Source of the DNA: a virus | Strand: one strand, 5' to 3' | IMG/VR virus record: IMGVR_UViG_3300013126_000028 | Location: 1 to 64,000 of that record | DNA length: 64,000 nt | In this document: piece by piece, positions 1-64,000 of the stretch | Numbering within the stretch: position 1 is the stretch's first letter | How the letters are laid out: each line of letters opens with the position of its first letter | Made by a program: the position numbers and the translations under genes | The notes under the pieces: model-generated | Databases searched by the model: none | What the model was told of the DNA's origin: nothing | What the model saw: only the letters and a program-made list of their open reading frames with translations

Positions 1-138
1 CCAGCCACGGTGCTGTAGTTGCCGCTGCTACTGTTGTTTCTTCCCCCAGCCGCGGCGCGGTGGTAGCCGCTGCTGGTGTTGTTGTTTCCCCCGCCCACGG
101 TGCTGCCGTAGCCGCTGCTACTGTTGCTTTTTCCCCCC
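1..138 (-). other. Out-of-frame continuation of the tail fibre
   Basis: Beyond the apparent stop at 118-120 the repeat coding continues without a break in another frame (NSSSGYGSTVGGG, then NNNTSSG, then NNSSSGNYSTVAG) to base 1. Deleting one base from the G6A5 run at about 129-139 would join it to the upstream frame. The true fibre therefore extends past the left edge, unless the run is a genuine on/off switch or a sequencing artefact. Confidence 0.75.
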
Positions 139-830
139 GCCCGTGGTGCTGTTGTTGCTGCTGCTAGGGTTTCTTCCGCCCCCGCCCACGGTGCTGTAGT
201 TGCCGCTGCTAGTGTTGTATCTTCCCCCGCCCACGGTGCTGTAGTTGCCGCTGCTACTGGTGTTTTGATACCCCCCGCCCACGGTGCTGTAGTTGCTGCT
301 GCTAGTGTTGCTTCTTCCCCCGCCCACGGTGCTGTAGTTGCCGCTGCTACTGTTGTTATACCCCCCGCCCACGGTGCTGCTGTAGCCGCTGCTAGTGTTG
401 CTTCTTCCCCCAGCCACGGTGCTGTAGTTGCCGCTGCTAGTGTTGTATCTTCCCCCGCCCACGGTGCTGTAGTCGCCGCTGCTACTGTTGCTTCTTCCCC
501 CAGCCACGGTGCTGTCGGTGCCGCTGCTACTGTTGCTTCTTCCCCCAGCCACGGTGCTGTAGTAGCCGCTGCTACTGTTGCTATACCCCCCGCCCACGGT
601 GCTGCTGTAGCCGCTGCTACTGTTGCTACTTCCCCCAGCCACGGTGCTGCTGTAGCCGCTGCTACTGTTGCTATACCCCCCGCCCACGGTGCTGTAGTTG
701 CCGCTGCTAGTGTTGCTTCTTCCCCCAGCCACGGTGCTGAAGTTGCCGCTGCTACTGTTGCTTCTTCCCCCAGCCACGGTGCTGTCGGTGCCGCTGCTAG
801 TGTTGCTTCTTCCCCCGCCAATAACACTAT
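1..830 (-). repeat. 45-bp tandem repeats of the tail-fibre gene
   Basis: About 18 imperfect copies of a 45-bp unit encode a 15-residue module of the form GG-R/Y-x-N-x-SSG-x-Y-STV-A/G. The array runs off the left edge of the window. It is strikingly GC-rich compared with the AT-rich DNA around it, and on the plus strand it reads as stacked alanine/valine codons with no coding meaning. The array is the kind of DNA in which unequal recombination and homopolymer slippage change copy number and frame. Confidence 0.93.
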
Positions 831-1848
831 AATTCCCACTAGCCGCTTGATTATTATTTGATCGTACAGTTTGCCAATCAACAGCATACTCTCCTCTAGC
901 GTCTCCACCAGAATCTCGTTGTAAAGCTCCTGCGCCGCTAGGACTAATAATTATATTTCCATTAGTATTAGTGCTGGAAATAGTATTACTATCTAAACGC
1001 AAATTATCAACATTTAATATTGGTCCAATATTAACGCTATTATTCAAAGCATTAAGATTTAAACTACCGCTCTCAGCAAGAATACTTAGATCATAATCGG
1101 CTAAAGAGTAAATTTCATTAACGTTGCTTGAGGGACCATTTCCATTATAATTTTCGGTATTATAAGAACCTATAATTAATTTATTGGATAATCCACCACC
1201 ACCACTTCTTAATTTAATTTCTGTAGGATAGTTTGAACTTTCTTCATTAGTAATGACTAGTGTTGGATTATTAGTTCCAAATATTGTTACTCCTCCACTA
1301 TCAGCAGCAGCAGAATATTCCGACGTGTCAATAATGAGTTGATCAACACTAATACCTAAATAGTGTTTATTGTTTGTTGGTGTTTGAGCGTATATAACGT
1401 TGTCATCTATTTTGATCTTATCTATTACTAAAGCTCCGCTAACAGCTAATGTTGTTCCATCAAACGTGAGGTTACTTTCAGCATCAATACCAATAGATGT
1501 ATCATCTCTACTAGTAAGAATTCTATTATTGGTTGGGTTGTTAATTAAACCGCTAACACTAACAGTCAAGCTGTCAGTACTATCATTAAAATTTAGATCT
1601 ATGCCGCTACCAGCTTGTAAAATTTCACTAACTAAACCATCAACATCTTCTATAACAATAGTACCAGCGCTCATGTACGGTAAACTATTCCAGGGTGTAA
1701 CTCCATCTCCTATTTTTAATTTACCAGTGTCCTTTTCATATCCTGGTTCACCAAGTCGTAAAATTTCTCCACCGGGTTGTGGTTCGCTAGCAGTCCATTC
1801 TGCTGCTGTGCCTCTACGAAATTTTATTGTATCATATCTTTTTGTCAT
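118..1848 (-). CDS. Tail fibre protein with YadA-like head repeats (readable part)
   Basis: The first 60 residues match the N-terminal module common to phage tail fibres and receptor-binding proteins (KFRRGTAAEWT, then GEPGYEKDTGKLKIGDG and PWNSLPY), which attaches to the virion. Residues 80-320 form an Asn/Ser-rich shaft. From about residue 340 there are about 15 copies of a 15-residue GGxxNxSSGxYSTV module, resembling the left-handed beta-roll head repeats of YadA-type adhesins. The reading frame ends in KKQQ-stop at a G6A5 run, but the same repeat continues in another frame up to the window edge, so this end is probably a frameshift rather than the natural C-terminus. The start ATG lies downstream of a GGTGTAT motif. 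It probably acts in host recognition. Confidence 0.85.
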   Translation of the reverse strand: MTKRYDTIKFRRGTAAEWTASEPQPGGEILRLGEPGYEKDTGKLKIGDGVTPWNSLPYMSAGTIVIEDVDGLVSEILQAGSGIDLNFNDSTDSLTVSVSGLINNPTNNRILTSRDDTSIGIDAESNLTFDGTTLAVSGALVIDKIKIDDNVIYAQTPTNNKHYLGISVDQLIIDTSEYSAAADSGGVTIFGTNNPTLVITNEESSNYPTEIKLRSGGGGLSNKLIIGSYNTENYNGNGPSSNVNEIYSLADYDLSILAESGSLNLNALNNSVNIGPILNVDNLRLDSNTISSTNTNGNIIISPSGAGALQRDSGGDARGEYAVDWQTVRSNNNQAASGNYSVIGGGRSNTSSGTDSTVAGGRSNSSSGNFSTVAGGRSNTSSGNYSTVGGGYSNSSSGYSSTVAGGSSNSSSGYSSTVGGGYSNSSSGYYSTVAGGRSNSSSGTDSTVAGGRSNSSSGDYSTVGGGRYNTSSGNYSTVAGGRSNTSSGYSSTVGGGYNNSSSGNYSTVGGGRSNTSSSNYSTVGGGYQNTSSSGNYSTVGGGRYNTSSGNYSTVGGGGRNPSSSNNSTTGGGKKQQ

Positions 1849-1890
1849 ATTTTACCTTATTATATAGTGTAAAGTGTGAAAACACTGCTT

Positions 1891-1901
1891 TAAAATACAC
1901 C
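1891..1901 (-). promoter_or_regulatory. GGTGTAT-type late promoter candidate (fibre)
   Basis: On the minus strand GGTGTATTTTA lies 43 bases upstream of the fibre start. It belongs to a set of GGTGTAT-AT-rich motifs found before several genes, reminiscent of T4 late promoters (TATAAATA). No -35 box is visible. Confidence 0.35.
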
Positions 1902-1923
1902 ATTATTAACAAATTTTAAACAA

Positions 1924-2349
1924 CTATTCAATCCATATACTGGTATTAGTTATATACGGGTCTCCTTGTAAATAACCCAAATAAAAACTTTGCCCACTTA
2001 CAATACTAAAAGATAAGTTTGCATTAGTAACATTACTACAAGGACCATATACAACAGAATTATTTATACCTATTCCAAACTGTTGATCAATTAAACAATT
2101 GCTTTCTATTAGATCTATAGTAACTCTCAGAGTGCCTGTGTATAGTGCTGTAAAAAAAATATCAGGATAGCACACCAGTCTGCCCAATCCTATCATTTTA
2201 TTAGCAACAGTACCATTGCCACTAAAACCAAGAGTTATGGCCCTAGCTCCAGCAGTAATTCTAGCAGTTTCTATAGGTATTCCAGCATTTAATACTCTAG
2301 GAATACCGTCTTTAACTAATATTTTATTTTGTCTAGTATAAAATGACAT
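1924..2349 (-). CDS. Hypothetical protein, probably virion-associated
   Basis: A 141-residue protein not recognised as a known family. The sequence is rich in beta-forming and small residues (alternating V/I/T/G/N), without membrane segments, which suits a small virion or fibre-associated beta-sandwich. It lies directly upstream (in transcription) of the tail-fibre gene. A structural role is inferred only from position and composition. Confidence 0.7.
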   Translation of the reverse strand: MSFYTRQNKILVKDGIPRVLNAGIPIETARITAGARAITLGFSGNGTVANKMIGLGRLVCYPDIFFTALYTGTLRVTIDLIESNCLIDQQFGIGINNSVVYGPCSNVTNANLSFSIVSGQSFYLGYLQGDPYITNTSIWIE

Positions 2350-2362
2350 TTAATATATTCTT

Positions 2363-2695
2363 TTATTTTTGCAGATTTTGTCTATCTATTCTTTCTTCTA
2401 AAGCTTCTAAGGTTTTGCCCAGAGTTGCTATCTGAATTTTAAGCTCGCTCATAACCTCTATAACTTTTTGTAATGTAATAGAAAGAGCAGCCTGTGTTTC
2501 CTTATTTACACTTAATCTTTCCATAATAAATTGTCTATCTTGAATATAAGGACTTTTACTTTCTATAAGATCACACACTTCTTTTTTAGTGGCCATATTA
2601 TGACCTATAGTTACCCAAAAACCAATTAAGGTAACTATAATACCAATGCTAGTAGTTGCTAAACTTTCCCAAAAGTGAACAATATTTTCGTTCAT
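2363..2695 (-). CDS. Small membrane protein with coiled coil
   Basis: The chosen ATG (MNENIVHF) has a GGAG ribosome-binding site seven bases upstream; an earlier in-frame start adds only 11 residues without a site. Residues 8-32 form one hydrophobic segment (TTSIGIIVTLIGFWVTIG). The remainder is a long charged helix likely to be a coiled coil (ELKIQIATLGKTLEALEERI). One TM plus a coiled coil would fit a spanin- or holin-like accessory, but nothing specific supports that. Confidence 0.7.
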   Translation of the reverse strand: MNENIVHFWESLATTSIGIIVTLIGFWVTIGHNMATKKEVCDLIESKSPYIQDRQFIMERLSVNKETQAALSITLQKVIEVMSELKIQIATLGKTLEALEERIDRQNLQK

Positions 2696-2713
2696 AAAGT
2701 CTCCATAGTATAA

Positions 2714-2742
2714 TAGCCAATGACACACTGTATCATTGGCTA
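2714..2742 (-). terminator. Perfect 10-bp inverted repeat between two genes
   Basis: TAGCCAATGA and TCATTGGCTA pair perfectly around a 9-base loop, just after the gene ending at 2786 and before the one starting at 2695. There is no strong T-run on either side, so it could be a weak terminator or an RNA-processing hairpin. Confidence 0.5.
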
Positions 2743-2785
2743 CTTAGAGTATGTCGTAATGTTGTAACTTTTACATTATGTGGTT

Positions 2786-3307
2786 TTAGCCTTGGTAATC
2801 ATCATTAACAGGAACTTTAGCTCCTGTTCGATAGGTTAGTTCGCCAGGAACATTACTTGTTGGACTAGCAGCATTATCATTACCAAAACTATCATTGGAA
2901 GTTTGGGGAAATCCAGCTTCCCACTTTCCAGTATATTCATTCCATTTGTTGGTTCTGACGGCAGTAGTAGTTTTAAGAGTTTTAATACTTTCAATTTTGT
3001 GAATACTCTTACGACGATTAGGATCTGATGCTCCGCTCTGTAGAACAGTGTTAGCTACTCCACTAATTGTGGAAGATGTTTTTTTAGCAACTGGTCGTGA
3101 GTTGTTGTAGGCAAAAGTTCCGGCGCTAACTGCTTTATCAGCAGTATCATTATCTACTACTGTTGAACCAAAAACTCCAGTTTTATTTTGAGCTGTTTTG
3201 CTGGTGGCAAAAGTACCAGAACCAGTTCCATTAGCTTTAATTGTGCCGCCGTTATTGTCGGCGGAAACACTTGTTGAGGGTGAACCATTAGTTTGTGCTG
3301 TAGCCAT
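2786..3307 (-). CDS. Hypothetical structural protein (Gly/Ser/Thr/Asn-rich)
   Basis: A 173-residue low-complexity protein rich in T, S, N, G and A with no hydrophobic core stretch at the N-terminus, followed by a basic stretch around residue 105 (NRRKSIHKIESIK). I chose ATG 3307 (MATAQTNG) because GGAG precedes it by six bases; an overlapping ATG four codons upstream lacks a site. The composition is typical of virion decoration or neck proteins. It is unassigned. Confidence 0.72.
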   Translation of the reverse strand: MATAQTNGSPSTSVSADNNGGTIKANGTGSGTFATSKTAQNKTGVFGSTVVDNDTADKAVSAGTFAYNNSRPVAKKTSSTISGVANTVLQSGASDPNRRKSIHKIESIKTLKTTTAVRTNKWNEYTGKWEAGFPQTSNDSFGNDNAASPTSNVPGELTYRTGAKVPVNDDYQG

Positions 3308-3351
3308 TATATTCTCCATTAAATATGTTGTGCAAACAATAGAATGTATAT

Positions 3352-3363
3352 TACTTATACACC
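3352..3363 (-). promoter_or_regulatory. GGTGTATAAGTA late promoter candidate
   Basis: GGTGTATAAGTA on the minus strand lies 45 bases before the ATG at 3307, nearly the same distance as the fibre-gene motif. It resembles the T4 late TATAAATA box. It sits inside the 3' end of the upstream gene. Confidence 0.4.
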
Positions 3364-4032
3364 ACTATTTTTATGCTTTTGAAAATTAAATTGGATAAAA
3401 TTTTGTAAAGTGTTAAAAGAACTTGTTCTAAAACCAAAAACCCCACTATTTATTAGGTTTTCAAAGTGTTTGTCTAGCCAAACGTTACCGCTGGATATAA
3501 TTTTTAGGTCTTTAGAGTTTTTATAAAGAAAAACACTAGCAATAATATTATCTGAAACATTATCTAAAAAATAGCCACTAGATGGAAAAACATACTTAAT
3601 ATCCATATTTTCAAATATTTCGCATATTTTTTTTAAACAAAAGTGGTCAAATTTACGATATTCTAGAATATATCTAATAGTAACCTTAGAATCTGCGCAA
3701 CAATCTTTTATGTTTTTAATATCATCTCTAATTTTATCATATTTACGATTAGCGGCTAAATTTTGTGGCATACTAATGTCTAAACAATTAAATTGGGCCG
3801 ATACAGCCTCCTGAACTGCACAAATTCTAGTTTTACTATCACTAATTCCTAATGGATAATCTATTAAGCAAGAAAAGTCTAGGCCGTTATTTATGAAGGG
3901 CTTAATTAATTTAACAAAATAATAAGGGATAGTTATACTATTGACCATATTCTGGTCTATAATTTTTTTAATAAGCTCTTTGGCTTCAGTTTCATTAATT
4001 TCAGTATCTAGTAATGAGAAGTCTATATACAT
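3355..4032 (-). CDS. DeoC-like TIM-barrel protein, degenerate active site
   Basis: 225 residues with the DeoC (deoxyribose-phosphate aldolase) layout: IDYPLG around residue 59 (DeoC FPLG), then KTRICAVQEAV and the strand NCLDIS (DeoC GAxEIDMV), and IRYILE around residue 120 (DeoC LKVILE). The KTSTGF motif holding the Schiff-base lysine appears as VFPSSGY, so the catalytic lysine is missing. It may be a non-catalytic binding or structural protein. The start overlaps the ClpP-like gene stop by one base. Family call from motif order only. Confidence 0.6.
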   Translation of the reverse strand: MYIDFSLLDTEINETEAKELIKKIIDQNMVNSITIPYYFVKLIKPFINNGLDFSCLIDYPLGISDSKTRICAVQEAVSAQFNCLDISMPQNLAANRKYDKIRDDIKNIKDCCADSKVTIRYILEYRKFDHFCLKKICEIFENMDIKYVFPSSGYFLDNVSDNIIASVFLYKNSKDLKIISSGNVWLDKHFENLINSGVFGFRTSSFNTLQNFIQFNFQKHKNSGV

Positions 4033-4703
4033 TATAATTTTTTCATATAGTTTTTGATATAGTCAATATTGGGAAATTTTTTACTACCCAAAACTCCATC
4101 TGCAAAACCATAATCAACAGCTTCTTCTGAAGTTAATATCCAATCTCTTTTTGTTGCAAGTTGAGTGATGATGTGTTTTTTTGCCATCATTTTTTTCCAA
4201 TTTTTATCTTTGTAAATCTTACTATCTATACACCTTTCTGTAAATATCTCTATCATCTTTTCACTTTCTTTTTCGCTCCACTGAACCATACTCAATGCGG
4301 CTTTGTGTTCATTATCCACACTAATGCTTCCATAATGAACTAAGAAATTAGTATTAGCGCTAAGAATACGCAAATCGGCTGCTTGTAATAAAACCGTACT
4401 ACTAGATTCAACCTTAGCATATGCCACTATACAAACTGGGCTTTTGCTATTTTTAATATTATCATATATGCCCAAACAATCTTGCCAATCTCCGCCCGGC
4501 AAGTGCATATGAACTAATATGGGCTCTAATGATAAAAGATTAAGATATCTTAGATTTTTTTCAAACGTAACGGCGCTTCTGTAGTCTACGCCCGGTTCAT
4601 TATTATCATCATCAGAAAAATATGAATGTAGATATATTTCTCTATTCTCTATATCTATATTATAGTCATGTATATTATGAAAAGATTGATAGTCATTGTT
4701 CAT
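4032..4703 (-). CDS. ClpP-like serine protease (candidate prohead protease)
   Basis: 223 residues with the Clp/crotonase-type protease fold: HLPGGDW (ClpP NSPGG), a strand CIVAYAKV followed by ESSSTVLLQAA (nucleophile elbow corresponding to ASMGAFLL), and NTNFLVHYGS (ClpP FMIHQP) carrying the catalytic His. TSEEAVDYGFADGVL at the C-terminus matches the Clp handle region with its acid. Phage ClpP-like proteins are often prohead maturation proteases. The context among small virion-type genes supports but does not prove this. Confidence 0.75.
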   Translation of the reverse strand: MNNDYQSFHNIHDYNIDIENREIYLHSYFSDDDNNEPGVDYRSAVTFEKNLRYLNLLSLEPILVHMHLPGGDWQDCLGIYDNIKNSKSPVCIVAYAKVESSSTVLLQAADLRILSANTNFLVHYGSISVDNEHKAALSMVQWSEKESEKMIEIFTERCIDSKIYKDKNWKKMMAKKHIITQLATKRDWILTSEEAVDYGFADGVLGSKKFPNIDYIKNYMKKL

Positions 4704-5094
4704 TTTTTGCCAAATGTGTTATAACAGCACTCTCCACTATTTGCATAACCTCACTATCTGTAAAACATTTTCCAACAGCTATTCTAAATCGGTATCTTGT
4801 AAAAATATCTAGTATTTCTACTCCATCACAATCTTCAATAACATCTGTTACATCTTGAGAAATATTAAAATTTGTATGACCTATCCAGAAATTAAATATT
4901 TTACTACTAGCAGTATATTCATTATATGGAATCAGCCCCAGAGGAGAAGCTATAACTTTTACTGGTTTGCTTATTTGAGATTGTAAATATTCAGTATCTT
5001 CGTCATTTTCTGTATCGTCATAGTTGTTCCACTTAGACTCTTCTAGATTATCTCCAAAAGGATCATTCCATTTTTCCCATACTATTTTATTCAT
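4693..5094 (-). CDS. Hypothetical acidic protein
   Basis: A 133-residue protein, acidic N-terminal 40 residues (DDTENDEDTEYLQ), followed by a compact alpha/beta region. The 3' end overlaps the ClpP-like gene and the 5' end overlaps the next gene by eight bases, so it is translationally coupled in the operon. No family recognised. Confidence 0.7.
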   Translation of the reverse strand: MNKIVWEKWNDPFGDNLEESKWNNYDDTENDEDTEYLQSQISKPVKVIASPLGLIPYNEYTASSKIFNFWIGHTNFNISQDVTDVIEDCDGVEILDIFTRYRFRIAVGKCFTDSEVMQIVESAVITHLAKNEQ

Positions 5095-5455
5095 TATTTT
5101 TTCTCATAAAGTTAGTCGGTTTAATTAGAGGCTTATTAATATCTTCTGTTGGTGCTATATTTTTAGATAAATTTTCATTAATAGCTAATAATCTAGCTAT
5201 AACTTTAGCAACAAAAAGATTTATATCCTCATTTTCTTTAGCTAATTCTTGTAGAGTATTAAATAAAGATTCCGCATATAATCCATTACTTAATGAAAAT
5301 AGCATATTAGCAAATTTTTCCGGCTCATTTTTATCTAAATTTTCCACAAACATATAAACATAAGGTTCTGAACTTTCTGATCCTAATATAACACTAAGGC
5401 CATTAGCTGGATTTGATGTTTTTTCTTTAGGTTTATTGAATAAGTTATTAAACAT
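5087..5455 (-). CDS. Hypothetical protein
   Basis: 122 residues, mostly helical, with no membrane segment and no recognised motif. The middle (NMLFSLSNGLYAESLFNTLQEL) is likely a helical bundle. Part of the tight operon between the sigma factor and the ClpP-like gene. Confidence 0.7.
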   Translation of the reverse strand: MFNNLFNKPKEKTSNPANGLSVILGSESSEPYVYMFVENLDKNEPEKFANMLFSLSNGLYAESLFNTLQELAKENEDINLFVAKVIARLLAINENLSKNIAPTEDINKPLIKPTNFMRKNNE

Positions 5456-5458
5456 AGT

Positions 5459-5836
5459 TTATTTTAAATTTTGAGTAACTTCAAATAATAAATTACTATA
5501 AATGTTAGGAACATCATACTGAAATTCATACCAAAAACAATTATTGATATTATTAGTATGGTTAATTACAAATCCATAAGTAATGTTAACAATATCATCT
5601 TTTTCTTTTTTATCAAAATTAATAATTTGAGGTATTAATTCTAACTGACTAACATAAACATACTTTCTTAAAAACTCTATAACTTTAGATTCTTTGTCTT
5701 GAAAAGTTTCGTCGTCATCAAAATTAAAAACCGGAAAAACTATATTTTCATTTTCTAAAGAAAGAACATACTGTTTTTTGTTCTTAATATCTGTTGATAA
5801 AATCACACATCTGGCTTGTAGACTATATTTATTCAT
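5459..5836 (-). CDS. Hypothetical protein, possibly Nudix-related
   Basis: 125 residues. The early strand pattern ARCVILSTD, followed by IVFPVFNFDDDETFQDKESKVIEFLRKY, recalls the strand-loop-helix of Nudix folds, but the GxxxxxExxxxxREUxEE catalytic box is not present. It could be a degenerate Nudix-like protein or unrelated. The four-base ATGA overlap with the sigma-factor gene indicates coupling. Confidence 0.6.
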   Translation of the reverse strand: MNKYSLQARCVILSTDIKNKKQYVLSLENENIVFPVFNFDDDETFQDKESKVIEFLRKYVYVSQLELIPQIINFDKKEKDDIVNITYGFVINHTNNINNCFWYEFQYDVPNIYSNLLFEVTQNLK

Positions 5837-6474
5837 TTTGTTGCTAAAATCTCCCTAACTAACAATATTGCTTTATTTAAACCTTGCCTAACAGCTTCTC
5901 TGGTTATATTATATTTTTTACCAATATTTTCAAAAGTTTGTTCTTCTATATAGTATAGTTTCAAATAGTCTTTTTGTCTATCTGTTAAACAGTCTAAGTT
6001 TAGTATTAAGTCTATAAGCTTGGACACATCTTGATTTTTTTCATTAGCACAAGCCTTTTCTTCTGGCCCCATATTTTTATTATCTTGTATCAAATCATGA
6101 ATACCACTATCATAGTCTGCTGAATAATCTAACGAATAAACTTTATCGAACTTTTTATTTTTCTGATACTCTTTAGAAGAATATGTTTGTATAGACCATA
6201 TAGCACACTGATTTCTATAAGAATATTTGGTCTTTTTGGTTTTTTTGGAATTTTGATAATTTTCATCCCATCTCCAATCCGCCATCATGATAGCATTAGC
6301 AACTGTTGCTATAGCATCTTCATCCTTGAGCATTTTTGAAGATAGTCCTTTACCAAATTTGCTAATAGCTTTTTTAGCTAATAATACATAACTATCCAAA
6401 CTATCAAAATCTAAACTTGCATGATCTTTGTAGGGGATTTTTTGTTTACCAACACCATTTATTTGTAGTAGCAT
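5833..6474 (-). CDS. Phage RNA polymerase sigma factor (T4 gp55-like)
   Basis: 213 residues. Residues 60-110 carry a basic, aromatic region resembling sigma region 2 (YSYRNQCAIWSIQTY), and residues 160-205 are a clear sigma region 4 helix-turn-helix: LTDRQKDYLKLYY, then TFENIGKKYNITREAVRQ. This is the arrangement of group-4 sigma factors and of T4 gp55, which directs host core polymerase to late promoters. The GGTGTATAA-type motifs before several genes are candidate targets. Transcribed with small unknown genes. Confidence 0.8.
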   Translation of the reverse strand: MLLQINGVGKQKIPYKDHASLDFDSLDSYVLLAKKAISKFGKGLSSKMLKDEDAIATVANAIMMADWRWDENYQNSKKTKKTKYSYRNQCAIWSIQTYSSKEYQKNKKFDKVYSLDYSADYDSGIHDLIQDNKNMGPEEKACANEKNQDVSKLIDLILNLDCLTDRQKDYLKLYYIEEQTFENIGKKYNITREAVRQGLNKAILLVREILATK

Positions 6475-6475
6475 A

Positions 6476-6793
6476 TTAATTTTCCTTTATTATATTTTCC
6501 TTGGGGAAATTCTTGTTTAACACATCTTTTATCAAACTTTTAACAAAACTTTTCAATTCTTTTTTATCCTCCTCGCTAAATCCTAAATTTTCTTCCTTTT
6601 GTAAGTTATAGTCAGCATAATATCTAGGCAATATTTTGTCCAAATCGTAGTCATCAATAACAATTTCGTTAGTATTAATTTTATCCAATATTCTCTTAAA
6701 TTTACTAATAACCGTAGAATGATCCTTAAACTTATAATTAAGTCTATTCAAAATCCAACCTAAATAAGAAACTTCCTGACTATCTAATTTCAC
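6476..6793 (-). CDS. Hypothetical helical protein next to the sigma gene
   Basis: 105 residues, charged and helical, with KEELKSFVKSLIKDVLNK at the C-terminus. It directly precedes the sigma-factor gene by one base, so the two are probably co-translated. No family recognised. Confidence 0.68.
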   Translation of the reverse strand: MKLDSQEVSYLGWILNRLNYKFKDHSTVISKFKRILDKINTNEIVIDDYDLDKILPRYYADYNLQKEENLGFSEEDKKELKSFVKSLIKDVLNKNFPKENIIKEN

Positions 6794-6796
6794 AAT

Positions 6797-7297
6797 TTAT
6801 TTTTGGGCTTTTTTCCAACTGTCTGGGTCTGGCCTATCTTCATCTCCTTTTTTGGCTGGTTTATAATTTTTTCCTTCACGTTCTTTTTTCTTGCGAATAT
6901 TTTCCCACAATCCTGGTTTGTTAGCCGCGCTACCCTCAGTATCGGTTTCTGACTTGCCGAACATTACAAAATTATGGATGGTAATCATATAATCTTCCGT
7001 AACCGCAATTTTACCCTGTAGCCAACTCTCTGTCAAGTTATTTTTTACAGACTCTTCTTCTAAGGAGTTGATTATGTTTTGAGCATGAGTCAGGATTGAT
7101 TTGATAGATCCTACACTCATCTCATAAAAATCTTTTTTATACTCTGTAAATTCGTCTTCTTTTTCTTCCAAATCATCATTAGAGATAAGACTTAATCTAT
7201 CTTCTTGATATTCATTTTCTGGATAAATATTTGTTTCACTCTTAGTATTATCAACAGCACTCTTAATTCCGTTAAGAATACGATCAAATCGTGTCAT
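6797..7297 (-). CDS. Conserved phage-type protein with KPGLWENI motif
   Basis: 166 residues with a long acidic helical N-terminal half. The C-terminus carries AANKPGLWENIRKKKEREG then PDPDSWKKAQ, a short basic motif I recognise from many tailed-phage and bacterial hypothetical proteins (KPGLWxNIxxKxxR). Its role is unknown. The 5' end overlaps the PAP2 gene. Confidence 0.72.
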   Translation of the reverse strand: MTRFDRILNGIKSAVDNTKSETNIYPENEYQEDRLSLISNDDLEEKEDEFTEYKKDFYEMSVGSIKSILTHAQNIINSLEEESVKNNLTESWLQGKIAVTEDYMITIHNFVMFGKSETDTEGSAANKPGLWENIRKKKEREGKNYKPAKKGDEDRPDPDSWKKAQK

Positions 7298-7946
7298 TGT
7301 AATATTTCCTTAGTTTTGCGTGTAATTTTTGAAACATATAGTTGCTAAAAATTATAGAAGCTTGATTATCACTAGGAAAATGAACTCCTTGTAAAACTCT
7401 AGCTCGTGCCGTTTCATTTACTATAAAATCTAATTCCTTAATTTGCACTTGTGGATACAAGTCTTTAATTATATTAGCCGCTAGATTACTATACACCACA
7501 TGTCCTGACGGATATGATGCAGTATGGTGTGTGTCGGTGACTATTACATCTAGCGGGATATTTAAAAAACTGGCTAATTGTTTGGGTCTGGCCCTATTCC
7601 AATAACTTTTTGTGTTGAGTAACACCGGGCGAACCATATCATAGAAAAGATTAATATAGTTTTGAGGATATTTTAGATTGTACTTTTTGAGAGATAAAAT
7701 GTAGGGAGTATCCATATCCTTATCAACATTAAACACAAGCTCCGTATCTTTTTGATTTCTATTAAGAGTACTTTTTGAAACAAAATTTAGTTCTTTTAAA
7801 GTTTCTTTACTACTATTTGGTGGAGGACTTTTTAGAATTTTTTTCCAATCAAAATCCACAAGATCTGATACGGGCTTTTCTAGGTAGACAGTATCGTAGG
7901 TTAAGGAGTCTATTTGATTTTTGTATAGAGGATTGAGATTGTTCAT
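7284..7946 (-). CDS. PAP2-superfamily phosphatase/haloperoxidase-like protein
   Basis: 220 residues bearing all three signature motifs of the PAP2/vanadium-haloperoxidase fold: YWNRARPKQ (motif 1), SYPSGH (motif 2) and RARVLQGVHFPSD (motif 3). The lysine normally opening motif 1 is not obvious but Arg-Pro is present. No transmembrane helices are evident, so this looks like a soluble acid-phosphatase-type member rather than a membrane lipid phosphatase. The substrate is unknown. A role in phosphate scavenging or lipid/nucleotide dephosphorylation is inference. Confidence 0.82.
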   Translation of the reverse strand: MNNLNPLYKNQIDSLTYDTVYLEKPVSDLVDFDWKKILKSPPPNSSKETLKELNFVSKSTLNRNQKDTELVFNVDKDMDTPYILSLKKYNLKYPQNYINLFYDMVRPVLLNTKSYWNRARPKQLASFLNIPLDVIVTDTHHTASYPSGHVVYSNLAANIIKDLYPQVQIKELDFIVNETARARVLQGVHFPSDNQASIIFSNYMFQKLHAKLRKYYNDTI

Positions 7947-7959
7947 ATTATTTTATACA

Positions 7960-8823
7960 CTAATAAGTTTCATAATAGATTTTCCAAACTTTAAATGAAC
8001 TATAATTAATATTATTATTTTTACAAAATTCTCTTTTGGACAATCCTGAGTCAATCCATTCTTGGTATTTTTGTTTTTTGTATTCTAGGTCTTTAATTAA
8101 TTTTTTAGGTTGTATTTTTTCATTATCTCTAATATATCTTCTATACCATCTAGATATTGCGCTAGGAACTAAACCAAGCATAGTGGCATAGTCAGCTTGT
8201 GTCAAGTTTAAAGATAGCATTTTTTGAATATGTTTTTTCTTATTATCGTGAGTTAATGTTCTTAAATCTGGTCTATATTTTCTAATCCACCAATTAAATA
8301 CATTGTTTTTTAGGTTATATTTTTTACAAATGTTTTTCTTTTCAATAGGAAAAGAATCCTCCCATTCTTGCAAAATTCTATGAATTTCCTCAAGTGGCAA
8401 AATTAATCTTTCATCTCTTTGTTCGTTCCAGTATGTCTCGGGTCTATTAGAGCAAGCTTCGGACATATTTTTACGATGATTAGTAGAAAATTTTTTGCCT
8501 AAATTACACTTTCCAATATCCGACGATTCGGTTAATATATTTGTCAATATTCCTGTATCGTCTTGAATTTTACCAAACCATTTAATCAAAAAAGTTTCTT
8601 TTTCTAAAGCTTGTTCATAAGATTCACACTCATATAAAATTTTAACAATAAATCCATATTTATTAATGTAAGATTTTTTGATAGGATTATTATTTTTACT
8701 CCTATGTCCATTAATTCTAGTTTTTAAGTCTTTAGTAATTCCTATATAAAATAATCCTTCATCTAATTTATTAGTTTTATACTCAAATTTTTCTTTATAA
8801 AGACCGTAAATATAAATTTTCAT
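7960..8823 (-). CDS. GIY-YIG homing endonuclease
   Basis: 287 residues. Residues 2-100 form the GIY-YIG domain: the first motif is IYIYG, the second is GLFYIGIT, followed by DLKTRINGHRS and the catalytic Glu in ALEKETFLIKW. Residues 145-285 contain repeated helix-turn-helix units (LTQADYATMLGLVPSAISRWYRR, then LSKREFCKNNNI) that would bind the homing site. It is free-standing between genes and has its own upstream GGTGTATAAT motif and AGGAGG ribosome-binding site. A selfish mobile gene. Confidence 0.88.
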   Translation of the reverse strand: MKIYIYGLYKEKFEYKTNKLDEGLFYIGITKDLKTRINGHRSKNNNPIKKSYINKYGFIVKILYECESYEQALEKETFLIKWFGKIQDDTGILTNILTESSDIGKCNLGKKFSTNHRKNMSEACSNRPETYWNEQRDERLILPLEEIHRILQEWEDSFPIEKKNICKKYNLKNNVFNWWIRKYRPDLRTLTHDNKKKHIQKMLSLNLTQADYATMLGLVPSAISRWYRRYIRDNEKIQPKKLIKDLEYKKQKYQEWIDSGLSKREFCKNNNINYSSFKVWKIYYETY

Positions 8824-8844
8824 TTTTTGTTCCTCCTGTGTAAA

Positions 8845-8855
8845 TATTATACACC
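8845..8855 (-). promoter_or_regulatory. GGTGTATAATA promoter candidate for the GIY-YIG gene
   Basis: GGTGTATAATA on the minus strand, about 22 bases before the endonuclease ATG, with AGGAGG between. Member of the GGTGTAT motif set. Confidence 0.4.
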
Positions 8856-8891
8856 ATGGATGAACAAAACGTCATTTTTTTTCTTGACGAT

Positions 8892-9566
8892 TCACCAAGC
8901 TCGACACGACCAGTATCGGCTTTTCCATTTTGGGCCAGGACTATCACAATTATGTCTTGCTCGGAAATTTTTTCTTCTTTCTGGAATATGTTTCTTAATT
9001 TTCATTTCTTGTGATCCAAACCTCACAATAACAACTTTACCTTTGTCATTTTTGGTATAGACCGCAAACTTTTTCTTAGCATCAGGAGTTCTAAAAGGTT
9101 TATTAAGAGTAACTTTACGCCCCTGATATTCTGCTGCTTTGGATTCTCCAACATATCTTAAGTATTTGTTATTTTTTTTATAATTTCTTTTTTGATCAAA
9201 ATAAAATATCTCTCTAGTATCAGGATCTATATATTGGTATTTTCCTTTGCAGCCACAACCCATTTTCCCAAAATCATAATCTTCTTGATCTTCATCCTCA
9301 TAATCCTCATAATCTTCATCATTAGGAATTATTATATTAGAACAATTAGCCTCTTCTTCACGATCATCCTCACACTCACAACAACTATTACCAAATGTCC
9401 ATTCCAAAAAAGAAACTGTCCTATCAAAAATGCCCGAAACTCTATTTAAACAAATTGCTATCCTTTGTTTTTCATCAGGATACTCTTTATTCATAGTTTC
9501 GTCTCTCATGCATCTAGAGACAAATTTATTTGACTTTTCGTTTTTTTCTGGTTTTGGGAGAGGCAT
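8892..9566 (-). CDS. Cys-rich conserved phage protein
   Basis: About 225 residues. The N-terminus (FVSRCMRDETMNKEYPDEKQRIAICL) is a motif that I recognise from phage prohead-protease-associated and other phage proteins. The middle holds a Cys/acidic stretch (NSCCECEDD, CGCKGK). The C-terminal third (KKFAVYTKNDKGKVVIVRFG, then RARHNCDSPGP and SRYWSCRAW) is a conserved domain often seen in phage structural gene neighbourhoods. Probably a two-domain virion-related protein. The chosen ATG is the second of two close in-frame starts; its 5' end overlaps the upstream glycosyltransferase gene. Confidence 0.7.
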   Translation of the reverse strand: MPLPKPEKNEKSNKFVSRCMRDETMNKEYPDEKQRIAICLNRVSGIFDRTVSFLEWTFGNSCCECEDDREEEANCSNIIIPNDEDYEDYEDEDQEDYDFGKMGCGCKGKYQYIDPDTREIFYFDQKRNYKKNNKYLRYVGESKAAEYQGRKVTLNKPFRTPDAKKKFAVYTKNDKGKVVIVRFGSQEMKIKKHIPERRKNFRARHNCDSPGPKWKSRYWSCRAW

Positions 9567-10647
9567 AATAACTACCATTAGATGTAAGTGTTGAATTAAT
9601 AATATTAACAGTTCTATCCCACGAATATTTTTGAGCTGTTAAAAGACCCTGGCCGTTAGAATCTATACGATTATTATACACATATCTCATATATTCTACA
9701 GTTTGTTCTATTTGACTTTCTCCTAATTTAGCCCAATTCCCAAAACCCTTAAACCATTTACCATCATTAGCCGGTTCTATAGAATCCACTTTTACTAGAT
9801 AGCTATTATCTTTAGTGCAATATTCGGTGTGAGCAGAATAGTCTGTTACAATTACCGGTTTGTTCATGCTCATACACTCTATAACCTCATTATTCCATCC
9901 TTCTGCTCTAGAAATAAATACTCCACAATCACCATAAAAAATAAATTCGGCTAAATTATATTGGGTGGGTAATTTGTTGTAAAGTTTAATTTTGTCTTTT
10001 AATTTGCAACTATCTACCATTTTAATCCAATAATTATTTTCTTGTTCATTTAAGAATGGATTATAGGGCACCAATCTTAATTCAACATTATCATTAATAT
10101 CAAATGCCCTATCAAAAGCTTGTAATAATATATCATGAGATTTTCTATGTTCCCATTTGCCAATATGAAAAAATATGTAATTATCTTGTTCTATTTTAAT
10201 CTTATTGGGTTCATAAAAAATAGTATTATCAACACCCAAAGGGGCTACATAAATGGGCCTGACTATCTCATTTTTCTGCAAAATCTTTTTGCCCCATTCT
10301 GACGCAACAAAAACATAATCACAACCATTAAGATGATGTTTTTCTTTATTTGTAAGAGTGTCTATTTCGAAAAATGGAAAGGAGTAGTAGTGTCCTTTGC
10401 CTATTCTAGAAGCAAGATCAAATTGGTGCCAAATTTTTAAGCAAGGGGCGTCGTATTTATAATCTTCGGATTTACTCATTAAATTTTTGATTAATTCACC
10501 ATCAGTTTGAGAATTAACTTCTATACTAGATCCCATAGGGAATAAACTAATATCAACATCTAGCATATTTAGATGTTTCACAATGTTAAATGAAGTAATT
10601 CCGTATCCTGTACTATTAATTGGACAATTGATGTTAATATTTTTCAT
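9526..10647 (-). CDS. Glycosyltransferase, GT-B fold (GT4-like)
   Basis: 373 residues with the GT-B layout: N-terminal STGYGITSFNI (nucleotide-sugar glycosyltransferase start), APLGVD at the domain junction, and the C-terminal donor-binding region ISRAEGWNNEVIECMSMNKPVIVTD, equivalent to the E-x7-E motif of GT4. It lies at the downstream end of the sugar island, so it likely decorates host surface glycan, phage DNA or virion protein. Confidence 0.82.
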   Translation of the reverse strand: MKNININCPINSTGYGITSFNIVKHLNMLDVDISLFPMGSSIEVNSQTDGELIKNLMSKSEDYKYDAPCLKIWHQFDLASRIGKGHYYSFPFFEIDTLTNKEKHHLNGCDYVFVASEWGKKILQKNEIVRPIYVAPLGVDNTIFYEPNKIKIEQDNYIFFHIGKWEHRKSHDILLQAFDRAFDINDNVELRLVPYNPFLNEQENNYWIKMVDSCKLKDKIKLYNKLPTQYNLAEFIFYGDCGVFISRAEGWNNEVIECMSMNKPVIVTDYSAHTEYCTKDNSYLVKVDSIEPANDGKWFKGFGNWAKLGESQIEQTVEYMRYVYNNRIDSNGQGLLTAQKYSWDRTVNIINSTLTSNGSYYASPKTRKKRKVK

Positions 10648-10651
10648 ATTA

Positions 10652-11767
10652 TTATTTCCTATTTATTTTGACAAATTTTGCACACTTATTAAAGTCTTTT
10701 AAGTATTTGGCCCCTATATATGTACCACAACTACGCAAGCCCCCTAATATTTCTTGAACAACATTTTCTACCAAACCTTTGTATTTTACTTTTTCAACTC
10801 TACCTTCACTAGCTCTATAATCTTTTTTGCCTTCTCCATGTTTTTCTTGAGCATGATGACTGCTCATGCCGTAGAATGTTAAGTATGTTTTTCTTTTAGT
10901 TGATTTACCATCTCCAGGATCAAAAGGCTGACACCATTCATAGCTAGTTGATCCGTTATAATCTTTCATAGTTCTAAGATATTCATACTCCCATTCTCCC
11001 TCACACTCTTCTGTTCCTGCGAACATACTTCCTAACATTATAAAATCTGCTCCTCCGCACATACCCTTGCAGATGTCTCCGCTGGTCCTGCAACCCCCGT
11101 CACTCATGATTAAACCTAGTCTGCCCGTGTCTGTTTTAAGTCCGTGGGCGGCATGACCACACTCATTAATACAGCTAAACGTACCATAGCCCACGCCTGT
11201 CACCATCCTTGTTTCGCAAAATTGACCCGGCCCAATCTGAATTTTACAAACATCAACTCCCCCATGAATAATCAATTCCTCACAAATTTCTGCGGTAGTT
11301 ACATTACCAGCAACAATGATACTATCTTTAAAAGTATCACGAACACCTTTACAGAATTTTACAAAACTTTCCATATATCCATTTGGAACATCAATAACAA
11401 TATTAGGATTTTTCCCAAGCTTTTTAGCCACTATTTGTAGTTTAGATATATCCTCATAAGACTTACCGATGCTAATCCAAGCATAATCTATTCCGGCACT
11501 ATTAATAATATCAACTAGTTCGTGAGAACTGTAATATTTGTGTAAAGCTGTGACTATTTTAAATTGCGCTAATTTAATGGCCATTTTTTTGCTAGTCAAA
11601 GGCACCATATTAGAACAAACTATTGGTATACCATTCCAGATTCTAGGACTATGGTAAAATTTAAAATTTCTTTCTAATACTACTTCTTTTCTACTTTCCA
11701 GAGTGGTTCTTTGAGGAACAATTAAAACATCATCAAAATCCAACTTAACTTCTTGACTAACTAACAT
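10652..11767 (-). CDS. guaC: GMP reductase (IMPDH/GMPR family)
   Basis: 371 residues matching GMP reductase length rather than IMPDH (no CBS insertion). Seen: N-terminal LDFDDVLIVPQR, PIVCSNM, VIDVPNGY, VAGNVTTAE, the catalytic loop GPGQFCETRMVTGVG with the thioimidate cysteine, IMSDGGCRTSGDICK and GADFIMLGSMFAG. It converts GMP to IMP with NADPH. In phages such enzymes can redirect purine pools. It sits between a glycosyltransferase and a deoxyribosyltransferase-like gene. Confidence 0.9.
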   Translation of the reverse strand: MLVSQEVKLDFDDVLIVPQRTTLESRKEVVLERNFKFYHSPRIWNGIPIVCSNMVPLTSKKMAIKLAQFKIVTALHKYYSSHELVDIINSAGIDYAWISIGKSYEDISKLQIVAKKLGKNPNIVIDVPNGYMESFVKFCKGVRDTFKDSIIVAGNVTTAEICEELIIHGGVDVCKIQIGPGQFCETRMVTGVGYGTFSCINECGHAAHGLKTDTGRLGLIMSDGGCRTSGDICKGMCGGADFIMLGSMFAGTEECEGEWEYEYLRTMKDYNGSTSYEWCQPFDPGDGKSTKRKTYLTFYGMSSHHAQEKHGEGKKDYRASEGRVEKVKYKGLVENVVQEILGGLRSCGTYIGAKYLKDFNKCAKFVKINRK

Positions 11768-11788
11768 TATTATCTATCTCCCTAATTT

Positions 11789-12319
11789 TTATATAGTAAA
11801 AAAGCGCCATCTATTATAGTGTTGTATATTTTCATTACTATTAATGTGTAATAAATATGATTTAATTTCTTCCCATTCAGAGAAAAACCACTCATGAGGT
11901 AAAGTTCCGAACAACCAATCTGGAGTACTATTTTTCCCTTGTTGTATATGAACTAAAATTGGTTTTTTTGATCTATTACAAAGATAGATTTCTTCCCAAG
12001 TTCCACAAGCATAATGGTCTAGATCTAGATTGACTATCATAAAGTCACTAATATCTACTAATCTTAAGTCAACACCTCTAATAGTTTTCATTAAAGATGC
12101 TAGTTCATCATACCTTTTTTCTTTTTTTAACTTTGTCTTGTATTCATGAGTTTGAGCATCTTCTTGACCTTCAATCGCCGGTTTTTTAATAGGATTGAAT
12201 ACTACAATTCCTAAATCTTCTAAGAATGGAGTAATATTATCTCTCCAACCATTTCCTCTATCAGAAACTCTGTCCATTGCACCAGCCAAATAAACTCTTT
12301 GATTTTTAAGTCTGTTCAT
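11789..12319 (-). CDS. Nucleoside 2-deoxyribosyltransferase-like protein
   Basis: 176 residues. RVYLAGAMDRVSDRGNGWR opens the Rossmann-like fold of the family, followed by VVFNP and RGVDLRLVDISDFMIVNLD, then GTWEEIYL carrying the family glutamate. Such enzymes cleave or transfer 2-deoxyribose between bases; several phage members hydrolyse modified nucleotides. Located next to GMP reductase, so purine nucleotide metabolism is plausible. Confidence 0.75.
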   Translation of the reverse strand: MNRLKNQRVYLAGAMDRVSDRGNGWRDNITPFLEDLGIVVFNPIKKPAIEGQEDAQTHEYKTKLKKEKRYDELASLMKTIRGVDLRLVDISDFMIVNLDLDHYACGTWEEIYLCNRSKKPILVHIQQGKNSTPDWLFGTLPHEWFFSEWEEIKSYLLHINSNENIQHYNRWRFFTI

Positions 12320-12462
12320 TTTTGGTCGTAATCCACTAACAAGAAGGAAAAAAGATCTTTAGAAGGTTTTGCTGGTGGTAAAATTCCTGATCTAGTATAA
12401 GATATGGTTCTATAGCAATTTAATAAACCAACCAATATTGCTAAACTTAACGCTATTGTCAT
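12316..12462 (-). CDS. Small membrane peptide (48 aa)
   Basis: A short reading frame beginning MTIALSLAILVGLLNC with one hydrophobic segment and a soluble tail ending LLVDYDQK. It fills the gap between two genes exactly: ATGA overlaps with the stop of the upstream gene (12459) and with the start of the downstream one (12319). This coupling is the main evidence that it is translated. Confidence 0.68.
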   Translation of the reverse strand: MTIALSLAILVGLLNCYRTISYTRSGILPPAKPSKDLFSFLLVDYDQK

Positions 12463-13337
12463 TTAACGAAAACCATTTGTTGAGAAGGATTTAGTACTAA
12501 TCTAAAATTATTACTAGTATCTTTTGCTAGACTATAATGAAAACAAACATGCTCACAATCTTTATAGTCATAATTACCTTTAAAATAAATATCGCTACGA
12601 TATATACAACATCCTCCAAAAGCACTATTCACACTAAAAATACCGCTACCAGTTGGTGGTATAAACAATCCAAACCAAAACATAGGAGCAAGATTGTTGT
12701 TTGGAGCAGGAGGAAACACTTCATTGTCCAGCCACCAAGTTTGTCTAAACGCCCAACAGTCGTAGTTCCACATATTATAAATGTCGGGATTGCGCGAATC
12801 AAGTCCTTTTTTGTATTCAAAACTATTACCCGCTACAGCACTGATAACTGGATTATTCCGTAAGTATCCAAAACTATTTAACAGTCCCGACAAACTAATA
12901 TCGTCAAAATCCATATCTAACACTATAACAAAATCGCCCGGAGCTTTCTGTTGTGCAATCTCTTTTAACTTGTTTCGATATTCACTCAAAGCTTTTATTC
13001 TATTTTCATCCTTAACCGTGCCATAATGGGGTCTATCTAGATTTTCACTTATAAAAGTTAGTTTATCTGAGTATTTTTCTTTCAGTTTTTCTAGTATATT
13101 TTTAGTATTATCAACAGAATCATTTTCGTATAACAGTATATTACCATTAGCTTCATATTTTGTAAAAAAAGATACTAACAAGTCTATATTTTTTTCTAAT
13201 ACATTTTCAACATTTCTTACTAAAGATAATATTGTTATATTTGAATTTTGTAGTATTGTAATTCCGTCATTAATGTGTTTAACGTAGTTTTCTTCATATA
13301 TCTCATATAAAGGTAATAGTTCTGATAATTTTTTCAC
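12459..13337 (-). CDS. Glycosyltransferase, Cap59-like (GT-A)
   Basis: 292 residues. ITILSLVRNVENVLEKN, LLYENDSVDNTKNIL and VIVLDMDFDD form the GT-A nucleotide-sugar site with its acidic metal motif. GGCCIYRSDIYF follows near residue 245. The overall layout resembles the Cap59 family of capsule mannosyltransferases. Four-base overlap with the following gene; part of the sugar island. Confidence 0.72.
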   Translation of the reverse strand: MKKLSELLPLYEIYEENYVKHINDGITILQNSNITILSLVRNVENVLEKNIDLLVSFFTKYEANGNILLYENDSVDNTKNILEKLKEKYSDKLTFISENLDRPHYGTVKDENRIKALSEYRNKLKEIAQQKAPGDFVIVLDMDFDDISLSGLLNSFGYLRNNPVISAVAGNSFEYKKGLDSRNPDIYNMWNYDCWAFRQTWWLDNEVFPPAPNNNLAPMFWFGLFIPPTGSGIFSVNSAFGGCCIYRSDIYFKGNYDYKDCEHVCFHYSLAKDTSNNFRLVLNPSQQMVFVK

Positions 13338-14638
13338 TTTTCCCTCTGTTTTATACTTTGTTTAGGAACACAACCACTATTTATTGCTACGACGCTTCCA
13401 AGACTAGCTCTTCTGTCATAGGGACTAGGACCAACAAAATCACCACCAACAGAGGTTCCATCACCATTATAGTAAAGGTTTTTTACGGTGTTGGTTAATT
13501 CTTTATTATTTATTTTATCAAGCATGTCTTTAATAAAATCTGATACTGTACTCTGATATAAATGACATAGAGTATAATACTGATTCCACGACTCTGCCAC
13601 AGTTTCTTTTGCTTTTTCTATTTCTGATGGATCATTACTATAAGCTATACCAGCATCATAAGCAAATCCACTAGGATGACCTAATATTCGAGATCTAATA
13701 TATTCTTGTTTTGTTAAATCGTTCGATGGATGAAGGACGGTGACACAACCACAAAGCGGCGCCATTACACTAAAAAAAGTATTAGGATCATAACAATAAA
13801 ACAATTCAGAATTATTAAAAATATCAACAGCTTCAGAAATAGAGGTTTTGTCAATATTAATATCTTTATCATTATGATAGTTTTCAATTTTTCTATTGTT
13901 CAAAGTTTTTGGAATCCATTGCATTTTTTTAAACGCATAACAGTTATTATCTCTTTTTTTTATTTGTTGATTTTTTATTATAGGATTAGTCCATATATTT
14001 ACAAGTCTTTTAGAATTGGTTAAAAATGATGGTTCCCAATTATAAACAATATCTGTTGGACTCCAAGCATACTTATAAAAATCTTTTGGCGCCTCATATC
14101 CAAGATCTAATAAAATCCATCCAACAACATGTTTAGCGTTTAATGGATTTCCAACTATATTTTCAGGATAAATTACAATAGTATTGTCGTCAATTAAAAA
14201 TGGATTAATAAAATTGTTGCAAAAATCATTAGAGTATCTTTTGTGATCATAACTATATAAATATACTTTGATATTATCTGATCGAAAATTATTTATAGTT
14301 TTTGCTAAATTGTGTAACACCATTATTCCTCCACAAGCAATATCTAGCGGTGGAGTATATATAACAATTTTTATAGAGTTTACATAGTCTTGGCTTAATA
14401 TAAAGTCTTTTTTTTCAAGCTGATTATTTTTTTGAAACAAATCTAATAAGGTTTTATTATCTTGTGTTCTATAAAATTTAGTATCTAGAATTGGTCTAAT
14501 TAAAGGAGCTAAAGCTGGAATTGGAGCAGTCATAGGTTTTCCAATTTCGCTAGAGTCTGATAAAGCTCTACGAACTCTCATATCCTCAGAATGAATGCTC
14601 ATAATTGATCCAATGAAATCCATGAGTTTGGATACCAT
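13334..14638 (-). CDS. Glycosyltransferase-like protein
   Basis: 434 residues. After an 80-residue N-terminal extension comes IVIYTPPLDIACGGIMVLHNLAKTI, the typical GT-B acceptor-domain start with a Gly-Gly loop, followed by VVGWILLDLG. The second domain has FYCYDPNTFFSVMAPLCGCVTVLHPS. I read this as a GT-B glycosyltransferase related to rhamnan/WsaF-like enzymes; the donor is unknown. The C-terminus ends in an unusual Gly/Ser-rich tail. The start overlaps the GT11 gene by 40 bases; a later ATG at 14623 is an alternative. Confidence 0.62.
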   Translation of the reverse strand: MVSKLMDFIGSIMSIHSEDMRVRRALSDSSEIGKPMTAPIPALAPLIRPILDTKFYRTQDNKTLLDLFQKNNQLEKKDFILSQDYVNSIKIVIYTPPLDIACGGIMVLHNLAKTINNFRSDNIKVYLYSYDHKRYSNDFCNNFINPFLIDDNTIVIYPENIVGNPLNAKHVVGWILLDLGYEAPKDFYKYAWSPTDIVYNWEPSFLTNSKRLVNIWTNPIIKNQQIKKRDNNCYAFKKMQWIPKTLNNRKIENYHNDKDINIDKTSISEAVDIFNNSELFYCYDPNTFFSVMAPLCGCVTVLHPSNDLTKQEYIRSRILGHPSGFAYDAGIAYSNDPSEIEKAKETVAESWNQYYTLCHLYQSTVSDFIKDMLDKINNKELTNTVKNLYYNGDGTSVGGDFVGPSPYDRRASLGSVVAINSGCVPKQSIKQREK

Positions 14639-15495
14639 CTATAATTCAGAGTTTTAGCATGGATACAGTTGGTGTTATCTTCAATAAATTTTGCTGGACA
14701 CACTATTTTTTTGTTTAAATTTCTATTCAAAATAGATGCCCAGTAACTAAAACTACTATTAGCACAAATATTATGGATACACAAAGACATTAGGCACATT
14801 CCGACAGAGCTAGGCATGGGGTTTGTGTACTCTATATCATATTTAGATTCTAAATTTTTAAATATATTTTTACACTCGTTAATGTCGTCGCTAAATATCA
14901 AATATTTAGTATTTTTAATATCAAACAGATTCATAGCCCTTTGATAAAAATCTATACTAAGTTTAATGTGTCTATTATCGGGTATTTTTTTATATTCATT
15001 TCTAACACAAACACCAACAATATCTTTTGATGTTTTGGGTAAAAGTTTTTTACATCTATTGATTAAATTACTATTAAAAATAAATAGTTGTTTAATAATT
15101 TCATCTTTATATTTTGTATATAGTTCTTGATTAAGATTATATCTACAAATAATATTATAATTAGTATTATTAATACAAGAACATATTTCTTCATATGAAG
15201 AACTAGTAAAATCTATCCATTTCCAAGTTATGTCTTTAATTTGGTTCTCTTGTATAACTTTAAATATTTTAGACATATTAGAAAAAACGTGTTGAGGATA
15301 CATAATTGGTTCATCAAATTTATTAAAAAATTCCATAGCACTAGTTAGATTCTGCTGTTTAAAATCTATATCTAGAATACAAGGAATTATACCAGTATCT
15401 TTATGTAAACTATACATAGCCGCATAATGACCCATCAAAGTTCCAAATCCTTCTTTAAGAAAATAATCTGGATCTAAAGTAAATAATTTGGTCAT
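14599..15495 (-). CDS. GT11-like fucosyltransferase
   Basis: 298 residues with alpha-1,2-fucosyltransferase (GT11) features: GFGTLMGHYAAMYSL near the N-terminus, GVCVRNEY (family HxRxxDY motif, altered), YLIFSDDINECK and ANSSFSYWASILN, the conserved NSSFSWW-type motif. It would transfer fucose or a similar deoxyhexose onto a glycan. Immediately downstream of the sugar-dehydratase gene with a four-base overlap. Confidence 0.75.
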   Translation of the reverse strand: MTKLFTLDPDYFLKEGFGTLMGHYAAMYSLHKDTGIIPCILDIDFKQQNLTSAMEFFNKFDEPIMYPQHVFSNMSKIFKVIQENQIKDITWKWIDFTSSSYEEICSCINNTNYNIICRYNLNQELYTKYKDEIIKQLFIFNSNLINRCKKLLPKTSKDIVGVCVRNEYKKIPDNRHIKLSIDFYQRAMNLFDIKNTKYLIFSDDINECKNIFKNLESKYDIEYTNPMPSSVGMCLMSLCIHNICANSSFSYWASILNRNLNKKIVCPAKFIEDNTNCIHAKTLNYRWYPNSWISLDQL

Positions 15496-16631
15496 TTAAA
15501 AAATTCTTTTATTTTATAGCAAACATAATCTACGTCTGCTAATGTTATGCCATGATGAGATCCAAGTAAAAATCCATTTTTCATAATAGTATCAGAATTA
15601 AAAAATGGTTGTAAATAATTTCTATAAGCAGGGTGTCTAGTAACATTACCAGCAAAAGTAACTCGTGTTTGTATATTGTTATTTTCTAAATGATGTAATA
15701 ATTCATATCTATTTTCTGTTTGTAATGGTATCGCTAGCCAGTTTGGTTTGATAGTATCATCAGGTAATAGAATTTGTTTACAATCAGTCAAATTTGACAA
15801 ATATCTTTCTATATTATCTCTGCGAATTTTAGCAAACTTTTCAAACTTTTCTAGTTGTACCAATCCAAAAGCAGCATTCATTTCACTACTTTTCATATTA
15901 TATCCTAGACAACCATATAAAAATTTATGATCATACGGAATACCATCAACAGTATGATTAAATCTATCACTCATAATTTCAGAATTATCGCCAATTCGCC
16001 CCCAATCTCTAAAATTTAAACACGTATCTCTTAATTTAATATCATTATACATAACCATACCGCCGGAGCCGCCAGCAGTAATAACATGACTAGCATAAAA
16101 ACTAGTTGTGCTAATATCACTTTCTAAAGTGTGTGTTATAGTATCGGCAGAATCTTCGATCAAAATAATATCATTTCTACCAATTTTTGCTAACTCTGTT
16201 TTAATTTTTTTCCAATCTGGTTTATTCCCAATTAAATTTGGCAACATAAGGACTTTGGTATCTTCATTAATAAGCTCCAATATCTGTTGAACAGATGGAA
16301 CGTATGTCGTTAATTCAACATCACAAAAAACTGGCTCTAAACCCAACTGAACAATAGGCGCTAAGGTTGTTGAAAATGTACATGCGGGAGTAATAACTTT
16401 ACTGCCTTTTGATAGTTGTAAACTAGCAAGAGCTAAAAGACAAGCAGAGGATCCAGAGTTAACAAAAACTCCGTATTTTTTACCAAATATTTGAGATACT
16501 TTTTCTTCGAACTCTATTGATTTTGGGCCAAATCCGGCCAGCCAACCATCTTGTAAACACCGTGTAACAGCATCTATTTCTTCTTGTCCGTATGACTCAA
16601 ATTTATTGGGGGCATACCATATTTTTTTCAT
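15492..16631 (-). CDS. DegT/RfbH-type PLP enzyme, probable sugar 3-dehydratase
   Basis: 379 residues of the DegT/DnrJ/EryC1/StrS fold I PLP family: FVNSGSSACLLAL, TPACTFSTT, LIEDSADTI. At the site of the PLP lysine the sequence is SFYASHVITAG, i.e. His instead of Lys, as in ColD and RfbH 3-dehydratases. YDHKFLYGCLGYNMKSSEMNAA is also RfbH-like. The Cys-rich iron-sulphur loop of RfbH is absent (RDWGRIGDNSE). It therefore likely removes the C3 hydroxyl of a 4-keto-6-deoxy sugar rather than transaminating. Overlaps the SDR gene by 29 bases. Confidence 0.8.
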   Translation of the reverse strand: MKKIWYAPNKFESYGQEEIDAVTRCLQDGWLAGFGPKSIEFEEKVSQIFGKKYGVFVNSGSSACLLALASLQLSKGSKVITPACTFSTTLAPIVQLGLEPVFCDVELTTYVPSVQQILELINEDTKVLMLPNLIGNKPDWKKIKTELAKIGRNDIILIEDSADTITHTLESDISTTSFYASHVITAGGSGGMVMYNDIKLRDTCLNFRDWGRIGDNSEIMSDRFNHTVDGIPYDHKFLYGCLGYNMKSSEMNAAFGLVQLEKFEKFAKIRRDNIERYLSNLTDCKQILLPDDTIKPNWLAIPLQTENRYELLHHLENNNIQTRVTFAGNVTRHPAYRNYLQPFFNSDTIMKNGFLLGSHHGITLADVDYVCYKIKEFFK

Positions 16632-17409
16632 CTTTTATCTTTCTATATGTTTCTAATATTCCGTGTTCCAGACCGTCGTATTTGATATGTATATCATAGT
16701 AATCGCCGATGTAGTCAGAGTCATACTTTTGATTTTGTAAATCTATACTAACTCTATGATCGTCTAGACTATTAATAATATTAGCAATATTCGTGAGTGA
16801 ATATTTCTGATTATAAACACAGTCTAAGGTTTTAGGTATATTTTCGTAGTCTATATACTTTTGTACTATTTTGATAAAATCTAGCATATAAATAAAATCC
16901 ATTAGCTTATCACTATGAACAATTATATTTTGCTTATTTAAGTATCTAGTTATATTACTCTTAATAAATCTTCGTTCTAGTTCATTTTGATCAAACGCAC
17001 CATAGATTCTTAAATTGTAGCAATTTTCTTTGTCTGCTAAGGAAGACGCTATGATCTTTTTACTTAGTCCATAAAAACTATTGGGACTATATTTTTCTGC
17101 ACCAGATCCTATATTGATAAACTTTTTATATCTGTGTCTATGATTTAGTAGGTTGTAATACATTTTAATATTATCGTCTAAAATAGATGAATTATCAGAT
17201 TCTAATCTATTACCCCCCTTGATTGCGGTATGTATAACAACATCAAAAAACATGCCATCATCTAGACTATCAAACCATTTATTGGTAGAATTGGTATCTC
17301 TAAGATCAAAAATTTGTCTATTAATTGAAATTATATTATATAAACTATGTAAATATTTATATATACTAAATCCTATATATCCTTGACTCCCTGTTAATAA
17401 AATATTCAT
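16603..17409 (-). CDS. SDR-family nucleotide-sugar epimerase/reductase
   Basis: 268 residues. N-terminal TGSQGYIG is the glycine-rich NAD(P) loop; VVIHTAIKGG and the catalytic pair YGLSKK follow. It resembles the short GDP-fucose-synthase or dTDP-4-keto reductase type. It would act on the keto-deoxy sugar made by neighbouring enzymes. Overlaps the methyltransferase gene by four bases. Confidence 0.76.
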   Translation of the reverse strand: MNILLTGSQGYIGFSIYKYLHSLYNIISINRQIFDLRDTNSTNKWFDSLDDGMFFDVVIHTAIKGGNRLESDNSSILDDNIKMYYNLLNHRHRYKKFINIGSGAEKYSPNSFYGLSKKIIASSLADKENCYNLRIYGAFDQNELERRFIKSNITRYLNKQNIIVHSDKLMDFIYMLDFIKIVQKYIDYENIPKTLDCVYNQKYSLTNIANIINSLDDHRVSIDLQNQKYDSDYIGDYYDIHIKYDGLEHGILETYRKIKDEKNMVCPQ

Positions 17410-17930
17410 TTTTTACTAGCAAATATCACTTTGCAAAGTCCGCTGGTATGAATTAAATCTATTTGCTCATTGATATGATATTTAAAAGATGGCAAGGTAT
17501 TGATAAAGTATTCATACATATCTTGTCCATGAGTTTCTATGTAGTACTCTTCTATTGAGCATATGTCGGATTCGTTCATTTTAAACAAAAATTTTTCGTT
17601 TGATTCTATATCAAATTTAACACAGTTTGGCTTATAAGTATCATATAAAAATTTAATATCATTTTCAGAATTAATGGATTTGAGAATAAATTCATATCTT
17701 AAATCATTTTGGTATTTGTTTTTGAACCACGAAATTTCTTCATGGTCTATATCTACGCCAATCACTTTGGTTGCTCCATTAAATATGAAATGTTCTGGTG
17801 TTGTCAACCAACTATCGTCTACTCTTTCTACCTTATTCCATCTACCACAACCAAGATCTAATACAATCTTATTTTTTACATTAATAAATTTCCAATGTTC
17901 TGCCGAGTTTTCATTATCTAATTTATGCAT
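17406..17930 (-). CDS. SAM-dependent methyltransferase (FkbM-like)
   Basis: 174 residues. VLDLGCGRW is the SAM-binding motif I, VIGVDID motif II, and CVKFDIESNE resembles the FkbM family motif. Small, without a C-terminal domain. Likely O- or N-methylates a sugar in this cluster. Confidence 0.72.
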   Translation of the reverse strand: MHKLDNENSAEHWKFINVKNKIVLDLGCGRWNKVERVDDSWLTTPEHFIFNGATKVIGVDIDHEEISWFKNKYQNDLRYEFILKSINSENDIKFLYDTYKPNCVKFDIESNEKFLFKMNESDICSIEEYYIETHGQDMYEYFINTLPSFKYHINEQIDLIHTSGLCKVIFASKK

Positions 17931-17943
17931 TATAATTTAATCC

Positions 17944-19683
17944 TTAAGATATATCTGTTAATTCTCCGGGAATAATTTTACCATTAATATCAATACCTTT
18001 AGCTTTAACTTTTGGTTCGTGTAATTCATTAGGGTCTGTGAATACTTCTACTATACACCTTTGTGGATTTTTAAAAACTTTAGACAAAGTACTATCTATA
18101 TTTTTATTAGACCTAATACTATAATATTTATATTGAAAACATTTCGCAACATCTTCAAATGACGGAATGGATACTCCTGTATTCTGATCTGTTGCAACTA
18201 AGTGTCCTTTAAAGAATGAATTTTGTGTTAATTTAATGGATAAATATCCTTCATTATTAATAATCACAATAATAATAGGTAAATTATGATATTTGATAGT
18301 TTCTAATTCTTGTAAATTCATCATAATACTACCATCGCCCTCGATACAAATAATTGGCTTTTTACAACCATAGTATGCTCCAATAGATGCTGGTAAGCCA
18401 TAGCCCATTGGTGCTGTTCCTTCATTACTAAATAATTGCTGATCTCTTGTAAGATTCATGGTTTTTAAAGGAACAACATGAGCTGTTCCATCACTAGTTA
18501 CTATAACAGAGTCTGGTTTAAGATATTTTTCGAGTTTTTTACTAAAAACATATGTACTAACATAGCTCTTTAATGATTCGTGTTTTGGCAAAACCAAGTT
18601 TTCTTGTGATCTTTTATCGACAACATATTTTTGCCACGACTCAATATTTGACCCAGTAATATCTTTTGATATAACAAAAAAATCTTTTAGATCGATTTTC
18701 CATTTATATGTTGTTTTACTAAAATTTAATTTGGTTAATTCGTTCTCATCTATATCAATTATTATCTTTTTAGCTAACGGAGCAAATTTTTGACTATCGT
18801 ATCCTATCATCTTAGGATTTAATCTCGATCCTAGTGATATAATCAGATCACTTTCTTGAATAAGACAATTAGAGGTTTTTTGCCCCAACAAGCCGAAACG
18901 ACCAGCATAATATTGATAATCGGTATTTATTATATCTATCGCAGAGTGTGGGCCGGACATAACCGGTATCTTTAATCTATTTAGTAATTCTTTTAATTGT
19001 TCTTTGGTTCCAGATGATTTAATTCCGCCGCCAATAACTATTACTGGTTTTTTAGATTCGGTAATTAATTTTTTTAATTTATGTAGATAATATTTGTTTT
19101 TTATTTTATTTAGTAAAGATTTTGTATTATTAGCATAATAATGATGTAAATCCTCGGGGTTAACTTCAGCGCTTTGAATATCTAATGGAATGTCGATCCA
19201 TACCGGCCCCTGACGATTACTGACAGCTAGATGATATGCCTTTTCTAATTCGTAAAGAATATTATTAGCATCTGATACTAAAACAGAATACTTAGTCATA
19301 CTCTTAACGGTATCTACTATATTAAATTCTTGTTGTCCAATTTGTCTACATCCAGTATTTTTGCTTAATTGATTTGTTGGAACCTGACCGGAGATAATTA
19401 TCATTGGTGCAGAATCTTGAAAAGCACACAATACTCCGGTTAATGCGTTAGTTCCTCCTGGTCCGGTAGTTACCAAAATGCACCCAGGTTTTAATTTTGT
19501 TTTTGCATAACCCTCTGCGGCCATAGCACATGCTTGTTCGTGATGATTACATATATATTTTATAGACGTGTTCTTTCCCAAAGAATCTGTTAGGTGCATA
19601 CATCCTCCGCCAGAAACTGTAAAAACAGTATCTATACCTTTTTCCGCTATAAAATTAAAAACCAAATCTGAGACTTTTATCAT
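17944..19683 (-). CDS. ThDP-dependent acetolactate-synthase-like enzyme
   Basis: 579 residues, full length for the family. Pyr domain with catalytic Glu in NHHEQACAMAAEGYAK, GPGGTNALTGV; central FAD/ADP-like domain (VIVIGGGIKSSG); PP domain with the ThDP-Mg motif GDGSIMMN...IINN. It resembles IlvB but sits among sugar genes, like YerE, the ThDP enzyme that adds a two-carbon branch to a 3,6-dideoxy-4-keto sugar. A similar job here is inferred from the neighbouring RfbH-like dehydratase. The four-base overlap with the NeuB-like gene shows coupling. Confidence 0.82.
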   Translation of the reverse strand: MIKVSDLVFNFIAEKGIDTVFTVSGGGCMHLTDSLGKNTSIKYICNHHEQACAMAAEGYAKTKLKPGCILVTTGPGGTNALTGVLCAFQDSAPMIIISGQVPTNQLSKNTGCRQIGQQEFNIVDTVKSMTKYSVLVSDANNILYELEKAYHLAVSNRQGPVWIDIPLDIQSAEVNPEDLHHYYANNTKSLLNKIKNKYYLHKLKKLITESKKPVIVIGGGIKSSGTKEQLKELLNRLKIPVMSGPHSAIDIINTDYQYYAGRFGLLGQKTSNCLIQESDLIISLGSRLNPKMIGYDSQKFAPLAKKIIIDIDENELTKLNFSKTTYKWKIDLKDFFVISKDITGSNIESWQKYVVDKRSQENLVLPKHESLKSYVSTYVFSKKLEKYLKPDSVIVTSDGTAHVVPLKTMNLTRDQQLFSNEGTAPMGYGLPASIGAYYGCKKPIICIEGDGSIMMNLQELETIKYHNLPIIIVIINNEGYLSIKLTQNSFFKGHLVATDQNTGVSIPSFEDVAKCFQYKYYSIRSNKNIDSTLSKVFKNPQRCIVEVFTDPNELHEPKVKAKGIDINGKIIPGELTDIS

Positions 19684-20750
19684 TCTATATCATTTTTTGT
19701 AAGAGGATCATCTTTTTTAAGATTGTTTTTAGCCACACAATCTTTTTCTATAAAATTACGTGAAGATAGTTGACCTATTTCTTTTTGATATGGAACTGCG
19801 CTATACAGATCGTCGATAATAATTTTTTCACCTTTTTTAATATTTTTCTTTAGGTATAGTCCACGATACAATGATTCAAGATACTCTGTTTCTTTTTGAT
19901 CTATGGTTCTTCTTTCGTCACAGGATGTACCACACATTGTTTGTGCAGTATGAAAAGCTTTAAACCATTCGTCTATTTGGTCTGGTAAAGAACAATAACT
20001 AGATACTTCTTTTTGAATATGGTTTTTTGGATATGGTAAATCTATATGTCTTTCCCATGTCCTAGCGCCTTTTGCATAAGAAATTAACATAGACGAGTGC
20101 CAGTCATGATACTCGTGGGTTGATAATCCTATGGTTAGATTGGGATATTTATTTTTTAAGTAGTCTATTTGATCTAACTCTAGTTCATTATCTTCGCTTG
20201 GATATTTAGAAACACAATGATTTAATGCTAATAGTATTTGTCTATTTAAGAAAAATTTAACACTATCGTCTATTTGTTTTTCATTGGCCCCGCCAGTAGA
20301 TAATATAACAGGTTTTTTTGTTGATGCTATTTTTTGCAAAAGTACCCAATCATTTAGATCTGAACTAGCGACTTTGATTATGGGCATATCAAATTTAACA
20401 CATAAATCTACAGAAGATTCATCAAAAGCTGTTGCCATAGGTATACAACCATTGTCTTTAATATAATCAACAAGCTCTTTGAATTCACTTTGTGATAATT
20501 TAGTTTGACTAGTTTTTTCTATATATCTTAGTCTTTTTGGTAAGCTATTAAGATCTTTTTCTTTTTTAGCTTTAAAGTCTTTATGAATAAAACTATCTAC
20601 ATCACGGAACTGAAGTTTAATTGAAGCTTTAATATTATTATCTTTAACTACTCTAGAGAATTCTTTAATGATTTTTTTACCTCTAGATACTGAACCCCAG
20701 TGGTTATTAGCTAATTCTAAAACAAAAAGATTAGTAAAAATATTATTCAT
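19680..20750 (-). CDS. NeuB-like nonulosonate synthase with SAF domain
   Basis: 356 residues. LELANNHWGSVSRGKKII is the NeuB opening (ExxxNHxG), KLQFRD, PIIKVASSDLNDW, VILSTGGA, then IGLSTHEY and ARTWERHIDL. The C-terminal 60 residues are an antifreeze-like SAF domain (YLKKNIKKGEKI). NeuB condenses phosphoenolpyruvate with an N-acyl sugar to sialic, legionaminic or related acids. Start set at the ATGA overlap with the HAD gene. No CMP-sugar synthetase is seen in the window. Confidence 0.85.
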   Translation of the reverse strand: MNNIFTNLFVLELANNHWGSVSRGKKIIKEFSRVVKDNNIKASIKLQFRDVDSFIHKDFKAKKEKDLNSLPKRLRYIEKTSQTKLSQSEFKELVDYIKDNGCIPMATAFDESSVDLCVKFDMPIIKVASSDLNDWVLLQKIASTKKPVILSTGGANEKQIDDSVKFFLNRQILLALNHCVSKYPSEDNELELDQIDYLKNKYPNLTIGLSTHEYHDWHSSMLISYAKGARTWERHIDLPYPKNHIQKEVSSYCSLPDQIDEWFKAFHTAQTMCGTSCDERRTIDQKETEYLESLYRGLYLKKNIKKGEKIIIDDLYSAVPYQKEIGQLSSRNFIEKDCVAKNNLKKDDPLTKNDIE

Positions 20751-21040
20751 AACCAATCCTTAGTATTCATGTTTTTATCATCAATAAATAAATCATAATA
20801 TGGCTTACCGAATTTAATTTCATGATACTTAACACCCCACTCCTTGAATTGTTTTTCTGTAACACTTCTCCAGTCTATTCTACTTACTGTTCCTCTGGCA
20901 GTCCAATAGACTATAGTATGTCCGTCGTCATAAAGTTTATTTGCTTTTGATATATTTTCTATAATAGGAGTACTACTTGTATAGTCTGGCTTATTAGGAC
21001 TGTGGCAGATAGTTTCGTCAATATCGATATATATGATCAT
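20747..21040 (-). CDS. HAD-like phosphatase, minimal
   Basis: 97 residues. IIYIDIDETICHSP is HAD motif I (DxDxT), VYWTARG motif II, and DLFIDDKN motif IV; no cap domain. Such small HAD proteins are common in capsule and sialic-acid clusters, where they dephosphorylate sugar phosphates. Directly coupled to the NeuB-like gene by a four-base overlap. Confidence 0.8.
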   Translation of the reverse strand: MIIYIDIDETICHSPNKPDYTSSTPIIENISKANKLYDDGHTIVYWTARGTVSRIDWRSVTEKQFKEWGVKYHEIKFGKPYYDLFIDDKNMNTKDWL

Positions 21041-21041
21041 T

Positions 21042-21788
21042 TTAATTAAATTTACTAGTTGTATTAGTTATTCTTGGTATATTAAATTGTAGATTTGATT
21101 CTGATAAAGGAATATTTTTATCTTTAAAATACTTGGTTAATGGCGGTTCAAAATCTACATTTATATAATCATGGTCATACCAATAAGATTCTATATGGTC
21201 GTAATATTGAGATCTAAGTTCAACATAATTAATATTTCCGTGAAAAAATATGTCTTGCCTAAAATTATCTCTAGAATGTTTAGTTTTTGATAATACTAAA
21301 TTTGGATTTTCAAATTCTTTAGTATCAAGTTTTGATATAAAGTTTATATCTAATCTGGAACAAAAAAACCTATCATATCTGTCATATTCTTTAGCAATAT
21401 CAAAAATGGTTTTAAAAGCATACAATATATATTTTGCTACAAATCTTGATGCTGTTTGATGATTCCATTGAGGATGATTTTCATATTTTGGTATGGCCCA
21501 TTTATGGGGTATTTCGTCCCAACTTGGGTCTTTTTCTATTATTATTTTTTTAGGATTGTATGTTGCTTTAATACGATCAAAATCTGGAGTCTTTGATCCT
21601 TCGTTTTTTAATGTTTCTGCCATAGGTCTATTCCAATCATTGCACCAAGAAGTTGTACCGGCGTTCGTCCTATCCCATGTATGAATAAAAATATCTCCTG
21701 GCATAACATTATAAATATTTTGATAAAAATTTTCATAACATTTTTCCCACGTTCTACTATGTCCTGAAAAAATATATGCTATTTTCAT
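21042..21788 (-). CDS. Probable glycosyltransferase of surface-polysaccharide type
   Basis: 248 residues starting MKIAYIFSGHSRTWEKC, then GDIFIHTWD and FFCSRLDINF, a pattern I associate with a family of uncharacterised polysaccharide-cluster transferases. Family identity is tentative, although position between RmlB-like and HAD genes supports a glycan role. Confidence 0.65.
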   Translation of the reverse strand: MKIAYIFSGHSRTWEKCYENFYQNIYNVMPGDIFIHTWDRTNAGTTSWCNDWNRPMAETLKNEGSKTPDFDRIKATYNPKKIIIEKDPSWDEIPHKWAIPKYENHPQWNHQTASRFVAKYILYAFKTIFDIAKEYDRYDRFFCSRLDINFISKLDTKEFENPNLVLSKTKHSRDNFRQDIFFHGNINYVELRSQYYDHIESYWYDHDYINVDFEPPLTKYFKDKNIPLSESNLQFNIPRITNTTSKFN

Positions 21789-21792
21789 GTAA

Positions 21793-22737
21793 TCACCATA
21801 TAAACTTATTATTGTAATAAGATATTATATCTGATAATTCATCGTCAAAAATCTTAATTGGCTCCCAGCCAAGATTTCTTAATTTAGAATCATCTAAAGC
21901 ATATCTTACGTCTTGTCCACTTCTATTATAAGACAAATCTATATAATCTTCTATATCAGAATAACCACTAATGTTTAATATTTTTTTTACCGTTTCTATA
22001 TTTGATTGCTCAAAACCTCCACATATATTATATATTTCGTTTTTTACTCCAGATTGTATCATAGTAATAATTGCTCTAGCAGTATCTTCTGCATGTAACC
22101 AATTTCTAATTGGTGTTCCATTATTATGTAAGGGAATTTTTCGACCAAGTTTAATATATTTACAAGTTTTAGGTATTAGTTTTTCTACATATTGACCAAT
22201 TCCATAATTATTAGTCGGTCTAGCAATAATATACGGGATATTATGAGTTCGCCCCCATGCAAGTATTAACATATCTGCTGCTGCTTTTGTGGCAGCATAA
22301 GGATTGGACGGTTTTAAGATGTCGTTCTCTGTATGATCGCCACTAATAATATCTCCATAAACTTCGTCTGTGCTAATATGTAACAACGTTGGTTTTATAA
22401 AATTTTCTTGTCTATAATTTTGTATTAGTTTTAATAGATTATGAACCCCATCTATATTAGATTTTACAAAATCGTCGCTATTAGCTATTGAATTACCAAC
22501 ATGGGTTTCTGCTGCTGTATTAATTATATAATCGCAGTCATATAGAAATTTTAGATCGTTTATATCACACTTAACAAACGAAAAATTTTCAAACGAATTA
22601 AACTCTTTTAATAATTCATCATTCGCAGCATACGTTATCTTGTCAACTCCTTTTACATACCAGCCTTTATTTAGACATAATCTAGTTATGTGAGAACCTA
22701 TGAATCCTAAACATCCTGTTATATATACTATTTTCAT
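21793..22737 (-). CDS. rfbB: dTDP-glucose 4,6-dehydratase-like (RmlB family)
   Basis: 314 residues of extended SDR: VYITGCLGFIGSH (NAD loop), AAETHVGNSI, HISTDEVYGD, the catalytic NPYAATKAAADML and ARPTNNYG, all RmlB signatures. It would produce a nucleotide 4-keto-6-deoxyhexose, the substrate type for the dehydratase, ThDP and SDR enzymes downstream in the same operon. The nucleotide carrier cannot be told from sequence alone. Confidence 0.85.
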   Translation of the reverse strand: MKIVYITGCLGFIGSHITRLCLNKGWYVKGVDKITYAANDELLKEFNSFENFSFVKCDINDLKFLYDCDYIINTAAETHVGNSIANSDDFVKSNIDGVHNLLKLIQNYRQENFIKPTLLHISTDEVYGDIISGDHTENDILKPSNPYAATKAAADMLILAWGRTHNIPYIIARPTNNYGIGQYVEKLIPKTCKYIKLGRKIPLHNNGTPIRNWLHAEDTARAIITMIQSGVKNEIYNICGGFEQSNIETVKKILNISGYSDIEDYIDLSYNRSGQDVRYALDDSKLRNLGWEPIKIFDDELSDIISYYNNKFIW

Positions 22738-22750
22738 TTTTAACCTTAAC

Positions 22751-23554
22751 CTAGCACCATATCAAGTTATAATATGAGCTATATAATGAATACGCAGGAT
22801 CATTTTCGTCTAGCAAATATCTATTTTGATAAAAAGACATTTGAGATGGGTTGGTTTCTTTGTTTAGGCCAGAAAAGTGTATGGTTGTTAATTTTTTATT
22901 ATCAATATACCAAATATTATCTTTAATTTCTAGTTTTCTTTGTTTTATATTCCAGTATGCTACATTGTATCCTGGATGTCTAAATATTTTTGTATTACTA
23001 TCAAAATCCGCAGCAAATCTAAGCCATCCTTGTTCGTTAAAAAACCCGTGACCGGGACTCATAATAGGATATAAAGAAGTTTGTAATTTCCACCATTTAA
23101 TGAAATCTAATCCTTCTTGAGAAGCTGCCCACATACCAGTATTATAATTACCAGCAAGAGCTATGGTGTTGTGTGCTGGTAGACAATTGTCATTTGGTAA
23201 AGGTTTTGTAATATGTGGTATAACTAATATTGAGCTATGTTCTAAATTTTCTTGAAGATCATTATAATTATTGTATGTATAAATATCTCCATCTATAAAA
23301 ACAACTGATTTAAAATTTAATTTTTCGAGTACATATTCTACAACAGCTACTCTTCCAACAGTTAGCCAGTTATTTTCTAATAAACCAAGATCTTTAGGAG
23401 TTAATATTATATCAACTAAATTTGTACAATTAATATCATCCGTTAATAAAACTATAGTATAATCAGGATTATGAATACGACACGATGTAATTGCATGTTT
23501 ACCTTGATTTATGTAGTTTTTATCAAAGATTAAACACACCGCTTTATTATTCAT
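22751..23554 (-). CDS. Glycosyltransferase, GT8-like
   Basis: 267 residues. CLIFDKNYINQGKHAITSCR and VVFIDGDIYTYNN give the GT8-like fold with its DxD metal motif (DGD). HNTIALAGNYNTGMWAASQEG and the C-terminal HFSGLNKET (family HFxGxxKPW) fit. First gene of the sugar operon in transcription order after the macro-domain gene. Confidence 0.75.
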   Translation of the reverse strand: MNNKAVCLIFDKNYINQGKHAITSCRIHNPDYTIVLLTDDINCTNLVDIILTPKDLGLLENNWLTVGRVAVVEYVLEKLNFKSVVFIDGDIYTYNNYNDLQENLEHSSILVIPHITKPLPNDNCLPAHNTIALAGNYNTGMWAASQEGLDFIKWWKLQTSLYPIMSPGHGFFNEQGWLRFAADFDSNTKIFRHPGYNVAYWNIKQRKLEIKDNIWYIDNKKLTTIHFSGLNKETNPSQMSFYQNRYLLDENDPAYSLYSSYYNLIWC

Positions 23555-23572
23555 AGATACCTTAACTGTTGT

Positions 23573-24106
23573 CTAGCGTATGTGAATCGTAACAACGCTA
23601 TTTGTCCAAATATCTTCTATAAGTTTTTCTATAAACTTCCATTCTCCTCCAGCTAATCCACTTCCAAATTTGGGAGCATGAATATAGCTTTTGTCGATAT
23701 CGTTATTCTTATTTTCAATATCCACAAACTTTTTAACCTCTATCATAGTTTTAACTAGAGCGGCATAATTTAATGGTCTATTGTTCTTTTTACTAATAAT
23801 TCCATTTTGGGCTATCATATTAGCAAAAACTATTTTACCGTTAGTTTTACCGTTAGTATTTACAGTTACAAATTGAACGTATCCTAAAGATGCTTTTTGG
23901 CCCAAAAGATAAAAATTCTCTTGGACTATTGGATAGTGATCATTAATATATTTGGTAAATCCACCACCAAAAACACCAATATTGTTGCACACATGCGGGA
24001 CTACTATTAGGTTGGTTTTATTCTCTTGTAGAACTTTTTCTATAGTTTCAAAAATATCTTCATTAGAATATAGTATTTTATTATTATAATTTTCTTTAAG
24101 TTTCAT
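23573..24106 (-). CDS. Macro-domain protein (ADP-ribose binding)
   Basis: 177 residues. VVPHVCNNIGVFGGGFTKYI is the first ADP-ribose binding loop of Poa1-type macro domains, and YIHAPKFGSGLAGGEWKFIEKLI is the second. Related proteins hydrolyse ADP-ribose-1''-phosphate or remove ADP-ribosyl groups. In a phage it could serve RNA-repair by-product clearance or counter host ADP-ribosylation or NAD-based defence; this is inference. Confidence 0.8.
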   Translation of the reverse strand: MKLKENYNNKILYSNEDIFETIEKVLQENKTNLIVVPHVCNNIGVFGGGFTKYINDHYPIVQENFYLLGQKASLGYVQFVTVNTNGKTNGKIVFANMIAQNGIISKKNNRPLNYAALVKTMIEVKKFVDIENKNNDIDKSYIHAPKFGSGLAGGEWKFIEKLIEDIWTNSVVTIHIR

Positions 24107-24347
24107 GTTTGTTCCATTTCCCTAAAGGACACTCTTGATCCGCCCACGCCAATTTATTTAAAAAGATATTCTTATCTGATATATTACATCCACAAACACT
24201 GCATTCTTTTTCTTTACTGTTATACTTATCACAATCTAAACATATTTTATATCTATATTGTATAACTTTATTTCCACTTTTAGGAAATCCTCTATATATG
24301 TGCCAAAATAAAGACTTGGCAAAATTTTTTAATCTTAAATAGAACAC
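24096..24347 (-). CDS. Zinc-ribbon protein, conserved phage type
   Basis: 83 residues with CLDCDKYN, then CSVCGCNISDK and CPLGKW: two CxxC pairs plus the terminal Cys. This short Cys pattern ending in CPxGKW is frequent in phage genomes near glycan genes. Function unknown. Confidence 0.75.
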   Translation of the reverse strand: MFYLRLKNFAKSLFWHIYRGFPKSGNKVIQYRYKICLDCDKYNSKEKECSVCGCNISDKNIFLNKLAWADQECPLGKWNKHET

Positions 24348-24574
24348 TACTGACCTTTTTCCGTAACTTTAATAGGATATATATTATTGTTAGAGTCTAA
24401 TCCATATATTGGGAATACTTCCACCATAACGTTAGACTCCAACCATTGTCCAGAACCATCCTTTAATGAATAGCACAATCTATTACCATTAGTTTTAAAA
24501 TCATAAGTCAATAGATACTGATTGTTCTTATATTCAAAACAATCTCCCGGTTTAATTTCTTCAATATATTTCAT
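24347..24574 (-). CDS. Hypothetical protein
   Basis: 75 residues, beta-rich small domain (KPGDCFEYKNNQYLLTYDF), SH3-like in appearance. Overlaps neighbours by one and 14 bases. Unassigned. Confidence 0.65.
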   Translation of the reverse strand: MKYIEEIKPGDCFEYKNNQYLLTYDFKTNGNRLCYSLKDGSGQWLESNVMVEVFPIYGLDSNNNIYPIKVTEKGQ

Positions 24575-24758
24575 CGGTCCAATCTTCCCATTTTTCTTCT
24601 TCTTCCATTTCCTCTAGTTTCTTTTTGAGATTTTGCTTATTAAGCTTTTTAAATCTTTGTTCCTCATTAAAATCGCTAGAGTATTTTTTATCTTTCTTTT
24701 TGCTGTCTAATTTTTCTTTGCGAAAAGATTTTCTATCAAAACTATCAAAGTCTTTCAT
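24561..24758 (-). CDS. Small charged helical protein
   Basis: 65 residues composed almost entirely of Lys, Glu, Asp and aromatic residues (KKKLEEMEEEEKWEDW). Probable single long helix. It is retained between two genes with tight spacing. Unassigned. Confidence 0.6.
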   Translation of the reverse strand: MKDFDSFDRKSFRKEKLDSKKKDKKYSSDFNEEQRFKKLNKQNLKKKLEEMEEEEKWEDWTDEIY

Positions 24759-24759
24759 T

Positions 24760-25512
24760 TTATTTTTTAGTTTTATTTTCCTCTATCCAAGATATAAACT
24801 TTTTTACCCTAGTGTGGCCTGACTGTTCATTATACTTGCTTTTGGGAGATCTGTCAATAGCAGTAATACAAGAATTAATTCCTGCTAACTGATTATTAAT
24901 AAAAAGACCTCCTCCACTATCTCCACTAGCAATAAAAAATTCTAGCGAAGTTCTAGTTTTATCTTGTGGTTTAGAGGGGCTGCATATTAATAAATCGCTA
25001 TCTAGAGAATCTATAACATTTGATCCTGCTCGTTTTTTGTCGTCCCACCAATGTGCTCCAGTATTAAAATTTCCCGTTAATCCATATCCAGCAATACAAC
25101 ATACTTTTCCAACTTCTTCTTCATTTTTATTATACAAAGATGGATAGAACTTTAAATTAAAAGATTCTTCACAATAACCTATTGCAATGTCTGCTGTTCC
25201 ATATTGTTTTTCATTAAAATCTTTATGAATTATTACTATTGATAACGAGTATTTTTCACCATTAAAATAAACAGAACAAGATTTACTGTTTTGTACAACA
25301 TGAGCAGCAGTTAATATATGATGGTCATCTATAGCTACAGCAGAAGCACAAAATTTTGTATCATCCTCATATTTTCCGCATATTTTTCCAACATAATGAA
25401 AATCTTTAGCATAATTGACGTATTTACTATCTGGAACATTTGGATCTATTGTTCCTGCAAAACTTGACGACAAATTAATAAATAAGATGATAAATAAGAT
25501 TTTTTTGAACAT
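24760..25512 (-). CDS. Secreted trypsin-like serine protease (S1)
   Basis: 250 residues. The N-terminus is a clear signal peptide (FKKILFIILFINLSSSFAG). The catalytic triad is visible: His in LTAAHVV, Asp in TADIAIGY, Ser in ASGDSGGGLF. GYGLTG and paired cysteines also match chymotrypsin-fold proteases. It should act in the periplasm or outside the cell. A secreted protease in a phage genome is unusual. Possible roles are host-envelope processing or exclusion; this is inference. A TATAAATA-like box precedes it. Confidence 0.85.
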   Translation of the reverse strand: MFKKILFIILFINLSSSFAGTIDPNVPDSKYVNYAKDFHYVGKICGKYEDDTKFCASAVAIDDHHILTAAHVVQNSKSCSVYFNGEKYSLSIVIIHKDFNEKQYGTADIAIGYCEESFNLKFYPSLYNKNEEEVGKVCCIAGYGLTGNFNTGAHWWDDKKRAGSNVIDSLDSDLLICSPSKPQDKTRTSLEFFIASGDSGGGLFINNQLAGINSCITAIDRSPKSKYNEQSGHTRVKKFISWIEENKTKK

Positions 25513-25548
25513 ATTACCCCTCCAAATATTTGAGTAAATCGTCCGTCT

Positions 25549-25562
25549 TATTTATATACACC
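25549..25562 (-). promoter_or_regulatory. GGTGTATATAAATA late-type promoter
   Basis: The minus strand reads GGTGTATATAAATA, containing a perfect T4-type late box TATAAATA, 37 bases before the protease ATG and followed by a GGAGGGG ribosome-binding site. Best member of the GGTGTAT motif set. Confidence 0.5.
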
Positions 25563-25565
25563 TAA

Positions 25566-26564
25566 TTATAAGACTTTAGCCGCTATTAAACATCCTTTTG
25601 CTACAGAATGAATAGGATCATTAGCATGAACCACCTCTTTTATTGGTAGAGGAAAGTTATTTTCTATTAGTTTTTTATGAAAAGTTTCTACATAACCTTT
25701 GGCTAACGATGTTCCTCCAGCAACCACTATCTTAAGAGGTTCTTTAAACTTCGGTAAACTTTTGTGATCTGTTAAGGCAAACGCTAATTGTTTAGTGGTA
25801 TAATCAATTAGTCTTTCATAATAAGAACTTACTGCTACTAATATAGGATTATCATTATTTTCTCCTATAACAAATCCGCCCGCTTCTTTTTCCGCTTGAA
25901 CAACAGTATCTTTTTCTCCTGTTGCAATAGAGGTCATTCTGTCGATCCAATCCCCGCTACGCACAGTAGACAGTTTAACTGTTGGCTCACCGTTTAACAT
26001 AACACAAATATTTTGCATACCACTCCCGGCCGACACAGAGATTCCAGTATAATCATCATTCTCTAATTCTGCATAACAAATTGCTTCTGCTTCATTAATA
26101 GCCCTAGCGTCATAACCACATTCTGTAAAAATTGATTTTAAGACATCTTCATGATATCCAATATCAAAATCTTCGTCTTCTACATCTACTGGTTGAGCAG
26201 GAACGCAGAAAACTAACTTTTCCCCTGGTTCTGATGGACTACCAGCAACTTCTTTTAAGATAAAGGCTAAAATTCTTTTAGCATCTTTTTCTTTTGCCGA
26301 AACTACTCCTTTATACATTGGCCTTTTAGCGTTATCATTTCTTTCTATAGCTTTTTCTATAGCATCTTTACCTAATATGATAAATGAACCGTCACTATCT
26401 TTAATAAAAGTTTTGCTCGCTAATCCTTTTTCTATCATTTTAGTTGCTACTGGAGTAGTAGGTTTGATAACATAAAAGGCATCTCTAAAATCTTTGTATT
26501 CTATTTGACCCTCATTATCTTTGGCTTTTACTATAAAGCTAGTACCAACATCTATCCCGATCAT
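25566..26564 (-). CDS. Actin/Hsp70-fold ATPase
   Basis: 332 residues. Phosphate 1 loop IGIDVGTSF, connect region and phosphate 2 region TGISVSAGSG, adenosine motif IVVAGGTSLAKGY. This is the ParM/MreB/FtsA-type actin fold. Phage members form filaments or act like small DnaK-type ATPases. There is no substrate-binding domain of Hsp70. It is followed in the operon by a small membrane protein, which might anchor it. Confidence 0.78.
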   Translation of the reverse strand: MIGIDVGTSFIVKAKDNEGQIEYKDFRDAFYVIKPTTPVATKMIEKGLASKTFIKDSDGSFIILGKDAIEKAIERNDNAKRPMYKGVVSAKEKDAKRILAFILKEVAGSPSEPGEKLVFCVPAQPVDVEDEDFDIGYHEDVLKSIFTECGYDARAINEAEAICYAELENDDYTGISVSAGSGMQNICVMLNGEPTVKLSTVRSGDWIDRMTSIATGEKDTVVQAEKEAGGFVIGENNDNPILVAVSSYYERLIDYTTKQLAFALTDHKSLPKFKEPLKIVVAGGTSLAKGYVETFHKKLIENNFPLPIKEVVHANDPIHSVAKGCLIAAKVL

Positions 26565-26574
26565 GTTATACCTC

Positions 26575-26880
26575 TTAGTTTTTCATATTTTTAAGTTTGT
26601 TTACTGCTCCAGATATATCTTCTGATGAAGTTTTAGTTTCGCCAAGAGAATCATACTTCTTTTCTAATTTATTAGTATCAATGTTTAAAACAACCTTTTT
26701 ATCATCTATTGTTATTTGATTTTTGATTTTTTGTTCCGCTTGTTGTTGTTTAAAGAAAGACTGTGTGTTACTTTCATTAGTTAAACCTTTTAAGCTTTTA
26801 CCCAATAAAAAGCCTATAAGAAAAGTATTAATATTAATGATGCCAAATAATAAAACTAGTTTAGCATCAAAACTTAGCAT
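26575..26880 (-). CDS. Small membrane protein
   Basis: 101 residues. One N-terminal transmembrane segment (LVLLFGIININTFLIGFLLG), then a charged helical tail. Lies between the actin-like ATPase and the thioredoxin-like gene, overlapping the latter by 14 bases. Unassigned. Confidence 0.7.
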   Translation of the reverse strand: MLSFDAKLVLLFGIININTFLIGFLLGKSLKGLTNESNTQSFFKQQQAEQKIKNQITIDDKKVVLNIDTNKLEKKYDSLGETKTSSEDISGAVNKLKNMKN

Positions 26881-27250
26881 TTTTTAACCATTTTTTGTAA
26901 TTTTCTAAAGAATATCCAGTCATTGAATATTTAACCTCTTTATTTACTAGTATTTTACTATCAGGAATAAGAGATATTTTGTATTCTTTTTTATACTCTG
27001 GATTGGTTTTTATATTTACATAACATATAATATAACGATCCATTTCTGGAATTTTGTTATCCAGTAGATCTTTTTTTAGCTTTAAGCAGTAGCGACAGTC
27101 ATCTGAACCAAAAATTATAAGAGGGGTCTTTCCTGTTTCTTCAGACAGTTGTAGAGTTTCTTCTATGGAAGATAATATAAATCCTTCATTAGCATAAATT
27201 AATGTTGATAATGATATAAAAATCATAAAAGCTGATAAAAATTTAATCAT
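26867..27250 (-). CDS. Exported thioredoxin-like protein
   Basis: 127 residues with a signal peptide (IKFLSAFMIFISLSTLIYA) and a thioredoxin fold around the redox motif DDCRYCLKLKKDLL (CRYC), plus the cis-Pro strand LIPDSKILVN. Likely a periplasmic thiol-disulphide enzyme; it could assist the Cys-containing secreted protease encoded nearby. Confidence 0.78.
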   Translation of the reverse strand: MIKFLSAFMIFISLSTLIYANEGFILSSIEETLQLSEETGKTPLIIFGSDDCRYCLKLKKDLLDNKIPEMDRYIICYVNIKTNPEYKKEYKISLIPDSKILVNKEVKYSMTGYSLENYKKWLKNAKF

Positions 27251-28137
27251 ATATTGCCGATCACCCTTCCTTTTTGAGTTCTGTGTACAAATCCTTTTCT
27301 GACTAAATATGGTTCGATGCTATTCTCAATAGTTTCTATTGCTATTCCAGTTAACGAACTAATGGCTTTTAACCCCAAAGGATTACCTTTATTTTTCTTT
27401 AGAATATCCAAATACATATTATCATACACATCTAGTCCATTTTTATCAATTCCTTGACTATTGAATATATCATCAATACTACAATTATTTCCATGACACA
27501 TAACATAATTATGATACCATTGTAGTCTAGCGTTTAAAATTCGCGGAGTACCTTTGCTTCTTTTAGCAATTTCCAAAAGGTCTGAAGGTGATATGACTAT
27601 TCCTAGACTACCAGAGTTCAATCCTGCTAGTTTGGCTAGTTCATCGTCAGAATAAAAAGTCAAATGTTCTTTAATAGTGAATCTATCATAAAAAGGACGA
27701 CTTAAGGTTCCAGAATTAGTAGTTGCTCCCACTAGAGTAAATGCTGGAACTTCAATTTCTTCTGGTTCTTTTTCTAAAATAATATTAATTTTGAAATCTT
27801 CCATAACAGGATATAAGAATTCTTCAACCAGTTTGGGTAGTCTGTGGATCTCGTCGATAAAAAATACTGATCTTTTAGTCATTCTCAACAAATAGGGCAA
27901 AACGCTTTTAACGCTGCGTAAATTAGCCGCATTTGCTGTATATAGATTTACATCCATTTCCGTGGCTATAGCACCCGCTATGGTCGTTTTACCCAGCCCA
28001 GGAGGCCCGTCAATTAAAACATGAGGCATCACACTGTTGGTTTTTTTACATCCCAGCGTGGAAATTTTTAACCGATCAATAACACTAGTTTGCCCAATAA
28101 TTTTATCAAATGATGTTGGTCTTTTAATTGCTGACAT
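27247..28137 (-). CDS. ruvB: RuvB-like Holliday-junction branch-migration ATPase
   Basis: 296 residues, slightly shorter than bacterial RuvB (about 335). Walker A DGPPGLGKTTIA, Walker B FFIDEIH, sensor 1 LVGATTNSG, arginine finger region LSRPFYDRF, sensor 2 RSKGTPRILNARL, and a C-terminal winged helix (PYLVRKGFVHRTQKGRV). It pumps DNA through Holliday junctions, normally with RuvA. Overlaps by 14 bases the gene encoding a RuvA-domain-III-like protein. Confidence 0.92.
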   Translation of the reverse strand: MSAIKRPTSFDKIIGQTSVIDRLKISTLGCKKTNSVMPHVLIDGPPGLGKTTIAGAIATEMDVNLYTANAANLRSVKSVLPYLLRMTKRSVFFIDEIHRLPKLVEEFLYPVMEDFKINIILEKEPEEIEVPAFTLVGATTNSGTLSRPFYDRFTIKEHLTFYSDDELAKLAGLNSGSLGIVISPSDLLEIAKRSKGTPRILNARLQWYHNYVMCHGNNCSIDDIFNSQGIDKNGLDVYDNMYLDILKKNKGNPLGLKAISSLTGIAIETIENSIEPYLVRKGFVHRTQKGRVIGNI

Positions 28138-28540
28138 TTAATTCCTCCAAATTTTGTAATACATACTTTACCAATAAAGATCCGCTAGTAACAGGATTTT
28201 TAGAATATGCTTGTTCTACTAGAGTAGACGCTTCTTCACTTGTAAATCCATAATCAACCAACAGTCTAACAGAAGCGTCCCTTAAATCAATAGGAATTTT
28301 AGATTTTTCTATAACTTTAGTTTGTTCGGGTTTAGCTGTTATTTCTGTATCATAGAATACTATTTTTAGTTTTTTGATTTGTTTTGGCTTAAAGATATTA
28401 CCACAATCACAAACAATTTTAAAGTTTTTTGTTTGAGTTTCTTTTAAAGATAGCCAATGATCAAATCCACATTTTTTATCTGGACATTTATATTGAAAAT
28501 GAGCATCAATATCAATCGGTTTCTGGTTTTTCTTCTTCAT
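28124..28540 (-). CDS. Zinc-ribbon protein with RuvA domain III-like C-terminus
   Basis: 138 residues. Residues 18-50 hold a zinc ribbon (CPDKKCGFDH, VCDCGN). The C-terminal 50 residues (DASVRLLVDYGFTSEEASTLVEQ, then LVKYVLQNLEEL) follow the three-helix pattern of RuvA domain III, the module which contacts RuvB. Since it is translationally coupled to ruvB, I infer a RuvB adaptor replacing full-length RuvA; the junction-binding OB/HhH parts of RuvA are missing. Confidence 0.6.
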   Translation of the reverse strand: MKKKNQKPIDIDAHFQYKCPDKKCGFDHWLSLKETQTKNFKIVCDCGNIFKPKQIKKLKIVFYDTEITAKPEQTKVIEKSKIPIDLRDASVRLLVDYGFTSEEASTLVEQAYSKNPVTSGSLLVKYVLQNLEELNVSN

Positions 28541-28931
28541 CTTTTTTTACCCAGAAAACGAACTCATTGGATTCTGTATCAAATGCAGTTTCTACCAATC
28601 CTTTTTGAACTAAATTACTCATAATATTACTTACCATTCTATCATTAAGTTTATATACTATTTCAGCAAATATTTCATCATTAAGAATATATCTAATTTT
28701 TTTTGTTATTTTGTTTCTTTCTCTTTTAAGATTTTCTTTAATAATAACTAAACTTTCTTGATGAGACAATATTCTATCGAATTCTTCTTTTTCTTCTTTT
28801 GCAACATCGTCTATAAGAATATCTAGATCTGTTCTATCCTTCCAACTTCCAAAGTTATTATAGACTATAGCTCTTGCTTTATCTGTAAATTTTGATAAAT
28901 CTGGCACAATAAAATATTCTGATTCGGACAT
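28512..28931 (-). CDS. Winged-helix-like protein
   Basis: 139 residues. The C-terminal part (MVSNIMSNLVQKGLVETAFDTESNEFVFWVKKD) looks like a winged helix and recurs in another protein of this window (gene at 46512). N-terminal region helical. Function unknown, possibly DNA-binding. Overlaps the RuvA-III-like gene. Confidence 0.66.
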   Translation of the reverse strand: MSESEYFIVPDLSKFTDKARAIVYNNFGSWKDRTDLDILIDDVAKEEKEEFDRILSHQESLVIIKENLKRERNKITKKIRYILNDEIFAEIVYKLNDRMVSNIMSNLVQKGLVETAFDTESNEFVFWVKKDEEEKPETD

Positions 28932-28940
28932 AACTTCCTC

Positions 28941-29372
28941 TTAGTTTAGTATATCAAACAAACCTTTGTAATAATTAGGTTGTTTAATAAAATGTGTAGC
29001 ATTTGACTGTAAGTGTTTTTTATACTCTTGATTTATAGGATTATTAATCCAATATTTACTTTTCCATATTGGTTCTTTATTATAATTGGATCCCAAATAC
29101 TGGAACTTGTCGTTCGCAGTATTGGGATTCCAACTATTCACAGGAAACATCGACTCTTTTTTATTGAAAAAGTGTTCAAGACCCCAGATTTTATCTAATT
29201 GATTCATCATAGAATCTTCAAGGGGATTGATTAGATTATTGACTATATCATGAATCCATTTAGAAAATGATGGATTTTGACTAACATCAAATTTGAAATA
29301 CCATATATTTTGGTTGTCATAATCATATTGATCATCATCATACCCATCGTCTTCATCATATGGATCGTGCAT
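28941..29372 (-). CDS. Hypothetical acidic protein
   Basis: 143 residues. Begins with a run of Asp/Tyr (DPYDEDDGYDDDQYDYDN) and contains several Trp residues. No recognised domain. In operon with the primase-like gene, separated by three bases. Confidence 0.66.
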   Translation of the reverse strand: MHDPYDEDDGYDDDQYDYDNQNIWYFKFDVSQNPSFSKWIHDIVNNLINPLEDSMMNQLDKIWGLEHFFNKKESMFPVNSWNPNTANDKFQYLGSNYNKEPIWKSKYWINNPINQEYKKHLQSNATHFIKQPNYYKGLFDILN

Positions 29373-29375
29373 ATT

Positions 29376-30500
29376 TCATCCTACGCAAAATTCATCACCT
29401 AGTTGAGTAGCAAGGTCTTTGGCCGCACTACTCAGGAAGCGGTTGTTGCTAAAATACAACGCTGTGGACGCTTGGTTGAGGTATTCCACGACCGTTTTTA
29501 AAAGTTTGGTCTGCTGGTGGGTCAGATTTAAACAGCCCTTGTCGCCATCCCAAGAAACCGGCTGAACTGGCATTGGTTCACCATTAACTTTGTTGAATCG
29601 CTGGTTATTGGAATTCCAGCGGTGAAACTCGTCGCCTTCATAAACTATACTAACACTATCAGTTGTATTTTTTTGACCACAATTGTTGTTCGTCAACTCT
29701 CTAAGAATTTGTTGAGCAACATCAACTGATACTGGTAGTCCGTTAGCGTCTGCTTTCTTATAAGCCTTAGCATAACCATTGTGCCATTGATCGCTGCACT
29801 TTGCCGGATCAATCACAATATTTGTGGTCTGACCAGTAAGAGCGGACTGTAATTGCTCCACTTGAATCTTTTGACCAGTTGAGCCAGGAAGAATACTGGT
29901 AAAGTAAGGAGCCTTCTTTTCCCAGCACTTACGCCACCAAGTATAAGGAACCCTATAAATCTGATTGGCCTTGATCGCACGAGGATCTCCGCCAAAGTAA
30001 TTTACCAGTTTCTTTTGGAGTCCGTTCCAGTAGGTCTTGTTTTTGCCTACAAGTTTACGAGAATGATCATCAAAAATCCAGTAGCACTGATATCCGTTAC
30101 GAGTATCTACTACCCAACTAGGACGTACCGGAAAGTTGTTGATCTTATCAAGAAACCGTTTTTTCTTTTGCATTACGATACTGGGCTTAAAATACTTACC
30201 TTCATTGTCACGACCAGCATCCATATCACAAAAACAACAAGAGAACTCATTGATCGCATACATTTTACGACCACCATTGATATAGAAGTAAACATCAGAA
30301 CTTTTCTCTAAATTAGCAGTAAGAGCATCGTCCAAAAATCCTGTGTGACTCATGCTACTAATCTTCTTGCGAGGATCTCCATTGTAGCAGAATATGTGAT
30401 TAATTCCAAAAGAGTCGAGAAATTTATTTCTCAGCCCCACAGCAGGAGCATTATAATTATTCTTATCAAAAGGGTTAAAACCAAGATCGTCACTAAACAT
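29376..30500 (-). CDS. Primase-polymerase-like protein (AEP/RepB type)
   Basis: 374 residues. CCFCDMDAGRD gives the DxD metal pair, SWVVDTRNGYQCYWIFDD the conserved strand with His/Trp-type SGxGxHxYW motif (here NGYQCYW), and KANQIYRVPYTW fits the third motif of archaeo-eukaryotic primases of the RepB/PrimPol branch. It would start DNA synthesis at the phage fork or origin. The remote similarity means that assignment is moderate. Base composition is less AT-rich than upstream genes. Confidence 0.6.
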   Translation of the reverse strand: MFSDDLGFNPFDKNNYNAPAVGLRNKFLDSFGINHIFCYNGDPRKKISSMSHTGFLDDALTANLEKSSDVYFYINGGRKMYAINEFSCCFCDMDAGRDNEGKYFKPSIVMQKKKRFLDKINNFPVRPSWVVDTRNGYQCYWIFDDHSRKLVGKNKTYWNGLQKKLVNYFGGDPRAIKANQIYRVPYTWWRKCWEKKAPYFTSILPGSTGQKIQVEQLQSALTGQTTNIVIDPAKCSDQWHNGYAKAYKKADANGLPVSVDVAQQILRELTNNNCGQKNTTDSVSIVYEGDEFHRWNSNNQRFNKVNGEPMPVQPVSWDGDKGCLNLTHQQTKLLKTVVEYLNQASTALYFSNNRFLSSAAKDLATQLGDEFCVG

Positions 30501-30564
30501 ATTTCACCATTTCCTGTAAAAAACCTATATTGGGAAAGTAACCTCTACCGTCATAGTCAATATA

Positions 30565-30629
30565 AAAGGAATTAGGGAATCGAACCCTAAGACTTAGCAC
30601 TAACTAGTCCAGCCCCCAGACTATTCCTT
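30565..30629 (-). tRNA. Degenerate tRNA-like element (D-arm missing)
   Basis: An acceptor stem AAGGAAT/ATTCCTT and a perfect T arm TAGGG-TTCGATT-CCCTA are evident. A weak anticodon arm with one A-A mismatch carries the loop TTAGTGC (anticodon would be AGU). Only 14 bases remain for the D region, so no normal D arm forms; total length is 65 nt. It may be a decayed tRNA, an mRNA-processing signal or a reduced tRNA. It fills the intergenic space between rIIB and the primase-like gene. Confidence 0.4.
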
Positions 30630-30638
30630 TAGCCTTAA

Positions 30639-31526
30639 TCAATACTTGCTAGGAGGCAAACCCCACTGGTCATCTTCCTCCATATCATCCTCATCTTCAT
30701 AATCGTCCTCGTCATCATCAAACTGATCCCAGTATTCACTGTCGAGATCATAATCTTCATCATCCTCATAATCAGCATATTCATCTTCAGAAAAGTTAGC
30801 CGAATAAAGAGGCTTGACTAGTTCGCCTTGATACTCTCCAACAACTTCATATTGGCAAGTGCGAAGTTTCTCACAGTTACAATCACTAGGAACACTCACA
30901 ACATCACGCGGATTAATCTTAACGATCACGATACGATCACCACTTTCCACAGACCCATAACCAGCAACATAATTCAATGCACCAGCATGAAGTCCATCAG
31001 AACAACCCCTAGCACGATCATCATCAACCTTGGCTCTTTGCATTTTGCAAATCTTGCCAACACTATTATCAAATGCTCCACGATACTTATCCTTGTAATC
31101 ATTCCTAACTGCCTTATAAGCAAGGAAATACCCATCCTCAGTAATAGGCAGATGCTCATGCTCAAGGAAATCATAGAGTTCCTTCTGACTCTGCATACTA
31201 GGATTATCCATCAAATTATTGAGAAAATTAACAAGAGGCTGAAAAGGTAATCCCTTGCTCATAAACTCCAGAATACGCTTGCTGATACTACCATGAACAA
31301 CCTCACCCTCATAGGTGACTTGACCATCCTTAATCTCAACAAGACCATCACTAAAAGTAGCCACAGCCTTTTCTACATCAACAACTTCAAGAAGTTCATC
31401 AGAGGTCGCTGTTGGCAACTTCTCCATAATCATCTTGTAGTTAATATGATCCGGCAAAACCTGATAGGTCTTATTGTTAAGAACCAACGTAAGATTACCA
31501 TCAACAAACATAAAAGGAACTGACAT
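30639..31526 (-). CDS. rIIB: RIIB-like protein
   Basis: 295 residues. MSVPFMFVDGNLTLVLNNKTYQVL, then PFQPLVNFLNNLMDNPS, EHLPITEDGYFLAYKAVRNDYKDKYRGAFDNSVG are the hallmark of the rIIB family. A long acidic tail follows (residues 235-295). ATG 31526 is preceded by AGGAG; an upstream in-frame start lacks a site. T4 rIIA and rIIB work in rapid lysis control and exclusion by lambda rex; the mechanism is unclear. It follows rIIA as in T4. Confidence 0.88.
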   Translation of the reverse strand: MSVPFMFVDGNLTLVLNNKTYQVLPDHINYKMIMEKLPTATSDELLEVVDVEKAVATFSDGLVEIKDGQVTYEGEVVHGSISKRILEFMSKGLPFQPLVNFLNNLMDNPSMQSQKELYDFLEHEHLPITEDGYFLAYKAVRNDYKDKYRGAFDNSVGKICKMQRAKVDDDRARGCSDGLHAGALNYVAGYGSVESGDRIVIVKINPRDVVSVPSDCNCEKLRTCQYEVVGEYQGELVKPLYSANFSEDEYADYEDDEDYDLDSEYWDQFDDDEDDYEDEDDMEEDDQWGLPPSKY

Positions 31527-31561
31527 AATTAAATCTCCTGTTAAAGTTACCTGTGAATAAA

Positions 31562-34213
31562 TCAACCAACAATTTTACCAAACGACAATCGCAACTCTTC
31601 AACCTTACTATCATCCATTCTATTAAGCCAGCGATCATCAGATCTACCATAATAGTTTTCAGTATCCAGTTGCCTGAGAGGATTAACACTGCGCAATTCT
31701 CTCAAATTGCCTGATACCGGATGGATACACATAATATACTTCATCATCGGGTTGTTGTCAACCTCTGTTTTAATAATTTTTCTCAGACCAGCCATTTTCG
31801 GACAATCATATTGACCATTAGCTGATGGCTTAAAAATCTTGGTGTATTCAGAAATACTATTCTCTTTATAGAAACTCAACAACATAGCGTTGATATTATT
31901 ATATAGTATATTAGCCTCTTTAATCTTACTACTATCAAGACCATTGATACCAAAGTCATGCAACAACTTTGTCATATGAGTATAGTAATCATCTTTCTTG
32001 AATCTGCTAATATCAAAGGTATTACGACGAATAGTATCAGCAAAGAACTCCACAATCATTAGACTATTCAGAGTATCCACAACGCTACGCTTAGTAATAT
32101 ATTTCTCATAATCCAAACCAAAGATATTCAAGATATGGAAAAGGAACTGTCTATCTAGATAACCCTCTCTGTAATTCTTAGATATCTTGTCGTCACTATT
32201 ATATTCATTCTTACATTTTTGCACAAGTTCGTTGAACTGGTAGATATCCTTAAACTTGGTATCATTCAGTTTCTGTAGTCGCTTCTTGAACCAAGTATTA
32301 AAATCTACAAGGTTGTACCCATCCTTCTTTAAACGATCCACAACACTTTTCTTAATAGCGTAAATGTTGGTATCATCAATTATCTTATTTTCGATTAGAA
32401 AATCTTTGTGTCCGTAAAGTTTATTAATTTCTGGATAATTACTGGAGGTTTCCACAGCATATCTAACGATGGGAAGATAAATAATCTCATCCTCATCCTC
32501 AAGATCATCTAACCTTGTCTGACTAAGACTCTTCATATAAGTAGCATCGTTGTAGTCATAATTAAGAGTCTTTGTGTCTTTAGCGTCCCCAATAATCAAA
32601 AAGATTTCTTGATCACTAACACTACCCTTAGTCCCCTTACTAGCACGACTCTTTGAGGTACTCTTAATAAGATCGCGATAATCAGACACATTAAGAATGT
32701 TAGATTCTCCAACATCCTTGATTAGATCGCTAAAACCATTACTCACATTAGCGTGATCCTTTGTATTAACCATAAGATATGCAAAACAATCATTAGTATT
32801 GCAATATTTAGTTACAATCTTCTTAGCTGTTTCTGTTGCCGCAATATCACACCAGAAAAACTTCATATCGCCATTCTTCTTGCCACTACTATTCCAATAG
32901 TTATACCCTTTGCCAGTAAGAGTATCATGATGAATAGTATTAGTAAGATAAATCATTCTTCTAGAACGATATCCTGCTGTACGATAATTGAAGACATAAA
33001 GATTTTCTTCTTTTTCTAGTTTGTATTCAAGATCTTGACCAGAACTAATATTATGAATTTTACCATTACTATCAGTCCAAGATGCTCCCACACCCCAACC
33101 ACCAGCAAGATCATTCATCTGATAATATGTCTGGATTGCTTCCACCTTGGTTTTAGCAGTAGCGATCTTGTCACTAAAATTCTTCTTCAACTCTACAAAG
33201 ATATCTTGTGTCTTTTCACGCAAGGTTTTGACTACACTTTTAGTATACTGCAAACCTTCTCTGTTTACTTCCATTTCGAGTTCACCAATACCAAAATCAA
33301 GTTCTAGATAAAGACCCTGATTAATGATCTCGCTAACAAAACTTTTCCAAGAAGCAATATCAGCCTTATTAAAGGCTCTATTCCACTTGGCAATATGATC
33401 TGGGGTTTCACTCTTTTCATCACCAATAAGATGAGAAACTTCGACCGGATAAGCAATATTGCCCATGATAGCAATAACGCCACTCTGGATACGATGATGA
33501 TTATTGGGAAACTTCATATTGTCGTTGTTGAGTCTACAAACTCTCCAACCATCACCATCGATAACAACGTTACGCTGGCTATATTCTTCTTTATTAAAAT
33601 CCCAATGAACGCCACCCTCGATAATAGGCTTATGCTTAAAGTAATGAAAAACCCTAACAGCCTTCTGACTAAACTCTGGAAAATCATATTGCTTAACAGC
33701 AAAACTAACTTCAAGACCATTAGGCTCATTAGTTTCAACACTATGAATAAGATTTAGATTAGGCACACCGGCTTCATCGATAGCAGCAATATAAGTATAT
33801 TGAGTACCATTAAAATAAGAGGTGGCAGTAAAACTTTTGGTATATGCAAAAGGACTTTTGCTTCCTAGTCCAAGACAACCAACAAAATCATTACTGTCGT
33901 TCTTATTACTTGCGCCATAAGTTGTATACAAACTCTGCATATCTTCTTGAGACAAGCCAGTACCATAATCGCGAACCACAAAATTAGGATTAGCGGCAGT
34001 TGGTAGAGTTACCTTAAATGGATTCTTATTACCAGCACTAACATGACTATCATAAGCGTTGGTAGCAAGTTCACGAATAGGTGCTTGTACTTTGTCAGAA
34101 TATAGAGAATCTGACAAGATCTTGAACATTTTTGCACTTTGACTAATCGTAAACTGATTAGTGCTATTAATACCAACACTATGAACTTCAACCGTTCGAT
34201 CCGCGAGTTTCAT
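31562..34213 (-). CDS. rIIA: RIIA-like protein (GHKL ATPase domain)
   Basis: 883 residues, longer than T4 RIIA (725). The first 200 residues form a GHKL ATPase: APIRELATNAYDSH (N box), VRDYGTGLS (G1), GCLGLGSKSPFAYT (G2). The rest is a long, mostly helical region. It has a strong sigma70-type promoter 35 bases upstream, in keeping with early transcription as in T4. Followed by rIIB. Confidence 0.9.
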   Translation of the reverse strand: MKLADRTVEVHSVGINSTNQFTISQSAKMFKILSDSLYSDKVQAPIRELATNAYDSHVSAGNKNPFKVTLPTAANPNFVVRDYGTGLSQEDMQSLYTTYGASNKNDSNDFVGCLGLGSKSPFAYTKSFTATSYFNGTQYTYIAAIDEAGVPNLNLIHSVETNEPNGLEVSFAVKQYDFPEFSQKAVRVFHYFKHKPIIEGGVHWDFNKEEYSQRNVVIDGDGWRVCRLNNDNMKFPNNHHRIQSGVIAIMGNIAYPVEVSHLIGDEKSETPDHIAKWNRAFNKADIASWKSFVSEIINQGLYLELDFGIGELEMEVNREGLQYTKSVVKTLREKTQDIFVELKKNFSDKIATAKTKVEAIQTYYQMNDLAGGWGVGASWTDSNGKIHNISSGQDLEYKLEKEENLYVFNYRTAGYRSRRMIYLTNTIHHDTLTGKGYNYWNSSGKKNGDMKFFWCDIAATETAKKIVTKYCNTNDCFAYLMVNTKDHANVSNGFSDLIKDVGESNILNVSDYRDLIKSTSKSRASKGTKGSVSDQEIFLIIGDAKDTKTLNYDYNDATYMKSLSQTRLDDLEDEDEIIYLPIVRYAVETSSNYPEINKLYGHKDFLIENKIIDDTNIYAIKKSVVDRLKKDGYNLVDFNTWFKKRLQKLNDTKFKDIYQFNELVQKCKNEYNSDDKISKNYREGYLDRQFLFHILNIFGLDYEKYITKRSVVDTLNSLMIVEFFADTIRRNTFDISRFKKDDYYTHMTKLLHDFGINGLDSSKIKEANILYNNINAMLLSFYKENSISEYTKIFKPSANGQYDCPKMAGLRKIIKTEVDNNPMMKYIMCIHPVSGNLRELRSVNPLRQLDTENYYGRSDDRWLNRMDDSKVEELRLSFGKIVG

Positions 34214-34247
34214 CTTTGTTCTCCAAGGTTTCCTGTGTGATGCCCCA

Positions 34248-34275
34248 AGTATACATCGTCATTCCCTGTTGTCAA
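34248..34275 (-). promoter_or_regulatory. Sigma70-type promoter for rIIA
   Basis: Minus strand: TTGACA, 16 bp, TATACT. Located just upstream of rIIA; leftmost of the strong promoters of this design, which marks the border between the early region (right) and the region without them (left). Confidence 0.75.
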
Positions 34276-34555
34276 CCTTACGCTTTCTGGATTGCAAGAT
34301 TTCCTTTAACTTCATAGTAAAATAAGTTCCAGCAAATGCTCCTAAAAATAACGGAATAATATACAAAGTATTTTTACTAAAAGTTACAACACCAAATGCT
34401 GATAAGGATGTTATCATTCCCGCCATTAAAGATGACATTAAATTTTGACGAGATTCTATGCAAAGAATATAATAAGCATAGAACATATCCAAAATAAAAT
34501 ATGTAATAAAAATTAGTAAAGCAATATTTATATCAAACTGATTCGTTGTTATCAT
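34259..34555 (-). CDS. Integral membrane protein, three helices
   Basis: 98 residues from ATG 34555 (MITTNQFD). Three hydrophobic segments: IALLIFITYFILDMFYAYYIL, LMAGMITSLSAFGVV and TLYIIPLFLGAFAGTYF, with a short basic tail. Size and topology resemble holins and related phage membrane proteins, but no specific evidence supports lysis. Overlaps the coiled-coil gene end by 23 bases. Confidence 0.66.
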   Translation of the reverse strand: MITTNQFDINIALLIFITYFILDMFYAYYILCIESRQNLMSSLMAGMITSLSAFGVVTFSKNTLYIIPLFLGAFAGTYFTMKLKEILQSRKRKVDNRE

Positions 34556-34841
34556 CTTCCCAAAAATCATCCTCTTTTGGAACCCAAGTTTCATCACTGT
34601 CATTATCGAAATCGTAATCTTCGTCTTCGTTATCCTCTTCTTCTTCTAACATTATAGTAAAACTATTTAAGATTTCTAACATAATATCAATTTTGATTGA
34701 TATTTCTTTAATTTCTTTTTTTATCTCATTAACTTCTTTAATTATTTTATTATTATCTTTTTCTACCGATATAATATTTTTAGAAAGTTCTTTATGAGAT
34801 TGGTCGATTTTTTTGTAAATATCATCTAAATCTTTAGGCAT
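34533..34841 (-). CDS. Coiled-coil protein with acidic tail
   Basis: 102 residues. Heptad-rich helix from 10 to 70 (IIKEVNEIKKEIKEISIKIDIMLEIL), then a very acidic tail (EEEDNEDEDYDFDND). Unassigned. Confidence 0.66.
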   Translation of the reverse strand: MPKDLDDIYKKIDQSHKELSKNIISVEKDNNKIIKEVNEIKKEIKEISIKIDIMLEILNSFTIMLEEEEDNEDEDYDFDNDSDETWVPKEDDFWEDDNNESV

Positions 34842-34850
34842 AATATGCTC

Positions 34851-35198
34851 CTAACTAAGTTTTTTATATTCTGGTATATCTCCATTCTGGAGCTTTTTAA
34901 TATTTTCGTAATTTTCAGCCACTCTTCTATAGAACTCTTGCTTTATGTTTTCTAATACACCAGTGACAATAGCAATTTTAGGATAACTAATATCCCCCAT
35001 AACTCCAGAAATAATACGAGAAAAACAATAATTTATATCACCACATATAGTTAAAAACTCCTCATTAGTTAATTTTTCTTTATATGGATTTGAATATGGG
35101 TTGTCTATATTTGGATCAACATTACCTCTCAAACAACGCATCATATCTTCTATACATCCATCTAATTGGTATCTATTCTCTTCTTTAATATACGGCAT
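34851..35198 (-). CDS. Hypothetical protein
   Basis: 115 residues, helical, no hydrophobic segment. DMMRCLRGNVDPNIDNPYSNPYKEKLTNEEF shows a proline/asparagine-rich linker. Abuts the kinase-like gene without gap. Confidence 0.66.
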   Translation of the reverse strand: MPYIKEENRYQLDGCIEDMMRCLRGNVDPNIDNPYSNPYKEKLTNEEFLTICGDINYCFSRIISGVMGDISYPKIAIVTGVLENIKQEFYRRVAENYENIKKLQNGDIPEYKKLS

Positions 35199-35732
35199 TT
35201 AATACTCCTCACATTTACATTCGTATGTTTCACAATAACTGCATCTTGGGCCAGGGTTAGTATTTAACCAAGCATTACTATTTCCATCAAAACTTTCTTT
35301 CCCAGTATCTATACAAACCACTTTCTTTTTCTTTCCTCTTTTTACTAAACCAACATTATACCAATGACAATCCCAAAATTTTAAGCCGGTTTTACTATAA
35401 ATTTCATCTACTAAAAGTTGAATATCTTTCATACTAATTTTAGTATTACTCTTATAAGTTTTTGCTAATTCTGTAACATATCCCCAATCACTAGGGTCTG
35501 GTTGATAAAGATCATTCTCAGGGGCAAATTCTAGTTTACAAATTTTAGTATATATTTTTGGTGCAAGATCAAACTTAGCTAATTTTTTATGATATTTGTA
35601 AGACTCTTGGGCTTTTTTCTTGTTGCGAAACTCTTTGAACACCAAATCTTTTTTATCTTTTATTGGATAAACCTGACAATATCCGCCCTCATCAAACCAA
35701 TCACTATAATCTATGAGATAGTCAGGGTTAAT
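35199..35732 (-). CDS. Protein-kinase-like fold protein
   Basis: 177 residues from ATG 35732, which overlaps the preceding stop (ATGATTAA). Kinase elements in order: Gly-rich loop DEGGYCQVYP, ATP lysine in LVFKEFRNK, catalytic loop KFWDCHWYNVGLV (Asp and Asn in the D-x4-N spacing) and the metal-binding VVCIDTGKES (DFG equivalent DTG). A C-terminal Cys cluster (CSYCETYECKCEEY) ends the protein. It is a minimal kinase, perhaps a phage protein or small-molecule kinase; activity is inferred. Confidence 0.65.
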   Translation of the reverse strand: MNPDYLIDYSDWFDEGGYCQVYPIKDKKDLVFKEFRNKKKAQESYKYHKKLAKFDLAPKIYTKICKLEFAPENDLYQPDPSDWGYVTELAKTYKSNTKISMKDIQLLVDEIYSKTGLKFWDCHWYNVGLVKRGKKKKVVCIDTGKESFDGNSNAWLNTNPGPRCSYCETYECKCEEY

Positions 35733-36057
35733 CATAAGTTTTATCAACAATTTGTGATCCCATAATTTCTTGAGCAATATGAATTGCTTCTTTTAGGTCA
35801 GAGGTTTCTCCCAGTTTGATTGGGCCTTTTGGAATATCTATCCAATAGGATCCATAAATCCCATAAAAAACATTCTGTAGAGCATGATCGTGCATAAGAA
35901 ATTCTGTGAGATCATGGAAGATATCTAAATAATATTCTCCCTCTTCATCTTGAACTTCTTTTACCGTATCAACAATAACGAACCTAAAATTAGGATGTTT
36001 AAAATCTGGGTCGCTATAAACAACTCCCCTATAAAACTTATTTGGCAAACTTACCAT
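35728..36057 (-). CDS. Hypothetical protein
   Basis: 109 residues, mixed alpha/beta (YYLDIFHDLTEFLMHDHALQNV). No known motif. Overlaps both neighbours. Confidence 0.65.
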   Translation of the reverse strand: MVSLPNKFYRGVVYSDPDFKHPNFRFVIVDTVKEVQDEEGEYYLDIFHDLTEFLMHDHALQNVFYGIYGSYWIDIPKGPIKLGETSDLKEAIHIAQEIMGSQIVDKTYD

Positions 36058-36388
36058 CGTGATTGTATCCCTTCCAATCTCCAGTTAAAAATTCTTCCCT
36101 GTTAGAGTATAAAGGAACTATTTTAGTTTGATCTTCATGAGGATTATTCATAATTCTAAGATCATAAAGATCATTTCTATCATTAATTTTTCCGTATGCT
36201 ACTGGATAATTAAATATCTCTCGAATTTTATGAAGATCCTTTTCACAACTATACCATCTTTCAGAGTTTTTACCATCTTCTTGTAGTTTTTTAAGTTGAT
36301 CTTTTGCATTATTAACCACAAAACGATCAGCACCATTTGCCCAAGCAAATTCAATAAGAAAAGATATGGGGTCAGAATGTTCGTTCAT
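36038..36388 (-). CDS. Hypothetical protein
   Basis: 116 residues, helical N-terminal half (ISFLIEFAWANGADRFVVNNAKDQLKKL). No recognised family. Overlaps the next gene by 20 bases. Confidence 0.65.
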   Translation of the reverse strand: MNEHSDPISFLIEFAWANGADRFVVNNAKDQLKKLQEDGKNSERWYSCEKDLHKIREIFNYPVAYGKINDRNDLYDLRIMNNPHEDQTKIVPLYSNREEFLTGDWKGYNHDGKFAK

Positions 36389-36390
36389 GT

Positions 36391-36612
36391 TCAGACGAAT
36401 CCTATTCTAGTTTTTTCTGTGGTTACAATTGCTTCTATTTGCTCTTGTATAAAAGTTTCCGTACAATAAGATCTTCCATTCCACCACCCACAAGTATACG
36501 ATATAGTGTTGTTTGGCCCAATAGTCACACTAGTTATAGTACCTTGAATATCTTTTTCAAGTTTAACCTGGGTTCCAATATTGTAAAATTCTAGAACATT
36601 ATTTTTGGTCAT
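36391..36612 (-). CDS. Hypothetical small beta protein
   Basis: 73 residues; FYNIGTQVKLEKDIQGTITSVTIGPNNTISYTCGWWNG resembles the small SH3-like beta barrels common in phages. Unassigned. Confidence 0.62.
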   Translation of the reverse strand: MTKNNVLEFYNIGTQVKLEKDIQGTITSVTIGPNNTISYTCGWWNGRSYCTETFIQEQIEAIVTTEKTRIGFV

Positions 36613-36666
36613 TATTTTTCCTTATTTTCTAAAAGGTTTTGGTATTATTATCGATAAGAATTTAAA

Positions 36667-36956
36667 TGCCCCCAGTCGGACTTGAACCGACAAGCCCTTA
36701 CGGGCAACAGATTTTCTTACCACTATAGTTTTCACTACCATTTCTGTTTGTGGTCTGGACTTTACCTTAACCATAACTTTCGTTTTAGGTTCCTGCCGTC
36801 AAGTCTCTACGCCTTCCTAATAAATTAGGCTTGGTTCGGTATTAGCATTTTAAAGCCTTCACCGACTTTGACAGGTTCTACTTTAAAGATTTCTCCTTAA
36901 GCACTCTATTATATATAAAAAAGTCTGTTGTGTTTGCCAATTTCACCATAGGGGCA
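36667..36956 (-). tRNA. tRNA-Leu(UAA) with a group I intron
   Basis: 5' exon 36921-36956 and 3' exon 36667-36715. Acceptor TGCCCCT/GGGGGCA is seven pairs, the anticodon stem ACAGA/TCTGT closes the loop CTTAAAA, the variable arm is long (GCCCGTAAGGGC), as required for tRNA-Leu, and the T arm is GTCGG-TTCAAGT-CCGAC. CCA is not encoded. The anticodon UAA is split by a 205-nt intron after its first base, exactly the position of the ancient tRNA-Leu(UAA) intron of cyanobacteria and plastids. Confidence 0.9.
36716..36920 (-). mobile_element. Group I intron in tRNA-Leu(UAA)
   Basis: 205 nt. The 5' exon ends in U, the intron ends in G, as in group I introns. GAGT near the 5' end can pair with the exon end (U.G plus three pairs) as P1. 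The core has the paired P7/R-S elements: GAGACTTGACGGCAGG and GGTAAAGTCCAGACC. No endonuclease gene lies within. It should self-splice; class IC3 by position and core. Confidence 0.8.
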
Positions 36957-36961
36957 TTAAA

Positions 36962-37064
36962 GTAATCGACTACAACAATTAGTAGTTTGAGGTTGATTAT
37001 GTTTGACTCTCAAGCATTATAACTGTTGTAATCGACTACCATAGTTTTAAATATCGACTCTCAA
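36962..37064 (-). repeat. Imperfect direct repeats between tRNA and HTH gene
   Basis: GTAGTCGATTAC occurs twice (36962-36973 and 37028-37039) and TTGAGAGTC twice (37005-37013 and 37056-37064), in alternating order. The second copies touch the stop codon of the HTH gene. They may be operator sites for that protein or traces of a duplication. Confidence 0.5.
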
Positions 37065-37342
37065 CCGTTATCGTGGCTCTTGAGGCGACGAACAAACTCT
37101 GCCATAGCCTCGACATTATCAACTGTCTTAGCGGGCTTTGCCCTTTCCATATTGGGTAGTTCGATACCCTTTTCTGCCAGAGCCTTTTTAGTACGAGCAA
37201 AACGAGCCATCGTACTAGCAACCTTCTGGCCTGTCTTGCTAGCAATCTCAGCATAAGTCTTGCTAGAATAAACAGCCTCTAGAAAACTCTCGTCGCTGCA
37301 ACGAACACGACTCTGCTTCTCAACATTAGTAACTTCAGCCAT
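37061..37342 (-). CDS. Small HTH-type DNA-binding protein
   Basis: 93 residues from ATG 37342 with GGAGG nine bases upstream. Residues 14-60 (SFLEAVYSSKTYAEIASKTGQKVASTMARF) fit a helix-turn-helix. Basic and abundant in Ala/Lys/Arg, it carries its own strong promoter and could be an early regulator or nucleoid-like protein. Repeats at its 3' end might be its targets. Confidence 0.65.
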   Translation of the reverse strand: MAEVTNVEKQSRVRCSDESFLEAVYSSKTYAEIASKTGQKVASTMARFARTKKALAEKGIELPNMERAKPAKTVDNVEAMAEFVRRLKSHDNG

Positions 37343-37418
37343 AATAATCAACCTCCAAATTTAAACTTCCAACTTCACGGTTTTGGTCACGCGACCTCAC
37401 CTGCCCGTGTTGTATACT

Positions 37419-37446
37419 ATCATATCCTGTGTATCGGCATTGTCAA
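37419..37446 (-). promoter_or_regulatory. Sigma70-type promoter for the HTH gene
   Basis: Minus strand: TTGACA, 16 bp, TATGAT, with the +1 region about 70 bases before ATG 37342. Confidence 0.65.
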
Positions 37447-37463
37447 TAGGGTTCTTTACTTTT

Positions 37464-37838
37464 TTACGATTTAACAGAACCAAAACAAACACACCAATAA
37501 GGAACCGAATGTTTTGACAAAGAATATCCACATCCAATAAGTGTAAACTTTTTGTTCATGATATTTTTTTTATGCCCAGTACTTTTCATCCAACTCTCCA
37601 TGACCTTTTCTTCTGTTCTCTGGCCTGCTGCTATATTTTCTCCAACAGAATTAAAACCCAAAGAGATTATATCTTTCAAATCTCCATGTTTTAAATCGTT
37701 CTTTCTTGCCATGTAGTCGCTCCACTCTTGAGCATAATTTGTTAACTTAATATCTTGAATTAAGAACGGTATTGACCAAAATAATGTTTTTTTTCTTTGT
37801 TGATTGTGTAATTCTATTAGTTTATCTAAGTTTATCAT
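37464..37838 (-). CDS. CAP/SCP-superfamily protein
   Basis: 124 residues. LHNQQRKK, YAQEWSDYMARKNDLKHGD, SVGENIAAGQ, VMESWMKSTGHKKNIMN and the final YWCVCFGS are the complete series of CAP (PR-1/SCP) motifs, with His and Glu ligands present. No signal peptide is seen, though bacterial members are usually secreted. Role in a phage unknown; lies beside a PspC-like membrane gene. Confidence 0.83.
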   Translation of the reverse strand: MINLDKLIELHNQQRKKTLFWSIPFLIQDIKLTNYAQEWSDYMARKNDLKHGDLKDIISLGFNSVGENIAAGQRTEEKVMESWMKSTGHKKNIMNKKFTLIGCGYSLSKHSVPYWCVCFGSVKS

Positions 37839-37841
37839 ATT

Positions 37842-38024
37842 TTATTCCTTTGGTACGATAAAAACTAAAATTAAATATATCCATAATAGCAAACTGCCAC
37901 TAAAGATTGAACCCAAAATAAATAAGATTCTAACTAAAGAAGCGTCTATTCCAGAATATTCTGAGATTCCTCCACAAATTCCAAAAACTATTTTATTTTT
38001 TTGACTTTTTGTTAGTTTCGACAT
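37842..38024 (-). CDS. PspC-domain membrane protein
   Basis: 60 residues. IVFGICGGISEYSGIDASLVRILFIL then a second hydrophobic run (LLLWIYLILVFIVPKE) exactly match the PspC domain. In bacteria PspC senses inner-membrane stress and binds PspA. A phage copy may modulate the host membrane-stress response. Confidence 0.85.
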   Translation of the reverse strand: MSKLTKSQKNKIVFGICGGISEYSGIDASLVRILFILGSIFSGSLLLWIYLILVFIVPKE

Positions 38025-38121
38025 TCTTGCCCTTTCTAAAAATACGATTATAATTATTAATCCACGTATTATAATCTACACTTTTAGGACGCTGTTTATC
38101 TCCTTTTCCGTTTTGACTCAT
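37993..38121 (-). CDS. Small conserved phage protein (NGKGDKQRP family)
   Basis: 42 residues from ATG 38121 with GGAG eight bases upstream. NGKGDKQRPKSVDYNTWINNYNRIF is a motif seen in many phage genomes in very small basic proteins. Function unknown. Confidence 0.75.
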   Translation of the reverse strand: MSQNGKGDKQRPKSVDYNTWINNYNRIFRKGKNVETNKKSKK

Positions 38122-38122
38122 G

Positions 38123-38818
38123 TTAATTCTCCAAAATAAATGACCAGTATCTAGAATCAGTCTTATTTTGTTTGTTATCCCAAAAAATACATCGTGCAAT
38201 ATAACAAGGAATACCAATTTTACCACACATTACTGACCAATGACGTTCCATTTTCTTATATAGGGCGAAACCATTTTTAGTTTGATAGTTAAGAGTTTTC
38301 ATACCATAAAGTTCTAGCATATGAGTATCTCCACAAAAAACCCTACACTCATTAGGATTTTGCATTTCACAACTAAAAGAAATTTTAGCCGCCCCTAGTC
38401 CACGAATTTTATCAATAATACTATCTCTTTTCTTAACATGATACTTTTTAGTAGAGATAATATAATCTTTAGGATTTGCCCAAAACTTATCTTTGAAATC
38501 CCAAATATATTCTGTTCGATTGTTGTGAAGTCCAACTCCGCTATTCTTAATTTTCTCCTTAAGAAGATCCTTATTATCAATCCAACTGTTAAAATCTTTA
38601 ACCGCGTTATATCCCGCTACATTACTTTTCCAAGTGGTATGTACGCTCATGAAACTAAAAAGATACCTACGAAAAATATCATCATTATTTTGAGGGCGAA
38701 CACTTTCCCAGTATTCCTTATAACTCACAACCTTATCTCTAGGAAAGTTCTTAAAAAATTCGTCCGCTTTGGTCGTATTCATTACAATCGGCTCTTTAAT
38801 CACAATATTATCTGTCAT
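38123..38818 (-). CDS. Putative HhH-type DNA glycosylase-like protein
   Basis: 231 residues from ATG 38818 (GAGGAG six bases upstream). KIRGLGAAKISFSCEM resembles a helix-hairpin-helix, and the later FCGDTHMLELYGMK with Cys residues may form the catalytic/Fe-S part of an HhH-GPD-like fold. The similarity is weak, so other functions remain possible. It has its own sigma70-type promoter. Confidence 0.55.
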   Translation of the reverse strand: MTDNIVIKEPIVMNTTKADEFFKNFPRDKVVSYKEYWESVRPQNNDDIFRRYLFSFMSVHTTWKSNVAGYNAVKDFNSWIDNKDLLKEKIKNSGVGLHNNRTEYIWDFKDKFWANPKDYIISTKKYHVKKRDSIIDKIRGLGAAKISFSCEMQNPNECRVFCGDTHMLELYGMKTLNYQTKNGFALYKKMERHWSVMCGKIGIPCYIARCIFWDNKQNKTDSRYWSFILEN

Positions 38819-38843
38819 GTTAGTCTCCTCGTTGTGTGTGGTC

Positions 38844-38871
38844 ATTCTACACTCTAGTATCGCCTTGTCAA
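38844..38871 (-). promoter_or_regulatory. Sigma70-type promoter
   Basis: Minus strand: TTGACA, 16 bp, TAGAAT, directly before the gene starting at 38818. Confidence 0.65.
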
Positions 38872-38898
38872 TAGATAAACTTTAATCTTTCTGATTAA

Positions 38899-38910
38899 GT
38901 GTATAATATA
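38899..38910 (+). promoter_or_regulatory. Plus-strand promoter candidate (GTGTATAATATA)
   Basis: GTGTATAATATA 30 bases before ATG 38940, containing TATAAT but no good -35 box. Same motif class as the GGTGTAT elements on the minus strand. Confidence 0.4.
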
Positions 38911-38939
38911 TTGTAGTTTTTTTAATACAGAGATTAAAT

Positions 38940-39470
38940 ATGACTATTGTTTTATACATATTATTGGCCATATTAGTTGCAGACTTATTAACAGGAATAT
39001 TTCATTGGTGGGAAGATAGATATGGAAATCCAAATTGGTTTATATTGGGTAAATATGTTATAGAACCTAATATTCGACATCATAAAGAGCCAATGTCTTT
39101 TTGTAAGGGAAATTATTGGACTAGAAATTGGACAACTTTAGTTCCAACTTTATTATTATCTATAGGTTGTTATATGGTTGGTTATTATTTTTTAAGTTTA
39201 GTTTTTATATGTGCCTCTCAAAGTAATGAAATACATTGTTGGGAACACACTAAAACTAATAAATTTATTAGATTTTTACAAAACTATAATATTTTGCAGA
39301 ATAAGAAGTGCCATGCTTTGCATCACAAAAGACCTTATGACACTAACTATTGTGTAATGACAATGGTAGTTAATCCTGTGCTAAACAAATTAAATTTTTG
39401 GTATTATTTAGAAAAATTGGTTTTTACTATCTTTAGAGTGAAACCTCGCAAAGAAAGAGAAATTTATTAA
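38940..39470 (+). CDS. CarF/TMEM189-like lipid desaturase (Kua domain)
   Basis: 176 residues on the otherwise minus-strand map. Two or three membrane helices and the His-box pattern of plasmanylethanolamine desaturase: GIFHWWEDRYG, NIRHHKEP, SNEIHCWEH, CHALHHKRP then NYCVMT and NPVLN. CarF and TMEM189 make the vinyl-ether bond of plasmalogens. Whether this phage protein acts on plasmalogen precursors or another lipid is unknown. Opposite orientation and separate promoter suggest a late acquisition (moron). Confidence 0.85.
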   Translation: MTIVLYILLAILVADLLTGIFHWWEDRYGNPNWFILGKYVIEPNIRHHKEPMSFCKGNYWTRNWTTLVPTLLLSIGCYMVGYYFLSLVFICASQSNEIHCWEHTKTNKFIRFLQNYNILQNKKCHALHHKRPYDTNYCVMTMVVNPVLNKLNFWYYLEKLVFTIFRVKPRKEREIY

Positions 39471-40127
39471 TTATCTAGCGCAGTATCCAAACACAGACTC
39501 TAAATTCCAATCTATGTTAGAGTCAATAATAGATTTAATATTATGATCTAGAATAGTAATGGGTTCTTTAATTATCGCTTGTAAGTTGTTCTTTTTCCTA
39601 ATTAATTTATATCTGTCGGATACGTTCTGTAAAAATTTGTCATAATATTTTGTAAAATACTCATAAGTTACTAGAACATAGTTAGAAGAAATAAGAGGCA
39701 TAGTTTCAACTAAATATCTTATTTTTGTGGATCTTAATTCAAAAATATTTTTATATCTTTCATTAGTTAGAAAGTTTCTGTCGTGCATAATTTCTTGCTT
39801 ATTATTATTTACAGAATACCATTCAGAGGATAAAAATGAGAATCTGTTACTTTTAATATGTTTGGGAACATGGTGTGGCATATTATAAAAAGCGTATATC
39901 CAATCATAAGGATGCCTTACTATTCCAAAAAATAAAACATTTCTAGCACCATATTTAATCTTGTCAGGATCAGCATATCCCATCCAGTGTTTTCCACCAT
40001 AAAAAGATGTAAACTTAAGATTAAAAGATTGTTCTATAGAAGATTGTAAAAAGTTAGTACCATTATGTCTTTCAGAATATATAGAAAACTCACTAACATA
40101 GTGTGGATCTTTATAAATTTGAAGCAT
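39471..40127 (-). CDS. Sulfotransferase-like protein
   Basis: 218 residues. YSERHNGTNFLQSSIE fits the PAPS 5'-phosphosulphate loop, FFGIVRHPYDWIYAFYNM the 3'-phosphate motif, and WNLESVFGY the C-terminal signature of phage and bacterial sulfotransferase-like proteins. A glycan or protein sulphation role is inferred. Converges on the plus-strand desaturase gene without a terminator. Confidence 0.72.
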   Translation of the reverse strand: MLQIYKDPHYVSEFSIYSERHNGTNFLQSSIEQSFNLKFTSFYGGKHWMGYADPDKIKYGARNVLFFGIVRHPYDWIYAFYNMPHHVPKHIKSNRFSFLSSEWYSVNNNKQEIMHDRNFLTNERYKNIFELRSTKIRYLVETMPLISSNYVLVTYEYFTKYYDKFLQNVSDRYKLIRKKNNLQAIIKEPITILDHNIKSIIDSNIDWNLESVFGYCAR

Positions 40128-40167
40128 AGTATGCTCTATCTAAGGATATAATTAATATTTTAAATAA

Positions 40168-41085
40168 TCAAGTATCTCTTTTTTCTCCATAAAGATACTT
40201 AAAAGTAGGAAATCTTAGTGATTTTCCACCATCTTGGTTCTCAGTCTCTTCAAAATACTGAACCAAAATTTGCTTACCTAAAATTTTAGTAGGATCTTGA
40301 TAAAACTCTTGACGTTGTTTGATAGTGAAACCACTACCAACATCAACAGTATATCCTTTATGTACAATTATCGCATTAGATAACATGGTTTCCTCATGTT
40401 CTCTACCATCCTTCACATATCTAAATGGTCCGGTTGTAATCTGAACCACTTCATATTCACCATCATAAAAACTCTTATACTTCAATAAGTCTTTACTTCT
40501 TTTACCTTTGTATGGAGCATCAGCCCTAAACATAATACCCTCCCAATTATTGGTATTAGCCTTACCGGACCATTCATTAAAATCATCATCACAAGTAACT
40601 TTTTCGTGTTCAAGAACACTCAAACACTTACAGGTATTTTTTTTCATTACTTCATTAAGATTAGAATAGCGAATACTATAAGGTTTATTTTTATCTCCCT
40701 TTTTACTATAGAATTCGTCGTGACTAATCATATCAAAGATCTTATAGGAGGGATTCTCTAAGGTATGATCTTTCTTACGAATTTCTTTCATAACGCCCTG
40801 AAAATCTTCATTACCATTATCATCTATAAGACATAATTCTCCATCAAATACAACATTCTTAATTCCAAGATCTTTAATTCCACCAGCAACAACATCTAAA
40901 GTATCAAACGTCTTACCTGTTCTAGAATAAAAAGAAGAGTTTCCATCGTTGTCTACTATGGCAATAAGCCTACAATTATGTTTGAGTATACCATTAGCAA
41001 AAAAATTAGCATTATCAGCAACTTCTAGTTCGTATTTATCTTTTGATTCAATTTTTTCTATTGATTTAATTTTAATATTTTGCAT
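40168..41085 (-). CDS. DNA ligase C-terminal part fused to C-intein
   Basis: 305 residues. Residues 1-37 are a C-intein: block F ELEVADNANFFANGIL and block G LKHN, followed by Cys38 as the +1 residue. Residues 38-305 continue the ATP-dependent DNA ligase directly after the catalytic KLDG: CRLIAIVD, motif III FDGELCL, motif IV WEGIMFR, motif V LLKYK, then an OB domain. It cannot act alone as it lacks the AMP-lysine. Protein trans-splicing with the product of the gene at 42017 would recreate the ligase. AGGA precedes the ATG, inside the endonuclease gene. Confidence 0.92.
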   Translation of the reverse strand: MQNIKIKSIEKIESKDKYELEVADNANFFANGILKHNCRLIAIVDNDGNSSFYSRTGKTFDTLDVVAGGIKDLGIKNVVFDGELCLIDDNGNEDFQGVMKEIRKKDHTLENPSYKIFDMISHDEFYSKKGDKNKPYSIRYSNLNEVMKKNTCKCLSVLEHEKVTCDDDFNEWSGKANTNNWEGIMFRADAPYKGKRSKDLLKYKSFYDGEYEVVQITTGPFRYVKDGREHEETMLSNAIIVHKGYTVDVGSGFTIKQRQEFYQDPTKILGKQILVQYFEETENQDGGKSLRFPTFKYLYGEKRDT

Positions 41086-41963
41086 AATTTCCTTTCAATT
41101 TTTCCTATGTCTTTTTGTATATCTGATACCCAAAAACAGTATATCTTATAACCAAAACTTTTCAAATGATTAACACGAATTTTGTCTTTTTTCCAAATAT
41201 CTTTAGCGCACAATTCCCCATCCCATGTTATAATAATATCATTTGGTTTATATGTTTTAGGATTAGCGTGAAATGTATCTCCGTAAATTTCAATAATAAT
41301 TTTTTTATTTTCAATAATTATATCTGGTCTAGGATTATATTTTCTTTTTAAACTTTTATTATATCTATTAAAATTTATGTCTTCTGTGTTTTCGCTAATA
41401 TAAATTATATTATATTTATCTAATATAGTCTCTATTCTTTTATGTGGTATAGATTTTTTACCATTATTTCTTCTGTAACTTGGTAAATCAACTGAATTTT
41501 CAATTCCATATTTTTTTATCATTGTCTGTCTACTCTTTTGCTTAATAGACTCAACTTGAAAAATATTGGTAATACCCTTTCCGTATTTTTTCTCTAATGT
41601 TTTTTTGGTTGTTGGGGATTGAAAAGCGTTTTTATATCCGTATTTTTTGATATTTGTTTCCTCCCTCTGACGCTTTGTAATGGGATTATTCATAGCCTCT
41701 TTAATTGTCTGAGTCTTAATTCCTAATTTTTTACATCTTTCAATTATGTGTCTTGTTTTTATTTTTGGATCATTTAATTCTATTTCTAGAGAATAACATG
41801 AACGCTTAAATTTAATAATATGTTTAGTCAAATATTTTTTTGTTAGGATATTATTTCTATAGCAAGATATATATTTATTATACTCCTCACATTTTGCTTG
41901 ATGTCCGTATAATTGTTTTTTGGTTTTTAACCCAGTTTTATTACAATATTTACATTTCATCAT
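41058..41963 (-). CDS. EDxHD-type homing endonuclease in the ligase fracture
   Basis: 301 residues. N-terminal Cys-His zinc finger (CKYCNKTGL, then GHQAKC). The C-terminal domain is Vsr-like: RPDIIIENKKIIIEIYGDTFHANP with Glu, Asp and His of the EDxHD set, AKDIWKKDKIR giving the final acid and KIYCFWVSDI closing the fold. Such endonucleases were described inside split-intein fractured genes. It sits between the two ligase halves and overlaps the C-intein gene by 28 bases. It has its own GGTGTATTAAATA motif. Confidence 0.85.
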   Translation of the reverse strand: MMKCKYCNKTGLKTKKQLYGHQAKCEEYNKYISCYRNNILTKKYLTKHIIKFKRSCYSLEIELNDPKIKTRHIIERCKKLGIKTQTIKEAMNNPITKRQREETNIKKYGYKNAFQSPTTKKTLEKKYGKGITNIFQVESIKQKSRQTMIKKYGIENSVDLPSYRRNNGKKSIPHKRIETILDKYNIIYISENTEDINFNRYNKSLKRKYNPRPDIIIENKKIIIEIYGDTFHANPKTYKPNDIIITWDGELCAKDIWKKDKIRVNHLKSFGYKIYCFWVSDIQKDIGKIERKLCKILKLNQ

Positions 41964-41977
41964 AATCTCCTCGTTAG

Positions 41978-41990
41978 TATTTAATACACC
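41978..41990 (-). promoter_or_regulatory. GGTGTATTAAATA promoter candidate
   Basis: Minus strand GGTGTATTAAATA, 15 bases before the endonuclease ATG, with GAGGAG in between. Member of the GGTGTAT motif set. Confidence 0.4.
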
Positions 41991-42016
41991 AATATCGAGA
42001 AAACTAGATGGAAAAT

Positions 42017-42844
42017 TTAATTGCTAAAAAGAATTTCTTCGTTTCCGTTCAATTCATCTACACGACGATAGCATTTTAATTTAGGAACATATACTGTGTC
42101 GTTGCCAGTGATATTAAGAATGACTCCATTTTCTAATGTAATTTTATACCATTGTGTAGGTTTAGTTTCAGAAATGTCGTGCAAATTTTTCATATGATTT
42201 ATAATAGGCTTATACTCTATTTTTTTACTTTTATGATTATAACACTTAACATTACCTACTATTTTATTGTCTATTACATAACCTACTGGTAAACGATCAC
42301 CATTATCAAACTCTACAATGGTATTATAATCAACACACCCGTCTAGTTTGCGTGAGACAAACCAGCCATCTTCCCAATCCACAATATTGGGGTCAAATTT
42401 ATCGGCCAAAGCCACACTAAACTCTGGAATCAAGTTTGGTATTGCTTTATTTAAGATCTTATCGCCCGCCCTGGTTTTTAAGTCCTTGTCAATAACACAA
42501 TGAATAAGTTCCTCATACTCATCATTATGTTCAATAAAACTATTTACCGCCGCAATAGCATCATGACCAGTAATTTTGCGACTCTTTAGATCGTCGAGAA
42601 GATCAAAGAAATTATTGTATTCGTTCTTTCGTGAGACAAGATGATTTTTCTTCTTTAGATTGTCGCTTGTAATATTGTATTGCCAAAGAGGATGGTAAGT
42701 ATATCGAAGAATATTTTTAGCAAAATTTGCTGATGCTGTGTTGTGTCCACAATAATCAAGGATAATACCTTCTTTATCTTTGGTGCTACTTGTGGCCCTA
42801 AGATCACGAACCATTCCCCAAACATAATCAAAATCGTGAATCAT
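42017..42844 (-). CDS. DNA ligase N-terminal part fused to N-intein
   Basis: 275 residues. Residues 1-169 are the N-terminal domain of a phage-type ATP-dependent DNA ligase ending in SRKLDG with the adenylated lysine at 166. Residue 170 is the catalytic Cys1 of an N-intein of 106 residues: block A CVDYNTIVEFDNG, block B-like YKITLENGVILNITGND, then YRRVDELNGNEEI. The usual block B His (TxxH) is Asp here (TGND). AGGAG precedes the ATG and a strong promoter lies 25 bases upstream. Ligation needs splicing to the C-terminal half. Confidence 0.92.
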   Translation of the reverse strand: MIHDFDYVWGMVRDLRATSSTKDKEGIILDYCGHNTASANFAKNILRYTYHPLWQYNITSDNLKKKNHLVSRKNEYNNFFDLLDDLKSRKITGHDAIAAVNSFIEHNDEYEELIHCVIDKDLKTRAGDKILNKAIPNLIPEFSVALADKFDPNIVDWEDGWFVSRKLDGCVDYNTIVEFDNGDRLPVGYVIDNKIVGNVKCYNHKSKKIEYKPIINHMKNLHDISETKPTQWYKITLENGVILNITGNDTVYVPKLKCYRRVDELNGNEEILFSN

Positions 42845-42868
42845 TCTTTTTTCTCCTGTGTTTAGCGT

Positions 42869-42897
42869 AGTATACCCTATTCAATAGTGTCTGTCAA
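42869..42897 (-). promoter_or_regulatory. Sigma70-type promoter for the ligase operon
   Basis: Minus strand: TTGACA, 17 bp, TATACT; near consensus. It overlaps the 3' end of the SET-domain gene. Confidence 0.75.
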
Positions 42898-43295
42898 GTG
42901 TCTGTAGTCTCAGCAGAATAATAATCTTGCCAATTTTCTTTAGGAACCAATGTTTTATAGTCTATAGTCAATTCCTCCCCTTGTTTAATATTTTGGGAAG
43001 CAATACAGGTATTATCATCTAAATCAATAATGTTGGGATTAACAGAATGATTTATAAATCTACTATCATCAATTGGAATCATATAGTTATTATCTTTATC
43101 TAGCCAATAGTAATCTTTTTCTTGTATAAAATTTTGTTCTACTATAGACAAATTATTATAATCCTTCTGACTAATTTTTAGCACTGAAATGCTTGTCATT
43201 TTCCATATAACATCATCTTTTGATATATCTTGATCTGCAAATAATCCAATCCCGGCTATTGTACTTTTATCTATTTTTGTTTTTACTATTAGCAT
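42894..43295 (-). CDS. SET-domain protein methyltransferase
   Basis: 133 residues, a minimal SET domain: GIGLFADQDISKDDVIW, IDDSRFINHSVNPN (SAM-binding RFxNHxxxPN) and ASQNIKQGEELTIDYKT (GEELTxDY). No pre- or post-SET parts. Small SET proteins methylate lysines; in a phage the target might be a host translation or nucleoid protein. Overlaps the next gene by one base. Confidence 0.85.
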   Translation of the reverse strand: MLIVKTKIDKSTIAGIGLFADQDISKDDVIWKMTSISVLKISQKDYNNLSIVEQNFIQEKDYYWLDKDNNYMIPIDDSRFINHSVNPNIIDLDDNTCIASQNIKQGEELTIDYKTLVPKENWQDYYSAETTDT

Positions 43296-43837
43296 TAATC
43301 TCCCCAGTACAGTTTTTCTTCTCGTTTATAAAACTTTAGATTTTGCTTTGCATAATCGGATACAAAGTGTTTATCTTCAAATTCTAAATAATTATTAGGA
43401 TATAATGCGAATTGTCCATTAATTAATTCTATCAGATTTAAGGGTTTATGCTCTTGAGGGTATCTACTAAATCCATCAGTCCAGTCTATTATTATTCCAG
43501 TATGTCTAGCACCAGTTTTTATAACTTCTCTTGTATAACACCTCATCCCTTCAAGATATTCCATATATACGGCTTCTATATTTTCACCCATAGTTGACCA
43601 AGGCATCAATTCTTGATAGTCATAAGAAAAATCTTCTGATGTTGAAATTCCATGTATGGGCAGTCCGCTCCAATTTGCCCCACTTTCTAATAGTACATGA
43701 CAGAATAAAACCTGATTCATTCTGCCAAATACTCCATGCCAAATACCATTAGTATAACCATTTGGCATATTACTTCCAAGATATTTATTGTTTATCTTGA
43801 CATATAGATGAAATGGTAATGATGAGTGTCTAGACAT
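43295..43837 (-). CDS. Hypothetical protein
   Basis: 180 residues, alpha/beta, with many aromatic residues (NGIWHGVFGRMNQVLFCHVLLESGANWSGLP). No family recognised. Coupled by single-base TAATG overlaps to the SET gene and to the endonuclease VII-like gene. Confidence 0.68.
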   Translation of the reverse strand: MSRHSSLPFHLYVKINNKYLGSNMPNGYTNGIWHGVFGRMNQVLFCHVLLESGANWSGLPIHGISTSEDFSYDYQELMPWSTMGENIEAVYMEYLEGMRCYTREVIKTGARHTGIIIDWTDGFSRYPQEHKPLNLIELINGQFALYPNNYLEFEDKHFVSDYAKQNLKFYKREEKLYWGD

Positions 43838-44175
43838 TATTTATTCTTTCTGGATAAGAAATAATTCATTGCTTTAACGATACCATCTAAGTTATCCCCA
43901 AGTTTACCTAGACCTTCGTTACAACTCTTACAAAGCCACCCTCTAAAAGTATCATCACTATGATCATGATCTAATGCCCATTGATAAGGTACTTTTCCAC
44001 AAAGTTCACAAACATCCGGTTTTGGTGGTGCTACTTTATGAAGTTTACTTCTTATTTTAGAATGTTTTTTAACACACTGTCTGCATCTACTATCAAGATT
44101 ATCTTTGTACATACTGTGCTTGGGAAAACTTTTGAGATTTTTTCGTTTGCCACAGTAGGTACAAATTTTTCTCAT
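43837..44175 (-). CDS. Endonuclease VII-like HNH nuclease
   Basis: 112 residues from ATG 44175. Zinc-binding CTYCGKRK and CRQC, then CELCGKVPYQWALDHDHSDDTFRGWLCKSCNEGLGKLGD, the recombination endonuclease VII signature (LDHDH...RGxLCxxCNxxLG). T4 endonuclease VII resolves Holliday junctions before packaging; this could work with RuvB, or be a homing-type nuclease. Confidence 0.85.
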   Translation of the reverse strand: MRKICTYCGKRKNLKSFPKHSMYKDNLDSRCRQCVKKHSKIRSKLHKVAPPKPDVCELCGKVPYQWALDHDHSDDTFRGWLCKSCNEGLGKLGDNLDGIVKAMNYFLSRKNK

Positions 44176-44177
44176 TA

Positions 44178-44356
44178 TCAACAACTTGGCGAGATATGAA
44201 TGTGATCTAGTGAATAAACAAGAGTTTTTTTATCAAGAACTAAACTTAAGTGATCTTTAATAATTTGAACTTGAACAGATGATAATTACCTATGGGATCA
44301 TGTTCTATTAGTTCAAAAAATCCTTGCAACCAATAAACAAAATTTTCTGGGGTCAT
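44178..44356 (-). pseudogene. Frameshifted small phage protein (YWLQG family)
   Basis: Frame one gives MTPENFVYWLQGFFELIEHDPIGN; a second frame then gives SVQVQIIKDHLSLVLDKK up to TGA at 44178. Together they match the common small phage protein with xYWLQGFxEL and later IIKDHLxLVF. Restoring one T near 44286 rejoins the frames. As read, translation stops after 36 residues. Either a decayed gene or a sequence error. Confidence 0.7.
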
Positions 44357-44379
44357 AATTCAATCCTTTCTTTATTAAG

Positions 44380-44730
44380 TGGAGGTGTTGGCGGCGAAGC
44401 CAAGTCTTGCGATAATTTTAACTATACTTTCTACAAGTTTATTTTGTTCATAAATTTTAAGAAAAGTTAAAGAACAAACAACATTTACTTTTCTGTACCA
44501 ACTAATCTTAGGTTAGAACCCGTTGGTTATTCTAACAGCCGAAGGATTTAACAACGATTTTTTGGACGCTACCTTCATCGCCTCCTCAAATCGTGCTACC
44601 TTTTAATCAGGCAGCAAGAGCTAACTGAGTTTTGCCAGTTACAGCATTTGGCAGACTTTTAAAGTGGCCTGTCTACCAACCACTACTTGCTAATATAATC
44701 TCTATCATCCAATCGATACATTTCACCCCC
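44380..44730 (-). ncRNA. ssrA: tmRNA (transfer-messenger RNA)
   Basis: 351 nt. The 5' end GGGGGTG pairs with CACCTCC at the 3' end (seven pairs, one G.U), with discriminator A; CCA is not encoded. The T arm is TTGGC/GCCAA. The tag reading frame ends in ACT CAG TTA GCT CTT GCT GCC TGA (TQLALAA), stop at 44607-44609, the typical proteolysis tag ending. Sequence before it (AAAAGTC) suits the resume region, though the exact resume codon is uncertain. Downstream GC-rich segments can form pseudoknots. A strong promoter ends nine bases before the 5' end. It would rescue stalled ribosomes. Confidence 0.9.
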
Positions 44731-44739
44731 GTATGTTTT

Positions 44740-44767
44740 ATTATACACTGTGAATTGGAAAAGTCAA
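44740..44767 (-). promoter_or_regulatory. Sigma70-type promoter of the tmRNA
   Basis: Minus strand: TTGACT, 16 bp, TATAAT, then nine bases to the GGGGG 5' end of the tmRNA, the expected start distance. Confidence 0.8.
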
Positions 44768-44790
44768 TAGGTATCATAAAAAAAATTATC

Positions 44791-44818
44791 TTGCATTCTT
44801 ATAATTATTGTGTATTAT
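44791..44818 (+). promoter_or_regulatory. Plus-strand promoter of the HNH gene
   Basis: TTGCAT, 16 bp, TATTAT, diverging from the tmRNA promoter, about 20 bases before ATG 44840. Confidence 0.6.
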
Positions 44819-44839
44819 ATGGTAAGGGGTTCGATTCAG

Positions 44840-45400
44840 ATGAAAGATAAAATCTTAAATCTTCGTAAAAAAGGCTTATCTTATAACGATATCCAAAAGA
44901 AATTAAAGTGTTCAAAAGCAACAATTAGTTATCATTGTGGTAAAGGACAAAAAAAGAAGAACGATTTGCGTAGGCGAAGGCGTAGATCGTCTAATATACT
45001 AAGAAATAAAATAGAAAATTTTAAATACAAACAAAAAACAGAAATTATATATGAAAAAGATCATCGTAATGTTCGCAAAATTTTACAAATTAAATTGAGT
45101 TTTTTTAGTATGAACAGAAAAACAAAAAAGGTAAAGCAAAAATTTTCTTTACAGGACTTAGTAGATAAAATTGGAGATAATCCAACCTGCTATTTAACTG
45201 GTAGACCTATAGATTTATCTGATGGACGATCATATCATTTAGATCACATCGTTCCAGTTAGTAAAGGTGGTTCAAACGATTTATCAAATTGTCAAATAGC
45301 GTGTAAAGAAGCAAACCAAGCAAAGAGCAATTTGTCTTATGATGAATTCATTAAACTTTGTCAAGAAGTGATTCATAAAAGTCCCAAGCCTGGGAGTTAA
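44840..45400 (+). CDS. HNH endonuclease with N-terminal HTH
   Basis: 186 residues from ATG 44840 (GGGG ten bases upstream). Residues 1-35 are a helix-turn-helix (LSYNDIQKKLKCSKATISYHC), 40-70 very basic, and 120-175 the HNH domain CYLTGRPI...YHLDHIVPVSKGGSNDLSNCQIACKEANQAKSN. Typical free-standing homing endonuclease inserted between RNA genes; one of only two plus-strand genes. Its 3' end overlaps the tRNA-Ile gene on the other strand. Confidence 0.85.
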   Translation: MKDKILNLRKKGLSYNDIQKKLKCSKATISYHCGKGQKKKNDLRRRRRRSSNILRNKIENFKYKQKTEIIYEKDHRNVRKILQIKLSFFSMNRKTKKVKQKFSLQDLVDKIGDNPTCYLTGRPIDLSDGRSYHLDHIVPVSKGGSNDLSNCQIACKEANQAKSNLSYDEFIKLCQEVIHKSPKPGS

Positions 45401-45452
45401 ACCCAGCGTAAGTACCTTATAAGAGTACGTTGCCAATCGGTTTCCGCTTGGG
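45382..45452 (-). tRNA. Probable tRNA-Ile(UAU)
   Basis: Acceptor CCCAAGC/GCTTGGG (seven pairs), anticodon arm GTACT-CTTATAA-GGTAC with anticodon UAU, T arm CTGGG-TTTAACT-CCCAG, discriminator A, CCA not encoded. The D arm pairs poorly (GATTGG loop present), which lowers confidence. It would read AUA, a codon used often in AT-rich phages. A consensus promoter ends about 20 bases upstream. Its 3' end overlaps the HNH gene. Confidence 0.65.
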
Positions 45453-45472
45453 GAATTTCTTGTCTGTGCTGT

Positions 45473-45500
45473 ATTGTACCTTATCAACCGATCCTGTCAA
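45473..45500 (-). promoter_or_regulatory. Sigma70-type promoter of the tRNA-Ile
   Basis: Minus strand: TTGACA, 16 bp, TACAAT, with the tRNA 5' end 20 bases downstream. Confidence 0.7.
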
Positions 45501-45838
45501 CTCTTGAGTCTAAAATCCCAAATTTTCAAGTTGTATTCTTTGGCTAAATCAAACATCATTTGAGTTCCTTTTCCTCCAGTGAATAAAACGCAACCATCAG
45601 CATATTCTGCCATTTGTTTGTTTCGTAAGTATCCTGCTTTTTTACCATAAGTTTTCCAATCAGCAGGAAATATTTTAATTGAAATATGATTTTTTCTAGC
45701 CCATAATTCTCCACAGGAATCAACCCCTCTTGCTGCTCCACTAACTACTTGAGAAATGTTGCTTACTAGTTCATCTAACTTTAGTATATCTTCGTCGTTC
45801 AAATAGTAATCTCTTCCTCCAGCAATAATAGTTTTCAT
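45497..45838 (-). CDS. SLOG-family protein (YspA-like)
   Basis: 113 residues. MKTIIAGGRDYYLND, VVSGAARGVDSCGELWAR, FPADWKTYGKKAGYLRNKQMAEYADG and FTGGKGTQMM are the SLOG/cpYpsA motifs. These Rossmann-like proteins bind nucleotides or ADP-ribose derivatives and are linked to NAD-type signalling in immunity. Phage copies are common; their role is unclear. Overlaps the SPOUT gene by four bases. Confidence 0.82.
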   Translation of the reverse strand: MKTIIAGGRDYYLNDEDILKLDELVSNISQVVSGAARGVDSCGELWARKNHISIKIFPADWKTYGKKAGYLRNKQMAEYADGCVLFTGGKGTQMMFDLAKEYNLKIWDFRLKS

Positions 45839-46368
45839 TTTCTAGACTCTATGAAATTTCTATAAATACTCATAACAATACCACTAGTAGTTCCAACATT
45901 TAATGAACGAACACTTCCATAATTAGGAATAGTCAAAACTACATTTGATCTATCTAAAATTAGGTTCGACAACCCTTTATTTTCTTCACCAAATACAAAG
46001 ATAGGTTGATTGCTATCAGAAAAATCAAAGTTGAAAAGATTCACTGTTTTATCCTCGTACTCTGGAATATTATTTTCAATCGCAATAATTGTTCGTCCAG
46101 AAAGTTGCAAAAGAAAAGATTCTTCATCTTTATGATGATACATTGGAGTATAGTGATGAGTTCCTACGCTGCCTCTTTTATCCCACTTCTTTTTACCCAC
46201 ATAATGTACGCTTCTAAATCCAAAAAAGTTTGCATTACGAATCATTGTACTAAGATTAAAATCGCCCCCAATATTAATCATCGCCACACTAGAGGGAATA
46301 CTATTACTATGACAATAATTAGCAATATCTGGAATAGCCAAATCTTTAAGACAATCAAGCACGTTCAT
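45835..46368 (-). CDS. SPOUT RNA methyltransferase (TrmH/SpoU family)
   Basis: 177 residues. NIGGDFNLSTMIRNANFFG (motif 1 with the Arg), IFVFGEENKGLS (motif 2) and LTIPNYGSVRSLNVGTTSGIVM (motif 3) give the knotted SAM site of 2'-O-ribose methyltransferases such as TrmH. It might modify phage or host tRNA, in keeping with the RNA genes next to it. Confidence 0.87.
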   Translation of the reverse strand: MNVLDCLKDLAIPDIANYCHSNSIPSSVAMINIGGDFNLSTMIRNANFFGFRSVHYVGKKKWDKRGSVGTHHYTPMYHHKDEESFLLQLSGRTIIAIENNIPEYEDKTVNLFNFDFSDSNQPIFVFGEENKGLSNLILDRSNVVLTIPNYGSVRSLNVGTTSGIVMSIYRNFIESRK

Positions 46369-46552
46369 CTTTTTCCAATTTTCTTTGTAATATTTTTAGT
46401 TCTTGTTCTAACACCGCTATCTTAGAATACATTTCGCCACAGCGTAAACATATATCAGAACTAATGTAGGATCTTGCTTCCCATATTTCTTCTTTTATAT
46501 CAGAGATTCTATTATAGATTTTTTCTTTTTCGTTTGGGTTTAGATTTATCAT
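46355..46552 (-). CDS. Small coiled-coil protein
   Basis: 65 residues from ATG 46552. EKEKIYNRISDIKEEIWEARSYI and MYSKIAVLEQELKILQRKLEKD form two helices around CLRCG. Overlaps both the SPOUT gene and the upstream winged-helix gene. Unassigned. Confidence 0.6.
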   Translation of the reverse strand: MINLNPNEKEKIYNRISDIKEEIWEARSYISSDICLRCGEMYSKIAVLEQELKILQRKLEKDERA

Positions 46553-46907
46553 TTTTTGGAATCTCCTTGTGCCAAAAAACCATTTCGTTAATTTCATCAT
46601 CCCAAGCACACTCTACCAAATCTTGTGCCGCAAGTTTAGCCAGTCCAACATTATGAATCCAAACACTTACTTCTTCAAAAATTTGTCGATTAACAGTTTC
46701 GTTAAGCATGGGTCTACTATTATCATCTAGCCCCAAACACTTATTTTTAACCAAATTAATCATTTGACCAATACTAATATAACTATCTAGATCATCATTA
46801 CTAGCCCCATTTTCTGTTAGATTATTAGCGGCAGCCTCTCTTATTTGAAGAGTATAACCATTAAGATCAGTAATAGCATAAACTTCTTCTTGCATAATAT
46901 ACTCCAA
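46512..46907 (-). CDS. Winged-helix-like protein
   Basis: 131 residues. The C-terminal VGLAKLAAQDLVECAWDDEINEMVFWHKE matches the same region of the protein at 28512, so both belong to one paralogous family in this phage. Ends in a basic tail (KPKRKRKNL), suggesting nucleic-acid binding. Confidence 0.66.
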   Translation of the reverse strand: MEYIMQEEVYAITDLNGYTLQIREAAANNLTENGASNDDLDSYISIGQMINLVKNKCLGLDDNSRPMLNETVNRQIFEEVSVWIHNVGLAKLAAQDLVECAWDDEINEMVFWHKEIPKNDKSKPKRKRKNL

Positions 46908-47186
46908 TTATTTGATAAATTTAGATACACCAGAATTATCTTCTCTATTCATTTTATCCATAATACAATCTATAGTATCCTGCATATTGAATTCTCCTCT
47001 AGACAACCATCTATTATCCTCAGATAAGGCTGTGCTTATTTGCGGAATATAATGTTGATATGCGAGGTCAAACTCTTCTGGAAAATAAGTTTTTAGAATT
47101 CTTTCTATATGAAATAATGCTCCAGAAATTTCATCTCTATAATCCAACAATCTGTTAAACTGGTCTTTTTGAGTTTGGTTAAGCAT
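46908..47186 (-). CDS. Hypothetical protein
   Basis: 92 residues, helical (FNRLLDYRDEISGALFHIERILKTYF). No known motif. Overlaps the zinc-ribbon gene by eight bases. Confidence 0.66.
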   Translation of the reverse strand: MLNQTQKDQFNRLLDYRDEISGALFHIERILKTYFPEEFDLAYQHYIPQISTALSEDNRWLSRGEFNMQDTIDCIMDKMNREDNSGVSKFIK

Positions 47187-47595
47187 TTTGAATTTCTTTC
47201 TTTTTGAGTTTCAGAATCTTATGCTTAACTTTCCACACTAGGGTTTCGGGATTTTGATAGTCTTCTCCCATATAAATATGAGCAAATCCGGCATTCTTAT
47301 CCAAACCCCAAGCATGAATACCCTTACTATCAACTCTCTCTACAATAAATTTACCACGATAACCCATAGGAATCAATTCTCCACCATGAAGAAAATATGG
47401 GCCTCCACCAACCTTGATTTTGTCACCCTTTTCAAGTTGTTTCCAATCAAAGTCTTTCACAACTTTAAGTGTTCTTTTCTCTTTGTTGGTCATCTTAAAA
47501 GAAAAAACATGATTGCAATTTTTGTTTTTGCAAACGTATGAGCGTGGGCCATTTTCCATAGAACCGCAAGAGGGACAGGTTTTACGACCTTTCAT
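47179..47595 (-). CDS. Zinc-ribbon protein with KOW/SH3-like domain
   Basis: 138 residues. CPSCGSMENG and CKNKNCNHVF make a zinc ribbon; residues 55-100 (LEKGDKIKVGGGPYFLHGGELIPMGYRGKFIVERV) form a small beta barrel. First gene behind its promoter. Function unknown, perhaps transcription- or RNA-related. Confidence 0.68.
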   Translation of the reverse strand: MKGRKTCPSCGSMENGPRSYVCKNKNCNHVFSFKMTNKEKRTLKVVKDFDWKQLEKGDKIKVGGGPYFLHGGELIPMGYRGKFIVERVDSKGIHAWGLDKNAGFAHIYMGEDYQNPETLVWKVKHKILKLKKKEIQNA

Positions 47596-47632
47596 TGTAG
47601 TCTCCAGTGTTGTTGTGTTGGTTGATGATCTA

Positions 47633-47660
47633 AGTATACAACAGTTATCGAGCGTGTCAA
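47633..47660 (-). promoter_or_regulatory. Sigma70-type promoter
   Basis: Minus strand: TTGACA, 16 bp, TATACT, before the zinc-ribbon gene at 47595. Confidence 0.7.
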
Positions 47661-47878
47661 GAGGTTTTCTTTAGCCCATCCACGATAGTTAGTTTACCCG
47701 GAACATAATGACAAAAATAACTACTATGAATTTTTCTTTTAGTTAGATTATCTTCTTCAATTTCTGTGTAAACATTAATTCTATATCTATGTTCCCAAAC
47801 ATTAATTATCTTGGTCATAAGATGATTTTTGGGTTTAGTTACTTGTTTGAACAAAAGACTCTCAATTTCAAGATTCAT
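47657..47878 (-). CDS. Hypothetical protein
   Basis: 73 residues, basic, beta-rich (NVWEHRYRINVYTEIEEDNLTKRKIHSSYFCHYVPGKL). Overlaps the next gene by 11 bases. Unassigned. Confidence 0.62.
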   Translation of the reverse strand: MNLEIESLLFKQVTKPKNHLMTKIINVWEHRYRINVYTEIEEDNLTKRKIHSSYFCHYVPGKLTIVDGLKKTS

Positions 47879-48092
47879 TAATAGTCTCCCTTTGAAAAGT
47901 ATCTACTGAAAAACTAATCTTACCATCTGGAGTTTCAATAAAGTCTACACTATAATAGTCTAGAGTTTCCCAGTCCCACACTTTAACTTCTTCTTGCCAA
48001 GGAAATTTCCCAAGATTTTTAAAGTCATGAGCCTTTTGATGAAGAAAATTATATAAATCAAGCCAGTTCATTTTATCCATAGGTTTGAGCAT
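47868..48092 (-). CDS. Hypothetical protein
   Basis: 74 residues, Trp-rich (MNWLDLYNFLHQKAHDFKNLGKFPWQEEVKVWDWET). No family recognised. Confidence 0.63.
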   Translation of the reverse strand: MLKPMDKMNWLDLYNFLHQKAHDFKNLGKFPWQEEVKVWDWETLDYYSVDFIETPDGKISFSVDTFQRETINES

Positions 48093-48106
48093 TTTATTTC
48101 TCCTAG

Positions 48107-48325
48107 TTATCTTGCACGACGATTTGCTCTGTTTAAAATACGAATAGTTTCTTTAGCATTATTTGGAACCATAACTAATTGTGGTGCTGTTTTATGCTGA
48201 TAATCACAAAAGCCCACGGCTCTACTTTCTACACTACATTCTTTACAAATAATACGCCTGCCAGTTTCCATAAGAAACTCATAACGATCAACGCCAACAC
48301 AATTTTTGCAGTAAATACAATTCAT
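48107..48325 (-). CDS. Small zinc-finger protein
   Basis: 72 residues with CIYCKNC, CKECSVES and a Cys in GFCDYQH, likely one zinc site; basic C-terminus (LNRANRRAR). Two bases from the stop of the upstream 50-residue gene. Confidence 0.66.
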   Translation of the reverse strand: MNCIYCKNCVGVDRYEFLMETGRRIICKECSVESRAVGFCDYQHKTAPQLVMVPNNAKETIRILNRANRRAR

Positions 48326-48326
48326 A

Positions 48327-48479
48327 TTATTCTCTTGTTTGTTCCTTTACTTTAAGTAAAATATTTTCTATGTTGGCTAATAAACTTGATCTAGGAAAAC
48401 TTTTTTCTGCTTCTAATTTGGCGATACTTAATGCCCATTTTAATGTGTAGGCTTCATTATCATTTAAAGACAATAACAT
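48327..48479 (-). CDS. Small helical protein (50 aa)
   Basis: Reads MLLSLNDNEAYTLKWALSIAKLEAEK and ends KVKEQTRE. AGGA lies eleven bases before the ATG, and a near-consensus promoter lies 26 bases further up. Coding is supported by codon structure and by tight spacing to the zinc-finger gene. Confidence 0.65.
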   Translation of the reverse strand: MLLSLNDNEAYTLKWALSIAKLEAEKSFPRSSLLANIENILLKVKEQTRE

Positions 48480-48504
48480 ATTTTCATTTTCCTTTTGTTC
48501 TAGG

Positions 48505-48532
48505 ATTATACCATGCTCATCGGCACTGTCAA
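48505..48532 (-). promoter_or_regulatory. Sigma70-type promoter
   Basis: Minus strand: TTGACA, 16 bp, TATAAT. It overlaps the last codons of the deaminase-like gene and serves the genes from 48479 leftwards. Confidence 0.75.
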
Positions 48533-48964
48533 CTCGTTCAGTTTAATCAAATTTCCAAAACTATCACTAAAATTCCCACAATCGGTACTATAATAGATAT
48601 CAGAAAGACCAACGCTGTTCAAAAGTTTATCACAATTTTCACAAGGCTTACTTCCAAGGATCAATCCTTTTCGATTAATTCTCATAACAACAACGCTCCA
48701 AGATGGGTCGATAGTATTATATCTATCCAAAAGTTTACTAATAAGATGACTCTCACTATGAAAAAAAGGAAACTCTTTATACTTGGGAAGATTAAACTCT
48801 TCACCAATTCTATAAGCACCGGCGTGAGTTTTAAGAGTGTCATTTTGGGCAAAACAGATCATTTTATTTCCGTCAAAACATCCTGCAAAGTGCCAGCAGC
48901 GAATTTCTTTACAAGGAATCCAGTTCTGATATGCTCGTCTGATCGTTTTGGTTATAATCTTCAT
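48506..48964 (-). CDS. Cytidine/dCMP deaminase-like protein
   Basis: 152 residues from ATG 48964. FFHSESHLISKLL gives the H-x-E zinc and proton-shuttle motif (residues 69-71), and SKPCENCDKLL the PCxxC motif (107-111), the hallmarks of the cytidine-deaminase fold. The overall sequence is unusual for dCMP deaminase, so the base or nucleic-acid substrate is open. The 5' end overlaps a small charged ORF. Confidence 0.72.
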   Translation of the reverse strand: MKIITKTIRRAYQNWIPCKEIRCWHFAGCFDGNKMICFAQNDTLKTHAGAYRIGEEFNLPKYKEFPFFHSESHLISKLLDRYNTIDPSWSVVVMRINRKGLILGSKPCENCDKLLNSVGLSDIYYSTDCGNFSDSFGNLIKLNELTVPMSMV

Positions 48965-49088
48965 CTTTAGTTTTAATTGGAGGATAGTCGTATTCCAACT
49001 CCATTGTATCATACTCCTTGCTTCGGTCAACCACTGGTGGCATCTTTATTTTTTTTGGTTCGGGCCTATTTAATTTTTCTTCCATCAT
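48909..49088 (-). CDS. Small charged protein (59 aa), tentative
   Basis: MMEEKLNRPEPKKIKMPPVV and onward; GGAG six bases upstream of the ATG. Its last 55 bases overlap the deaminase start in another frame and a promoter lies inside it, so it may be a real short gene or a chance frame. Confidence 0.42.
   Translation of the reverse strand: MMEEKLNRPEPKKIKMPPVVDRSKEYDTMELEYDYPPIKTKDEDYNQNDQTSISELDSL
49003..49030 (-). promoter_or_regulatory. Sigma70-type promoter of the deaminase-like gene
   Basis: Minus strand: TTGACC, 16 bp, TACAAT, about 40 bases before ATG 48964. Confidence 0.6.
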
Positions 49089-49095
49089 TTACTCC

Positions 49096-49242
49096 TTATT
49101 TACTAGCAAGTATATACAAACCTATATTAGCACCAGCATAACCAAGATAAGTGATAAACATACCAATATTGCCTTTATACAGTTGTTCACCACTAACGTA
49201 CAAATATATTATTCCGGTAAAAGCAATAAGCCAAGCACTCAT
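49096..49242 (-). CDS. Small membrane protein (48 aa), conserved phage type
   Basis: MSAWLIAFTGIIYLYVSGEQ followed by a second hydrophobic run (MFITYLGYAGANIGLYILA). Two helices. I recognise similar tiny proteins in many phages. The ATGA overlaps the uvsE stop. Confidence 0.75.
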   Translation of the reverse strand: MSAWLIAFTGIIYLYVSGEQLYKGNIGMFITYLGYAGANIGLYILASK

Positions 49243-50165
49243 ACTGATACTCCTAAGTAATCTTGTTCGTATTTTTTAATGGAAAAATCTTTTTGTTTAA
49301 ATTCATACTCTATGGTTATATTTTTAGAAAATAATTCTTCGTGGATTTCATACACATAATCACTATGAGCCTTATCTAAGGCGTGATCTCTGCCGTTACT
49401 AAAATGACAAAAGGGAACAATATTTCCCCATGTTTCTAAACACGCCGATATTGCACTTTCGGCAGATAAATTTTCGGGATTATTTAATCTAAAATGATGC
49501 GAATCATATGTAATAGGGATTTTGGTGATGGGATGAAAAATATCTAATAGTTTAGCAACGCTCCATGCTGCTGCACGATCATCATTTTCTACAATTAATC
49601 TACGTTGACAATTTTCATCAAGACGATGGAAGTTCTTGAGAAATCTTTCACTAATTTCTTCTCTAGTACCATCTTTACTATTTTGAATATGAATATTCAT
49701 AGGGGAATTGTGATCTGCATTAAGACCAAAACGATCCATTAACTTATTCATTAGATTTAGTTCTTTGATAGTTTTCTCTACAGTTTTTTCATTTGGTGAT
49801 GCAAGAACATTGAAAGCATCTGGATGTGAGGAAATTCTAATATTCGAATTTTTAATTGTCTCTTTTATACGGTCAAAAACATCTTGAATAAGATCATGAT
49901 TAGGAAGATCGGTTAGGTCTACATTAGCTTTATTATAACTAATCAATGGCATGAGATCGCTACTAAGACGATAATCCCACCCATTTTCTGCACAATATTT
50001 GATAATTTCATTAGTAGCAATCATATTATTATGAATTCTACTACCAAGAATTTCTAACGCTTCTTCTCTAGGCAAACTAGAAAATCTCTTATAGGTCATA
50101 GTCTGAAAACTATAACCTTGTTCTTTGAGATTGAGCGAAATACAACAAAGACCCGGCTTGTTCAT
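49239..50165 (-). CDS. uvsE: UV damage endonuclease
   Basis: 308 residues, the usual UvdE/UvsE length. GLCCISLNLKEQGYSF at the N-terminus, RISSHPDAFNVLASPN, NADHNSPMNIHIQNSKDG, LIVENDDRAAAW, PITYDSHHFRLN and FCHFSNGRD match the metal-binding TIM barrel. It nicks DNA 5' of UV photoproducts. Early promoter directly upstream. Confidence 0.92.
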   Translation of the reverse strand: MNKPGLCCISLNLKEQGYSFQTMTYKRFSSLPREEALEILGSRIHNNMIATNEIIKYCAENGWDYRLSSDLMPLISYNKANVDLTDLPNHDLIQDVFDRIKETIKNSNIRISSHPDAFNVLASPNEKTVEKTIKELNLMNKLMDRFGLNADHNSPMNIHIQNSKDGTREEISERFLKNFHRLDENCQRRLIVENDDRAAAWSVAKLLDIFHPITKIPITYDSHHFRLNNPENLSAESAISACLETWGNIVPFCHFSNGRDHALDKAHSDYVYEIHEELFSKNITIEYEFKQKDFSIKKYEQDYLGVSV

Positions 50166-50182
50166 GGATTCTCCTTTACCCT

Positions 50183-50210
50183 AGTATACTACACTATCGA
50201 GCAAAGTCAA
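50183..50210 (-). promoter_or_regulatory. Sigma70-type promoter for uvsE
   Basis: Minus strand: TTGACT, 16 bp, TATACT, just before the uvsE ribosome-binding site. Confidence 0.7.
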
Positions 50211-50413
50211 GATGCAACTTGAGAAATTTCTTCTGCACTATGAATTTTCACCACATGAAATTCTATACTTGGTGAATACCAATTTTTAAATTGTTGAATA
50301 GCATCTTCCGATGAATTTGCAACAAATATTTGATTTATTAAGAGGTTTTGTTTATGGGGATCGTGAAGTTTATAAACCTGTGCTGTTACATTATATTCTT
50401 TCATAGTATCCAT
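50207..50413 (-). CDS. Hypothetical small protein
   Basis: 68 residues, ferredoxin-like alternating pattern (YNVTAQVYKLHDP, IFVANSSEDAIQQFKNWY). Overlaps thyX by 13 bases. Unassigned. Confidence 0.63.
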   Translation of the reverse strand: MDTMKEYNVTAQVYKLHDPHKQNLLINQIFVANSSEDAIQQFKNWYSPSIEFHVVKIHSAEEISQVAS

Positions 50414-51057
50414 TCTTTCTCCAATCCTCCTAATGCTTCACTAATTATCGGAAATTGTTCACAAAAGATCTTTTTACATTCTTTTGCAATAAGCATATGT
50501 TCTTTCTGAGTTCCGTTCTTTTCTCTTAGCGCTATGTATGTTATCCATGATCTTAGAGTGCCATTCATATATAATCTTGTGGGGGTCGCTAAAGGCAATA
50601 CAAATCTAGCACACTCTTTTGCTATTCCATCCTTAATCATCCCATCATATATCGCTTTGGCTTTTGAGAAATGTTCTCGTAGTTTACTATTCCATCTGTA
50701 AATAATTTCTTGATCTATATCATCTATACTATTTTGTCTATTTTTAGTATCTTGCCGACGAAGTTCAAACAATGGAATTTCTTCTGCTAATAGATTTGTA
50801 TCAGCATACCTTTGACTGAACTCTTGAAAATTGAAACTTCTATGTCGCAAAATCTGTGCAGCCAAACCTCTAGTTGTATTTATCTCTAAATTAAGATTAG
50901 CCATTTCAAAAATAGACCAGTGTTTGTGATCTATACAATATTTTAATAGTTTTGATATATTATTATTGTCTTGATTTTTTGGATTACTTACTCTAGCACA
51001 ATAGGCTATGTGCTTTTCTGCATCTGGCGTTACACTAATCAATTTTACATTACTCAT
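50401..51057 (-). CDS. thyX: Flavin-dependent thymidylate synthase
   Basis: 218 residues. The ThyX motif appears as LRHRSFNFQEFSQRYAD, with KHWSIFEMANLNLEI before it and AKECARFVLPLATPTRLYMNGTLRSW after it. It makes dTMP from dUMP with methylenetetrahydrofolate, FAD and NADPH. Common in AT-rich phages. Confidence 0.93.
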   Translation of the reverse strand: MSNVKLISVTPDAEKHIAYCARVSNPKNQDNNNISKLLKYCIDHKHWSIFEMANLNLEINTTRGLAAQILRHRSFNFQEFSQRYADTNLLAEEIPLFELRRQDTKNRQNSIDDIDQEIIYRWNSKLREHFSKAKAIYDGMIKDGIAKECARFVLPLATPTRLYMNGTLRSWITYIALREKNGTQKEHMLIAKECKKIFCEQFPIISEALGGLEKEWIL

Positions 51058-51290
51058 ATTTGATCCTCAGTGTAAGATATTTCAAACTCTTCCAATGGAC
51101 ATACTTCCATATCCCATATTCCATTTTTTAATCCAAATCCTAGAATAATTCCACTTTTTTCCCAATTGTATAAATACTCTGTTGATAATATCCTTTTTAC
51201 GGGTTTATTGTAGTCGTTTACACTACCATCAAAAACCTCAGTTCCAGCATCAAACCACTCGTCTTTTTTAGAAATGAACTTGACATACAT
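51054..51290 (-). CDS. Hypothetical protein
   Basis: 78 residues, beta-rich (VKFISKKDEWFDAGTEVFDGSV), probably an SH3-like small domain. Four-base overlap with thyX. Confidence 0.63.
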   Translation of the reverse strand: MYVKFISKKDEWFDAGTEVFDGSVNDYNKPVKRILSTEYLYNWEKSGIILGFGLKNGIWDMEVCPLEEFEISYTEDQI

Positions 51291-51448
51291 TATTTTTTAT
51301 TCCACCACTTCATTGTTTTGTCCCATAACGGTTTAAAAAAGTATACTGTAATTACACTAGATATTCCACCAATAACACCATTAGTTACTGCTACTGGTAT
51401 TACAACACAAGTATAAACAAAATTCTTTTTTGGATTTTTAGTAGTCAC
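51290..51448 (-). CDS. Small membrane protein with GTG start (52 aa)
   Basis: Reads VTTKNPKKNFVYTCVV and continues with one hydrophobic segment (VAVTNGVIGGISSVITVYFF). GTG start 11 bases inside the preceding gene; its stop shares a base with the next ATG (TAATG). The fit into the gap supports it, although no clear ribosome-binding site is seen. Confidence 0.55.
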   Translation of the reverse strand: MTTKNPKKNFVYTCVVIPVAVTNGVIGGISSVITVYFFKPLWDKTMKWWNKK

Positions 51449-51686
51449 TGATACTGGCTTTTTTCAGTTCTAAATTTTCTTGATATGTTTTTTGATGTTC
51501 AACCCATTTGTTTTCTGTTAAGTGATTGTAAATTGCTCTAGCGAGTTTGCTAACACTAGAAGCAACACCACCATCTTTAATATCATTAGAACTATTTTTT
51601 TTCCAATAGTATTGATTATCTTCTTCATCTTTAACTACAGTATACCCTTTGTCTTTACTCCAACGCTTTACCTCATTCCATAACAT
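51438..51686 (-). CDS. Hypothetical protein
   Basis: 82 residues (WNEVKRWSKDKGYTVVKDEEDNQYYWKK, then VSKLARAIYNHLTENKW); a small alpha/beta domain recurrent in phages. Promoter directly upstream. Confidence 0.65.
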   Translation of the reverse strand: MLWNEVKRWSKDKGYTVVKDEEDNQYYWKKNSSNDIKDGGVASSVSKLARAIYNHLTENKWVEHQKTYQENLELKKASISDY

Positions 51687-51705
51687 AGTTTTCTCCTAGC
51701 AACTC

Positions 51706-51733
51706 ATATTACCAGATTGTACTGGTTTGTCAA
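51706..51733 (-). promoter_or_regulatory. Sigma70-type promoter
   Basis: Minus strand: TTGACA, 16 bp, TAATAT, before the gene at 51686. Confidence 0.6.
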
Positions 51734-51750
51734 CAGTGTCGTGTCTTGTT

Positions 51751-52119
51751 TCATTTTTGTAAAGACTCTTGTGCTGAATATTTTAATTTACTATTAAATC
51801 CGTCTGCAAAAGCCGTTATATAACACTCTCTCAATTGATTTACTTTTTCTGGATCAAAATATACAACATCAGGATTTTTTCTTATCCATTTGATAAAAGA
51901 TTTTTCTTCATCACAAAGATCATCAAAACTATCGTATAATTCGTCATAATTATATTTTTCTATGTAACCACTATCATCTATACAATCTAGTTCTGCCGAT
52001 ATAATCTTGCCGTTATTGTATTTAAAACTATAATTTTGTACTGTTATTTTGTCTCCACAGATATTATATACTAATGATCCAAAATGGATATTATACAGTG
52101 AATTAAGAGATAGTCTCAT
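51751..52119 (-). CDS. Hypothetical acidic protein
   Basis: 122 residues from ATG 52119 (MRLSLNSLYN). YNYDELYDSFDDLCDEEKSFIKWI suggests an acidic helical segment. Overlaps the metalloprotease-like gene by 17 bases. Confidence 0.63.
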   Translation of the reverse strand: MRLSLNSLYNIHFGSLVYNICGDKITVQNYSFKYNNGKIISAELDCIDDSGYIEKYNYDELYDSFDDLCDEEKSFIKWIRKNPDVVYFDPEKVNQLRECYITAFADGFNSKLKYSAQESLQK

Positions 52120-52726
52120 CTTTCTTCTTGTTTCTAATATATATTTTATTAATACCACTAATAAGTTCAGGATCAAGATTATTTAAGATGAACGCATCAT
52201 CATTGTCTGTTACGTATGCTTGTATTTCATCATTAACAACATCTTCATGATAACCCTTATCTAAGATATGTTTTTTTATTTTTCTAAATTTAGTTTTATT
52301 TTTACTAATAAACTCATCAATTTCATTCTTATACTTTACTGAATATCCATACATAGCATGACTTAGTTCGTGTCTTAATGTGCTGTTGTTTTGAGCCCCT
52401 ATGATATAAAAATCATCATATCTGTACTTTAATAGATCGAGCAACTCTTTTTCATATGATGTAAGAGGATCAAAAAGTCCTTGTCTAAAAGGAACTAATA
52501 CTTTACTGGGAAAATTAAATCCAACCCAAGTTGTGCTATATAAATCTGCTCCGTACTCTACACTATAAAAGTTTTTAATTTGACCAAGAGTAAATATTTG
52601 ATTGCGGAATTTTTCGGTTGGATGTTCAAAAAACTCTTGGAATCTTATGAAAGTTTCGCCCAACTCCCTTTGAGAGTCAGCACTAACCCATACACTATTA
52701 TATGGTTGTTTTTTAACTTTTAACAT
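52103..52726 (-). CDS. Zincin-like metalloprotease
   Basis: 207 residues. LRHELSHAMYGY contains the HExxH zinc motif (HELSH), and NDEIQAYVTD downstream supplies a possible Glu third ligand, as in gluzincins. Proteins of this type are seen in cyanophages and T4-like phages without known substrate. No signal peptide, so cytoplasmic action. Confidence 0.7.
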   Translation of the reverse strand: MLKVKKQPYNSVWVSADSQRELGETFIRFQEFFEHPTEKFRNQIFTLGQIKNFYSVEYGADLYSTTWVGFNFPSKVLVPFRQGLFDPLTSYEKELLDLLKYRYDDFYIIGAQNNSTLRHELSHAMYGYSVKYKNEIDEFISKNKTKFRKIKKHILDKGYHEDVVNDEIQAYVTDNDDAFILNNLDPELISGINKIYIRNKKKDETIS

Positions 52727-53518
52727 TTAAGTCCACAAGTGATTTCTAATTTTTATTAATTCAATAAGCATCTTTGTATCTTCATAATCATATTCTTGTT
52801 CCAAAATTCGTACTTTTTCATACAGTTTTTCTTTTTCTTTAAACTTTTTATTATCTAGAATATCTTCAATATCTCCAAGATTATCATTGTCGTATGGATT
52901 TTTTCTTTGTGGTCGAACATATTTCCACCATTCGTACAACTCTTTAATTTTGCTTGATCTATTTAAGTCGTTCATTGATGTTTCATAGTCATCCATAAGA
53001 CCAGCACGAAAAGAACTAGTTTTTGGTTCAGTTGCCGCTTTTATCCTGGCGTCATCAAAATTCTTTTCTATAGACTTAAAGTAATCGTATGCTGCCTCAA
53101 CGCATCGCCCGTTCTTGAATTCGTATTTTTTATTACTACCCCATTTCATTGAAGCAGCAAGTTCCGACTCTACAAAATCTACCAACTCATTAAATAGAGC
53201 ATGAATAATTCTGTAGTCAAAATCATAGTATCTTCCAGGAACTAAGCCTGTTTTTAAATAGTGGATCTTGTCTATGTATCTGTTACGAATATAAATTCTA
53301 ATTGTCTCGTACAAATCATACGGGAAATAAATTATATTTTGCAACCTGTTAAGAAGGGTGTCGCTCAACCAGTATCTAAATGGTCTTTCTTTTTTTTGTT
53401 TTTCTCTCCACTCTCCCCATTCTCCCCACTCAAGAGCAACAGGCTTATCTTCACCCCTAATCCAGTTGGCGAATTTAGAACAACTCCAATAGTGAATTCT
53501 ACTTCTTAAGAGTCTCAT
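52727..53518 (-). CDS. Hypothetical protein, Trp/Tyr-rich
   Basis: 263 residues with multiple W/Y/R-rich helices (ALEWGEWGEWREKQKK; YEWWKYVRPQRKNP). No domain recognised, but WWKYVRPQRKNPYD looks like a conserved core. Overlaps the 74-residue gene by four bases. Confidence 0.66.
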   Translation of the reverse strand: MRLLRSRIHYWSCSKFANWIRGEDKPVALEWGEWGEWREKQKKERPFRYWLSDTLLNRLQNIIYFPYDLYETIRIYIRNRYIDKIHYLKTGLVPGRYYDFDYRIIHALFNELVDFVESELAASMKWGSNKKYEFKNGRCVEAAYDYFKSIEKNFDDARIKAATEPKTSSFRAGLMDDYETSMNDLNRSSKIKELYEWWKYVRPQRKNPYDNDNLGDIEDILDNKKFKEKEKLYEKVRILEQEYDYEDTKMLIELIKIRNHLWT

Positions 53519-53739
53519 AAGTCTATATCTATTTGATGCTGATTTAGTAGGTTATAAAACTCTTCTCTGATCTTATCCAGAGCATCGTCTGCACTTTTAA
53601 AATCATGATGATATTTCTGCCACGAACGAAGCTGTTGACTAAAATCCCACAACATACGTTGAGCGTTAGGTGCTTGGCTCATCACCTTATACTCATTTTC
53701 TTCGTCTGGAAGATTAAATGTGAATGTTGCTTTTGGCAT
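53515..53739 (-). CDS. Small conserved phage protein
   Basis: 74 residues. ATFTFNLPDEENEYKVMSQA followed by two helices (LWDFSQQLRSWQKY; ALDKIREEFYNLL), a type of short protein frequent in phages. Function unknown. Confidence 0.7.
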   Translation of the reverse strand: MPKATFTFNLPDEENEYKVMSQAPNAQRMLWDFSQQLRSWQKYHHDFKSADDALDKIREEFYNLLNQHQIDIDL

Positions 53740-53741
53740 AA

Positions 53742-54293
53742 CTATTCCTTTCCTAATGCTTTTGTACTAAAATCTACTTTATTCTTTTCTTCGCTTTCGT
53801 AAAGAGATATCCATTTATCAATTAATTGTATTTCTATTTCTTCTGCAAATAATTCATAATCTTTAAAGTTATCCCCATCATATATTCTAAGAAAATACGC
53901 TTCCCTAAAAGGGCTATATAGTAGAAAACCCTTTTTATTTTTGGCTGTTTTTTCTTCGTATTTTATAATATCGCCAAACATAATAGATTTAATTGTCCAC
54001 CCAAGTTTCATAAGATCAAGACTTATTTCTTCTGTTACAACACTTTCTGCTACATATCCTTCTTTGTTACTCATGCCAGAACAGTAGAAATCAATATAGG
54101 TTTCTCCTTTATTTCTTAAATCAGCAACTATTCCAGCAGCACTTCTCCAAGAACAACTCCATTCTTCATCACCATAAAAGAATCTGTTATTACAAAGACT
54201 GGAGTATAAGTTTTGGCTATATACATCACTATGTATGCACTTGTTAGCGATTTCGTCGCTTTTCATTAAATCTAATTCAAGATTAGGTTTCAT
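53742..54293 (-). CDS. Hypothetical protein
   Basis: 183 residues, mixed fold; EEWSCSWRSAAGIVADLRNKGETYIDFYCSGM is the best-structured part. No family recognised. Confidence 0.65.
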   Translation of the reverse strand: MKPNLELDLMKSDEIANKCIHSDVYSQNLYSSLCNNRFFYGDEEWSCSWRSAAGIVADLRNKGETYIDFYCSGMSNKEGYVAESVVTEEISLDLMKLGWTIKSIMFGDIIKYEEKTAKNKKGFLLYSPFREAYFLRIYDGDNFKDYELFAEEIEIQLIDKWISLYESEEKNKVDFSTKALGKE

Positions 54294-54294
54294 A

Positions 54295-54519
54295 TTAATT
54301 ATTACTTTTGCCTTTCCATTCTGGAAACATATTCATATCTAGTTTACCCAATAGTAATTTAGATGGCTTATCTGCTAGATTACGAATAGCATAACATTTG
54401 TGACCAGTTTCATCATAGCCACAGTCTATAATATCATACTCTGTAACGCTATGCAACATTTGAACAAGTTGTTCTATTTCTCTCATAGGGTTGCTAGTGC
54501 TTTCGTGTTTAAATATCAT
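54295..54519 (-). CDS. Hypothetical protein
   Basis: 74 residues (MREIEQLVQMLHSVTEYDIIDCGYDETGHKCYAI). Small alpha/beta domain. Promoter immediately upstream. Confidence 0.64.
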   Translation of the reverse strand: MIFKHESTSNPMREIEQLVQMLHSVTEYDIIDCGYDETGHKCYAIRNLADKPSKLLLGKLDMNMFPEWKGKSNN

Positions 54520-54525
54520 TATTGT

Positions 54526-54554
54526 ATAATATCAGACTGTCTGGCTTTTGTCAA
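54526..54554 (-). promoter_or_regulatory. Sigma70-type promoter
   Basis: Minus strand: TTGACA, 17 bp, TATTAT, serving the gene at 54519; it lies just after the xxQV repeat genes. Confidence 0.65.
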
Positions 54555-54590
54555 GAGGCTAGTGAATAATTTCTCAAATTGATCCACGAC

Positions 54591-54875
54591 TCAATCAGTA
54601 ACTTGACGATTAACTTGATCCCAAAATTGACCCTCAACTTGATAATAAACTTGATCTCTAACTTGATGATCAACTTGAATATAAACTTGATTCATAACTT
54701 GAAGATAAACTTGATCACAAACTTGATTCAAAACTTGACTCAAAACTTGACGATGAACTTGAAGACTAACTTGACGATCAACTTGACTATAAACTTGAAG
54801 ACTAACTTGATCCATAACTTGATTCAAAACTTGACGATGAACTTGACCCTTAACTTGATCTTTTAAATTTTTCAT
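54591..54875 (-). CDS. xxQV repeat protein 4 (94 aa)
   Basis: Begins MKNLKDQVKGQVHRQV and consists of 22 tetrapeptides xxQV (one QF) with no other domain; ends NRQVTD. The first x is often aromatic or aliphatic (Y, W, M, L, I) or Asp/Asn, the second usually D, R, N, S or G. Last of four copies; starts by ATGA overlap with the previous gene. Possibly a beta-solenoid. No known family. Confidence 0.72.
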   Translation of the reverse strand: MKNLKDQVKGQVHRQVLNQVMDQVSLQVYSQVDRQVSLQVHRQVLSQVLNQVCDQVYLQVMNQVYIQVDHQVRDQVYYQVEGQFWDQVNRQVTD

Positions 54876-55069
54876 TTGAGGTCTTTCTTAACTTGACCCC
54901 AAACTTGACTCCAAACTTGAAAATCAACTTGACTCAAAACTTGACGCTCAACTTGATGATAAACTTGATCTCTAACTTGATAATCAACTTGACGATTAAC
55001 TTGACTCCAAACTTGCTCTATAACTTGATCCCTAACTTGATCCCTAACTTGATCCTTTAAATTTTTCAT
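54872..55069 (-). CDS. xxQV repeat protein 3 (65 aa)
   Basis: Starts MKNLKDQVRDQVRDQV, has 14 xxQV units and ends WGQVKKDLK. ATGA overlaps on both sides couple it to its neighbours. Same start and end sequences as the other copies mark the unit of duplication. Confidence 0.72.
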   Translation of the reverse strand: MKNLKDQVRDQVRDQVIEQVWSQVNRQVDYQVRDQVYHQVERQVLSQVDFQVWSQVWGQVKKDLK

Positions 55070-55143
55070 TTGAGATCTTTCTTAACTTGACGATAAACTT
55101 GATCCATAACTTGATTATAAACTTGACCTTTTAAATTTTTCAT
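55066..55143 (-). CDS. xxQV repeat protein 2, minimal (25 aa)
   Basis: MKNLKGQVYNQV through YRQVKKDLK: only four units between the constant MKNLK start and KKDLK end. ATGA overlaps with the genes before and after. It shows the ends are fixed and the repeat number varies. Confidence 0.65.
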   Translation of the reverse strand: MKNLKGQVYNQVMDQVYRQVKKDLK

Positions 55144-55325
55144 TTGAGGTCTTTCTTAACTTGATGATTAACTTGAACCCAAACTTGATTAAAAACTTGA
55201 AGATCAATTTGATCACAAACTTGACGATCAACTTGACGATTAACTTGACTCGAAACTTTCTCTATAACTTGCATATAAACTTGAAGATAAACTTGACCCA
55301 TAACTTGATATTGTAACGTTTTCAT
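55140..55325 (-). CDS. xxQV repeat protein 1 (61 aa)
   Basis: MKTLQYQVMGQV start (slightly different head), 13 units with QI and KV variants, ending NHQVKKDLK. First gene of the array, nearest the terminator hairpin upstream. Confidence 0.7.
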   Translation of the reverse strand: MKTLQYQVMGQVYLQVYMQVIEKVSSQVNRQVDRQVCDQIDLQVFNQVWVQVNHQVKKDLK

Positions 55326-55382
55326 ATTTTTTAACTATATGCTGACCTCAAGATATTCAATATTGGGGTAAATAAACTAAAA

Positions 55383-55414
55383 AAGCTTATACAAAATTGC
55401 TTTCGTATAAGCTT
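55383..55414 (-). terminator. Rho-independent terminator
   Basis: AAGCTTATAC and GTATAAGCTT form a perfect 10-bp stem with a 12-base loop; on the minus strand it runs into TTTTTTAG. It ends the transcript of the gene at 55442 and isolates the xxQV array. Confidence 0.8.
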
Positions 55415-55441
55415 AATTAGTTTTTCAAAGAGTAATAAAAA

Positions 55442-55891
55442 TCAATCCTTAGCCCTACGCTCTCTCTCTAGTTCACGATCATATTCTCGCTGATAATAAC
55501 ACTGAACATTAAATCCAGCAGGAATTGTGACATTCCCGTGAGTAGGATGCAAAACCGTGACCTCCTTTGAGATTACCAAAAATGGCCCCTGTAAAGTTTC
55601 TTCATTCCACTTTGAGGGAACGTACATTTCCACACCATCAAGAGTATCAAGGCAATGCTTTGATCCTACAGTATTACCTGGAACAAGTTGTACTGTTTTA
55701 TTGTCTGGCTTAACATACCCTTGAGGTATATTTTCATTATCTACAACAACCAAACCAAGATCACCCTGCCAAATACAATCTCCAGAAGTGGACGCTTCTG
55801 TAAATCTCAGTGGCATCCCAGGGTAAACCTTTTCACAACCATCAGCGATGCTTCTGCAATGCTGTTCAATATCGTCAATTACGCTATTCAT
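55442..55891 (-). CDS. Hypothetical protein
   Basis: 149 residues; helical start (DIEQHCRSIADGCEKVYPG) then beta-rich middle (GDLGLVVVDNENIPQGYV) and a charged helix at the end. No family recognised. Followed by a terminator. Confidence 0.68.
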   Translation of the reverse strand: MNSVIDDIEQHCRSIADGCEKVYPGMPLRFTEASTSGDCIWQGDLGLVVVDNENIPQGYVKPDNKTVQLVPGNTVGSKHCLDTLDGVEMYVPSKWNEETLQGPFLVISKEVTVLHPTHGNVTIPAGFNVQCYYQREYDRELERERRAKD

Positions 55892-55912
55892 TCTATTTCC
55901 TTTCTTAAGAAA

Positions 55913-56758
55913 TTAAGTTCTACCAATTACATTAAACTTTAAACCACCACCCAACCAAACTTGAGCCTCTTCGCAATTTTTAATACCATCTTCTACTCCA
56001 AGAGAAAAAATCCTACCAGTAGGACAGGTAACTATTAATCTCGTCCCCCCAATAGGTGATTTATATAGAGCTTCTTTAGTTCCTTCTATTTCGTTATGTC
56101 TACTATCAATCAGTTGGGCATTACTTTCTTTCAAATATCTAGTCCATCCAAAACGATTAATCATAATACTACGAACATCTTGATTAGTCTCAGAATTGAT
56201 TTCTTGTACTGTGAGAGTTTCTGGATTCATCACTATTTTTTCATTTAGTAATACTCCATTTATAGCCCATACACTATAACCATCACGATACTTTACAGCA
56301 GCACCAAATTCATTGTGTAGTCTGAAATTTTCATCAGTATGAAGTTCTGAATGACGATGCTGAAAAATAACACAAGTATCGTAAGGCGACCACCAACCAC
56401 AATTTTTTGCTAGACCAATAAGACCTTCTAATCTTCTACACTCTTCAATATCTAAAACCTCTAACATAAAATCATAATATGAAAGCCAACCAGCATCATG
56501 ATATCCAAATGCTTGATTACTAATAGATAGAGTATTACTAACTTGTAGTTTTGCTTCTAGTTTAGCACACTCGACGGGACTACTCACTAAATAGAATGTT
56601 TCTGGACATTCAAGACCAGCACTAGCATATGCTAGTCTAGCATAATATTTGCTCTGCTCAAAATCACAAGGCTCACAAGATCTACCAATAGATATCCACT
56701 TGTCTCTATAAACTGATAGCAACTGTGTCTGTTCTGGTGTAAGTTCTTTAATTTTCAT
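55913..56758 (-). CDS. DUF6745-like protein
   Basis: 281 residues. AKNCGWWSPYDTCVIFQHRHSELHTDENFRLHNEFGAAVKYRDGYSVWAINGVLL is the repeat-like core I associate with the DUF6745 family of phage and actinobacterial proteins, followed by NQDVRSIMINRFGWTRYL. Function unknown. Confidence 0.72.
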   Translation of the reverse strand: MKIKELTPEQTQLLSVYRDKWISIGRSCEPCDFEQSKYYARLAYASAGLECPETFYLVSSPVECAKLEAKLQVSNTLSISNQAFGYHDAGWLSYYDFMLEVLDIEECRRLEGLIGLAKNCGWWSPYDTCVIFQHRHSELHTDENFRLHNEFGAAVKYRDGYSVWAINGVLLNEKIVMNPETLTVQEINSETNQDVRSIMINRFGWTRYLKESNAQLIDSRHNEIEGTKEALYKSPIGGTRLIVTCPTGRIFSLGVEDGIKNCEEAQVWLGGGLKFNVIGRT

Positions 56759-56767
56759 TTTAATTCC

Positions 56768-56992
56768 TTATGCCCTTCCATCTCTTATCATCTTAATAAA
56801 TTCCACAACATATCGCGCCGTATCCGGCACATTATATCCACCAAAAAAATAACATCCGGTAAAATCATACATATGCTGCACATTACTGTCTCTAATATAC
56901 TCTTTATGATATTCGTCGCCATACTCCATATAAATATAGTCGGCAACTTTACCCATAAAGTTTGTGATTGTAAAAACTACAGAATTATTCAT
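56768..56992 (-). CDS. Hypothetical protein
   Basis: 74 residues (TITNFMGKVADYIYMEYGDEYHKEYIRDSN). Helical, no hydrophobic segment. Single-base overlap with the next gene. Confidence 0.63.
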   Translation of the reverse strand: MNNSVVFTITNFMGKVADYIYMEYGDEYHKEYIRDSNVQHMYDFTGCYFFGGYNVPDTARYVVEFIKMIRDGRA

Positions 56993-57258
56993 TAGTATCC
57001 ACCATCAATTTCATAGTAGTCGGGATGAGAAGTATTTCCAGCGGGATTTTTATATCCGTCAAGATTAAAACACTGACACATAGTATCGTGAAGTTTTTGT
57101 GCTTGAAGATTAAGCATAACCTTTAGACCTTCTATAGCATTTACTATTTCATCATTAGTTAGATCATGCTCCAGAATACCTTCACTAAGAGTACCTAGTT
57201 GGTCTGAGAAAGTATACAGGGTACTAATTTCGTTTTCAAGATCAAATCGGTTTTTCAT
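56992..57258 (-). CDS. Hypothetical protein
   Basis: 88 residues, helical N-terminal two thirds (EISTLYTFSDQLGTLSEGILEHDLTNDEIVNAI) of a kind often seen in phages. A promoter lies inside the upstream phosphoesterase gene. Confidence 0.65.
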   Translation of the reverse strand: MKNRFDLENEISTLYTFSDQLGTLSEGILEHDLTNDEIVNAIEGLKVMLNLQAQKLHDTMCQCFNLDGYKNPAGNTSHPDYYEIDGGY

Positions 57259-57925
57259 AATTTATTCTCACTTCTCCATTATTTATAGTAATAAAAGAAC
57301 ACGAACTTTCTGTCCAAGAACCGCTATTGTAGTAGTATACCATATCCTTTTTGGTTGTCAAGGCCAAGTGCGTATGACCACAAATAACAACGTCACACTT
57401 TTTACTTTTACAATACTCTATCGCTCTTTCTGCTATTTGTTCTGAACATCTTAAAAAGGTTTTACTTTTTCTTTTGAGCAGATTGGAGTAATAGTATTCG
57501 TTTTTATGAAAGCGGTCATATTTTTGTATTAGTCTGTAAATTTTGTCGGCAAATTTTGTAACCAATGGATATTTTGAAATAAAATTATCAAATATATCAC
57601 CGTGAAGAATTAATATTTTTTTACCTGCGCTACTAATAATTATTTCATCAACAAAATCTACCCCAATAAGATGACTTACTAATTCTGCTGGCCCATCGTG
57701 ATTACCTCCGATCCACACCACCTTTATCTTATCGGACAGTTGCCTCAACTTCTTTAATATTTTCCAGTGATCCTTGCATAGTCTCCTAAAGTCCCAACTG
57801 TCAAATAAGTCTCCATTAATAATTAGAGTATTTGTTTGTATTTTATCAAGAAATTTAGATAAAAGGTCTGCTCTGCAAATATCACTCCCTAAATGAATAT
57901 CACTAATAATAGTAGTTTCATTCAT
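57242..57925 (-). CDS. LpxH-like metallophosphoesterase
   Basis: 227 residues of calcineurin-type fold with all five metal motifs: SDIHLG, NGDLFD, GGNHD, LHGDIFD and CGHTH. Length and the HGD/NKFSKYPLV region recall UDP-2,3-diacylglucosamine pyrophosphatase of lipid A synthesis, although the substrate may differ. Overlaps its neighbours by 4-17 bases. Confidence 0.82.
   Translation of the reverse strand: MNETTIISDIHLGSDICRADLLSKFLDKIQTNTLIINGDLFDSWDFRRLCKDHWKILKKLRQLSDKIKVVWIGGNHDGPAELVSHLIGVDFVDEIIISSAGKKILILHGDIFDNFISKYPLVTKFADKIYRLIQKYDRFHKNEYYYSNLLKRKSKTFLRCSEQIAERAIEYCKSKKCDVVICGHTHLALTTKKDMVYYYNSGSWTESSCSFITINNGEVRINYEKPI
57334..57361 (-). promoter_or_regulatory. Internal sigma70-type promoter
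   Basis: Minus strand: TTGACA, 16 bp, TATACT, inside the end of the phosphoesterase gene; would drive the genes from 57258 leftwards. Confidence 0.65.
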
Positions 57926-58218
57926 ACGAGCATCTGTTGTATACCTTCAAGAACATATTTGCGAACATTTTTATTCATATTGTTTATTAGAATATGATTT
58001 TTAATAAAGTCTTCGCCTTGTTCTTTAACAATAACGCCCAACAAATTTCTAATCCAGCCCTTAGTAACAGTACGAACATTCTCAAAATCTAATTCCACAT
58101 TAAAACCCAATTCAATTTGTTCGAGAATATCTTTTCGTAATTCGGCTGCTAGTTTTGTGCTAGACAAATCTGATCCATATATTTCTTGTATATGATAGTA
58201 TATTAGTGGGCCTTTCAT
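57922..58218 (-). CDS. STAS-like DUF4325 protein
   Basis: 98 residues from ATG 58218 with GGAG seven bases upstream. SSTKLAAELRKDIL, VELDFENVRTVTKGWIRNLLG fits the STAS-like DUF4325 domain, which in bacteria is linked to regulatory switches and phage/abi contexts. Overlaps the phosphoesterase by four bases. Confidence 0.72.
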   Translation of the reverse strand: MKGPLIYYHIQEIYGSDLSSTKLAAELRKDILEQIELGFNVELDFENVRTVTKGWIRNLLGVIVKEQGEDFIKNHILINNMNKNVRKYVLEGIQQMLV

Positions 58219-58286
58219 TTCTTTTTTCTCCAAAACTTATCGATATGACCCGCCATTATACATCCATAATTAGTGATCTTCTTATG

Positions 58287-58592
58287 TTAACAATACTTGT
58301 GATATCCGGGCGGAAGATCTTTGTCAATTAGATTTTGACGTTCTTCTCTAAGACCCGCTATTTCTAAACGCTGGGTTCGTATTTCATTTTTTAAACTTTG
58401 AATCAGAAACTCTTTGTTAAGTTCTCCAGCCTCATATCCAGCGTCAAAAGACGCTTTTAACCAAGGAACAACAGTATTAGTCCAATAATATGCTGAGTCT
58501 TTAGGAACAGATGTTAAATCGTCGTATGCTCTTTCCATTCTAAGAGCAAAACTTTCAATATCATTGATCCAATCGTTAAATGTTCTTATCAT
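58287..58592 (-). CDS. Hypothetical helical protein
   Basis: 101 residues with a C-terminal coiled coil (LIQSLKNEIRTQRLEIAGLREERQNLIDKD). Frequent architecture among early phage proteins; unassigned. Confidence 0.65.
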   Translation of the reverse strand: MIRTFNDWINDIESFALRMERAYDDLTSVPKDSAYYWTNTVVPWLKASFDAGYEAGELNKEFLIQSLKNEIRTQRLEIAGLREERQNLIDKDLPPGYHKYC

Positions 58593-58794
58593 TCCACTGT
58601 TTCTCTAAATATTCTAAAGTATACTTTACTACACTGTCATCATAAAAACAATCTAAGTCAGTTTGGGTAATTTTTTTATATAGGTCTGGACGAACATTGT
58701 ATAATATATTCATTATACTTTGACCATATCTTAGTTCAAGTTCATTTTCATGGTAAAAATTATCAGCTTTTTGTAGGAATTGTTCAAATGTCAT
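58576..58794 (-). CDS. Hypothetical protein
   Basis: 72 residues, helical (TFEQFLQKADNFYHENELELRYGQSIMNILYNVRPDLY). The pattern EFLxKADxFxxxN...LRxGQxLxNxLxxxRP is common in small phage proteins. Function unknown. Confidence 0.68.
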   Translation of the reverse strand: MTFEQFLQKADNFYHENELELRYGQSIMNILYNVRPDLYKKITQTDLDCFYDDSVVKYTLEYLEKQWNDKNI

Positions 58795-59081
58795 GATGGA
58801 AAGTAAGAACCTCCTTCTAGGGCGTCATTTTTATGGGCATTGTTTATTCCGAAAATTTTTATTCGTTGCCTCTTAACAAATGACAACACATCATCGAAAC
58901 AGTTTTCACACAAATCAATATTGAATTTTTTTCCATCTTTATCTGAAAAATAACTCCAAACAGCAGTTAATTCAGCATATTCATGTTCATGAACTGGTTT
59001 TGTTATGGTGCAAGATTCTCCGCACACATCACAAATAATTTCGTCAATTACTTTTTTAGGTTCTGTTTTATATGTTCGCAT
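58791..59081 (-). CDS. Small zinc-binding protein
   Basis: 96 residues. CDVCGESC and LCENCFDDVL provide two CxxC pairs. Conserved type of phage zinc protein, role unknown. Its start lies within the end of the 49-residue gene upstream. Confidence 0.68.
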   Translation of the reverse strand: MRTYKTEPKKVIDEIICDVCGESCTITKPVHEHEYAELTAVWSYFSDKDGKKFNIDLCENCFDDVLSFVKRQRIKIFGINNAHKNDALEGGSYFPS

Positions 59082-59197
59082 AGGTGTAGCGTTGATCCAT
59101 CTTTAAAGTGTATGGTTAATACTTCTGGAGTTCCAAAGGTTACAGTATAAGCAACTGCATCTTTGTGTTGACGCAAAATTTCTAGAAGTTTTTCCAC
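59048..59197 (-). CDS. Small protein with GTG start (49 aa)
   Basis: Reads VEKLLEILRQHKDAVAYTVT and LTIHFKDGSTLHL: a helix plus a beta hairpin, typical of a folded mini-domain. GTG start next to the preceding stop; the end overlaps the zinc-protein gene. Confidence 0.55.
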   Translation of the reverse strand: MEKLLEILRQHKDAVAYTVTFGTPEVLTIHFKDGSTLHLCEHIKQNLKK

Positions 59198-59198
59198 A

Positions 59199-59372
59199 TT
59201 ACTTTTTCTTTTTAAGATTCCTCAAAATATTCATGTACTTTTTGGCATCATTCTTATTGTCAAACTCCGTAGTAACAGCAGCACCATCATTCTTGGGAAG
59301 TTGAATGGGTTGACCATTCTTAGCCACAACATACTTACCCTTCTTCTCAATCACACTCAGATTATCAGTCAT
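59199..59372 (-). CDS. Hypothetical small basic protein
   Basis: 57 residues from ATG 59372 (GAGGAC upstream). KGKYVVAKNGQPIQLPKN then FDNKNDAKKYMNILRNLKKKK. Unassigned; own promoter. Confidence 0.62.
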   Translation of the reverse strand: MTDNLSVIEKKGKYVVAKNGQPIQLPKNDGAAVTTEFDNKNDAKKYMNILRNLKKKK

Positions 59373-59408
59373 TTTAGTCCTCAAAAGTTAGTCGTAACAC
59401 ACACCACT

Positions 59409-59436
59409 ATTATACATCAAGCCGGTTACTTGTCAA
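59409..59436 (-). promoter_or_regulatory. Sigma70-type promoter
   Basis: Minus strand: TTGACA, 16 bp, TATAAT, a consensus -10; overlaps the end of the interrupted phosphoesterase gene. Confidence 0.75.
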
Positions 59437-59999
59437 TAGTCGCTCTAGAATTCATGATTTTTTGTATTTCTTTAAAACTAAATGGTTCTCCAAAAGGTTT
59501 GTTATAGTTGATGCAATTATCAACACCAACATCTAGTGTTTTTCTGGAAGAATTTCTATCTTCACCATCAAGTTTGGAGTGACTGTGGCCGAACAACATA
59601 TATGATCCCTTATGACTAGCGGGCCAAACTCTGGCCGCATAGTGACTCAGGTATATTCGTTGGTTGCAATATATTATCTCATTTACATCCTGTACACTAG
59701 CGAATCCTTGAAGATCATCCTTAAAATCATTACGTCGGTCATGATTACCATAGTTCAAATGAACATTTTGACAAACTATTCTTGATCTATATTCTATAGG
59801 TTTCTTGCCCTTAAAACAAAAATCGCCCAGTATATACAGAGTATCATCTATATCGACAGTCTCATTGATTCTGTCGAGTATAACTTGATCCATTATGTGA
59901 ATATTATCAAATGGACGATTACAATGCTTGATTATATTATTATGACCTTAGTTAGCCCGAAGGCTAACCAAAGTGAGTATCACTTGTAAAATATATCAT
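59426..59999 (-). CDS. Metallophosphoesterase interrupted by a bypass-like element
   Basis: Part one (59967-59999) codes MIYFTSDTHFG, directly followed by a UAG stop. Part two resumes after 22 nt at 59944 with HNNIIKHCNRPFDNIHIM and runs to 59426. Joined, the 183-residue protein has the standard phage calcineurin-like order: SDTHFGH (metal motif 1), LGDFCFKG, YGNHD, LSHYA and FGHSH. The downstream ATG at 59893 alone would give a protein lacking the first Asp-His metal pair. The perfect join at HFG/H shows that only the 22-nt insert breaks the gene. Bypassing, or inactivation, is discussed separately. Confidence 0.82.
59945..59969 (-). other. T4 gene 60-like translational bypass element
   Basis: The 22-nt gap starts with UAG right after the GGU codon at 59967-59969 and ends with GGU at 59945-59947 before CAU. 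The RNA folds into GGUUAGCC-UUCG-GGCUAACU, a stem of seven Watson-Crick pairs plus G.U that includes the take-off codon and the stop. Matched GGU codons could serve as take-off and landing sites for peptidyl-tRNA-Gly. T4 gene 60 has the same parts: matched Gly codons, UAG and a UUCG hairpin. Confidence 0.75.
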
Positions 60000-60021
60000 G
60001 ATATCACTTATTTTTCTCCTT

Positions 60022-60183
60022 CTATTCAAATAGCATCTTGTCTAGTTTGTTTCTGATCTTTGCTAAAACTTCCGGTTTAAAATAAATTTCTGCTCCTTCT
60101 GGAGACTTATTCATTTCGTTAAGTCTTTTTTGAATTAAAGCTTGTAAAATATCTATTTCGTGATTAGTTAGTTTAGTTTTCAT
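60022..60183 (-). CDS. Hypothetical small protein
   Basis: 53 residues from the internal ATG 60183 (MKTKLTNHEIDILQALIQKRLNEM). Helical. It ends 22 bases before the interrupted phosphoesterase. Unassigned. Confidence 0.6.
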   Translation of the reverse strand: MKTKLTNHEIDILQALIQKRLNEMNKSPEGAEIYFKPEVLAKIRNKLDKMLFE

Positions 60184-60187
60184 TAAC

Positions 60188-60400
60188 CTATACCATTTCT
60201 CTTGTTGTCGCAACAATTTTAACACCATCAAATTCATGCCTATCACAAGAATCATACATACCACAAGGATAAGGCTTATTCACTACTTTAAAATTAAAGG
60301 AGTATTCTGCCTCACCATAAGTTTTTCTTAATTTGGCATAAAGTATTTCTTTAATATCTTCTACTGATAAATCAATCTCTATCTTATTCTTAATTTTCAT
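60188..60400 (-). CDS. Hypothetical protein, tandem paralogue A
   Basis: 70 residues. KIEIDLSVEDIKEILYAKLRK, then YSFNFKVVNKPY and DGVKIVATT; alternating helix and strands. About half of the residues match the next upstream gene, so the two arose by duplication. Function unknown. Confidence 0.68.
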   Translation of the reverse strand: MKIKNKIEIDLSVEDIKEILYAKLRKTYGEAEYSFNFKVVNKPYPCGMYDSCDRHEFDGVKIVATTREMV

Positions 60401-60404
60401 TAAC

Positions 60405-60608
60405 CTATTCCCTTTCTCCTGTTATCACAACAATTTTAACACTATCAAATTCATATTTAATACAAGAATCATACATACCATAGGGTTTGTTTACAACCTT
60501 AAAATTAAAAGAGTAATCACCAGGGTAGATTGTTCTTAGTTTATTATAAACCATATCTTTGATATCTTCTACTGACAAATCAATTTCTATTTTATTTTTA
60601 GTTTTCAT
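60405..60608 (-). CDS. Hypothetical protein, tandem paralogue B
   Basis: 67 residues from ATG 60608 with GGAG eight bases upstream. KIEIDLSVEDIKDMVYNKLRT and DYSFNFKVVNKPYGMYDS mirror the downstream copy. Even the intergenic bases before the two starts are alike. Confidence 0.68.
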   Translation of the reverse strand: MKTKNKIEIDLSVEDIKDMVYNKLRTIYPGDYSFNFKVVNKPYGMYDSCIKYEFDSVKIVVITGERE

Positions 60609-60753
60609 GTTTTTCTCCATTTATCATAAACTTTCCTTTGTATTGAAATCGCCCCCATTATTGAGCGTCATTTGTATAGAACAAAGAGAGGCTACAGGGC
60701 GATACTCTTAGCGATCAACCTAAAAGTGTCTGTTAATTCAGATCTTGTTTTAT
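60609..60753. other. Intergenic region with ATCGCCC/GGGCGAT inverted repeat
   Basis: 145 bases without a credible gene. ATCGCCC and GGGCGAT are separated by about 45 bases and could close a larger RNA structure. No convincing promoter or T-run was found. Confidence 0.35.
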
Positions 60754-60990
60754 TTATATTTCTTCTCCAGTTTCATAATCTATCACTGGATATTTCCAAG
60801 CCTCTTTCACCAAGGAGGGAAGTGGTATCCCCGCTTTATCTTGTACCGTTTGTAAATCTATTAAACTATCCTGTACATAAACCGGCATATTATGAATGTT
60901 TACAACATCTTGATTTTCATCAATAAATACTGGATACAATCCATATTTATCCTGTTGCTTGACGATACGATATTTCCAGCCTGCGGTCAT
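60754..60990 (-). CDS. Conserved small phage protein, paralogue A
   Basis: 78 residues. WKYRIVKQQDKYGLYPVFIDENQDVVNIHNMP and the final KYPVIDYETGEEI match the short phage family with WxYRVVxxxxxYxxxxVYYD and a terminal PVxDYE. Paralogue of the next gene. Confidence 0.72.
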   Translation of the reverse strand: MTAGWKYRIVKQQDKYGLYPVFIDENQDVVNIHNMPVYVQDSLIDLQTVQDKAGIPLPSLVKEAWKYPVIDYETGEEI

Positions 60991-61220
60991 GTTTCTATTT
61001 CCTGTAGAGTGTCATAATCAATTATAGGACTCTCCAAGCATTTTATCAATCGTTCGACCGTTTTTCTTAGATCGTCCACAGTTTCTTCACTGATTCTTAT
61101 TGGTTCTTCAGTCAAACCATTAATCTTTCCATCTTTATTATAGTAAATCTCATATAACATACTATCATCCATATGAGTATTAGGATAAGTTCTACGAACT
61201 ACTCTGTGATTCCACGACAT
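60987..61220 (-). CDS. Conserved small phage protein, paralogue B
   Basis: 77 residues. MSWNHRVVRRTYPNTHMDDS, YEIYYNKDGKINGLTEEPI, ETVDDLRKTVERLIKCLESPIIDYDT: full match to the WNxRVV family found in phages and bacteria. Function unknown. Four-base overlap with paralogue A. Confidence 0.78.
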   Translation of the reverse strand: MSWNHRVVRRTYPNTHMDDSMLYEIYYNKDGKINGLTEEPIRISEETVDDLRKTVERLIKCLESPIIDYDTLQEIET

Positions 61221-61226
61221 TTATAA

Positions 61227-61535
61227 TTATTGTGATATTCCACAATCTCTGCTTAATTGAGGTTGTTTTAATATTGATTGCATAGAGTCAGAAATATTTC
61301 TATTTTGTTCCAGATATTTGTTGTGACGTTTCACCATATATTCTGCTGTTTCTTGATCCAATGATCCAGCATCCACAATACTATACTCATGTTTATTCTC
61401 TGGATTTTCTGGATGACTATAATAGATTGGCTCAACAGGAACTATAATTCTACACCAACAATCTGGTCCACTAAAACATTCGATCACTTTCCATTTGACC
61501 AGAAAGGACAGTTCTCTTGCTTGTTCAAAAGTCAT
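61227..61535 (-). CDS. Hypothetical protein
   Basis: 102 residues. SFLVKWKVIECFSGPDCWCRIIVPVEPIYY is a beta-rich core, then a helix DQETAEYMVKRHNKYLEQ. Unassigned; overlaps the exonuclease-like gene by four bases. Confidence 0.66.
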   Translation of the reverse strand: MTFEQARELSFLVKWKVIECFSGPDCWCRIIVPVEPIYYSHPENPENKHEYSIVDAGSLDQETAEYMVKRHNKYLEQNRNISDSMQSILKQPQLSRDCGISQ

Positions 61536-62038
61536 TTTAGTCCCATACTTTTCATTTGTAATATAACTTCAGCATTTCCTTTTGCATCATTTACTGGATT
61601 ATGATCGTGAGTTGTTTTTCGCAAGTGTTTCCATTTTGCTCTGGTATCTTTAACTAATCCACAATATAAATCTCCTATGCGGCGACCCGAATATCCAAAA
61701 GGATTTTCTCCAATAAAATAATGAAAGTAATAGTTGATCCATTGCCAATCATAACACGGATTGTCACTAATAAAAACCGGCTTGCCAATACTATTAGTTT
61801 TTAGCCAATAACTAAACTGTACCATTACACTATATGAATCATCAAAAGTTTCATGTTGTTCTCTTGAGAATCCACTAATTTTTAGTGTATCGTCTTGATA
61901 TTTTTTTGATATGGGTTTAGTTTGACCGTAAAAAGTTTTATCTAAATATTCATCTACAATAACACAACCAAAACAAATCATGCTATATTCTGGAGGAATA
62001 GGCCCATCACTTTCAACATCAACAACGATTAGAGACAT
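61532..62038 (-). CDS. DnaQ-like 3'-5' exonuclease
   Basis: 168 residues. LIVVDVESDGP (Exo I DxE), ISDNPCYDWQWINYY (Exo II Asp) and THDHNPVNDAKGNAEVI (Exo III H-x4-D) give the DEDDh site. RNase T-like in size. Could trim DNA or RNA ends, such as tRNA 3' ends. Confidence 0.83.
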   Translation of the reverse strand: MSLIVVDVESDGPIPPEYSMICFGCVIVDEYLDKTFYGQTKPISKKYQDDTLKISGFSREQHETFDDSYSVMVQFSYWLKTNSIGKPVFISDNPCYDWQWINYYFHYFIGENPFGYSGRRIGDLYCGLVKDTRAKWKHLRKTTHDHNPVNDAKGNAEVILQMKSMGLK

Positions 62039-62264
62039 GATTATATCCAGCTAGTTTATTAGCAGCATTTAAAGCGGTTAGTATTTTTTCACTTAAAAAG
62101 TCTTTTTTAGATTGATTATCACCTTTACTGTCCAATTTAAGTTCTATTAGTCCTTCGTCAAAAGCATCTCTTAAATCCTGAGAGAATGATATACAACAAT
62201 AGATGGCGTTTACTTCGTCACTAGTTAGTTTTGGCCCTTGCGAATTTATAGTAGTTTGATTCAC
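62019..62264 (-). CDS. Hypothetical protein
   Basis: 81 residues, helical (EVNAIYCCISFSQDLRDAFDEGLIELKLD). The C-terminus overlaps the exonuclease start by 20 bases. Unassigned. Confidence 0.63.
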   Translation of the reverse strand: MNQTTINSQGPKLTSDEVNAIYCCISFSQDLRDAFDEGLIELKLDSKGDNQSKKDFLSEKILTALNAANKLAGYNHVSNRC

Positions 62265-62470
62265 AACAACGGTTCTCCAGTTTCTAAAACATATAGCATC
62301 CTATATAGTTGATTAGCGTCTCCGTTAATAATTAAGTCGATAGGTTTCTTACCGTTAAAACCAGCATTTGGAGAGTTTAACCAACTGTCAATAAGTTCTG
62401 GCTCTATTAGTTTTTCTAAGCGATTTCTAATATCTTTTTCAAGATCATCATTAAGTTGTTTATCATTCAT
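62261..62470 (-). CDS. MbcA/ParS-antitoxin-like small protein
   Basis: 69 residues. IDSWLNSPNAGFNGKKPIDLIINGDANQLYRMLYVLETGEP matches the C-terminal part of MbcA/ParS/Xre antitoxins (WLxxPNxxFxGxxPxDLL). No toxin of the RES family is seen beside it, so it may be a solitary antitoxin acting against a host toxin. Inference. Confidence 0.66.
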   Translation of the reverse strand: MNDKQLNDDLEKDIRNRLEKLIEPELIDSWLNSPNAGFNGKKPIDLIINGDANQLYRMLYVLETGEPLL

Positions 62471-62832
62471 GGTTTACTACCAAACTTCTTTTGTAGTCTC
62501 AGATATGTTTCATATTCAGCTTGTTCTTGTTTTTGTTTCTCAAATTTTTCGCCCTCTTTAATCTTCATGAGCTTCTTTACTCTGGCATTATATTCTTTAT
62601 CATTTTCTAGTCGAGTGATATTTAAGGCAAAAACTCCTAGATCGTCGATTGATCCATCACTTTCCCAAGTCCAACGAGCGTCTATCACATCATTATAGTC
62701 TTTTAGATAAGCGTCTTGAGTTTCTCTTAATTCTTTACAAATTTCTTCTGGAGTACCAGATAAATCCCAAGGACTAATAGTTACAAGAGTATCTTTTACT
62801 TCTTGTCGTTTAATTTTTATTGTGCTGTTCAT
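62467..62832 (-). CDS. Hypothetical protein
   Basis: 121 residues, helical and charged (DVIDARWTWESDGSIDDLGVFALNITRLENDKEYNARVKKLMK). Overlaps the antitoxin-like gene by four bases. Unassigned. Confidence 0.67.
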   Translation of the reverse strand: MNSTIKIKRQEVKDTLVTISPWDLSGTPEEICKELRETQDAYLKDYNDVIDARWTWESDGSIDDLGVFALNITRLENDKEYNARVKKLMKIKEGEKFEKQKQEQAEYETYLRLQKKFGSKP

Positions 62833-63040
62833 CGTGTTCTCCCTTAGTTATCCATTTGCCCGTAGTTAAATCCTTAACGACTTCTAATATCATTTTCAAT
62901 ATCATTATTCATGTTTGACGCTTTGTATTGTAAGGAACGTCACGGCTTTTAGTTCCTATCACCACGTTATTTCCCAAACATTTTAGGACTGTCCGAAGGA
63001 TTGTTAGTGCCTAGTGGTTAAAAATTTTGATCTCCAATAC
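62833..63040 (-). ncRNA. Structured 5' leader or small RNA candidate
   Basis: About 200 nt between a consensus promoter and the gene at 62832. Pairing potential: ACCAC with GTGGT, and AGGAAC with GTTCCT around a 13-base loop. A 27-codon frame (62810-62893, MILEVVKDLTTGKWITKGEH) near its end might be a leader peptide or a small gene. No known riboswitch class was recognised. Confidence 0.4.
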
Positions 63041-63044
63041 AGAG

Positions 63045-63072
63045 ATTATACTCCACGATTTGTTGTTGTCAA
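63045..63072 (-). promoter_or_regulatory. Sigma70-type promoter with long leader
   Basis: Minus strand: TTGACA, 16 bp, TATAAT, perfect consensus hexamers; about 200 nt of untranslated leader follow. Confidence 0.8.
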
Positions 63073-63105
63073 GTTACTCATTTCCCACTATGATTTTTAT
63101 ATCTT

Positions 63106-63357
63106 CTATGAGGATTCATATTCCACACACCCCAATAGTTGAATTTGTCCGGCTTTATCATCTATGATTAATTCTTTAACTTTCTTCTGTGCTAGTTCTT
63201 CAGTATCAAATTTATCACCCTTTAATTCCCAAAATGAACAATCATAATTACTATAGGTTAGTGCTTCGTAATTGTACCAAAAAATCCACCACTTAATTTT
63301 TATTTGATACCATTCTTTATTATTAGCGTCTTTGAATTTACATATTTTATATTTCAT
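63106..63357 (-). CDS. Hypothetical small protein
   Basis: 83 residues from ATG 63357 (four-base overlap). YKICKFKDANNKEWYQIKIKWWIFWYN is a beta-rich core and FDTEELAQKKVKELI a helix, the pattern of many short phage proteins. Unassigned. Confidence 0.66.
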   Translation of the reverse strand: MKYKICKFKDANNKEWYQIKIKWWIFWYNYEALTYSNYDCSFWELKGDKFDTEELAQKKVKELIIDDKAGQIQLLGCVEYESS

Positions 63358-63872
63358 ACTTTCAAATCCTTCAATAACCACCTTTTAACTTCCATAGGAT
63401 GTTTATCAGTATGAGGTTGAGTAGCACTAATATAGCCCACAGCAAAATCAATAACAGTATTTAGCAATTTATTTTCTCTCCTTAAATCAAACACATCATT
63501 TGTAAGATTAAGACTAGACTGTTTTAATTGTTGTATCTCTCTATTTAGTGATATTTTATCTTCTATATATTCTGCTATTCTGCTTTCATTAGCACTATTA
63601 AGTCTCTTTAATTCATCAATTTCTTTTTGTTTGATAGTTTCTAAATCTTTTACTTTTTCTTCTAATTCTTTGTAGGTAGATTTATTAGGAGCATAAACAG
63701 TAGCAGCAAACTTATCGAATTCTTGATAATATTTTTTAATTTCTATTAGATGATCTTCTAGATCTTTATTTTTTCGTTCTAACTCGTCTATCTCATCTGC
63801 GAGAGATAGTATATGCTTATTAAGATTTGGATTTTCTTCGCATAATTGTTCTATGGTTTTATAGTCGCTCAT
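63354..63872 (-). CDS. Coiled-coil protein
   Basis: 172 residues from ATG 63872 (AGGA ten bases upstream). Long heptad regions (LADEIDELERKNKDLEDHLIEIKKYY; REIQQLKQSSLNLTNDVFDLRRENKLL) are very frequent in early phage proteins. Oligomeric; function unknown. Confidence 0.7.
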   Translation of the reverse strand: MSDYKTIEQLCEENPNLNKHILSLADEIDELERKNKDLEDHLIEIKKYYQEFDKFAATVYAPNKSTYKELEEKVKDLETIKQKEIDELKRLNSANESRIAEYIEDKISLNREIQQLKQSSLNLTNDVFDLRRENKLLNTVIDFAVGYISATQPHTDKHPMEVKRWLLKDLKV

Positions 63873-64000
63873 TAAGTATATCCTGTTTATAAAAGTCTTT
63901 GAATCTTTTCCACCCAACTGCTGAACCAAGTTTAGTTTCTTTTAAGAATTTAAGATCAACAAACAAATCATGATATTTAATAATGTCGTCTCTTGATATT
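63859..64000 (-). CDS. 3' end of a gene running off the right edge
   Basis: Open frame from the window edge to TAA at 63859: ISRDDIIKYHDLFVDLKFLKE, then GSAVGWKRFKDFYKQDILNERL. Helical. The stop lies 14 bases inside the next gene. Too short to assign. Confidence 0.6.
   Translation of the reverse strand, partial: ISRDDIIKYHDLFVDLKFLKETKLGSAVGWKRFKDFYKQDILNERL

Follow-up and report, generated by a model that had tools for sequence, protein, structure and literature searches.

Does a group I intron in a phage tRNA gene record its capture from a bacterial host, or can such an intron move among phages in its own right? The question is raised by a 64,000-nucleotide stretch of viral DNA (positions 1 to 64,000 of the IMG/VR record IMGVR_UViG_3300013126_000028), hereafter the window. 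An earlier note on this DNA had described a group I intron in a tRNA-Leu(UAA) gene, had recognized in it the position and core elements of the ancient intron that cyanobacteria and plastids carry in the same tRNA (Kuhsel et al. 1990, as relayed by PMC3984707), and had read its presence in a phage as a sign of capture from an intron-bearing host and a possible clue to host lineage or to gene transfer by phages. According to a 2014 review, the phage group I introns then known were all in protein genes, despite the many tRNAs that phages encode (PMC3984707). We found no published account of group I introns in phage tRNA genes in the open literature, preprints and subscription papers being outside the coverage of that search. 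The intron family is known, as that of the bacterial tRNA IC3 introns, and its setting in a phage tRNA is new to the open literature covered by that search.

The split tRNA gene and its intron

The minus strand of the window contains a whole tRNA-Leu(UAA) gene (36667-36955), in which a 205-nt group I intron interrupts the sequence after U34; the position first proposed, 36667-36956, was right to within one base, and no strand had been given. When introns are allowed, ARAGORN reports this as the single tRNA gene of the window (tRNA-Leu(UAA), c36666-36956, intron of 205 nt); without introns it finds no tRNA in the 64 kb. A default Rfam scan of the whole window also missed the intron. In a focused Rfam scan, however, it matched RF00028 at 36930-36734 (minus strand) with 56.2 bits against a gathering cut-off of 50 (E-value 1.8e-13 for 801 nt and 3.5e-15 for the whole record), and together with the ARAGORN model this upholds the original identification. 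Chance similarity or a pseudogene is ruled out by the RF00028 score, the gene model and the covariation described below. Two further weak Rfam matches, MIR2600 and Plastid-ycf2, are an upstream hairpin and the reverse strand of the 3′ part of the tRNA, respectively, and neither is a true member of its family.

Read by hand, the mature tRNA is 36955-36921 joined to 36715-36667 (GCCCCTATGGTGAAATTGGCAAACACAACAGACTT followed by AAAATCTGTTGCCCGTAAGGGCTTGTCGGTTCAAGTCCGACTGGGGGC-A), with the intron at 36920-36716. The 5′ exon (36921-36955, minus strand), which is also delimited by the intronless orthologous genes of relatives, ends in ACAGA-CUU, the last base being U34, and forms a 7-bp acceptor stem with the 3′ exon (36667-36715, minus strand). 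The latter begins AAAA-UCUGU and supplies a long variable arm, the T arm and discriminator A; CCA is not encoded. The anticodon loop reads CU-U before the intron and AA-AA after it, which places the insertion after the first anticodon base, as had been claimed. There is no ORF within the 205-nt intron. A UUA-reading tRNA is plausible cargo for this AT-rich phage, as UUA is its commonest leucine codon; in the 39 large ORFs used for the count, TTA makes up 40% of leucine codons and about 31 of every 1000 codons, and the window has 32% G+C. Between the tRNA and the neighbouring 96-aa gene lies a strong hairpin (36957-37045, minus strand; -30.7 kcal/mol, z -7.1), possibly a terminator or processing site, and a similar inverted repeat is also found upstream of the tRNA in relatives.

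The fold of the intron was evaluated in an alignment of 48 phage introns, each less than 88% identical to any other, in which P2, P3, P4, P5, P6/P6a, P7, P8 and P9 were counted, with P3 and P7 crossing. Across these introns 95.2% of cells are paired, against 24-43% when the structure is slid; 36 of the 50 pairs have changed in both partners, and covariation scores 0.511 where shuffles give 0.167. The presence of P3 to P8, on which the earlier identification hung, is therefore borne out. All elements lie on the minus strand. The internal guide sequence GAGU (36903-36906) is complementary to exon ACUU, with which it forms P1; GAG is invariant in all 48 introns, 153 of 154 phage tRNAs with an intron have GACUU in the exon, and the U.G pair at the 5′ splice site, composed of U34 before the intron and G15 of GAGU, is conserved. 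P2 (36883-36900; helices 1-2) is a hairpin with a GAAA loop, all seven pairs of which have compensatory changes, whilst P3 (5′ strand 36870-36875, 3′ strand 36792-36797; helix 3) is 99% paired with such changes in four of six pairs. P4 and a short P5 span 36836-36865 (helices 4-5), P4 pairing 36861-36865 with 36836-36840, and P5abc is absent. In P6/P6a (36812-36834; helices 6-7) C-G is swapped for G-C at 36833/36813 in 10 of the 48 introns. P7, the guanosine site helix that is pseudoknotted with P3 (5′ strand 36801-36805, 3′ strand 36758-36762; helix 8), is 99.6% paired, and comprises four near-invariant pairs and a fifth, inner pair that swaps between A-U and U-A in 20 of 48. P8 (36770-36790; helices 9-10) and the P9 region with its GAAA-capped hairpin (36719-36754; helices 11-14) are likewise defined by covariation, and the terminal G at 36716 is conserved.

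Covariation thus gives the pseudoknotted P3-P7 core with P4-P6 that characterizes group I introns, and the alignment displays the traits of subgroup IC3, a compact core without P5abc and GNRA-capped P2 and P9. The window intron is a member of the bacterial tRNA (IC3-like) group I family. Its pattern of variation is what selection for splicing looks like and, on this comparative evidence, the intron presumably splices. The Azoarcus tRNA-Ile(CAU) IC3 intron, for the structure of which PMC3984707 gives the reference, is similarly compact, sits in an anticodon loop and has similar core motifs, but occupies another tRNA at another position.

A second group I intron, considered for the ATP-dependent DNA ligase gene of the window (40168-42844, minus strand), gave no Rfam match; the gene is instead broken up by a split intein. 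The N part of the ligase (42017-42844, minus strand) ends in the intein N-segment (KLDG followed by CVDYNTIV), and the C part (40168-41085, minus strand) begins with the intein C-segment (FFANGILKHN followed by C; Pfam Intein_splicing). Between them is a DUF559 ORF (41058-41963), presumably a Vsr-like nuclease, and the ligase gene is contiguous in 82 relatives. Metabolic or host-like genes of the window encode an acetolactate-synthase-like protein (17944-19683), a lipid desaturase domain protein (38940-39470) and a CAP-domain protein (37464-37838).

Presence and absence of the intron at one tRNA locus

The 96-aa neighbour gene (37061-37351, minus strand) is conserved, and in most relatives tRNA-Leu(UAA) lies about 100 nt downstream of it. 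Relatives were gathered through this gene, blind to the intron, and the best 80 of 110 confirmed ones were kept. Among these 80, the intron is present in 20 loci and 53 were scored as having an intronless tRNA downstream (nearly all tRNA-Leu(UAA), mostly about 100 nt from the 96-aa gene); in two no tRNA was found, and five are cut off. When mapped on a tree built from eight flanking genes, the intron has changed state at least 11 times, by repeated gain or loss, and the window's closest neighbours lack it. The empty sites are precise: in the pair L443 (with intron) and L444 (without), the exons differ at only 2 of 72 bases, and L413/L421 and L405/L403 are further such pairs. The type of tRNA body, with a long or a short variable arm, also changes at least 11 times at the same locus. 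Divergence of the introns is in conflict with that of the genomes; in intron-bearing members the introns differ by at most 17% and the flanking proteins by up to 43% (loosely correlated, r 0.43), and in L429/L401 flanks that are 43% different surround introns that are 5% different, in different tRNA types.

The short (class I) variable arm, unlike that of a normal tRNA-Leu, occurs in the tRNA(UAA) of L059, L107, L250 and L251 and in the intronless L400 and L444; at this one locus short-arm and long-arm genes replace each other. Phages P-SSM7, ZC03 and LP65 have annotated tRNA-Leu genes that are similar.

One might argue that the intron was inherited vertically from an intron-bearing ancestor of the lineage and then lost precisely, many times, by recombination, with no current mobility. 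Indeed a patchy distribution with precise empty sites fits losses as well as gains, parsimony being blind to the difference; exact removal of the intron, time after time, by recombination with intronless alleles would also look patchy, and no HNH gene lies beside the window tRNA. It should be stressed, however, that near-identical introns occur in divergent genomes and in different tRNA bodies, which argues for horizontal spread and for which repeated loss alone is insufficient. Part of the similarity may stem from constraint, although other phage introns differ far more. In addition, the intron is missing from most members of the lineage, among them those closest to the window on the flank tree, introns are also found in other tRNA species, and HNH genes lie in and beside the intron. 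Vertical inheritance followed by loss is, we believe, unlikely, even though it withstands the evidence better than the other alternatives to mobility.

HNH endonucleases in and beside the intron

An HNH sequence is located inside seven phage introns of 668-809 nt (L005, L292, L303, L316, L325, L352 and L346, near-copies being counted once). In six of the seven it is a readable ORF in the tRNA strand, and in L346 it is on the opposite strand. HNH of the same kind is also encoded in bacterial introns from Bacilli and Bacteroidota, and in 21 additional distinct loci a gene of the same family lies outside the intron, no more than 60 nt from the tRNA. In the lineage of the window the HNH gene abuts the 3′ end of the tRNA in convergent orientation (L013, L020, L054, L075, L108, L114, L116, L250, L251 and L453), and in another group a gene of the same family is always found 136 nt upstream of the tRNA. 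In the lineage sample a 3′-abutting HNH gene of this family accompanies 5 of 20 intron-bearing loci but only 1 of 53 intronless ones (Fisher p 0.005, the rows not being independent). No HNH of the intron-associated family is present in the 64 kb of the window, and 66 of 122 distinct intron-bearing loci, many of them on contigs that are fragments, lack one within 1.5 kb.

A free-standing HTH-HNH gene of the window (44810-45400, plus strand), on the strand opposite to its neighbours, is the only HNH in the 65.6-kb record. It was rejected as the partner of the intron, as it belongs to another, unrelated subfamily and lies 8 kb from the tRNA. Four intronless relatives (L376, L377, L435 and L436) have a free-standing HNH gene of a different subfamily inserted 7-8 nt upstream of tRNA-Leu(UAA) and oriented against it.

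The window intron is probably a self-splicing tRNA intron whose spread among phages is due to HNH-driven homing, for the most part in trans. After transcription, exon ACUU would pair with intron GAGU to form P1, a guanosine bound at P7 would attack after U34, and the released exon would then attack after the terminal G, generating an intact tRNA that reads UUA/UUG. Because it splices, the intron would be harmless or near neutral and could persist as a selfish element. An HNH enzyme, encoded within longer versions of the intron or by a gene beside the tRNA, would cleave tRNA genes that lack the intron, which would then be copied in as the break is repaired from an intron-bearing genome; nuclease-free copies such as that of the window would either have moved in trans, by collaborative homing, or be relics. 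We infer splicing and homing, the cleavage site and specificity of the HNH, and co-conversion as the process behind the exchange of tRNA bodies.

Collaborative homing, in which a free-standing endonuclease is aimed at the insertion site of an intron, is known from cyanophage psbA (Zeng et al. 2009, as summarized in PMC3984707), and one suggestion is that the movement of ORF-less introns in trans is a stage on the way to composite mobile introns (PMC3984707, citing Zeng et al. 2009). Some of the phage tRNA loci resemble that system in combining an ORF-less intron with a neighbouring free-standing endonuclease gene; intron-plus and intron-minus alleles with precise junctions exist, and such a gene lies next to the tRNA in about 20 related loci, although it is absent from the window fragment. 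They differ from the cyanophage case in that the target is a tRNA, the nuclease is an HNH, and members of its family also occur within the intron.

Related introns in phages, bacteria and plasmids

To collect further examples IMG/VR was searched with the core pattern and additional scans, and exon boundaries were redefined by pairing rules. Such introns are present in at least 154 phage loci, at least 136 in tRNA(UAA), at least 16 in tRNA-Lys(UUU) and at least two in tRNA-Thr(UGU), these counts being minimum numbers and not frequencies. ARAGORN labels many of these tRNAs Phe or Ser, because it places the intron boundary one or two bases off; with the boundaries reset by pairing rules, insertion among the phage loci listed (Leu, Lys and Thr) is always after U34, between CUU and NNAA. 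Carriers among known phages include Agrobacterium phage Atu_ph07, the paper on which does not mention the intron, and the huge uncultured phages LR756501 and LR756511; a Microcoleus phage has an intron in tRNA-Arg(CCU). Related short group I introns with no detectable tRNA (L030/L056, L062, L069, L066, L109 and others) are probably in protein genes such as that of the capsid, and the introns of L004 and L006 lie between pieces of a capsid gene.

The Lys and Thr introns of phages are scattered over more than one position among the phage Leu introns, which suggests several jumps between tRNA species. It is conceivable that the intron spreads between tRNA genes by reverse splicing into other anticodon loops rather than by endonucleases, a route proposed generally for group I introns (PMC3984707) and consistent with insertion always after CUU, the complement of the guide, in Leu, Lys and Thr tRNAs. 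Reverse splicing, however, requires reverse transcription and leaves the association with HNH genes unexplained. It may hold for jumps between tRNA species only, and as an account of spread between tRNA genes in general we find it doubtful, more so than vertical inheritance with loss.

Very improbable, in our view, is the proposal that the intron is retained for a function, with splicing regulating or protecting the tRNA, for example through a precursor resistant to host anticodon nucleases or through GTP-linked splicing. The structure is under strong purifying selection, and phage tRNAs are known to count against tRNA-cutting defences (PMC13096335). Such selection is, however, equally expected for any intron that is obliged to splice, and the intron is dispensable, as most orthologous tRNA genes lack it.

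With respect to bacteria, a scan revealed tRNA-Leu(UAA) genes with this type of intron in Alpha-, Beta- and Gammaproteobacteria, Acidobacteria, Planctomycetes and Chloroflexi, and also in Bdellovibrionota, Vulcanimicrobiota, Bacilli, Clostridia and Bacteroidota. As the intron is so widely distributed in non-cyanobacterial phyla it is no marker of host lineage. Compared across 195 core columns, introns of the same phage lineage match that of the window at 93% identity, and the figure falls to 76% for the best bacterial match (L243, from an AT-rich alphaproteobacterium, where the flanking genes are chromosomal) and to 65% for the best of five cyanobacterial introns, a reference set obtained by searching cyanobacterial genomes. 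In a tree of 208 introns the window falls in an all-phage clade of 35 rows (SH-aLRT 98); in a smaller, more careful tree it is in an all-phage clade of 15 rows and a mostly phage clade of 41 (both 99/93), and the cyanobacterial introns form a separate clade (100/100). Forcing the lineage of the window together with the cyanobacteria lowers the log-likelihood by 24, a grouping that the AU test does not reject (p 0.25). Deep branching is thus weakly resolved, and our claim is limited to a close cyanobacterial tie being unsupported. Recent cyanobacterial capture was rejected on the identity of 65% and the tree placement, with the caveat of that AU value. Two Bacteroidota introns nest among phage introns (the context of one, L190, is chromosomal), indicating that exchange with bacteria also happens. 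The rIIA/rIIB proteins of the window phage are at most 43% identical to those of cultured phages.

The likeness to the cyanobacterial and plastid intron is real in that gene, site after U34, core, guide GAG and terminal G are the same. The phage intron, in contrast, has a core identity of 65%, a separate clade and a shorter P6b, and phage introns are mobile-looking, with HNH partners. The tRNA-Leu(UAA) introns of Alphaproteobacteria and other bacteria (L128-L247), the closest non-phage sequences at 76%, share site and architecture; they differ in being chromosomal and mostly without HNH, although a few (Bacilli, Bacteroidota) encode HNH of the same kind. The least probable reading is that the whole tRNA-Leu(UAA) and its intron were captured from a bacterial host, cyanobacterial or other: such introns are found in many bacterial phyla, the chromosomal alphaproteobacterial L243 is 76% identical and a deep cyanobacterial tie is compatible with the AU test, but the nearest relatives are all phage introns (93%), cyanobacterial introns stand at 65% and at this locus most orthologues in the lineage are intronless, so that capture as a recent event is disfavoured and an old bacterial origin of the whole phage intron clade is possible. 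The gene transfer by phages that had been suggested thus survives as spread of the intron from phage to phage, and not as capture from a host. Present in some and absent in others of the tRNA genes of many viruses, whether related or not, such introns behave as a mobile element carried by viruses rather than as one gene taken from a cyanobacterium.

Introns of this type are also found on enterobacterial plasmids, where a matching intron sequence occurs in 1238 plasmid records. In E. coli plasmid CP042600.1 (L248) the intron, at 1501-1706, interrupts a tRNA-Leu(UAA) gene that is complete and lies close to IS26 and aac(3)-II; it groups inside alphaproteobacterial introns, and this position in the tree suggests an alphaproteobacterial source of the plasmid segment.

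The group I introns of T4 td, nrdB and nrdD, of Twort and of pelagiphage capsid genes (L004/L006) are, like those described here, phage-borne, some ORF-less and some with endonucleases, and the capsid-gene introns have short core similarity to the window intron; they differ in being inserted in protein genes. Introns in phage tRNAs are common in public virus contigs and have been missed because default tRNA and Rfam scans skip them, and phage tRNA sets are under-counted. HNH-driven homing as the probable mode of spread of the window intron can be placed in a wider, more tentative proposal, which we hold to be slightly short of an even chance: that phages own a mobile family of anticodon-loop introns, which would hop among phages and among tRNA-Leu, -Lys and -Thr with the help of HNH enzymes encoded inside the intron or beside the tRNA, co-conversion replacing the tRNA bodies. 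One locus family displays all arrangements, with the nuclease inside the intron, beside it or absent, and at one well-sampled locus there are intron-plus and intron-minus alleles and tRNA bodies exchanged around the intron. This makes two questions testable, namely the way in which mobile introns gain their endonucleases and the means by which tRNA introns pass from one genome to another. If the proposal is true, the intron would drive the turnover of phage tRNA genes, and these loci would provide a natural series for how an endonuclease and an intron join into one element.

What the first reader, a model, noticed from the sequence alone, without database searches (positions are those of the whole stretch)
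40975..42844. DNA ligase fractured inside its catalytic motif by a split intein with an EDxHD endonuclease
The N-half ends KLDG and is followed by a Cys1 N-intein; the C-half starts with a C-intein ending HN before CRLIAIV. Joining them gives KLDGCR, the ATP-ligase KxDGxR motif, interrupted three residues after the adenylated lysine. The endonuclease with E/D-x-H/D residues lies between. Fractured genes of this kind were known from environmental data for helicase, ribonucleotide reductase and IMPDH. Here it affects ligase motif I, so ligase activity depends on trans-splicing.
Basis: partly seen in the sequence, partly recalled or inferred. Interest (0 to 1): 0.9.

Follow-up and report, generated by a model that had tools for sequence, protein, structure and literature searches.

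The report
Phage DNA ligase split by intein
A freshwater phage carries its DNA ligase as two separate genes with a selfish nuclease gene between them, and the two protein halves are predicted to stitch themselves together through a split intein placed exactly in the enzyme's active-site motif; it is a new host gene for a known kind of selfish element, seen here in five different phage records.

Summary
Minus-strand 42844-42017 is ligase N-half (169 aa) plus a 106-aa N-intein. 41963-41058 is a free-standing endonuclease. 41085-40168 is a 37-aa C-intein plus ligase C-half (268 aa). The halves meet at one position of the phage ligase profile, inside motif I (K-L-D-G|C-R). Four more IMG/VR records carry the same layout, diverged in every part and under purifying selection: neither assembly break nor decay. 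The 79 other related viral ligases are uninterrupted there. All five fractured ligases have the Cys+1 nucleophile; 32 of 35 distinct uninterrupted sites have Ala. Inserts are more alike than the ligases carrying them, and intein-bearing ligases scatter on the ligase tree: horizontal mobility. The nuclease model matches I-Bth0305I and Vsr (EDxHD-type). No second ligase was found in the records searched (all fragments). Splicing, and ligase dependence on it, are inferred. This is a new member of the known 'fractured gene' kind; I found no report of it in ligase, but the founding paper was not readable.

The parts
42338..42844 (-). Ligase N-half (N-extein, 169 aa) ending K-L-D-G; own start codon and Shine-Dalgarno (ACAGGAG)
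   Evidence: phrog_114 98-250, E 2e-25; 73-83% identical to the four relatives
42017..42337 (-). N-intein, 106 aa, Cys1, block B reads T-G-N-D (Asp instead of His), then stop
   Evidence: L002 homologue above TIGR01445 cut-off; pairwise match to an intein in UvsX of phage pEa_SNUABM_17, which has TPNH at the same place; Foldseek top hits all inteins although model confidence is low
41960..42008 (-). Predicted RNA hairpin that pairs the endonuclease Shine-Dalgarno (GAGGAG, 41972-41967) and reaches its start codon
   Evidence: MFE -15.1 kcal/mol, z -3.2; equivalents in the other four loci z -2.8, -1.7, -1.2, -4.5; 91% of pair cells kept vs about 53% when slid, but no significant covariation
41058..41963 (-). 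Free-standing EDxHD/Vsr-type endonuclease, 301 aa, Cys-rich N-terminus (CKYC...H...C); candidate catalytic E177, D213, H231, D259 (numbered from the second Met) invariant
   Evidence: AlphaFold model best matches I-Bth0305I catalytic domain and Vsr (VIA-align Z 9.9 and 9.1)
40975..41085 (-). C-intein, 37 aa, own ATG and Shine-Dalgarno (AAAGGAAA), ends F-F-A-N-G-I-L-K-H-N; overlaps the endonuclease 3' end by 28 nt
   Evidence: TIGR01443 above cut-off, Pfam Intein_splicing 120-155/155
40168..40974 (-). Ligase C-half (C-extein, 268 aa) starting C-R (Cys+1); carries motifs FDGEL, YKIFDM, WEGIMFR, LLKYK and the OB domain
   Evidence: phrog_114 250-501, E 4e-49; PF01068 E 5e-14; PF14743 E 5e-8

Best explanation
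It is a fractured gene. A mobile element made of a split intein and an EDxHD/Vsr-type homing endonuclease gene has entered a phage ATP-dependent DNA ligase gene between the codons for G and the next residue of motif I (KxDG|xR). The two halves are translated as separate proteins. N-intein and C-intein associate, fold into one Hint domain, and splice in trans (Cys1 N-S shift, transfer to Cys+1, Asn cyclisation), giving an unscarred KLDGCR ligase. The endonuclease cuts uninterrupted ligase genes of co-infecting phages at this conserved site, and repair copies the whole element with its Cys+1 codon into them. A hairpin over the endonuclease's ribosome-binding site probably delays or limits its translation, as for T4 homing endonucleases. 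Shown: anatomy, homology, conservation, empty sites, horizontal spread, nuclease fold. Inferred: splicing, cleavage specificity, homing direction, hairpin function, dependence of ligase activity on splicing.
For: Exact junction on the ligase profile. Same three-gene layout in L002, L087/L082, L088 and L095; a degenerate C-intein motif scan of all IMG/VR finds only these four records. Splice residues C1, H36-N37 (C-intein) and C+1 invariant. Pairwise NG86 dN/dS about 0.03-0.27 for N-ligase, N-intein, endonuclease and C-ligase, dS largely saturated. 79 relatives are uninterrupted at the site. Cys+1 in 5/5 fractured vs 1/35 distinct empty sites, Fisher 9e-6; about 3e-5 after adding L004, an empty site with Cys. 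L002 vs L095: third-position identity 0.85 in the insert, 0.52 in the ligase, p 4e-17. On the ligase tree the four complete fractured ligases need four label changes, each sitting next to uninterrupted ligases. Nuclease relatives lie inside split polB genes of Aes123, CP21 and PTm1. Fold matches to I-Bth0305I and Vsr.
Against: Block-B His, which most inteins need (PMC7765530), is Asp in all five copies; block F also lacks its usual Asp (Glu here) and His (Ala here). No splicing, cleavage or expression data. The scattered tree is also what one old insertion with many losses would give, although the L002-L095 contrast is not. Hairpin covariation is not significant. L095's C-ligase has stop codons near its contig end. 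All records are fragments.
Confidence: 0.88

Rival explanations
1. The two halves work as a non-covalent two-subunit ligase, as reported for split NrdA of phage Aeh1 and split gp43 of Aeromonas phage 25, and the intein remnants no longer splice.
For: Such split enzymes exist (PMC2988022). The intein lacks the canonical block-B His.
Against: C1, HN and C+1 are invariant in five diverged copies and the N-intein is under purifying selection. Cys+1 is specifically enriched in intein carriers. The break lies inside motif I, right after the adenylated Lys, and unspliced halves would keep 106 and 37 extra residues at the active site.
Confidence: 0.07
2. The element is decaying: splicing or endonuclease is dead and the ligase is non-functional, its role taken by another phage or host ligase.
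For: Records are incomplete, so another ligase cannot be excluded; hosts have an NAD-dependent ligase (general knowledge).
Against: No frameshifts or internal stops in any part of the four complete loci; low dN/dS for the endonuclease as well as the exteins. No second ATP- or NAD-dependent ligase in a 223-kb fractured relative.
Confidence: 0.04
3. Assembly or sequencing artefact: a contiguous large intein broken by errors, or a chimera.
For: One related contig, L007, is a mosaic of window-like and L009-like sequence, so chimeras may occur in this data.
Against: Five records from different samples share the same order; the four complete ones share the stop, a 53-58-nt gap, separate start codons and a 28-37-nt overlap.
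Confidence: 0.01

Closest known systems
Fractured genes of marine metagenomes and phages (Dassa et al. 2009, NAR 37:2560; citation seen, paper not held)
   Same: Conserved DNA-metabolism enzyme split by a split intein with a free-standing, often Vsr-like (EDxHD) endonuclease gene between the halves; mainly phage (content from memory).
   Different: Host gene here is an ATP-dependent DNA ligase, fractured in motif I; I could not check whether that paper's list of enzymes includes a ligase.
Fractured polB of Aeromonas phage Aes123, Campylobacter phage CP21 and Tenacibaculum phage PTm1
   Same: Same three-part order; their Vsr-type endonucleases are relatives of this one, 28-31% identity.
   Different: DNA polymerase host; the Aes123 and CP21 inteins are cysteine-less (PMC12707363), this one is Cys1/Cys+1.
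I-Bth0305I, EDxHD homing endonuclease
   Same: Catalytic-domain fold.
   Different: Intron-encoded rather than in a fractured gene (PMC3943268); target specificity of ours untested.
Intein in UvsX-like recombinase of Erwinia phage pEa_SNUABM_17
   Same: Closest N-intein found in a named phage, 26% identity, pairwise E 3e-9.
   Different: Lies within one long UvsX-like frame rather than a split gene; block B is TPNH, not TGND.

Membership tests
Fractured gene (split intein plus free-standing endonuclease) | Conserved enzyme broken into two ORFs at one exact position | tested here: met
   phrog_114 98-250 / 250-501; 79 uninterrupted homologues
Fractured gene (split intein plus free-standing endonuclease) | N-intein on the N-half and C-intein on the C-half | tested here: met
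Fractured gene (split intein plus free-standing endonuclease) | Independent endonuclease ORF between the halves | tested here: met
   five loci, own start codon
Fractured gene (split intein plus free-standing endonuclease) | Trans-splicing restores the enzyme | not testable with these tools
   residues consistent, no assay
Class 1 (Cys1) intein | Cys1, penultimate His and terminal Asn, Cys/Ser/Thr+1 | tested here: met
   invariant in all five
Class 1 (Cys1) intein | Block B TxxH histidine | tested here: not met
   TGND in all five; a related UvsX intein has TPNH at that place. I therefore file it as an intein by fold, profile and splice residues, not as a canonical class 1 intein
Class 1 (Cys1) intein | Hint fold | tested here: met
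   low-confidence model (pLDDT 36) of the L002 copy, yet the leading PDB matches are all inteins, Npu DnaE split intein first
EDxHD homing endonuclease | Catalytic-domain fold of I-Bth0305I/Vsr | tested here: met
   Foldseek probability 1.00, E 4e-3; VIA-align Z 9.9 over 93 residues, rmsd 3.0
EDxHD homing endonuclease | Catalytic E, D, H, D residues | tested here: inconclusive
   E177, D213, H231, D259 invariant in four copies; assignment to the motif made by eye, no residue-level superposition
EDxHD homing endonuclease | Cuts the uninterrupted allele and drives its own copying | not testable with these tools
   mobility pattern only

The most novel reading that the evidence does not exclude
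A naturally split, Cys1/Cys+1 intein family that splices without the block-B His: Asp stands there in all five phage copies, with Glu and Ala at the usual block-F Asp and His. If active, it activates the N-terminal scissile bond differently, perhaps through the invariant His35 or His48 of the N-intein, while gating a DNA ligase from inside its adenylation motif.
Probability: 0.45. Interest if true: 0.65.

Novelty: new member of a known kind. Interest (0 to 1): 0.52.

Why it matters
It adds DNA ligase, cut inside the motif that holds the adenylated lysine, to the enzymes that phages keep in two pieces behind a split intein. The five-copy set with many uninterrupted relatives makes homing by a split-intein element testable with defined donor and recipient alleles. 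The Asp in place of the block-B His gives a natural test of what intein catalysis requires, and the pair is a candidate new split intein for protein engineering.

Tried and rejected
Search of bacterial and archaeal genomes for the N-intein found no relative. Direct sequence search of PDB with the N-intein found nothing relevant; fold comparison did. Rfam on the window: no match. The closeness of the window's N-ligase to L007 (about 350 nt identical) was first taken as a co-conversion tract, then set aside because L007 is a mosaic that switches from window-identical to L009-identical sequence within about 35 nt, likely an assembly chimera. Promoter and terminator scan: counts no higher than in shuffles. 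Covariation test of the hairpin: not significant. Literature: no paper in the library was found that describes an intein in a DNA ligase; the founding fractured-gene paper was not readable, so priority is unsettled.

Full report
WHAT IS THERE. On the minus strand, three ORFs follow each other. 42844-42017 encodes 169 aa of ligase ending KLDG, then 106 aa of N-intein starting CVDYNT. 41963-41058 encodes a 301-aa endonuclease. 41085-40168 encodes a 37-aa C-intein ending FFANGILKHN, then 268 aa of ligase starting CRLIAIVD. The N-half matches the phage ATP-dependent ligase profile phrog_114 at 98-250 and the C-half at 250-501. Nothing of the matched ligase region is missing or doubled at the join, and the break is three residues after the motif I lysine. 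The C-half carries the later nucleotidyltransferase motifs (read by eye) and an OB domain. Each ORF has its own start codon and Shine-Dalgarno-like sequence.

IT IS REAL AND MAINTAINED. Four other IMG/VR records have the same layout: L002 (223-kb record), L087/L082 (44 kb), L088 (106 kb) and L095 (6 kb). A scan of all IMG/VR with a degenerate pattern for FFANGILKHNCR finds exactly those four. The stop, the 53-58-nt gap and the 28-37-nt overlap of endonuclease and C-intein recur in the four complete loci. Protein identities between the window and the four are 73-83% (N-ligase), 70-78% (N-intein), 66-83% (endonuclease), 84-92% (C-intein) and 66-72% (C-ligase, complete loci), with pairwise dN/dS mostly 0.03-0.27 and saturated dS; the short, overlapping C-intein gives unreliable ratios. 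There are no internal stops in the four complete loci. In L095 the last few C-ligase codons before the contig end contain stops, probably end-of-contig error.

EMPTY SITES. The other 79 loci found with the C-half are ligases uninterrupted at this position. Of 35 distinct uninterrupted site sequences, 32 have Ala, 2 Leu and 1 Cys after KxDG; all five intein carriers have Cys, the splice nucleophile (Fisher 9e-6). One further uninterrupted ligase with Cys, L004, was found later, which weakens this to about 3e-5 (hand calculation, 2 of 36). Those Cys-bearing empty sites could be precise-loss footprints or simply natural variants.

IT MOVES. L002 and L095 differ at 48% of third codon positions in the ligase but at only 15% in the N-intein plus endonuclease (p 4e-17); identity falls away on both sides of the insert. 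Window and L087 show the same trend more weakly. On a 46-row ligase tree the four complete fractured ligases are scattered, four label changes being forced by well-supported branches. One old insertion with many losses also fits the tree but not the L002-L095 contrast.

THE ENDONUCLEASE. Profile hits are weak (DUF559, Vsr). The AlphaFold model from four sequences (mean pLDDT 67) has as best solved matches the EDxHD homing endonuclease I-Bth0305I and Vsr, with VIA-align Z 9.9 and 9.1 in the C-terminal part (a small N. gonorrhoeae endonuclease-like protein ties at 10.1). Sequence relatives in named phages are the endonuclease ORFs of the split polB loci of Aes123 (annotated with N- and C-intein), CP21 and PTm1.

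THE INTEIN. The C-intein clears its profile cut-off. The window's N-intein does not, but the L002 homologue does. A read-through model of N-intein, out-of-frame filler and C-intein from L002 has low confidence (pLDDT 36), yet its leading PDB matches are all inteins, headed by the Npu DnaE split intein. Block B reads TGND in all five copies; a related UvsX intein has TPNH at the aligned place. A review calls the block-B His highly conserved and usually essential, with few natural exceptions, and gives Asp and His as usual in block F (PMC7765530); here block F has Glu and Ala (my assignment by eye, KYELEVADNANFF). The family therefore departs from the canonical class 1 set but keeps Cys1, His-Asn and Cys+1.

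CONTROL OF THE ENDONUCLEASE. The gap between N-half and endonuclease can form a hairpin that pairs the endonuclease Shine-Dalgarno. In all five copies it folds more stably than the shuffle mean (z -1.2 to -4.5), and 91% of pair cells are kept versus about 53% in slid registers, but covariation is not significant. RBS-sequestering hairpins of this type control T4 I-TevI, I-TevII, I-TevIII, SegB and Aeh1 MobE (PMC2988022). Function here is inferred.

SECOND LIGASE. None found: phrog_114 or PF01068 gives only the fractured gene in the window's 65.6-kb record, and phrog_114 only the fractured gene in three related records; NAD-ligase and RNA_ligase profiles give nothing. These are fragments, so absence is not proof.

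VERDICT. The arrangement is a known kind, the fractured gene. The ligase host, the position in motif I and the five-copy comparative evidence are new to me and to the papers I could search, but the founding paper could not be read.

Noticed in passing
L007 1-6460 vs window 46403-42497: Contig IMGVR_UViG_3300013131_005619 is window sequence (1 mismatch in 3907 nt) that switches within about 35 nt, about 160 nt before the intein site, to sequence identical to L009: assembly chimera or a very recent recombinant.
   Followed up: partly
L083 2791-5114: A distant EDxHD-like endonuclease (28% identity) lies at the 3' end of an RNA-ligase-1-like gene, followed by what looks like a duplicated copy of that gene's C-terminal end.
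   Followed up: no
L106 1171-3234 (record of L002, 6196-7314): A second, contiguous intein with a LAGLIDADG-like region lies in a papain-like protease-like protein, directly before what looks like the active-site Cys (GDC|...NN|CVSHATRN); its block B is the usual TPDH.
   Followed up: no
L026 and L029 (KLDGCR), L004 (QKCDGCR): Uninterrupted ligases with Cys at +1 where most have Ala: possible footprints of precise intein loss.
   Followed up: partly
window 42869-42897 (-): Sigma-70-like promoter TTGACA-17-TATACT upstream of the ligase N-half; an equivalent TTGACA...TATACT lies upstream of the gene in L002.
   Followed up: no
window 7960-8823 (-), 44810-45400 (+), 43837-44184 (-): Other nuclease genes: a GIY-YIG-like ORF, an HNH-like ORF, and an endonuclease VII-like ORF (phrog_2633) that also sits near the ligase in L002 and L088.
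   Followed up: partly
window 30642-34213 (-), 27250-28137 (-), 50404-51057 (-): rIIA/rIIB-like genes, a clamp-loader ATPase and a thymidylate synthase: the record is probably a fragment of a large tailed phage with T4-like functions.
   Followed up: partly
window 118-1848 (-): Strongly repetitive glycine/serine-rich protein (GGGRSNTSSGNYSTV repeats), possibly a tail fibre or adhesin.
   Followed up: no

Follow-up and report, generated by a model that had tools for sequence, protein, structure and literature searches.

A one-piece tmRNA gene on the minus strand

The window, the whole 64,000-nt stretch of viral DNA analysed here, contains a one-piece tmRNA gene on its minus strand, with the mature body without CCA at 44381–44730 and the discriminator base A73 at 44380. 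In a permissive cmscan of positions 44300–44800, the tmRNA model RF00023 matched the minus strand at 44377–44730 with 85.1 bits (E 1.1e-33), spanning model positions 1–374 of 374 and exceeding the gathering score of 47. The phage-encoded tmRNA proposed in the sequence-only reading is thus borne out from end to end by the Infernal search that had been suggested as its check. The gene is colinear, in that its 3′ part does not lie ahead of its 5′ part, and the model for permuted two-piece tmRNAs, RF04321, reached 17.4 bits, under its cut-off of 47. ARAGORN did not report the tmRNA, Rfam with the gathering threshold and fast filters did not report it either, and an RF00023 search of the whole 65.6-kb virus record returned nothing. 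Because the permissive scan scores 85.1 bits over the full model, we regard the default Rfam miss as a filter artefact; standard gene finders overlook the gene because its T-arm is unusual.

Along the RNA, the acceptor is followed by a D-arm remnant with UAUCGAUUGGAU, P2, pseudoknot 1 (PK1), UAACU, the tag frame, helix 5, PK2, PK3, PK4, the T-arm and A73, while the CCA is not encoded. The fold of the single sequence recovers the acceptor, the T-arm and the long P2, and is more stable than those of 100 shuffles (z −3.5). A putative σ70-type promoter, TTGACT-16-TATAAT (44740–44767, minus strand), identified by consensus match only, agrees with the consensus at 11 of 12 bases, and 9 nt separate its downstream end from the tmRNA 5′ end, in agreement with the earlier claim of a consensus promoter at the right distance.

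On the 3′ side of the tmRNA lies an endonuclease VII-type gene (PF02945; 43837–44184, minus strand), which adjoins the tmRNA in most of the relatives whose flanks are long enough and, in many, starts directly past it. In many relatives, the tmRNA is preceded by a SpoU-family 2′-O-methyltransferase gene, which in the window lies at 45835–46368 on the minus strand (PF00588, with weak RlmB/TrmH/TrmL-like matches). We also observed an HNH endonuclease gene of opposite orientation immediately upstream of the tmRNA (44810–45400, plus strand); apart from the window lineage, only the relative L033 has it so placed and oriented. Elsewhere in the window, an ATP-dependent DNA ligase gene (40168–42844, minus strand) is broken immediately past its KLDG motif. 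Its N-part finishes with a stretch resembling an N-intein (CVDYNTIVE...), its C-part opens with a C-intein ending in HN followed by C (TIGR01443; weak PF14890), and between the two parts lies a DUF559/DUF7487-type gene, possibly for an endonuclease (41058–41963). The arrangement resembles a fractured gene with a split intein. The minus strand also encodes a SET-domain protein (PF00856; 42894–43295), an actin-like Volactin-family protein (PF25216, E 1.7e-56; 25566–26564), and a DegT-type aminotransferase with a three-domain thiamine-pyrophosphate enzyme (15492–19683), the last two of which look like genes for sugar or surface modification.

A large lineage of related phage tmRNAs

Homologs of the tmRNA were found in 166 viral loci, some of them on one contig, which yield 92 distinct tmRNA sequences, and a pattern from the PK1 region occurs in at least 119 stretches. 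A search with the SpoU-type gene gave 56 viral loci, of which 53 have a tmRNA homolog; among the remaining three, contigs L031 and L061 stop short of the site. The rarity of tmRNAs in phages, which had been pointed out from the sequence alone, therefore holds overall, since ARAGORN found them in 402 phages or 2.3% of genomes (PMC9004378), but not within this group, where 53 of the 56 SpoU-linked loci carry one.

As a DNA query against isolated phages, the window sequence gave one 27-nt chance match, and no DNA match covering more than 80% of the query was found in 50,697 phage records with either the window sequence or a typical relative. The typical relative matched these records in short stretches, nearly all of which, among the matches listed, lie over the T-arm and the 3′ end. 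No DNA relatives were found in the plasmids searched. The lineage, found in uncultured phages, is large and apparently undescribed. A 210-kb contig of an unrelated phage lineage (L002) contains another tmRNA at 11207–11587 (RF00023, 88.8 bits), with the tag GKTQFALAA and an encoded CCA.

Alanine identity and covarying pseudoknots

The acceptor stem pairs GGGGGUG (44724–44730, minus strand) with CACCUCC (44381–44387, minus strand) in 7 of 7 pairs, as the sequence-only reading had it. Seven of seven pairs are formed in 91 of the 92 distinct sequences, which represent 11 acceptor types, and the alanine-identity elements G3-U70 and A73 are present in all 92, the window copy included. The CCA is encoded in three of the 92. 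Between the window copy and the relative L008, one U-A to C-G change in the acceptor and another in the T-stem are both compensated.

Covariation was scored in an alignment of 50 sequences with 70 pairs in 11 helices. Double changes occur at 44 of the 70 pairs, a number reached in 0 of 500 shuffles, and in 371 alignment cells; the shuffles give 124 such cells and the slid controls no more than 96. PK1 (AGUGG/CCACU and UUGGUAGAC/GUCUGCCAA; 44648–44684) is paired in 100% and 97% of the cells of its two stems, with double changes at 6 of the 9 pairs of the second stem. In PK2 (44541–44593), both stems are 100% paired and 8 of 11 pairs show double changes; the corresponding values are 99.7% and 99.2% with 11 of 12 pairs for PK3 (44498–44536), and 94% and 97% with 12 of 15 pairs for PK4 (44443–44494), all on the minus strand. 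Covariation therefore backs all four pseudoknots. The acceptor, the T-stem and helix 5 are out of register in the alignment and were left out of the score, so the support for the acceptor and the T-stem consists of pairing counts over the 92 sequences, and that for helix 5, which surrounds the tag stop codon (44595–44615, minus strand), of pairing in the window sequence alone.

The tag frame starts at a conserved resume signal

The tag frame, GGC AAA ACU CAG UUA GCU CUU GCU GCC UGA (44607–44636, minus strand), encodes GKTQLALAA, confirming the frame that ends in LALAA-stop. The frame-setting UAACU (44637–44641, minus strand) abuts the resume codon and fits the U-A-R-N-Y rule (PMC2481249); GGC lies 11 nt past PK1. 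In E. coli, this distance is 12 nt, and U85-A86-R-N-Y sets the resume codon (PMC2481249). Since UAACU stands directly ahead of GGC, the tag is (A)GKTQLALAA, with the leading alanine from the charged tmRNA. The start of the tag had been called unusual, because the frame does not begin directly after an AGUC element. We found this start to be ordinary: AGUC forms the 3′ side of PK1, so the frame need not follow it, and the true signal is UAACU followed by GGC.

UAACU directly followed by GGC is invariant in 90 of the 92 distinct sequences, and the other two have GETHLALAA after UAAAU-GGC and DVNQLALAA after UAAUU-GAC. In the 90, the tag is conserved at the amino-acid level as Q-(L/F)-(A/T)-L-A-A with synonymous third-position changes (GCC/GCA/GCT, CTT/CTC), the residues Q, L, A, L, A and A being kept except for one F and one T. 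In the relatives that it detects, ARAGORN places the tag start identically. The frame upstream of GGC is not kept, as indels just 5′ of it in L060 and L059 show. A start at GCU (AVTGKTQLALAA) was also considered and rejected, as these indels immediately precede the conserved UAACUGGC with no compensation in frame; in addition, the bacterial homologs begin at GGC.

The T-arm turns over rapidly

The T-arm of the window copy (UUGGC-UUCGCC-GCCAA; 44388–44403, minus strand) forms the stem that had been noted, UUGGC/GCCAA with 5 of 5 pairs, but its loop has only 6 nt. The usual, though not strictly defining, 7-nt UUCRANY loop is replaced by UUCGCC, without A58. The T-loop of tmRNAs is described as highly conserved, although known tmRNAs include base exceptions (PMC1168896). 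Among the 92 distinct sequences, 76 have a T-loop of 7 nt, 15 of 6 nt and one of 8 nt, and some loops lack UUC (GGCAGAA). ARAGORN detects 65 of the 92 and misses the window copy with UUCGCC, so published phage tmRNA counts based on this program may be too low.

The T-stem is fully paired in 91 of the 92 sequences, with compensatory changes between relatives, and is hypervariable at the same time, with about 20 different stems. On a core tree made without the tRNA-like domain (TLD), a quick tree in which one third of the forks are weakly supported, the 92 rows show at least 51 changes of T-stem type. Phage pairs differ in the T-stem strand in 31% of cases at a core identity of at least 97% and in 77% at 93–97%, whereas none of 12 bacterial tmRNA pairs with a core identity of at least 93%, a small set, does so. 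The T-arm turnover of the phage group is thus not seen in these few bacterial controls. We found no description of it in the literature searched, a limited library.

L033 and L028 have cores that are 99.7% identical and unrelated T-stems, and the T-arm and the downstream flank change together. In L088/L084, L012/L021 and L014/L036, the T-arm differs while the sequence on both sides matches. Furthermore, in 13 of 94 loci a second, displaced 3′ end, for example CATCTCCA, starts within about 15 nt of the first, compared with one or two such matches in 124 kb of upstream sequence on either strand, and L020, compared with L019, has a new T-arm and acceptor end ahead of a decayed old copy. A displaced 3′ end far downstream, as the trace of an integrated element, was looked for and rejected, since matches more than 70 nt away are few and appear to be coincidental. 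Borrowing of T-arms from the phages' own tRNAs was likewise rejected, since, of 29 tmRNA T-arms, just one recurs in the partial tRNA set. In L034 (3299–3652), the acceptor halves are mismatched, GGGGGCG with CUCGUCC, and this tmRNA is either a recent recombinant or a chimeric assembly.

We tentatively propose, at somewhat less than even odds, that the 3′ end of the tmRNA is a hotspot at which DNA-level events repeatedly exchange the T-arm as a whole, pairing and alanine identity always being restored. Candidate causes are homing driven by the neighbouring endonuclease VII-type gene, integrase traffic at the T-loop and selection for escape from a host nuclease; in phages, nuclease genes have been reported to mark boundaries of genetic exchange (PMC10448857). 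Alternatively, the T-arm differences of near-identical tmRNAs could be artefacts of metagenome assembly, with chimeras fused at the conserved core, which would leave the tmRNA itself unaffected. The joint shift of T-arm and downstream flank in some pairs (L033/L028) and the mismatched acceptor of L034 are what such joins would produce, but the acceptor halves agree in 91 of 92 sequences and L014/L036 swaps its T-arm between matching flanks, as do L088/L084 and L012/L021, which chimerism does not explain because their flanks match on both sides. We therefore consider assembly chimerism unlikely. If the hotspot reading is true, the T-arms of phage tmRNAs would record conflict between phages or between phage and host, and a tmRNA would be able to work with a 6-nt T-loop.

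A probable role in trans-translation with host factors

We are fairly confident that the gene encodes a functional one-piece tmRNA, which would perform trans-translation with host factors and is probably carried to recycle ribosomes. From the sequence and structure computed here, we infer charging, SmpB use, tagging and a benefit to the phage. The host RNA polymerase would transcribe the tmRNA from its own promoter, the host would add the CCA, and alanine would be charged through G3-U70 and A73, probably by the host AlaRS. A search of 15 phage contigs, mainly 120–224 kb long, turned up no SmpB, and host SmpB is therefore probably used; together with it and EF-Tu, the charged tmRNA would reach ribosomes stalled on truncated mRNA, where translation would resume at GGC and append (A)GKTQLALAA. 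For E. coli ssrA tags, the LAA end is established to lead to ClpXP-type degradation. Because the phage tag ends in LAA, it may be read by proteases of this type, probably the host ClpXP. A nuclease-rich lytic infection is expected to produce non-stop mRNAs, and the phage would probably benefit from ribosomes that are kept circulating while host and phage mRNAs are cut. The 6-nt T-loop UUCGCC without A58 and the presumed dependence on host SmpB are possible counterpoints.

The absence of SmpB from the phage contigs would also suit a tmRNA that acts mainly as a decoy or inhibitor, titrating host SmpB or blocking host trans-translation. Such a role has been proposed for the tmRNA of mycobacteriophage DS6A, which consists of the TLD only, and a TLD-only phage tmRNA inhibits the host tmRNA (PMC4131195, PMC11915505). 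However, a decoy needs neither the tag frame, the resume signal nor G3-U70, all of which are kept here, and all four pseudoknots covary. As the tag, the resume signal and the alanine identity are conserved, we favour trans-translation and regard a decoy as improbable. Slightly less probable still is a decaying, host-derived relic without function in the present phage, which would fit the 6-nt T-loop without A58 and the misses by ARAGORN and default Rfam, but not the compensated changes relative to L008, the 11-of-12 promoter, the intact tag and the pairs kept across the 92 sequences.

The host was also sought by likeness of the tag. The tag pattern G-x-x-Q-(L/F)-A-(L/F)-A-A is present in 36 bacterial contigs, mostly of Chloroflexota and otherwise of Bacteroidota, Planctomycetota, Zetaproteobacteria and Bacillota, and all 36 fit the phage tmRNA profile. 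ARAGORN starts the tag of those that it detects at the same GGC, except for one longer call (L191). In the tmRNA tree, the phage sequences form their own clade (98% SH-aLRT) with no close bacterial relative. Host assignment by this approach was rejected, since the tag is common to Chloroflexota, Bacteroidota and others and the phage clade is separate from them.

Comparison with known tmRNAs

Phage tmRNAs are known from Bxz1, Wildcat, phage G and DS6A (PMC4131195) and from huge phages (PMC7162821). The RNA described here is of a known kind, and its unusual part is the T-arm with its turnover. Under strict pairing, this fast turnover is a natural experiment on the tolerance of the TLD, and it informs on what attacks tmRNA genes or the tmRNA during infection.

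As in the bacterial one-piece tmRNA (RF00023), there are a TLD with G3-U70 and A73, P2, PK1 to PK4, helix 5, a UA-R-N-Y signal, a resume codon 11 nt past PK1 and a tag ending in LALAA. Unlike the bacterial RNA, it is phage-borne, its T-arm is hypervariable, its CCA is mostly unencoded, and about one quarter of the distinct sequences have T-loops of 6 nt or of odd sequence, GGCAGAA for example. The tmRNAs of Chloroflexota (SAR202, Dehalococcoidia) and some Bacteroidota have nearly the same tag and the same GGC-type start, although the phage sequences stand apart from them as the separate clade described above. A full tmRNA gene in the phage genome is shared with the mycobacteriophages Bxz1 and Wildcat, Bacillus phage G and the OM43 phage Melnitz; the tmRNA of Melnitz is a permuted two-piece RNA, in contrast to the one-piece form here, and the lack of a match over more than 80% of the query in the 50,697 phage records sets the present lineage apart from known phage tmRNAs. 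A parallel to the 3′ end is given by the Islander genomic islands at tmRNA 3′ ends (PMC4383910), where a regenerated 3′ end is likewise followed by the displaced old one, but in the phages no island separates the two ends, which are no more than about 20 nt from each other.
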